Below are positions 1 to 18,316 of a stretch of 18,316 bases of DNA, piece by piece; position 1 is the stretch's first letter; each line of letters begins with the position of its first letter. Source of the DNA: Alistipes sp. (GTDB taxonomy: Bacteria; Bacteroidota; Bacteroidia; Bacteroidales; Rikenellaceae); assembly GCA_029051915.1 (NCBI GenBank), contig JAIDKM010000355.1:1-18316 (forward strand). Direction: 5' to 3'. The notes under the pieces were generated by a model. It searched no databases. It saw only the letters and a list, made by a program, of their open reading frames with translations, and was not told where the DNA came from. Made by a program: the position numbers and the translations under genes.

Positions 1-86
1 CATTTCGAAAGCCGTTTGTCCGCGCAACATTTGTCGAACAAGCCTCCCCCGGCAAGCCCGGCCGTAGAAAATTTCGTCCGTTTTAT

Positions 87-117
87 GTTGTTATTTCCAA
101 TAAATTACATAACTTTG
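87..117 (+). promoter_or_regulatory. Bacteroidetes-type promoter-like site facing the recombinase 3' end
   Basis: GTTG at 87-90 and TAACTTTG at 110-117 are separated by 19 nt. They fit the Bacteroidetes -33 (TTTG) and -7 (TAnnTTTG) consensus with one mismatch in the -33 element. Transcription would start near 124 and run straight into the hairpin at 128-150. No open frame follows. The role is unknown: it could be a small antisense RNA, or a remnant promoter of an integrated element. Confidence 0.4.
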
Positions 118-127
118 CAAGCATAAA

Positions 128-150
128 TATTTCTCTTACGGAGAGAAATA
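128..150. repeat. 9-bp perfect inverted repeat (hairpin)
   Basis: TATTTCTCT (128-136) and AGAGAAATA (142-150) are perfect reverse complements around the 5-nt spacer TACGG. The right arm is also part of an alternative pairing: ACGGAGAGAA (138-147) is the exact reverse complement of TTCTCTCCGT (183-192). The two pairings exclude each other. This could be an RNA leader structure or recombinase-binding sites near the integrase gene; the sequence does not decide between them. Confidence 0.5.
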
Positions 151-320
151 GTCTGTTGCACAACATCTTATCTTGTTTTTCATTCTCTCCGTCAACCGAT
201 CGAAACTGCCTGTCCGACCTGCGTCTCCGCCCGCTCCCGTTTATTCTGCACCTACCGATGATCGCGATCGGATAATCGACTTTTGCTGAAAAACGCGATT
301 TGCAGGCGACTCGATCCGAC

Positions 321-361
321 AAAAAAAATTCTCCTCCAAGACGATCTTTCTTGAAGGAGAA
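321..361 (-). terminator. Rho-independent terminator of the recombinase gene
   Basis: Left arm 329-341 and right arm 349-361 form a 13-bp stem with one non-Watson-Crick position and a 7-nt loop. On the minus strand the hairpin is followed by eight consecutive T (321-328 on the plus strand is all A). It lies 24 nt after the recombinase stop codon. Confidence 0.85.
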
Positions 362-384
362 ATGCTGAACCGGCTGAGCTGGAA

Positions 385-1590
385 TTACAGAGCGTTCAGA
401 ATCCTGCTGTTCGCCTTGTCGACGGCCGATGTATCCAAAGAAGCGAGATAGATCCGGGTGGTCTTCTCCGAATCGTGCCCCATTGCCTCGCTGATGGTCG
501 CAAGCGGAATGTTCCTGTTCCTGGCAATGGAAGCCCATCCGTGGCGAGCGACGTTGCTGGTCAGAGGAACGCTCAATCCCAATTTTTCTCCGAGTTTCTT
601 CAACTTGTCGTTGACCAAATGCGCCGCATTCCTGTACTGCCGGCGAGCGTCGGCATTCATGTCCCGGATTATCGGCAACAGATAAGGTGTGCCGTTCGTA
701 TTGTATTTGCTGACGATCTCCTGCATGGGCTTTTCCCATTTGATGAACAACTGCTGCCCGGTCTTCTGCCTGCGATAAGAGAGTATGCCGTTCTGCAAAT
801 CTTTCTTCTTCAGGTAAGCCATGTCGACGAACGACATTCCTCGGGTATAGAAGGAGAACATGAAAATGTCCCGAGCGAAATCCATCGCCGGAGACCGGGA
901 CAAATCCAGATCACGGATCTGACGGATGACATGCAAGGGAACGGCCCGCTTGATCGTTTTGCCGATGCCCGTGTAGACGTACTTGAACGGCTCGCGCTGG
1001 AGGGTCATCTTCTTTTCGACGGCCCGGTTATAAATGGCCCGCAAACCCCGCATGTAGTAGGAGGAGGTATTGGGACATACTCCTCTCGATTTGAGATAAG
1101 TTTCATACTCGATCATCAGGTCGGAGTCCACCTCCTCCCAAGCCACCTCGTTTTCCCCGCGGAAACGCCCGAAACTGTTCATGATGGTCGCGTAGCGTTC
1201 GCTTGTACGGTTTTTCCCGATCTGTCTGAGCTGCCCGATGAGCTTTCGAGCAAAAGAGAGAAAGCCTTCGCAGGCCGAAGGCGCAAGATAGAGTGCGGCC
1301 ACGTCTGCGGCGGTATAGCCCTCGCCCGCACGATCCAGCAGATCGATGATGCGTTCCAATCGGTTTTTGTCCTCCGCAATCCGGCTCCTCAATGCCACGA
1401 GGTAAGCGCGTCGAGGCCCCTCGCAATTCGACAGGAGGACTCCTGCATGCAACGCACTCCACTCCGACGCAAATAATTTATGACCGCTGTTGATCTGCCG
1501 GGCTATGCGATTGTGGATGATTCGATAGAACAATGCACCTTCCCGATCCGAGACAGAAGAGGTTCGGAATTTTACTTTTACGGTTGCCAT
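385..1590 (-). CDS. Tyrosine-type site-specific recombinase/integrase
   Basis: This 401-residue protein has the layout of Bacteroidetes integrases: an N-terminal arm-DNA-binding domain (about 1-95), a SAM-like core-binding domain (about 110-195) and a C-terminal catalytic domain (about 215-395). Visible catalytic residues are Arg250 (FYTRGMSF), Lys276 (RQKTG), Arg349-His350 (NVARHGW), His372 (AMGHDSEKTT) and the nucleophile Tyr381 (RIYLAS). The usual first His of the HxLR box is replaced (Asn346 at that place), as is common in this phylum's VARH-type enzymes. It would cut and rejoin DNA at att-like or inverted sites. No other phage or conjugative gene is in view, so it is either the end of an element extending left or an orphan recombinase. 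Base composition looks less GC-rich than the genes to the right, which is compatible with acquisition. A good terminator follows. Confidence 0.93.
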   Translation of the reverse strand: MATVKVKFRTSSVSDREGALFYRIIHNRIARQINSGHKLFASEWSALHAGVLLSNCEGPRRAYLVALRSRIAEDKNRLERIIDLLDRAGEGYTAADVAALYLAPSACEGFLSFARKLIGQLRQIGKNRTSERYATIMNSFGRFRGENEVAWEEVDSDLMIEYETYLKSRGVCPNTSSYYMRGLRAIYNRAVEKKMTLQREPFKYVYTGIGKTIKRAVPLHVIRQIRDLDLSRSPAMDFARDIFMFSFYTRGMSFVDMAYLKKKDLQNGILSYRRQKTGQQLFIKWEKPMQEIVSKYNTNGTPYLLPIIRDMNADARRQYRNAAHLVNDKLKKLGEKLGLSVPLTSNVARHGWASIARNRNIPLATISEAMGHDSEKTTRIYLASLDTSAVDKANSRILNAL

Positions 1591-1708
1591 ACGTTTGTTA
1601 TCTTAAAAAATTGCCAGGCAAGGTAACGAGGAAGCATACAATTCTATATTGGACCCCGATAACGCTGGAAGATCCGAGCGGTAGGCGACGGCGCACTGCT
1701 CCAACGAA

Positions 1709-1734
1709 AAAGCGACGGCTTTCGCCGTCGCTTT
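1709..1734 (-). terminator. Rho-independent terminator of the nucleoside transporter gene
   Basis: An 11-bp perfect stem, AAAGCGACGGC (1709-1719) with GCCGTCGCTTT (1724-1734), closes a TTTC loop. Read on the minus strand, the stem ends in a run of T (plus-strand A at 1707-1711) and lies about 110 nt past the transporter stop codon. It separates the transporter transcript from the recombinase gene. Confidence 0.8.
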
Positions 1735-1841
1735 GTTTATTCTATGGCCCGAACCGCCGAGCAACCGGCAGCGCACACTGCTCGTCCGCCGCGCCGCGCA
1801 ACCGGCAGCCCGCGCCGGAGGGCTCGGGACGCCAAAACGGA

Positions 1842-3122
1842 TCAGTGTTCGATCGTTCCGATCGCTTCCGGATCGTGTTTGTATTTGAATACCAGCGCAA
1901 AAACGATCGCCACACATAGCGCGTAGCCCGCAAATACGAGCCACGAGGCCGACCAGCCGGCCGTCTGTTCCGCGATCGTCGGTTGCGAGTAGACCAGCTT
2001 GTCGACCACGGCTTGCGCTCCGAGCGTTCCGATCGTGGCTCCGATGCCGTTGGTCATAATCATGAAGAGTCCCTGCGCCGAGGAGCGGATCGTCGTGTCG
2101 GTTTCTTTGTTCACAAAGAGCGAGCCCGAAATGTTGAAGAAGTCGAACGCCACACCGTATACGATCATCGAGAGGATGAACATCCACACGCCGGCGCCGG
2201 GGTTGCCCAGTCCGAACAGGCCGAAGCGGAGTACCCAGGCGAACATGGCCATGAGCATCACGTTTTTGATCCCGAATCGTTTCAGGCAGAACGGGATCAG
2301 CAGGATGCAGAGCGTCTCCGAAACCTGCGACAGCGAGATCAGCGCATTGGCATGGTTGGCGCCGAAGGTCGAGGCGTATTCGGGAATGTCGCGGAACGAC
2401 GTGATGAAAGGGTTGGCGAATCCGTTCGTTATCTGGAGCGAGACTCCCAGCAGCATCGAGAAGATGAAGAACAGCGCCATTTTCTTTTGTTTGAAAAGGG
2501 CGAAGGCCCGCAGGCCGAGTGCTTCGACCAGGCTCTTTTTCTCATCGCCGCGGCTCACGGGGCAGTCGGGCAACGTTACCGCATAGAGTGCCAGCGCCGT
2601 ACCCAGCACGGCACATTGTACGAATTGCATGTACGTCGTCTGGAATCCGGCGACGTCGCACACGAGCATCGAGCAGATGAAGCCCACGGTACCCCACACG
2701 CGGATCGGCGGGAACGACTTCACGGTGTCGAGTCCGCCGCTTTCGAGTACGCTGTAGGCTACCGAGTTGGACAAAGCGATCGTCGGCATGTAGAACGCCA
2801 CGCTCAGCGCATAGAGCGTGAAAAGGGTTCCGAACTGCACCCCCGCGCCTGCCGACCACGCATAGTAGCCGGCGCTTCCCATGAATAGGGCGGCCAGCAG
2901 GTGGCACAGTCCCAGCAGGCGTTGGGCCGGTATCCAGCGGTCGGCTACGATGCCGACGACGGCCGGCATGAAGATCGACACGATGCCCTGCATCGCATAG
3001 AAGATACCGATGTGGGCCGACAGACCGGCTTCGACCAGATACGTCCCCATCGACGTAAGATAGGCTCCCCAGATGGCGTACTGGAGGAAGTTCATGACTA
3101 TAAGACGGAACTTGATACCCAT
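1842..3122 (-). CDS. nupG: Nucleoside:H+ symporter, NupG/XapB type (MFS)
   Basis: This 426-residue inner-membrane protein has about 12 hydrophobic segments. It takes up nucleosides with protons for salvage. The match to E. coli NupG (recalled, not searched) runs the full length. Shared stretches include NFLQYAIWGAYLTSMG at the N-terminus, FMPAVVGIVADRW, FPPIRVWGTVGFI, FALFKQKKMALFFIFSMLLG, and SMIVYGVAFDFFNISGSLFV followed by NKE. The start at 3122 (MGIKFRLIV) is chosen because family homology begins exactly there. The frame stays open far upstream, but that part runs antisense through the tRNA and the peptidase gene. The gene is monocistronic: divergent tRNA upstream, terminator downstream. 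Nucleoside specificity within the NupG/XapB family cannot be read from the sequence. Confidence 0.92.
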   Translation of the reverse strand: MGIKFRLIVMNFLQYAIWGAYLTSMGTYLVEAGLSAHIGIFYAMQGIVSIFMPAVVGIVADRWIPAQRLLGLCHLLAALFMGSAGYYAWSAGAGVQFGTLFTLYALSVAFYMPTIALSNSVAYSVLESGGLDTVKSFPPIRVWGTVGFICSMLVCDVAGFQTTYMQFVQCAVLGTALALYAVTLPDCPVSRGDEKKSLVEALGLRAFALFKQKKMALFFIFSMLLGVSLQITNGFANPFITSFRDIPEYASTFGANHANALISLSQVSETLCILLIPFCLKRFGIKNVMLMAMFAWVLRFGLFGLGNPGAGVWMFILSMIVYGVAFDFFNISGSLFVNKETDTTIRSSAQGLFMIMTNGIGATIGTLGAQAVVDKLVYSQPTIAEQTAGWSASWLVFAGYALCVAIVFALVFKYKHDPEAIGTIEH

Positions 3123-3165
3123 AGGCGTATAGTTTTTTGTTGTGGTTTTCCGTTGGCTGTAAAAA

Positions 3166-3173
3166 CAAATGTA
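3166..3173 (-). promoter_or_regulatory. Possible -7 box for the nucleoside transporter
   Basis: The minus strand reads TACATTTG here, a full match to TAnnTTTG. It lies 43 nt upstream of the ATG. I see no convincing TTTG at the expected -33 distance, so the assignment is tentative. Confidence 0.35.
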
Positions 3174-3195
3174 TAAAAAATTTTTCAGAAAATTC

Positions 3196-3226
3196 TTTGC
3201 ATTTGCAAAATAAAGTTCTACTTTTG
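3196..3226 (+). promoter_or_regulatory. Promoter of tRNA-Gln
   Basis: TTTG at 3196-3199 and TACTTTTG at 3219-3226, separated by 19 nt, match the Bacteroidetes -33/-7 consensus without a mismatch. The predicted start point is within about 10 nt of the mature tRNA 5' end at 3240. Confidence 0.7.
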
Positions 3227-3239
3227 CACTCACAAAAAT

Positions 3240-3310
3240 TGAGCTATGGTGTAATGGTAACACAACAGATTCTGGTCCTGTTATTCCAGGTTCGAATCCT
3301 GGTAGCTCAA
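3240..3310 (+). tRNA. tRNA-Gln (anticodon CTG)
   Basis: This is a 71-nt cloverleaf. Acceptor arms TGAGCTA (3240-3246) and TAGCTCA (3303-3309) pair perfectly. The D-stem is GTGT/ACAC, the T-arm is CCAGG-TTCGAAT-CCTGG, the variable loop has 4 nt and the discriminator is A3310. The anticodon loop TTCTGGT (3270-3276) places CTG at 34-36, which reads the Gln codon CAG. The CCA end is not encoded. The anticodon stem ACAGA (3265-3269)/CCTGT (3277-3281) pairs except for an A31-C39 mismatch next to the loop. A strong promoter precedes it and a hairpin terminator follows. Confidence 0.95.
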
Positions 3311-3319
3311 CAGATCGGG

Positions 3320-3350
3320 AAAAAGGAGAGGTCGCAGACTTCTCCTTTTT
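3320..3350. terminator. Bidirectional terminator after the tRNA
   Basis: AAAAAGGAGA (3320-3329) and TCTCCTTTTT (3341-3350) form a 10-bp stem with an 11-nt loop that itself contains GTC/GAC. The stem carries T runs at its 3' side on both strands. It ends the tRNA transcript and can back up termination of the convergent peptidase operon. Confidence 0.8.
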
Positions 3351-3387
3351 CGTTGTCGGCCCGTCGTTTGGTCGTGTCGCGGGCATC

Positions 3388-3417
3388 AAAAATTCGCGCG
3401 GCCCGAAGACCGCGCGA
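3388..3417 (-). terminator. Terminator of the dcp operon
   Basis: On the minus strand CGCGCGG and CCGCGCG pair around an 8-nt loop (plus coordinates about 3395-3416). They are followed by AATTTTT (plus-strand AAAAATT at 3388-3394). It lies just past the peptidase stop codon at 3428. Confidence 0.7.
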
Positions 3418-3442
3418 TTCTCAGTTTTCAGTTCTCTTTCAG
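3415..3442 (-). repeat. Short A-rich gene-end repeat (copy 1)
   Basis: The minus strand carries GAACTGAAAACTGAGAA here, overlapping the last codons and stop of the upstream peptidase gene. It matches the copy in the last codons of rsmE (GAACTGAAAACCGAGAA) at 16 of 17 positions. Confidence 0.5.
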
Positions 3443-5548
3443 CCCCATCTTTTCGATCAGGGCCCGGGTTTCGGGTTTGTGGCCGCGGAAGCGGACATAG
3501 AGCGTCATCGGATCTTCCGTGCCTCCTTTCGAGAGGATGTTGTCGCGGAACGATCCCGAGACCTCGCGGTTGAAGATTCCCTTCTCCTTGAAGAGCGAGA
3601 AGGCGTCGGCTTCCAGCACCTCGGCCCATTTGTAGCCATAGTAACCGGCAGCGTATCCGCCGGCGAAGATGTGGCTGAACGAGGGTGCCATCGCCGTGCC
3701 TTCCACTGCGGGAAGCACCTGCGTCGGGGCCATCGATTCGCGTTCGAAAGCCACGACGTCGCCCTCGAACGGTTCGGCGATCGTATGCCAGGCCATGTCG
3801 GTCATGCCGAACGAAAGTTGCCGGACGTTGCCGTAGGCCGCCAGGAAGTTCTTGGCCGCCACGATGCTCTCCACCACCTCGGCCGGAATGGGTTCGCCCG
3901 TGCGGTAGTGCACGGCCCACAGGTCGAGGAACTCTTTTTCCGTCGCCCAGTTCTCCAGGATCTGCGAGGGCAGCTCCACGAAGTCGCGGTAGACGCTCGT
4001 GCCGGTCTGCGATTCGTAGCGGCCTTCGCCCAGCATGCCGTGGAGCGAGTGGCCGAATTCATGCAGGAAGGTCTCCACTTCGTCGAATGTCAGCAGCGAG
4101 GGAGTATCTTCGGTCGGCTTCGTGAAGTTCATCACCAGCGACACCAGCGGGCGCGTCTCCACGCCGTCTTCGATCTTCGCACCCCGGAATTCGGTCATCC
4201 AGGCTCCCGAGCGCTTCGATGCCCGGGGGAAGAAGTCGAGGTAGAGCACCGCCATGAAGCGGCCTTTCTCGTCGGTTACGTCGTAGGCCGTTACTTCGGG
4301 GTGGTAGACATCGATTCCGGTGTTGGGCGTGAAGTTGAGTCCGTAGAGTTTGTTCGCCAGCAGGAAGACTCCGTTCTTCACGTTTTCCAGCAGGAAGTAG
4401 GGTTTCACCACTTCGTCGTTGAGGGCATACTTCGCATCGCGGTATTTCTGGCTGTAGTAGGCCCAGTCCCACGGCATCAGCTCGCCTGCGAACCCGAGCG
4501 AGGCCGCGTAGTCGGCCACCGTCTTGCGGTCTTGGTCGGCGTAGGCTTTCGTCTCGTCGAGCAGTTCTTGCAGGAAGGCCGTTACCGTCGGCGTGTCGCC
4601 GGCCATGCGGCGCTCCAATACGTAGTCGGCATAGCAGTCGTAGCCCAGCAGGTTGGCGATCTTCAGACGCGTATTGGCGATCTTCTTCACGATCTCCGTG
4701 TTGTCGAACTCGCCGCCCAGCGCCCGCGAGTTGTAGGCGCGCCAGAGCTTCTCTTTCAGCTTGCGGTTCGACGAATAAGTCAGAAACGGCACATAGCTCG
4801 GGGCCTGCAGCGTTACCGTCCAGCCTTTTTCGCCGCGGGCCGCCGCTTCGGCCGCCAGTCCCTCCCGTACGAAAGCGGGCAGCTCGGCGACCTGGCGGGG
4901 ATCGGTGATGCGCAGCTCGAAGGCGTTGGTCGCCGCCAGCGCGTTCTGGCCGAACTTCAGCGTCAGCGCCGACAGTTCGTTGGTATACTGGCGGTAGAGT
5001 TCCTTGTCTTCGTCGTTGAGGGCCGCGCCGTTGCGGGCGAAGCGCTTGTAGGTATCTTCCAGCAGACGGATCTCCTCGATCGTTCCGGACCCCTTGCTCT
5101 CGTAGACGGCTTTCACGCGTTCGAACAGTGCGGGATTCAGCGAGATGTCGTTCGCGAGTTCGGTCAGCTTGGGCTGCACGCGCAGGGCGATCTCCTGCAT
5201 CTCGTCCGAGGCGTCGGCCTCCAGCAGGTTGTAGAAGATGCCCTCGATGCGGCCGAGCAGCGCACCGCTGCGCTCCAGCGCCACGATCGTGTTGCCGAAC
5301 GTCGGGCGGGCGGGGTTGGCGACGATCGCCTCGATCTCGGCACGCTGGCAGGCGATCGCCGCGTCGAAGGCGGGTTCGTAGTGGCGGAGCTCGATTTTCG
5401 AGAAGGGCGGCGTGGCGTGGGGCGTCTCCCACTCCGCCAGCAGAGGATTGGTCGTATCCAGCTCGGGCAGCTGGGCCCGGGGGATCGAGTTGTCGGCGCA
5501 TCCGGCCGCGAAGGCTGCAAAGGTCATAAGCCAAAGTGCTTTTTTCAT
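3428..5548 (-). CDS. dcp: M3 family metallopeptidase lipoprotein (peptidyl-dipeptidase Dcp-like), copy 2
   Basis: This 706-residue zinc peptidase is expected to remove dipeptides from the C-termini of short peptides. The N-terminus is a lipoprotein signal: basic start, hydrophobic stretch and lipobox ending FAAGC, with Cys17 as the lipidated residue. The mature enzyme should therefore be membrane-anchored on the periplasmic side. The zinc site is H496-E497-F498-G499-H500 with Glu525 (DFVELPSQ) as third ligand. The segment GGYAAGYYGYKWAEVL near the C-terminus is the substrate-lid region typical of Dcp/oligopeptidase A. Length matches Dcp (about 680-720). It is the second gene of a two-gene operon, 36 nt after its paralog. 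The final residues and stop (LKEN*) fall inside a short dispersed repeat. An oligopeptidase A-like cleavage preference cannot be excluded. Confidence 0.93.
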   Translation of the reverse strand: MKKALWLMTFAAFAAGCADNSIPRAQLPELDTTNPLLAEWETPHATPPFSKIELRHYEPAFDAAIACQRAEIEAIVANPARPTFGNTIVALERSGALLGRIEGIFYNLLEADASDEMQEIALRVQPKLTELANDISLNPALFERVKAVYESKGSGTIEEIRLLEDTYKRFARNGAALNDEDKELYRQYTNELSALTLKFGQNALAATNAFELRITDPRQVAELPAFVREGLAAEAAARGEKGWTVTLQAPSYVPFLTYSSNRKLKEKLWRAYNSRALGGEFDNTEIVKKIANTRLKIANLLGYDCYADYVLERRMAGDTPTVTAFLQELLDETKAYADQDRKTVADYAASLGFAGELMPWDWAYYSQKYRDAKYALNDEVVKPYFLLENVKNGVFLLANKLYGLNFTPNTGIDVYHPEVTAYDVTDEKGRFMAVLYLDFFPRASKRSGAWMTEFRGAKIEDGVETRPLVSLVMNFTKPTEDTPSLLTFDEVETFLHEFGHSLHGMLGEGRYESQTGTSVYRDFVELPSQILENWATEKEFLDLWAVHYRTGEPIPAEVVESIVAAKNFLAAYGNVRQLSFGMTDMAWHTIAEPFEGDVVAFERESMAPTQVLPAVEGTAMAPSFSHIFAGGYAAGYYGYKWAEVLEADAFSLFKEKGIFNREVSGSFRDNILSKGGTEDPMTLYVRFRGHKPETRALIEKMGLKEN

Positions 5549-5584
5549 GGTTCAGCGATGATTTTGGGGTTTCTTCGGTTTGTC

Positions 5585-7759
5585 TTATTCTTTCGGGGCG
5601 GGCAGTTCTTCGATCGGAGCGACTGCCAGCGAATCGGGCTCGGGCGCAGGTGCGGGGCGCTCCATCAAACCCCGCGCCACGAGCATCGCCGTCTTGTCGG
5701 GATCCTGCCCGCGGAAGGTGCGGTAGAGGGTCATGCCGTCCTCCGAACCGCCGCGCGAGAGGAGCCGGCGGAAGCGGGCGGCGGTCTGCTTGTCGAAGAG
5801 GTCGCCGCTCTGGCGGAACGCCTCGAAAGCATCCTTGTCGAGCACCTCGGCCCAGGTGTAGAAGTAGTAGCCGGCCGAGTATCCGCCGTCGAAGATGTGG
5901 CTGAAGTAGGGATAGCGGTAGCGCGGCTCGATCTGCGGAATCAGGCCCCGTTTTTCGTGGAGCGCATGGCGCTCGAAAGCCTCGACGTCGAACGGCTCGT
6001 AGTGCTCGATGGAGTGGATGTCCATGTCCGAAAGCGACGCGGCGATGAGCTCCGTGGTGGCGAAGCCCTGGTTGAAGAGGGTGCTGCGCCGCAGCTTCTC
6101 GACCAGCGCGGCGGGAATCACCTCGTCGGTGCGATAGTGCACGGCGTAGTGCTTCAGCATCTCGGGCTCGAACGCCCAGTTCTCCATCACCTGCGAGGGC
6201 AGCTCCACGAAGTCGCCCTCGACCTCGGAGAGGCCGCGGTACTTCACGTCGTGGAACAAGAAGTGGAGCGCATGGCCGAACTCGTGGAAGATCGTGCCGG
6301 CCTCGTCGAGCGTCAGCAGCGCGGGCGTATTGCGTGTGGGGCGCGTGAAGTTGGCGACGATCGAGACGACGGGAGCGATGCGGGCGCCCTGGTCGTCGTA
6401 GCCCTGCTCCACGTAGTAGCCGCACCAGGCGCCCTGGCTCTTGCCCTCGCGCGGGAAGTAGTCGAAGTAGACGATGCCCAGATGCGACTCGTCGGCGTCG
6501 AGCACCTCGTAGGCCGTAACCTCGGAGTGGTAGACCGGCACGGCGACGGGCCGGAACGTGATGCCGTACAAGCGGTTGGCCAGGAAGAAGACGCCCGTCT
6601 GCACGTTCTCCAGCGAGAAGTAGGGCGTGAGCATCTCCTCGTCGAGCGAGTAGTTTTTCTTACGCAGCTTCTCGGCGTAGTACCACCAGTCCCACGACGC
6701 GAACTCCCCGTCGGGGTAGTCGGCCTTGAAAAGCTCCTCCATCTCGGCCAGCTCGCCTTGGGCCCGTTCGAGCGCCGGAGTCCAGATCTCGTTGAGCAGG
6801 GAGTAGACCGCGGCGGGCGTGCCGGCCATCTGGTCGTCGGTAACGTAGGCGGCGTAGGAGGGGTAGCCCAGGAGATGGGCTTTCTCGGCGCGCAGCCGCA
6901 CGAAGTCGTTGACCAGCTGCCGGTTGTCGAACTCGTCGCCGTGGCTGCCGCGGCCGAGGTAGGCCTTGTAGACCGTTTCGCGCAGGTCGCGGCGCTTCGA
7001 ATAAGTGAGCAACGGGAGCATGCTGGGTTTGTGGAGCGTGAAGACGTATTTCCCGCTGCGGCCCATCTCCTGCGCCTTGTCGCGTGCCAGATCGCGGGCG
7101 TTGGAGGGGATGCCGTCGAGATCGTCGGCCGTGAGTTCGAGGACGAAGTTGTTGTTCTCGGCCAGGAGATTGGCCCCGAACTTCACGGAGACGAGCGCCA
7201 GCTCCTCGTTGATCTCCTTCAACCGGGCCTTCTGCGCCTCGTCGAGCAAGGCTCCCGAGCGGACGAAGCTGCGGTAGGTCTTCTCCAGGAGCCGGCTTTC
7301 GTCGGGGCCCAGTCCGAGCTCCCGGCGCCGGTCGTAGACCGATTTGACTTTCTCGAACAACGACGCGTTCATGCCGATCTTGTCGGCGTGGGCGGTCAGC
7401 AGAGGCATGGCCTGCTCCTGCAAGGCGCGCAGCTCCTCGCTGCTCTCGGCCTCGCAGAGCATGCCGAAGACCAGCCCGACCTGCGAGAGCATCCGCCCCG
7501 AACGGTCGTAGGCGAGGATGACGTTTTCGAACGTGGGTTCGTCGTGGTTGCCGACGATGGCATCGATCTCGGCGTCGTGGAGCGAGATGCCCCGCTCGAA
7601 GGCGGGCATGAAGTGCGCCGGCACGATCCGGTCGAAAGGAGGCACGCCGTAGGGCGTATCCCATGCGGAGAAAAAGGGATTCTCCGCGGTTTTCTTCTCC
7701 GAAGTGCAAGATCCGAACATAAGCAGAGCGAGTGTTGCGAACGATACGATACGTTTCAT
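5585..7759 (-). CDS. dcp: M3 family metallopeptidase lipoprotein (peptidyl-dipeptidase Dcp-like), copy 1
   Basis: This 724-residue paralog of the following gene has the same architecture and cleaves small peptides at the cell envelope. Its signal peptide ends in a lipobox-like FGSC with Cys18. The zinc site is H492-E493-F494-G495-H496 (FHEFGHALHF), with Glu519 in GDFVELPSQ as third ligand. GGYSAGYYFYTWAEVL forms the C-terminal substrate region. Unlike its neighbour, it ends in a Pro/Ala/Glu-rich tail (about residues 697-724) outside the catalytic fold. It is the promoter-proximal gene of the pair, divergent from rsmE. Duplication followed by divergence is the simplest explanation. Whether the two differ in substrate range cannot be seen. 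Confidence 0.93.
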   Translation of the reverse strand: MKRIVSFATLALLMFGSCTSEKKTAENPFFSAWDTPYGVPPFDRIVPAHFMPAFERGISLHDAEIDAIVGNHDEPTFENVILAYDRSGRMLSQVGLVFGMLCEAESSEELRALQEQAMPLLTAHADKIGMNASLFEKVKSVYDRRRELGLGPDESRLLEKTYRSFVRSGALLDEAQKARLKEINEELALVSVKFGANLLAENNNFVLELTADDLDGIPSNARDLARDKAQEMGRSGKYVFTLHKPSMLPLLTYSKRRDLRETVYKAYLGRGSHGDEFDNRQLVNDFVRLRAEKAHLLGYPSYAAYVTDDQMAGTPAAVYSLLNEIWTPALERAQGELAEMEELFKADYPDGEFASWDWWYYAEKLRKKNYSLDEEMLTPYFSLENVQTGVFFLANRLYGITFRPVAVPVYHSEVTAYEVLDADESHLGIVYFDYFPREGKSQGAWCGYYVEQGYDDQGARIAPVVSIVANFTRPTRNTPALLTLDEAGTIFHEFGHALHFLFHDVKYRGLSEVEGDFVELPSQVMENWAFEPEMLKHYAVHYRTDEVIPAALVEKLRRSTLFNQGFATTELIAASLSDMDIHSIEHYEPFDVEAFERHALHEKRGLIPQIEPRYRYPYFSHIFDGGYSAGYYFYTWAEVLDKDAFEAFRQSGDLFDKQTAARFRRLLSRGGSEDGMTLYRTFRGQDPDKTAMLVARGLMERPAPAPEPDSLAVAPIEELPAPKE

Positions 7760-7806
7760 ACGTTTATTTATATTGAATTTTTAGTCCACTTTTATCCATA
7801 AATATA

Positions 7807-7814
7807 TACCTTTG
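7807..7814 (+). promoter_or_regulatory. Candidate -7 box of rsmE
   Basis: TACCTTTG fits TAnnTTTG and lies 57 nt before the rsmE ATG. No good -33 TTTG is present at the usual distance, so confidence is limited. Confidence 0.4.
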
Positions 7815-7846
7815 CGCCGGCAGCGGAGCCGAACTTTCGCAATTCG

Positions 7847-7878
7847 CAAATATAGTAAATCGGAAAGACCCATGCAAC
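7847..7878 (-). promoter_or_regulatory. Candidate promoter of the dcp pair
   Basis: The minus strand reads TATATTTG (plus 7847-7854), a full TAnnTTTG match. It is preceded at 20 nt by GTTG (plus 7875-7878), one mismatch from TTTG. The -33 element would overlap the rsmE start codon, so the two divergent genes may influence each other. Confidence 0.45.
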
Positions 7879-8621
7879 TTTTTTACGATCCGGACATTGC
7901 GGCGCCCCGGCACACGTTCGGCGAGGAAGAGTCCCGCCACTGCGTCCGTGTGCTGCGCCTGACGGAGGGCGACCGGCTGCATGCGACCGACGGGCGCGGC
8001 ACGCTCTACGAATGCCGCATAGCGGAAGCCGATCCGCGCCGCTGCACGGTGGAGGTGATCGCCGAGCACCGGAATTTCGAACCCCTGCCCTACCGGCTGA
8101 CGATGGGCGTGGCGCCGACGAAGAATGCCGACCGTTTCGAATGGTTTCTGGAGAAGGCGACCGAGATCGGCGTAACGGCCGTGGTGCCGCTGGAGACCGA
8201 ACGCAGCGAACGCCGGGTCTTCAATCCCCGGCGGGGCGAGAAAGTCATCACGGCGGCGATCAAACAATCGCTCAAGGCGTTCCGGCCCGAGCTGCGGCCG
8301 GTAACCCCGCTTGCCGAAGTGCTGGAAGCGCCTTTCGAGGGGCGCAAGTTCATAGCCCACTGTGCGGAAGCCCGGGCCGAGCGAGGCAAGATCTACCTCC
8401 CGGAGGCGCTCCGCCGTGGCGAAGCGGCACTGATCCTGATCGGCCCCGAAGGCGACTTCTCGCCCGAAGAGATCGACCGGGCGCGGGCCTGCGGATTCGA
8501 AGAGATCACCCTCGGGAACCAACGCCTGCGCACCGAGACGGCGGCCCTTGTGGCGGTAACGATGACGGCGGCGGCGAACGGGCCGGAATGCGAGAATGAA
8601 GAACTGAAAACCGAGAACTGA
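7872..8621 (+). CDS. rsmE: 16S rRNA (uracil(1498)-N(3))-methyltransferase
   Basis: This 249-residue cytoplasmic SPOUT-class enzyme methylates N3 of U1498 in 16S rRNA with S-adenosylmethionine. The N-terminal PUA-like part (about 1-70) contains SRHCVRVLRL. The catalytic part has KNADRFEWFLEKATEIGV (about 84-101), IGPEGDFSPEEI (190-201) and LGNQRLRTETAA (214-225), the trefoil-knot SAM site of RsmE. The start at 7872 (MQLFYDP) is preferred over an upstream in-frame ATG at 7812 because family homology begins there. The last residues (NEELKTEN) are not typical of RsmE and arise from a dispersed gene-end repeat that supplies the stop codon. It is divergent from the peptidase pair. Confidence 0.95.
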   Translation: MQLFYDPDIAAPRHTFGEEESRHCVRVLRLTEGDRLHATDGRGTLYECRIAEADPRRCTVEVIAEHRNFEPLPYRLTMGVAPTKNADRFEWFLEKATEIGVTAVVPLETERSERRVFNPRRGEKVITAAIKQSLKAFRPELRPVTPLAEVLEAPFEGRKFIAHCAEARAERGKIYLPEALRRGEAALILIGPEGDFSPEEIDRARACGFEEITLGNQRLRTETAALVAVTMTAAANGPECENEELKTEN

Positions 8622-8625
8622 GAAC
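8598..8625 (+). repeat. Short A-rich gene-end repeat (copy 2)
   Basis: GAACTGAAAACCGAGAACTG lies at the 3' end of rsmE and encodes its terminal ELKTEN plus stop. The same family occurs at the end of the downstream peptidase gene and, in more diverged form, after hyfG and at the end of the first chromate-transporter gene. Confidence 0.5.
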
Positions 8626-8640
8626 CCGGCAGCATGCCGG
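8626..8640. repeat. 6-bp hairpin after rsmE
   Basis: CCGGCA (8626-8631) and TGCCGG (8635-8640) pair around GCA just after the rsmE stop. No T run follows, so it is at best a weak terminator. The 120-nt gap up to hyfB holds no clear promoter consensus. Confidence 0.35.
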
Positions 8641-8743
8641 AGAGGGCCGCAGCGCGGGAGCGCCGGAAAGAATCCGTGGCGGAACTCCCGGCCGGATGCG
8701 GGCCGAACCCGATACTTTCGACTTTTACTTTCAACCATACTAA

Positions 8744-10732
8744 ATGCTTTTTCTTTACACGCTACTGATTCTGACGGTCGTTGCCGCCGCCATTTTTGCG
8801 GCGCCGCCGAAAGCCAAAGCCTGGACGGCGCTGACGATCACGGCGGCAGCGGGCATCGCCCTGGCGACCCGGGCCGCGGAAGTGCTGGCCGCGGGGCACC
8901 CCGTCCGCCTGTGGAACACCGTGTCGCCGCTGCCGGGCCCCGACACCGGGTCGATGGACTCGCTGTCGGCGTTCTTCGTGCTGCTGATCGTGCTCGGAGC
9001 CATTGCGGCGACGCTCTACTCGCGCGGCTATCTTGCCCACGCCCTGGCTCACAAATCGCCGGCCCACGTCTCGCTGCACTACACCTCGCTTGTGGTCATG
9101 TCGCTCTCGATGCTGGGCGTCGTAACGTCGGACGGCGGATTCTCGTTCCTCTTTTTCTGGGAACTGATGACCGTGGCCTCGTTCCTGCTGATTCTTTTCG
9201 ATGCCGAACGCCGCGAAGTGCGCCGTGCGGCCCTCTCGTACCTGATTATGATGCACGTGGGATTCGTGCTCCTGGTCGTGGGATTCGTCCGCCTGCACGC
9301 GGCGACGGGCTCGGCCTCGTTCGCCGCGCTGGCGCCCATGTTCGCCGAGGGGCCGTTCCTGCCGCTGTTCCTTGTTTTCCTGGCGGGATTCGGCATGAAA
9401 GCGGGTCTTTTCCCGATGCACGTATGGCTGCCCGAAGCCCATCCTGCGGCCCCGTCGCATGTCTCGGCGCTGATGTCGGGCGTGATGATAAAAACAGGCG
9501 TATACGGCATTCTGCGTGTGGCGGCGGCCCTGGGCGATGCGGCGTCGCTCCGCACGGCGGGGCTGATCGTCCTTGCGGCGGGCATCGCCACGGGGCTGTG
9601 GGGCGTGATTCTGGCCGCCTCGCAGAACGACGTGAAGCGGCTGCTGGCCTACTCGTCGATCGAAAACGTCGGCGTGATTCTGATCGGTCTGGGCATCGCC
9701 CTCTTAGGCAAGGCTGCGGGAAACCACACGATGGCCCTCTGCGGAATCGCCGGAGCCCTGCTCCACACCCTCAACCACTCGTTTTTCAAGACCCTGCTCT
9801 TCATGGGTGCGGGCAACGTCCTGACGCAGACCCGCACCACCTCGCTCGACGCACTGGGCGGAGTGGCGAAGCAGATGCCCCTGACGGCGCTGCTCTTTCT
9901 GGTCGGCGCGGCCGCCATCTGCGCCCTGCCGCCGCTCAACGGACTGGTCTCGGAGCTGCTGATCTACATGGGCATGTTCCGGGGAATCGCTGCGGGAAGC
10001 GAGACCCTCGCCGCGGCCGCGGGACTGACGGCGCTGGCGCTGATCGGAGGAATCGTGGTGCTGGCTTTCGCCAAACTGTACGGCACGGTCTTCCTCGGGT
10101 CGCCCCGAACGCCGGAAGCGGTCGAAGCGACGGAAGCGGACAACGTACGCATCGCGGCGATGGCCCTGCCGCTGGCGGGCATACTCTTCGTAGGGCTCTT
10201 CCCGGCGACGGCGGCGGGTCTGGCGACCCGGGCGGCGGGATTCTTCGTGGCGACGCCCGCCGTGGCGGCCGACTACCTGCTCTCGCCGACCCTTGAAGCC
10301 GCAGGCCGAACGGCATGGCTCCTCGTGGCGGTCGTGGCCCTGCTGGCCTGGCTGCGCCGCCGCACGCTGCGCGGACGGAAAGTCGAGCAAGGCCCCACGT
10401 GGGGCTGCGGATTCACGGCCCCCAACGTGCGGATGCAATACACGGGCGAATCGTTTTCGGAAGGATTGCAGTCGATCGTCCCGTCGCTCACCCGCCAGGA
10501 CGGCGAAGGCGACGCGGTAGGCAAAAACGAGATATTCCCCTCGGCCCACGGCTTCGAGATCCGCCGCAAAGACCGCATAGACAACCTGTTCGCGGCGTGG
10601 TGGGTCGAACTGCTGCGCCAGATGAACCGCCGGGCGATGCGCCTGCGGACGGGCAAGATCAACCACTACCTGCTCTTCGCGCTGGCGTTCCTGGGGCTGG
10701 TATTCCTGCTTTCGATACTTAATCTGCTCTGA
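8744..10732 (+). CDS. hyfB: Hydrogenase-4-like antiporter subunit HyfB/HycC
   Basis: This 662-residue inner-membrane subunit belongs to the NuoL/MrpA/D-type ion-pumping family, in the form found in Hyc/Hyf-type complexes. Expected functional residues are present: Glu140 in FFWELMT, Lys219 in FGMKAGLFPMHVWLPEAHP and Lys250 in SGVMIKTGVYG. The core antiporter domain spans about 110-420. The C-terminal part contains PTWGCGF, followed by SIVPSLTRQ and a last helix, as in HycC/HyfB rather than NuoL. Length matches the family (about 610-670). It is the first gene of the complex operon. The stop codon overlaps the hyfC ATG (TGATG at 10730-10734). It should move H+ or Na+; which ion cannot be read. 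Confidence 0.92.
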   Translation: MLFLYTLLILTVVAAAIFAAPPKAKAWTALTITAAAGIALATRAAEVLAAGHPVRLWNTVSPLPGPDTGSMDSLSAFFVLLIVLGAIAATLYSRGYLAHALAHKSPAHVSLHYTSLVVMSLSMLGVVTSDGGFSFLFFWELMTVASFLLILFDAERREVRRAALSYLIMMHVGFVLLVVGFVRLHAATGSASFAALAPMFAEGPFLPLFLVFLAGFGMKAGLFPMHVWLPEAHPAAPSHVSALMSGVMIKTGVYGILRVAAALGDAASLRTAGLIVLAAGIATGLWGVILAASQNDVKRLLAYSSIENVGVILIGLGIALLGKAAGNHTMALCGIAGALLHTLNHSFFKTLLFMGAGNVLTQTRTTSLDALGGVAKQMPLTALLFLVGAAAICALPPLNGLVSELLIYMGMFRGIAAGSETLAAAAGLTALALIGGIVVLAFAKLYGTVFLGSPRTPEAVEATEADNVRIAAMALPLAGILFVGLFPATAAGLATRAAGFFVATPAVAADYLLSPTLEAAGRTAWLLVAVVALLAWLRRRTLRGRKVEQGPTWGCGFTAPNVRMQYTGESFSEGLQSIVPSLTRQDGEGDAVGKNEIFPSAHGFEIRRKDRIDNLFAAWWVELLRQMNRRAMRLRTGKINHYLLFALAFLGLVFLLSILNLL

Positions 10733-11649
10733 TGATGACAGCACTCAATACACTGTTTCTGCTGCTGGTGGCGCTCGCCGTGCCGGGAGTCATCAACCGG
10801 GTGCGGGCCCGCCTGGCCGGACGCCGGGGCATCCGTTTCCTGCAGCACCTCTACGATCTGCGCCTGCGCCTGCGCAAAGGCGCCGTCTACTCGCGGACGA
10901 CCACGGCCCTCTTCCGCACGGCACCCTCGGTCTACCTGGGTGCGGCGATCGTGGCGGCGCTGATGATTCCGGTGGGCGACCTGCGGCCGCTGCTGGCGTT
11001 CGAGGGCGACGTCGTCTGCCTGGCCTACGTGCTGGCGCTGGGCCGCTTCGCCCTGATTCTGGCCGCGATGGACACCGGAAGCGCCTTCGAAGGGATGGGC
11101 GCGAGCCGCGAAGCCCTCTACGGAGCGCTGGTGGAACCGGCCCTGATGCTGGCGGCGGGAACCCTCGCCCTGGCGACGGGCTGCACCTCCTTCGCCCGCA
11201 TGTTCGATCCGGCGGCGCTGCCCGGCACGCAGTTCGCCGTCGTCCTGCTGCTGCTGACCTACGTGCTGGTGAAGATCGTCATCACGGAGAGCGGCCGCGT
11301 ACCGGTCGACGACCCGCGCACGCACCTGGAACTGACGATGATCCATGAAGTGATGTGTCTGGACTACTGCGGCGTGGATCTGGCGATGATCCAACTGGCG
11401 GGATGGCTCAAGACGGCCCTCTTTTCGCTGCTGGCGGCCGACACGCTGGCCGCGACGTGCTGCCTGCACTGGTGGGCGGCGGCCCCGCTGGCCGTGGCGC
11501 TGACGGGGATCTCGGTCGGCGTAGTCGAATCGACGCAGGCCCGCAACAAACTGGCCCGCAACACCACTTACATACTTACCGTCGCGGCGCTGGCAGCCCT
11601 GGCCTTCTTCACGGGCTACCTGCTGCGACTCAACATCGGACTGGCATGA
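10732..11649 (+). CDS. hyfC: Hydrogenase-4-like membrane subunit HyfC/HycD (NuoH-like)
   Basis: This 305-residue membrane protein is homologous to complex I NuoH and E. coli HycD. It anchors the soluble catalytic arm and links it to the antiporter subunits. Motifs are RRGIRFLQHLYDLRLRLRKG (31-50), the MGASREALYGALVEP loop (122-136), and GRVPVDDPRTHLELTMIHE (188-206), the signature of the family, followed by WLKTALFSLLAAD (225-237). ATG at 10732 overlaps the hyfB stop; a second ATG at 10735 is an alternative start. The stop overlaps the hyfE start by four bases (ATGA), so translation is probably coupled. Confidence 0.9.
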   Translation: MMTALNTLFLLLVALAVPGVINRVRARLAGRRGIRFLQHLYDLRLRLRKGAVYSRTTTALFRTAPSVYLGAAIVAALMIPVGDLRPLLAFEGDVVCLAYVLALGRFALILAAMDTGSAFEGMGASREALYGALVEPALMLAAGTLALATGCTSFARMFDPAALPGTQFAVVLLLLTYVLVKIVITESGRVPVDDPRTHLELTMIHEVMCLDYCGVDLAMIQLAGWLKTALFSLLAADTLAATCCLHWWAAAPLAVALTGISVGVVESTQARNKLARNTTYILTVAALAALAFFTGYLLRLNIGLA

Positions 11650-12275
11650 TTCTTCCGTTAGTGATTCTTTATGTCGTGTCGCTCGTCTATCTGTCGATCA
11701 CCGAGCGATTCCGCAACTTCGCCTCGATCGTCATGCTGCAAGGCATCCTGCTCTTCGCGATCGCCCTGCTGCACCTGCACGCCATTGCACCGCTCGAACT
11801 GGCGTTCATTGCGCTGGAAACCCTGATATTCAAGGCGATTCTTGTGCCGGCGATCCTTTTTGCCGTGATCCGCCGCACGAAGATCAACCGCGTACGCACG
11901 TCGGGAACCTCGCAGTTCCATGCGCTGCTGCTCTCGCTGGCGGCCCTGGCGGTGAGCATCTCGATCACCTACTGCATCGCCGATCCGACGGTCGACCCGG
12001 TCTTCTTCGGCGTGGCCCTCTACGCCCTGCTGAGCGGGCTGGTGCTGATCGTCCTGCGGCAGCGGCTGTTCTCCCACATGGTCGGATTCCTGGTGATCGA
12101 AAACGGCGTATTCCTTTTCTCGACGGCCATAGGCGTGGAGATGCCCTTCCTGATAAACATCGCCATTCTGCTGGACATTCTGATGTCGGTGCTGATGCTG
12201 GGCGTCTTCTTCACCAAGATCGACGACAAGATCCACGCCGACGATGCCGATTCGCTCACCAACGTAAAAGACTGA
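11646..12275 (+). CDS. hyfE: Hydrogenase-4-like membrane subunit HyfE
   Basis: This 209-residue protein has about six or seven hydrophobic segments. It is similar in length and position to HyfE, whose C-terminal part is NuoK-like. The stretch FLVIENGVFLFSTAIGVEMPFLINIAILLDILMS carries the acidic residues expected in the NuoK-like half. The start is fixed by the ATGA overlap with hyfC. A much longer upstream extension in the same frame is only the shadow of hyfC. HyfE is present in Hyf-type but not Hyc-type E. coli complexes, which places this operon nearer the Hyf design. The gap to hyfF is 4 nt. Confidence 0.88.
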   Translation: MILPLVILYVVSLVYLSITERFRNFASIVMLQGILLFAIALLHLHAIAPLELAFIALETLIFKAILVPAILFAVIRRTKINRVRTSGTSQFHALLLSLAALAVSISITYCIADPTVDPVFFGVALYALLSGLVLIVLRQRLFSHMVGFLVIENGVFLFSTAIGVEMPFLINIAILLDILMSVLMLGVFFTKIDDKIHADDADSLTNVKD

Positions 12276-12279
12276 CGCC

Positions 12280-13686
12280 ATGATGATCGCAATCTATCTA
12301 CTGCTCTCGGCGGCTGTCGCCGTGTCGACCCTGGCGGCCCGGAGCCGCCGCACGATGCACCTGGCCGGATCGCTCTACTACCTGATTCAGGCCCTGTTTG
12401 CACTCTGGCTGCTGGCCGGAGGCGGGTACGGCCGGGCGGCGGGCACGCTCTTCGAATTCGACGCGGCGGGCACGCTTTTCTACATCCTGCTGGCGATCGT
12501 CTCGTTCTGGGTATTCCACCACTCGGAGACCTACCTTTCGGAGTGCGACCAACGTCAGACGAGAACCTACTTTGCGCTGGCGATGCTGCTGACGACGGCC
12601 ATCGCGGGCGCCTATTTCGCCTCGAACATCGCCGTAACGTGGATCTTCCTCGAAGCGACGACTCTCTGCTCGGCGGGCATCATCTACCACCGCCGCACGG
12701 CCCAGACGCTCGAAGCGGCGTGGAAATACGTGTTCGTCTGCTCGACGGGCATCGCGATGGCCTACCTGGGCATTCTGCTGCTGGCCGCGACGACGAAGTG
12801 CGAATCGCTCTCCTACGAAGCGGTGGCCGCCGTGGCGGCGCAAGGCAACCCGCTCTACCTGAAGATCGCCTTCCTGCTGATTCTCTGCGGCTACAGCTGC
12901 AAGATGGAGCTTTTCCCGCTCTACACGGTAGGCGTCGACGCCAATTTCGCGGCCCCGGCTCCTGCCTCGGCGCTGATCTCGACGGGACTGGTCAATGCGG
13001 GATTTCTGGCGATCCTGCGCGTATACCGCCTGCTGGCCGGGACGGAAGTATTCGGCTGGGCGAAGTCGGTGCTGCTGCTGACGGGCGTGCTGTCGCTGGC
13101 GATCGGAGCCCTCTTTCTGCGCCGCACGAACAACTACAAACGTTTTCTCTCCTACTCGACGGTCGAAAACATGGGAATCGCCGCCATCGGCCTGGGCATC
13201 GGCGGCGCCGGCGTGTGGGCCGCGGTATTCCATGTGGTCTGCCACACGTTCGTCAAGAGCAGCCTGTTCCTGCAGATGGGCGTGGTGCGCCAGGTGTACA
13301 ACGGCTACCGCATCAACCGTCTGGGCGACTACATCCGCATCAACCGCGTGGGAGCCGTCGGCCTGCTGGTCGGCATGGTCGTGGTGATGGCCTTCCCGCC
13401 CTCGCCCCTCTTCATCTCGGAGCTGATGATCCTGCGCGAGACGATCGCGGCGGGCAAATGGTGGCTGGTGGCCGCGATGCTGCTCCTGCTCTGCATCGTG
13501 ATCTACTCGTTCTGCCTGCGCATGATCCGTCTCTGCTACCAACCCAATCAGGATGAACTCCACCCCTCGAAAGCCGACAAGGCCCTGTCGTGGTCGGCGC
13601 TGCTTCTGCTGCTGTGCGCCATGATTCTGGGACTCTGGCAACCCGAAGCGCTCCGCACCGTCATCGATCAAATCGCCGCATTATGA
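12280..13686 (+). CDS. hyfF: Hydrogenase-4-like antiporter subunit HyfF
   Basis: This 468-residue second antiporter-type subunit is NuoN/MrpD-like. The expected charged residues are visible: Glu125 in WIFLEATTLCSAG, Lys149 in AAWKYVFVCS and Lys208 in GYSCKMELFPLYTVGVDA. APAPASALISTGLVNAGFLAILR (225-247) matches the discontinuous helix of the family. The length is close to HyfF. The gene starts 4 nt after hyfE and ends in an ATGA overlap with hyfG. With HyfB it gives the complex two potential ion channels. No HyfD-like third antiporter gene is present. Confidence 0.9.
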   Translation: MMIAIYLLLSAAVAVSTLAARSRRTMHLAGSLYYLIQALFALWLLAGGGYGRAAGTLFEFDAAGTLFYILLAIVSFWVFHHSETYLSECDQRQTRTYFALAMLLTTAIAGAYFASNIAVTWIFLEATTLCSAGIIYHRRTAQTLEAAWKYVFVCSTGIAMAYLGILLLAATTKCESLSYEAVAAVAAQGNPLYLKIAFLLILCGYSCKMELFPLYTVGVDANFAAPAPASALISTGLVNAGFLAILRVYRLLAGTEVFGWAKSVLLLTGVLSLAIGALFLRRTNNYKRFLSYSTVENMGIAAIGLGIGGAGVWAAVFHVVCHTFVKSSLFLQMGVVRQVYNGYRINRLGDYIRINRVGAVGLLVGMVVVMAFPPSPLFISELMILRETIAAGKWWLVAAMLLLLCIVIYSFCLRMIRLCYQPNQDELHPSKADKALSWSALLLLLCAMILGLWQPEALRTVIDQIAAL

Positions 13687-15197
13687 ACTGGTATCTGACA
13701 GACAACGCCGCCGCCTCGGTGCGGCTCGAAGATATTCCGGAAGTCGGCTATGCCGAATTCTACGACGACCTGTCGGCCCGCCTGGCCGACGGACGCTACC
13801 ATGTAGCCCACTATTTTGCCCTGCCGGCGGACGACCGCCTGCGTTTCTACTGCCTGCTGCTGGACGACGCGGAAAGCAAGGTACTGCTGGCCTCGCACTC
13901 GCTGGAATACTATGAAGAGACGGCGCTCCCGTCGCTGACGGCCCTGCATCCGTCGCTCCATCCCTTCGAACGCGACATAGCCGAACGCTACGGAGTGCGC
14001 TTCGACGGTATGCCGTGGCCCAAGCCGCTGCGCTTTCCCCACGACCGCTACGACCGCAGCAGCACGATGGACGACTACCCGTTCTATACGATGAAGGGAG
14101 GCTCGCTCCACGAAGTGAACGTAGGCCCCATTCATGCGGGAATCATCGAACCGGGAGCCTTCCGCTTCCTCTGCAACGGCGAAGAAGTGCTGCATCTGGA
14201 GATCGCCCTGGGCTATCAACACCGGGGTGTCGAAGCCCTGCTGGCGGCGACCGGCAACCGCCTGCGGCAGATGTGTCTGGCGGAAGCGGTGGCGGGCGAC
14301 AGCGCCGTGGCCCATGCCACGGCCCTGGCGGAAGCGATCGAGAAACTTTCGGGCCGCGGATGCCCGCCGGAGCTGGCCTGCGAACGCACGGTGGCCCTCG
14401 AACTGGAACGCATGGCGATGCAGATCGCCGACACGGGAGCCCTCTCGATGGACGTGGGCTACCAACTGGGCCAGGTGGCCTGCGAAGCGCTCCGCACGAT
14501 GACGATCAACACCACGCAGGCGTGGTGCGGAAACCGTTTCGGCAAAGGGCTGATCCGTCCCGGAGGCACCGACCACCCGCTGACGGCGGAGAAAGTGCGC
14601 ATGATCCGCGAAAATGTCCGCGAGATCGCCCGCCGCTACGATGAGGTGCGCCGCGACATCAAGTCGTCGCCCTCGCTGCTGGCCCGATTCGAAGAGTGCG
14701 GCGCGGTGCCGCGCGAAGAGATGCAACGCATCGGCGGAGTAGGACAGGCGGCCCGCGCGAGCGGCCTGGCGCGAGACCTCCGAACCACGCATCCCTGGCC
14801 CTCGTACGCGGGGCCGAGACCCCACGATCCGGTGATCAAGCGGCAAGGCGACGTGATGGCCCGGCTGATGGTGCGCTGCCGCGAAGTCCTGCAATCGGCG
14901 GAGATCATCGGGAAGCTGCTGGCGGAATACGATGCGGCGGGAACCCGGCCGTCGCCCGACTACGCGGCGCCGCTGGCCCCGCGATCGCTCTCGTTCGGGC
15001 TGGTGGAAGGATGGCGCGGCGAGACGTGCCACGTAGCGATCACCGACGCCGAAGGAGGCCTGGCCGCCGTGCGGATCAAAGACCCGAGCCTGCACAACTG
15101 GCTGGCGCTGGCGCTGGCCGTACGCGGCGAAGGAATCTCGGACTTCCCGATCTGCAACAAGAGCTTCAACCTTTCCTACTGCGGACACGACCTCTGA
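13683..15197 (+). CDS. hyfG: HycE/HyfG-like large subunit lacking the [NiFe] cysteines
   Basis: This 504-residue soluble-arm protein has a NuoC-like domain (about 1-125, with ERDIAERYGVRF at 96-107) and a NuoD/HycE-like domain (about 140-504). Homology is clear at GPIHAGIIEPGAFRF, LGYQHRGVE, RASGLARD and the C-terminus. The L1 box (RxCGxC in hydrogenases) reads A202-V-A-G-D-S207, and the L2 box (DPCxxC) reads N496-L-S-Y-C-G501. All four metal-binding cysteine positions are therefore replaced (A204, S207, S498, G501). The protein ends three residues after L2, with no tail for a maturation protease. It cannot hold an ordinary [NiFe] site. This fits the Ehr class of hydrogenase-related complexes. 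The start at 13683 is set by the ATGA overlap with hyfF. Confidence 0.88.
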   Translation: MNWYLTDNAAASVRLEDIPEVGYAEFYDDLSARLADGRYHVAHYFALPADDRLRFYCLLLDDAESKVLLASHSLEYYEETALPSLTALHPSLHPFERDIAERYGVRFDGMPWPKPLRFPHDRYDRSSTMDDYPFYTMKGGSLHEVNVGPIHAGIIEPGAFRFLCNGEEVLHLEIALGYQHRGVEALLAATGNRLRQMCLAEAVAGDSAVAHATALAEAIEKLSGRGCPPELACERTVALELERMAMQIADTGALSMDVGYQLGQVACEALRTMTINTTQAWCGNRFGKGLIRPGGTDHPLTAEKVRMIRENVREIARRYDEVRRDIKSSPSLLARFEECGAVPREEMQRIGGVGQAARASGLARDLRTTHPWPSYAGPRPHDPVIKRQGDVMARLMVRCREVLQSAEIIGKLLAEYDAAGTRPSPDYAAPLAPRSLSFGLVEGWRGETCHVAITDAEGGLAAVRIKDPSLHNWLALALAVRGEGISDFPICNKSFNLSYCGHDL

Positions 15198-15209
15198 CGA
15201 AAAGAAAAA

Positions 15210-15231
15210 TGAAGAATTAAAAATTAAAAAT
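15210..15231 (+). repeat. Short A-rich gene-end repeat (copy 3)
   Basis: GAAGAATTAAAAATTAAAAA lies 13 nt after the hyfG stop. It shares the GAAGAA-T-AAAA pattern of the gene-end repeat. Its AATTAAAAATT (15215-15225) is the perfect reverse complement of AATTTTTAATT (15283-15293), making an 11-bp inverted repeat inside the otherwise tightly packed operon. Confidence 0.45.
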
Positions 15232-15303
15232 CGGAATCCGGAGCCCCCTGAGCCCTGCTTTTTCGAATATGCACCAGAAAATAATTTTTAATTACGGCAA
15301 GCT

Positions 15304-16068
15304 ATGATTTTCCCGAAAATAAAGGTACTGCGCAGCCACGGCAAACAATACATCCCCGACCTGGATGCGGTGGAGCTGACGACCGAATTCCGAGGCCGCC
15401 CGGAGCTGACGGCCGACGACGACCGCACCGACCTGGAGCGTGCGGCGGCGATCTGTCCGACGGGGGCCCTGACGGCCGAACCCTTCGAACTGGATCTGGG
15501 CCGCTGCATCTTCTGCGGCGAATGTGCCCGCCGGGCCCCGCGCAACATCCGATTTACGAACGACTACCGTCTCGGCTCGCCGACGCGCGAAGGACTGGTG
15601 ATGCGCCCGGGGCAGCAGCGCGTGGAGTTCGAGCAGGCGGCCGTGCGGCCGGAGATCCGCCGCTGCTTCGGCCGTGCGCTGCAACTGCGCGAAGTGTCGG
15701 CCGGAGGCGACGCCTCGGTGGAGATGGAACTGGGAGCCACGGGCAACGTCAACTTCGACTTCGGCCGCTACGGCGTGGGCTTCACGGCCTCGCCCCGCCA
15801 TGCCGACGGAGTAGTCGTTTCGGGCCCCGTTACGGCCAACATGGCCGAAGCGCTCGAAATTTGCTACGAAGCGGTGGCGGAGCCCAAGATCGTGGTGGCC
15901 TGCGGCACGGACGCCTGCTCGGGCGGACTTTTCGCCGGAAGCCGGGCGCTGGACCGCACGTTCTTCGAACGCCACGAAGTCGACCTGTGGCTGCCGGGAG
16001 CCCCGACCCACCCGATGATCTTCATCGACGGGATCCGCACCCTGCTGGGCCACAAACGACGCGAATAA
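15304..16068 (+). CDS. Ferredoxin-small-subunit fusion (HycG/HyfI/NuoB-like) lacking proximal-cluster cysteines
   Basis: This 254-residue protein joins a shortened ferredoxin domain (about 1-85) to a NuoB/HycG-like domain (about 125-250). The ferredoxin part keeps C68-x2-C71-x2-C74 plus Cys51-Pro52. That is the ligand set for one [4Fe-4S] cluster, while the second cluster's cysteines are absent (Ala78-Pro79 replaces CP). The small-subunit part aligns well with HycG (YGVGFTASPRHAD, SGPVT, PKIVVACG, SGGLF, LPGAP). The four cluster-ligand places are D136 and V139 (CxxC), D203 (GxC) and A233 (PGCP), so the proximal cluster cannot form in the usual way. Cys200 and Cys205 lie off register. The gene begins 106 nt after hyfG, across a repeat-bearing gap. 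No gene symbol fits the fusion exactly; HyfI is the nearest. Confidence 0.85.
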   Translation: MIFPKIKVLRSHGKQYIPDLDAVELTTEFRGRPELTADDDRTDLERAAAICPTGALTAEPFELDLGRCIFCGECARRAPRNIRFTNDYRLGSPTREGLVMRPGQQRVEFEQAAVRPEIRRCFGRALQLREVSAGGDASVEMELGATGNVNFDFGRYGVGFTASPRHADGVVVSGPVTANMAEALEICYEAVAEPKIVVACGTDACSGGLFAGSRALDRTFFERHEVDLWLPGAPTHPMIFIDGIRTLLGHKRRE

Positions 16069-16138
16069 ACGGCTGCGGCCGGAGCCCGGCGCTCGGAGCG
16101 GCCGAACCTGAAAAACAGCGCAAACCGAAACATACGCC

Positions 16139-16732
16139 ATGCAAACGCTTCTGGTCATCTTCGGCTCGTTCTTCAAGATCGGACTTTTCACCTTCGGCGG
16201 CGGATATGCGATGATTCCGCTGATCGAACGCGAAGTGATCGACCGCCGGGGTTGGGTGGAGCGGCGCGAATTTCTGGACCTGCTGACCTTGGCCCAATCG
16301 GTCCCGGGTCCCATAGCGGTCAACACGGCGGTCTTCGTGGGCTACCGCATGCGCGGGGTGCGGGGTGCGCTGGCGGCCCTGTGGGGCACGATCCTGCCCT
16401 CGTTCACGATCATCCTGCTCATAGCGCTCTTCTTCGCCGACATCCGGCACAATCCGGTAGTGGACGCGGCGTTCAAGGGGATGCGCCCGGCGGTGGTGGC
16501 GCTGATCATCGGTCCGGTCGTCTCGCTGGCGCGGGGCATGCGCTGGCCGATGTTCGCAGTGATAGCCGCGGCGGCGCTGGCGATCTGGGGGCTGGGCTGG
16601 TCGCCCGTCTACGTGCTGGCCGCAGCGGCCGCAGCGGGAATCGGGTGGGAACTGGCTGTGGCCGGAAAAGCCGGGAAACGACGGCAGCACCCTGCCGAAA
16701 AGCCGGAAAATGCAAATTCTGAACTGAAATGA
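16139..16732 (+). CDS. chrA: Chromate transporter family protein, short (single-domain) form, subunit 1
   Basis: This 197-residue membrane protein is a single CHR domain. Motifs are FKIGLFTFGGGYAMIPLIE (12-30) and AQSVPGPIAVNTAVFVGYR (about 55-73), the paired signature of the family. Five to six hydrophobic segments follow. Short CHR proteins come as adjacent pairs that are believed to work together. The partner follows with an ATGA overlap at 16729-16732. Characterised members export chromate; the natural substrate of anaerobe homologs is unknown. Residues after about 178 are hydrophilic and end in NANSELK, which stems from a gene-end repeat. The gene lies 70 nt after the hydrogenase-like operon and may be co-transcribed with it. 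Confidence 0.9.
   Translation: MQTLLVIFGSFFKIGLFTFGGGYAMIPLIEREVIDRRGWVERREFLDLLTLAQSVPGPIAVNTAVFVGYRMRGVRGALAALWGTILPSFTIILLIALFFADIRHNPVVDAAFKGMRPAVVALIIGPVVSLARGMRWPMFAVIAAAALAIWGLGWSPVYVLAAAAAAGIGWELAVAGKAGKRRQHPAEKPENANSELK
16708..16732 (+). repeat. Diverged gene-end repeat (copy 4)
   Basis: AATGCAAATTCTGAACTGAA at the 3' end of the first chr gene supplies its last codons. It resembles the A-rich repeat seen at the ends of rsmE and the downstream peptidase gene (shared GAACTGAA), but only over a short length. Confidence 0.3.
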
Positions 16733-17301
16733 TCCTCTGGCAACTCTTCGTCAGCTATCTGAAAATCGGATTTTTCGGATTCGGCGGCGGCTACGCCATG
16801 CTCTCGCTCATCCAAAACGAAGTGGTCGTGCAGCACGGCTGGATGACCAACGCCCAATTCGCCGACATCGTGGCCGTGTCGCAGATCACGCCGGGGCCGA
16901 TCGCCATCAACTCGGCGACCTACGTAGGCTATACCGTCGGGTCGCAGCTGGGCCACCCGGGATGGGGAATCCTCGGCTCGGCCGTGGCCACGCTGGCGGT
17001 CTGCCTGCCGTCGCTGACACTGATGATGCTGGTGGCGCGCTTCTTTCTCAGGCTCAAGGGCAACCGCCTTGTCGAAGGGGCCATGCGCGGCATGCGCCCG
17101 GTGGTCATCGGCATGATTGCAGCGGCGGCCCTGCTGCTGATATTCCCCCGCAGCGACAACCCCGACGACCGCAACTTCATCGACGGCTGGAGCTGGGCCC
17201 TCTTTGCGGCCGTGCTCGTCGGCTCGTGGCGCAAGGTCAACCCCATTCTGCTGATCTGCCTTTCGGCCGCGGCGGGGATAGCAGTCTACTATGTATTTTA
17301 G
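16729..17301 (+). CDS. chrA: Chromate transporter family protein, short (single-domain) form, subunit 2
   Basis: This 190-residue partner of the preceding gene is also one CHR domain. It shows YLKIGFFGFGGGYAMLSLIQ (10-29) and SQITPGPIAINSATYVGYTV (about 51-70), with the rest mostly hydrophobic. The start is set by the ATGA overlap, which implies coupled translation and probably a heterodimer. Substrate specificity is unproven for these short forms; chromate or another oxyanion is possible. No terminator with a T run follows. The next 300 nt are repeat-rich. Confidence 0.9.
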   Translation: MILWQLFVSYLKIGFFGFGGGYAMLSLIQNEVVVQHGWMTNAQFADIVAVSQITPGPIAINSATYVGYTVGSQLGHPGWGILGSAVATLAVCLPSLTLMMLVARFFLRLKGNRLVEGAMRGMRPVVIGMIAAAALLLIFPRSDNPDDRNFIDGWSWALFAAVLVGSWRKVNPILLICLSAAAGIAVYYVF

Positions 17302-17617
17302 TGGCTATTAAAACGTTTTAGCAAGGCGGGTAAGGTATCATCCGAACAAAATGAACCGACGCTCGCAGCATGACATTCTACCGCTATTCCGAACGCAATT
17401 AAGAATCTTTTCGCCCGTCCGCAGCATCCGCTCGCGGGCCCGGCTGGGGCGGTCGCGCTGCAAGCGCGAGCCGGGCTCCGCGCAGGGCTATTTCACTGAA
17501 TAATCAATAGTGAATCATTCGGCATATGTCCGGGACATCCGTACGAGCACAATTATAGATTCTTCGCTACGCTCGGAATGACAGGGGACTGCGGCGGACC
17601 CTTTCACCTTTGGCTCC
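17302..17617. repeat. Repeat-rich non-coding stretch with an inverted repeat pair
   Basis: I find no gene here. A 23-nt sequence at 17386-17408 (ATTCCGAACGCAATTAAGAA and three more bases) returns inverted at 17557-17579 with 18 of 23 positions matching. The right copy, read leftward, belongs to the widespread dispersed repeat whose spurious translation reads CHSERSEES. Between them lie a GC-rich structure (CCCGGCT 17439-17445 with AGCCGGG 17469-17475, enclosing CGCGCT 17454-17459 with AGCGCG 17463-17468) and a perfect dyad ATGTCC-G-GGACAT (17526-17538). The structures may also serve to end transcription from both sides. Confidence 0.6.
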
Positions 17618-18289
17618 TCACCTTGTAAACCGATAATAAGTACCCAAGGGCAGCTGCTTGCCGGCGCGGTCGGAGAAGCAGAGCTCGCCCCACTGCTCCT
17701 CGCGCGGCGCGCCGAACGCCTGCCGCACGGCCGTACGGGCCAAGGTAGACGAAAGCCCCATGGAATAGAGGTTGAGCACCAGAAAAGCACCGGCCGGCTC
17801 CAACAACCGCGCACAACATTCGAGCATTTCGCAGATGTTGTCCTCCAAAATCCATTTTTCGCCGTTGGCACCGCGTCCGTAAGCCGGAGGGTCGAGGATG
17901 ATGCCGTGGTAGCGGCTGCCGCGCCGCACCTCGCGCTGCACGAACTTCAAGGCGTCTTCGACGATCCACCGCACGCCGTCGAGCCCGCTGAGCTCCATGT
18001 TCTCGCGCGCCCACGTGACGACCTGCTTCACGGAGTCGACATGCGTGGTCTCGGCCCCGGCAGCCCGGGCCGCGAGGGTGGCCCCGCCCGTATAGGCGAA
18101 GAGGTTCAACACACGAGGTGTCCGGCCTGCCGTTGACAGCCGTCGGCAATTGTCGTAGATGAAATCCCAGTTGGCCGCCTGCTCGGGGAAGATGCCCACA
18201 TGCTTGAACGACGTGAGCCCCAACCGCATGCGCAACACGCTGCCGCCCAACGGATAGGAGCTGTCTCTTAAAAACAACTCAGTCACCAC
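17618..18289 (-). CDS. Class I SAM-dependent methyltransferase (RlmI-like), 5'-truncated
   Basis: The catalytic half of an RNA-methyltransferase-like protein (COG1092/RlmI type) is present. It has SFKHVGIFPEQAANWDF (27-43), the SAM motif I LNLFAYTGGAT (61-71), an acidic residue ending the next strand in HVDSVK (Asp85) and the catalytic-loop motif DPPAYGRG (133-140). Family homology begins only near residue 12 (YPLGGS). Complete relatives have roughly 60-90 more N-terminal residues. The codons before that point belong to a different sequence that starts CTGTCTCTTA on the plus strand. The GTG at 18289 is merely the first possible start, and the frame stays open to the window edge. The gene is probably inactivated or fused by an insertion, unless the window edge is an assembly artefact. 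Confidence 0.75.
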   Translation of the reverse strand: MVTELFLRDSSYPLGGSVLRMRLGLTSFKHVGIFPEQAANWDFIYDNCRRLSTAGRTPRVLNLFAYTGGATLAARAAGAETTHVDSVKQVVTWARENMELSGLDGVRWIVEDALKFVQREVRRGSRYHGIILDPPAYGRGANGEKWILEDNICEMLECCARLLEPAGAFLVLNLYSMGLSSTLARTAVRQAFGAPREEQWGELCFSDRAGKQLPLGTYYRFTR

Positions 18290-18316
18290 CAGACTGACGC
18301 GAAGATGTATTGCCGT
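18261..18316. mobile_element. Possible insertion-sequence end interrupting the methyltransferase gene
   Basis: Methyltransferase homology stops at about 18256, and 18261 begins CTGTCTCTTA. The first nine bases equal the start of the IS50 inside end (IS4 family), and ends of this type are plausible IS termini. Only 56 bases are in view, with no transposase and no opposite end or target duplication, so the identification is tentative. Confidence 0.35.

Follow-up and report, generated by a model that had tools for sequence, protein, structure and literature searches.

The locus described here raises the question of how a membrane-bound complex of the complex I superfamily would work when its small subunit lacks every cysteine ligand of the proximal [4Fe-4S] cluster. 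The window, by which we mean the whole analysed stretch of 18,316 nucleotides, carries a six-gene operon on its plus strand (8744-16068), with products like HyfB, HyfC, HyfE, HyfF, HyfG and HyfI/HycG. From family profile matches and alignment to relatives, these are an antiporter-like, HyfB/NuoL-like subunit (8744-10732), a NuoH/HyfC-like membrane subunit (10732-11649), a HyfE-like membrane subunit (11646-12275), an antiporter-like, HyfF-like subunit (12280-13686), a HyfG/HycE/NuoCD-like large subunit without NiFe ligands (13683-15197) and a small subunit (15304-16068). The last of these, the product of the final gene of the operon, comprises 254 residues, in which a ferredoxin domain (~1-100) is fused to a NuoB/HycG-like domain (~115-250; PF01058, E 1.5e-17; PF13459, E 2.5e-6). 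Close named homologues among the matches listed are annotated as Alistipes sp. (91% and 89% identity). It reaches 78.1 bits against the curated NCBIfam cut-off of 116 for NuoB, and the large subunit stays far under the curated NuoD cut-off; a family profile search found no N-module of complex I among the window proteins scanned. The six genes occur in the same order in all four loci of the window's clade that were drawn, and outside the genus a comparison of neighbours found no gene beyond these six common to at least four clade loci. Judged from its sequence, the operon encodes a complete six-subunit complex of the known Ehr family (energy-converting hydrogenase-related complexes) in an Alistipes-like host. 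The name Ehr is said to come from Coppi, Marreiros and colleagues. Two genes of the chromate-transporter family lie directly downstream (16139-17301), and genes of this cluster are present in 8 of 16 genus loci compared, the window among them. On the minus strand, two adjacent long genes (3428-7759) resemble oligopeptidase/dipeptidyl carboxypeptidases from a reading of their translation, and are perhaps a tandem duplication.

An earlier note on this DNA held that the small subunit has lost all its proximal-cluster cysteines. Alignment to relatives, which have all four, confirms this: the places of ligands 1 to 4 read D136 (15709-15711), V139 (15718-15720), D203 (15910-15912) and A233 (16000-16002), all on the plus strand. 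In the ferredoxin domain a single set of cluster cysteines survives in the alignment, made up of C51 (15454-15456, plus strand) and of C68, C71 and C74 in the motif CIFCGEC (15505-15525, plus strand). These four cysteines are kept in all 30 rows of the order set (29 order loci and the window) and in 66 of 66 Bacteroidales sequences with coverage, including the three that have four proximal cysteines. A comparison of window positions 15304-15600 with the loci L035, L036, L037, L042, L044 and L046 indicates that cluster loss in Ehr is graded: there are Ehr with the first ferredoxin motif and the proximal cysteines, Ehr without the first motif, and the present clade, which is also without the proximal cysteines. 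Another cysteine of the small subunit, C200, lies three residues before the lost third ligand and is found in 30/30 of the genus set, where C205 is present in 21/30. A cluster held by shifted cysteines (C187, C200, C205) was rejected as an explanation for the clade: in the order set, with the window counted, C200 occurs in just 3/30 and C205 in 1/30. Within the genus such a cluster might exist. Assembly or sequencing error was rejected as well, given that 36 genus loci agree and that a second allele bears out places 3 and 4. On another contig of the same assembly (G000:C228, 4442-4747) there is a second end of the small-subunit gene, 94% identical, so the assembly probably mixes two strains.

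The large subunit is without the four NiFe cysteines. AGDS (14292-14303; residues 205-208 counted from base 13680) and SYCG (15174-15185; residues 499-502 in the same count) align with the first and second NiFe CxxC on the plus strand, which bears out what the note had said of missing NiFe ligands, yet this trait defines the known Ehr. HypD is needed for NiFe assembly. It was found neither in the window's genome (82% complete) nor in any of 12 genus genomes, and it is present in 4 of the 13 non-genus Bacteroidales carriers tested. In the accessible portions of the literature, Ehr complexes are already known, as is their lack of NiFe ligands (PMC10284858, PMC12342949, PMC6349859, PMC7304191, PMC4378227), and redox coupling is suspected for them (PMC6349859). 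These portions do not name the proximal cysteines as a defining trait of Ehr. A search of that literature, with the founding Ehr papers outside its scope, found no description of proximal-cluster loss in Ehr in the text available. What is new here is the replacement of the proximal cysteines by acids across one Ehr clade; loss of the NiFe ligands alone is not new.

The ligand change extends well beyond the window. Among the best 120 of 5236 protein matches, place 136 is D (116) or E (4), place 203 is E (88) or D (32), place 139 is V in 119 and place 233 is A, V, T, N, S or L. The best 120 of 7999 matches in a second search (P0121-P0240) have the quartet D-C-D-N in 111 cases, and acids occupy places 1 and 3 in all 240 of these best-listed proteins. 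In the 30 rows of the order set, 136 is D in 28 and E in 2, 139 is C in 22, and 203 and 233 are D and N, respectively, in 29 each. Ligand places were read for 69 Bacteroidales sequences, matches weaker than E 5e-18 being taken as NuoB and left unread: 66 are of the acid type (one a fragment with places 3 and 4 only) and three have four cysteines. D-C-D-N is found in 46 of these 69, and among the order's 65 clade sequences with full coverage 49 still have Cys as ligand 2. Three further order places down to E 5e-18 lie outside the 69, namely a ferredoxin piece with no ligand place (L263), a clade-type fragment whose places 3 and 4 read D and N (L264) and a differently built protein that has four cysteines and no ferredoxin domain (L265). 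Within the genus, place 136 is D and place 203 either D or E at all 36 loci; V or I stands for ligand 2 in 35/36, and A or T for ligand 4 in 35/36, with one gap. A genus fragment (L266) has E at place 3. Loci L004, L007 and L015, flagged with stops, were omitted from alignment A1 but included in the counts. The complex is present in 38 of 61 genus genomes and, at E 1e-50, in 67 of 295 order genomes (both counted from the listing).

Outside the order, 15 of 16 sequences from other Bacteroidota lineages have four cysteines and one (L034) is of the acid type; these 16 represent all places outside the order at E below 1e-40. A wide scan of named genomes confirmed 577 relatives; of the best 80, ordered by similarity to a single sequence, 79 have four cysteines in the small subunit, and because of this selection the counts are not frequencies. 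A viral collection yielded one weak partial relative only. Surveyed across homologues, as the earlier note had proposed, the ligand change is thus conserved as a class (66/69 Bacteroidales sequences, 36/36 genus loci), and we hold it almost certain that the clade has lost its proximal-cluster ligands. For the four replacements taken singly, conservation holds in part: places 1 and 3 are acidic throughout the clade wherever covered (D or E at place 3), but V139 and A233 mainly characterise the genus, outside which most of the clade has C at place 2 and N at place 4, mostly as D-C-D-N. Outside the genus N233 is nearly as conserved as D203.

Loss of ligands resembles decay at first sight, and the note had reckoned with a degenerating copy. 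Four-cysteine relatives of the kind that this would call for were found (15/16 other Bacteroidota, 3/69 Bacteroidales), but they lie outside the clade. The median dN/dS of the genus small-subunit genes is 0.19 (132 usable of 435 pairs; 0.139 against the nearest), and because it is this low the gene is not decaying; it is under purifying selection. At the 80% level, only positions 136, 203 and 233 of the small subunit distinguish the clade (31 members) from cysteine-type Ehr on its branch (44 sequences); seven positions do so in the large subunit. A separation limited to the ligand places is unlike a decaying pocket. That the Ehr operon is a decaying relic is further contradicted by the order of the six genes in four clade loci, by full membrane genes in 23/24 order and 14/15 genus loci, and by the conservation of the replacements in 66 sequences from the order and 36 from the genus. 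The dN/dS values and the clade-wide conservation refute this reading for the clade, and we give it next to no chance.

We used trees of both peripheral subunits to place the loss. A quick tree of the large subunit (89 rows), which makes no use of the changed columns, groups the acid type as one clade (SH-aLRT 88) with the four-cysteine locus L035 as its sister (clade plus L035, SH-aLRT 100). In the same tree, which took in relatives of other phyla and was built without the reference Ehr sequences named in papers, 79 rows without NiFe ligands group at 97, and 58 rows including a sequence of Geobacteraceae (L133) group at SH-aLRT 100. A second tree, of 44 small-subunit rows and with its ligand columns masked, recovers the acid-type clade at 97/93; the three Bacteroidales copies with four cysteines fall outside that clade. 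A four-cysteine sister together with four-cysteine copies outside the clade implies that, with the root outside, the Ehr with cysteines is the older form and the ligands disappeared once, in a Bacteroidales-centred clade. The three divergent four-cysteine Ehr (L247, L248, L249) come from Bacteroidales genomes of families in which other genomes have the clade type. L034, a clade-type copy in a genome placed outside the window's class, is nested among Bacteroidales copies and reflects transfer or contamination.

A second case was found in Chloroflexota. The sole exception without four cysteines among the best 80 of 577 relatives is L083, from a Chloroflexota genome, and a search of its class (29 genomes) recovered four more acid-type loci (L202-L205). 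The five quartets read DCED, DCED, DTED, DADD and DADD, and ligand 2 thus varies in this lineage (C, C, T, A, A). In L083 (8013-8855) and L202-L205, acids at the proximal-cluster places occur beside NiFe-type cysteines in the large subunit: both motifs are kept in four, and the fifth, a fragment, has the C-terminal motif. HypD was found in 1/5 of these Chloroflexota genomes, which are of unstated completeness. A plasmid search with the L083 protein found only relatives below 60% identity. Grouping the Chloroflexota five with the Bacteroidales clade, as a single origin would require, was rejected by the AU test (p-AU 5e-57). Because this joint grouping is rejected, the same kind of carboxylate replacement arose twice independently, every member seen having acids at places 1 and 3.

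The choice of residues brings up the main rival to the reading that we prefer, namely that the site retains a metal, now with carboxylate ligation (Asp, Asp/Glu, Asn and often one Cys), either as a mononuclear or unusual Fe-S relay or as a Mg, Ca, Mn or Fe cation. The replacements are mostly metal-binding residues placed exactly at the old ligand places, as in the 111 of 120 D-C-D-N quartets (best of 7999 matches), a similar choice arose twice, and the neighbouring ferredoxin cluster is kept. A single natural Asp at a proximal place occurs in M. barkeri and G. metalloreducens and can be functional, according to the available part of PMC4070099. Against such a site, the genus leaves just two carboxylates, ligand 2 being V or I and ligand 4 A or T (35/36 each, one gap at the latter), and ligand 2 is variable in the Chloroflexota lineage too. 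In one NiFe hydrogenase many single Asp ligands are tolerated, but no multiply substituted enzyme tested is reported as active in that same part of PMC4070099. We consider a retained metal site unlikely, though a good deal more than a formality.

The preferred reading, to which we give about an even chance, is that the window's complex is an Ehr with a cut electron path, in which a carboxylate pair would stand in for the charge of the cluster and the membrane arm would keep its channel Lys and Glu. Because the proximal cluster is gone, electrons from the ferredoxin cluster would find no relay near enough to the old active site. The earlier note's claim that this path is cut is supported at the level of sequence, the change being conserved as a class. 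R182 of the HRGxE motif of the large subunit (14223-14225, plus strand; placed by alignment and by PMC8042128) is Arg in 30/30 clade large subunits; the cysteine-type rows have Arg in 45 and Lys in 31. The complex I counterpart of this residue lies 3.7 A from cluster N2, as given in the accessible part of PMC8042128, where Yarrowia complex I lacking N2 is described as assembled in a native-like way with its quinone reductase activity lost. For earlier Yarrowia R141 mutants, partial activity had been reported in the absence of an N2 signal; PMC8042128, in the same part, disputes this reading. It is the assembled but inactive N2-less enzyme, the inactivity of the multiply substituted hydrogenases tested and the invariant Arg that together lead us to propose that carboxylates replace the charge: the D136-D203 pair, facing the Arg of HRGxE, would take over the negative charge and packing of the cluster. 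Both peripheral subunits would still assemble on the membrane arm but could not pass electrons. The complex might then move ions (H+, perhaps against Na+ or K+) via its pair of antiporter-like subunits, with an ion gradient as the driving force or with gating that does not depend on electrons reaching the former active site, and the remaining ferredoxin cluster might be structural or a redox sensor. The complex is probably an ion translocator and not an oxidoreductase.

The kept ferredoxin ligands also allow for an electron path that survives otherwise, with a quinone or a bound cofactor taking electrons directly from the remaining ferredoxin cluster. In formate hydrogenlyase, inter-cluster distances are below 14 A and the proximal cluster is the last step (PMC9474812, in the part available); once this link is removed, the gap should be too long. 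The lost quinone reductase activity of N2-less Yarrowia complex I (PMC8042128, likewise in part) speaks against this route as well, and we regard it as very improbable.

Ion translocation by a cut Ehr would call on the membrane arm, which we compared across those clade loci whose genes are full, 23 from the order and 14 from the genus. E140, K219, K250, K349 and E404 of HyfB are unchanged in 23/23 order and 14/14 genus loci (K298 in 22/23 order loci), as are E125, E145, K149, K208, K287, K326 and E381 of HyfF, E135, E186, E200 and E206 of HyfC (D193 in 23/23 and 13/14) and K61 and E150 of HyfE. The channel Lys/Glu and the E-channel-like acidic residues are thus kept in the clade. Some polar positions differ: HyfF 215 is Y or F in 17/23 order loci and Y in 11/14 genus loci, with H in 11/12 cysteine-type copies; HyfF 297 is N in 14/14 genus loci, H prevailing elsewhere; and HyfE 169 is N in 23/23 order and 14/14 genus loci, the cysteine-type copies having E in 8 and N in 4.

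SulP transporters move a wide range of anions. Genes for them occur inside or beside Ehr operons in L046 (6921-9137), L043 (759-2492) and L035 (7614-9398), with L046 encoding a SulP-STAS-EIIA_2 fusion inside the operon. Their presence beside cysteine-type Bacteroidota Ehr (6/12 loci) fits the possibility that the large-subunit pocket (GD[TS]..H and NKSFNLSYCGHD), whose motifs recur over many phyla, catalyses a non-redox reaction, for example on CO2/bicarbonate, coupled to ion flow, as in DAB. DAB2, where a NuoL-like subunit belongs to a non-redox complex, is a working precedent (PMC13144422, in the part available). Yet no SulP was seen near any of the 37 clade loci (21 + 16; flanks incomplete in some), SulP is found in just 3/80 loci of other phyla (best 80 of 577 relatives), and a family profile search matched none of the six operon proteins to a carbonic-anhydrase family, which makes such a reaction improbable. 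An HTH_17-PTS_EIIA_2 gene often lies upstream of the HyfB-like gene in the cysteine-type Ehr loci drawn, directly so in L104 (696-1397), L085 (738-1472), L042 (2317-2988) and L039 (2636-3316). EIIA was found at 10/12 cysteine-type Bacteroidota loci, one fused to SulP counted, and at 18/80 others (best 80 of 577); its protein is possibly a dedicated Ehr regulator. EIIA_2, like SulP, was not seen at the 21 + 16 clade loci (flanks incomplete in some). These gene associations hint that Ehr complexes serve ion or anion homeostasis.

Several observations weigh against the reading of a cut Ehr that translocates ions. An entirely non-redox complex has no obvious need of the ferredoxin cysteines that are kept; ligand 2 remains Cys in 49/65 sequences, HypD is present in 4/13 carriers, the Chloroflexota copies have NiFe-type cysteines, polar residues of the membrane arm differ and the complex is patchily present. 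In complex I, how electron transfer at N2 and quinone is coupled to distant proton channels is an open question. The clade offers a natural experiment, since in a complex I-like machine under purifying selection the N2 ligands have become carboxylates, and did so twice; it bears on what a peripheral arm does without electrons and on the role of Ehr complexes. The ligand swap across the clade and in an unrelated lineage suggests a complex I-like machine that may no longer work by moving electrons. A broader idea, which we advance tentatively and would put somewhat short of even, is that of a complex I-superfamily machine without electron transfer at its core, in which the N2/proximal place was turned twice into a carboxylate fixed-charge or proton/cation-loading switch on an intact ion-pumping arm.

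Among known systems, group 4 [NiFe] hydrogenases are recognised by four NiFe cysteines and four proximal [4Fe-4S] cysteines, and the window has neither set. It differs in the same two respects from E. coli formate hydrogenlyase and hydrogenase-4 (HycG/HycE, Hyf), and has one ferredoxin cysteine set in place of two. With respiratory complex I (NuoB/NuoD/NuoH/NuoL) it shares the fold, the HRGxE Arg and the charged membrane-arm residues, but it is without the N2 cysteines, its small and large subunits lie far under the NCBIfam cut-offs, and no N-module is among the scanned proteins. NiFe hydrogenases with a natural Cys-to-Asp change have an Asp at a proximal ligand place, as the window does; there a single ligand is changed and the cluster is thought to remain, according to the available part of PMC4070099, whereas here three or four places are changed. 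The DAB2 vectorial carbonic anhydrase has a NuoL-like subunit working without redox chemistry (PMC13144422, in the part available), but its cytoplasmic partner is of another kind and it has no homologous peripheral arm. The Chloroflexota group-4-like complex (L083, L202-L205) resembles the window's clade in having carboxylates at ligand places 1, 3 and 4, and differs in its NiFe-type large-subunit cysteines and its separate origin. With the Ehr of Geobacter, Nitrospira and Riflemargulisbacteria the window shares the kinds of subunit, the antiporter-like membrane arm and a large subunit without NiFe ligands; it has no NiFe CxxC, encodes NuoL-, NuoH- and HyfE-like arm subunits in one cluster, and groups with Ehr of other phyla. 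The other Ehr examined keep the four proximal-cluster cysteines (15/16 in other Bacteroidota, 79/80 among the best of 577), and the window's clade is set apart from them by their loss.
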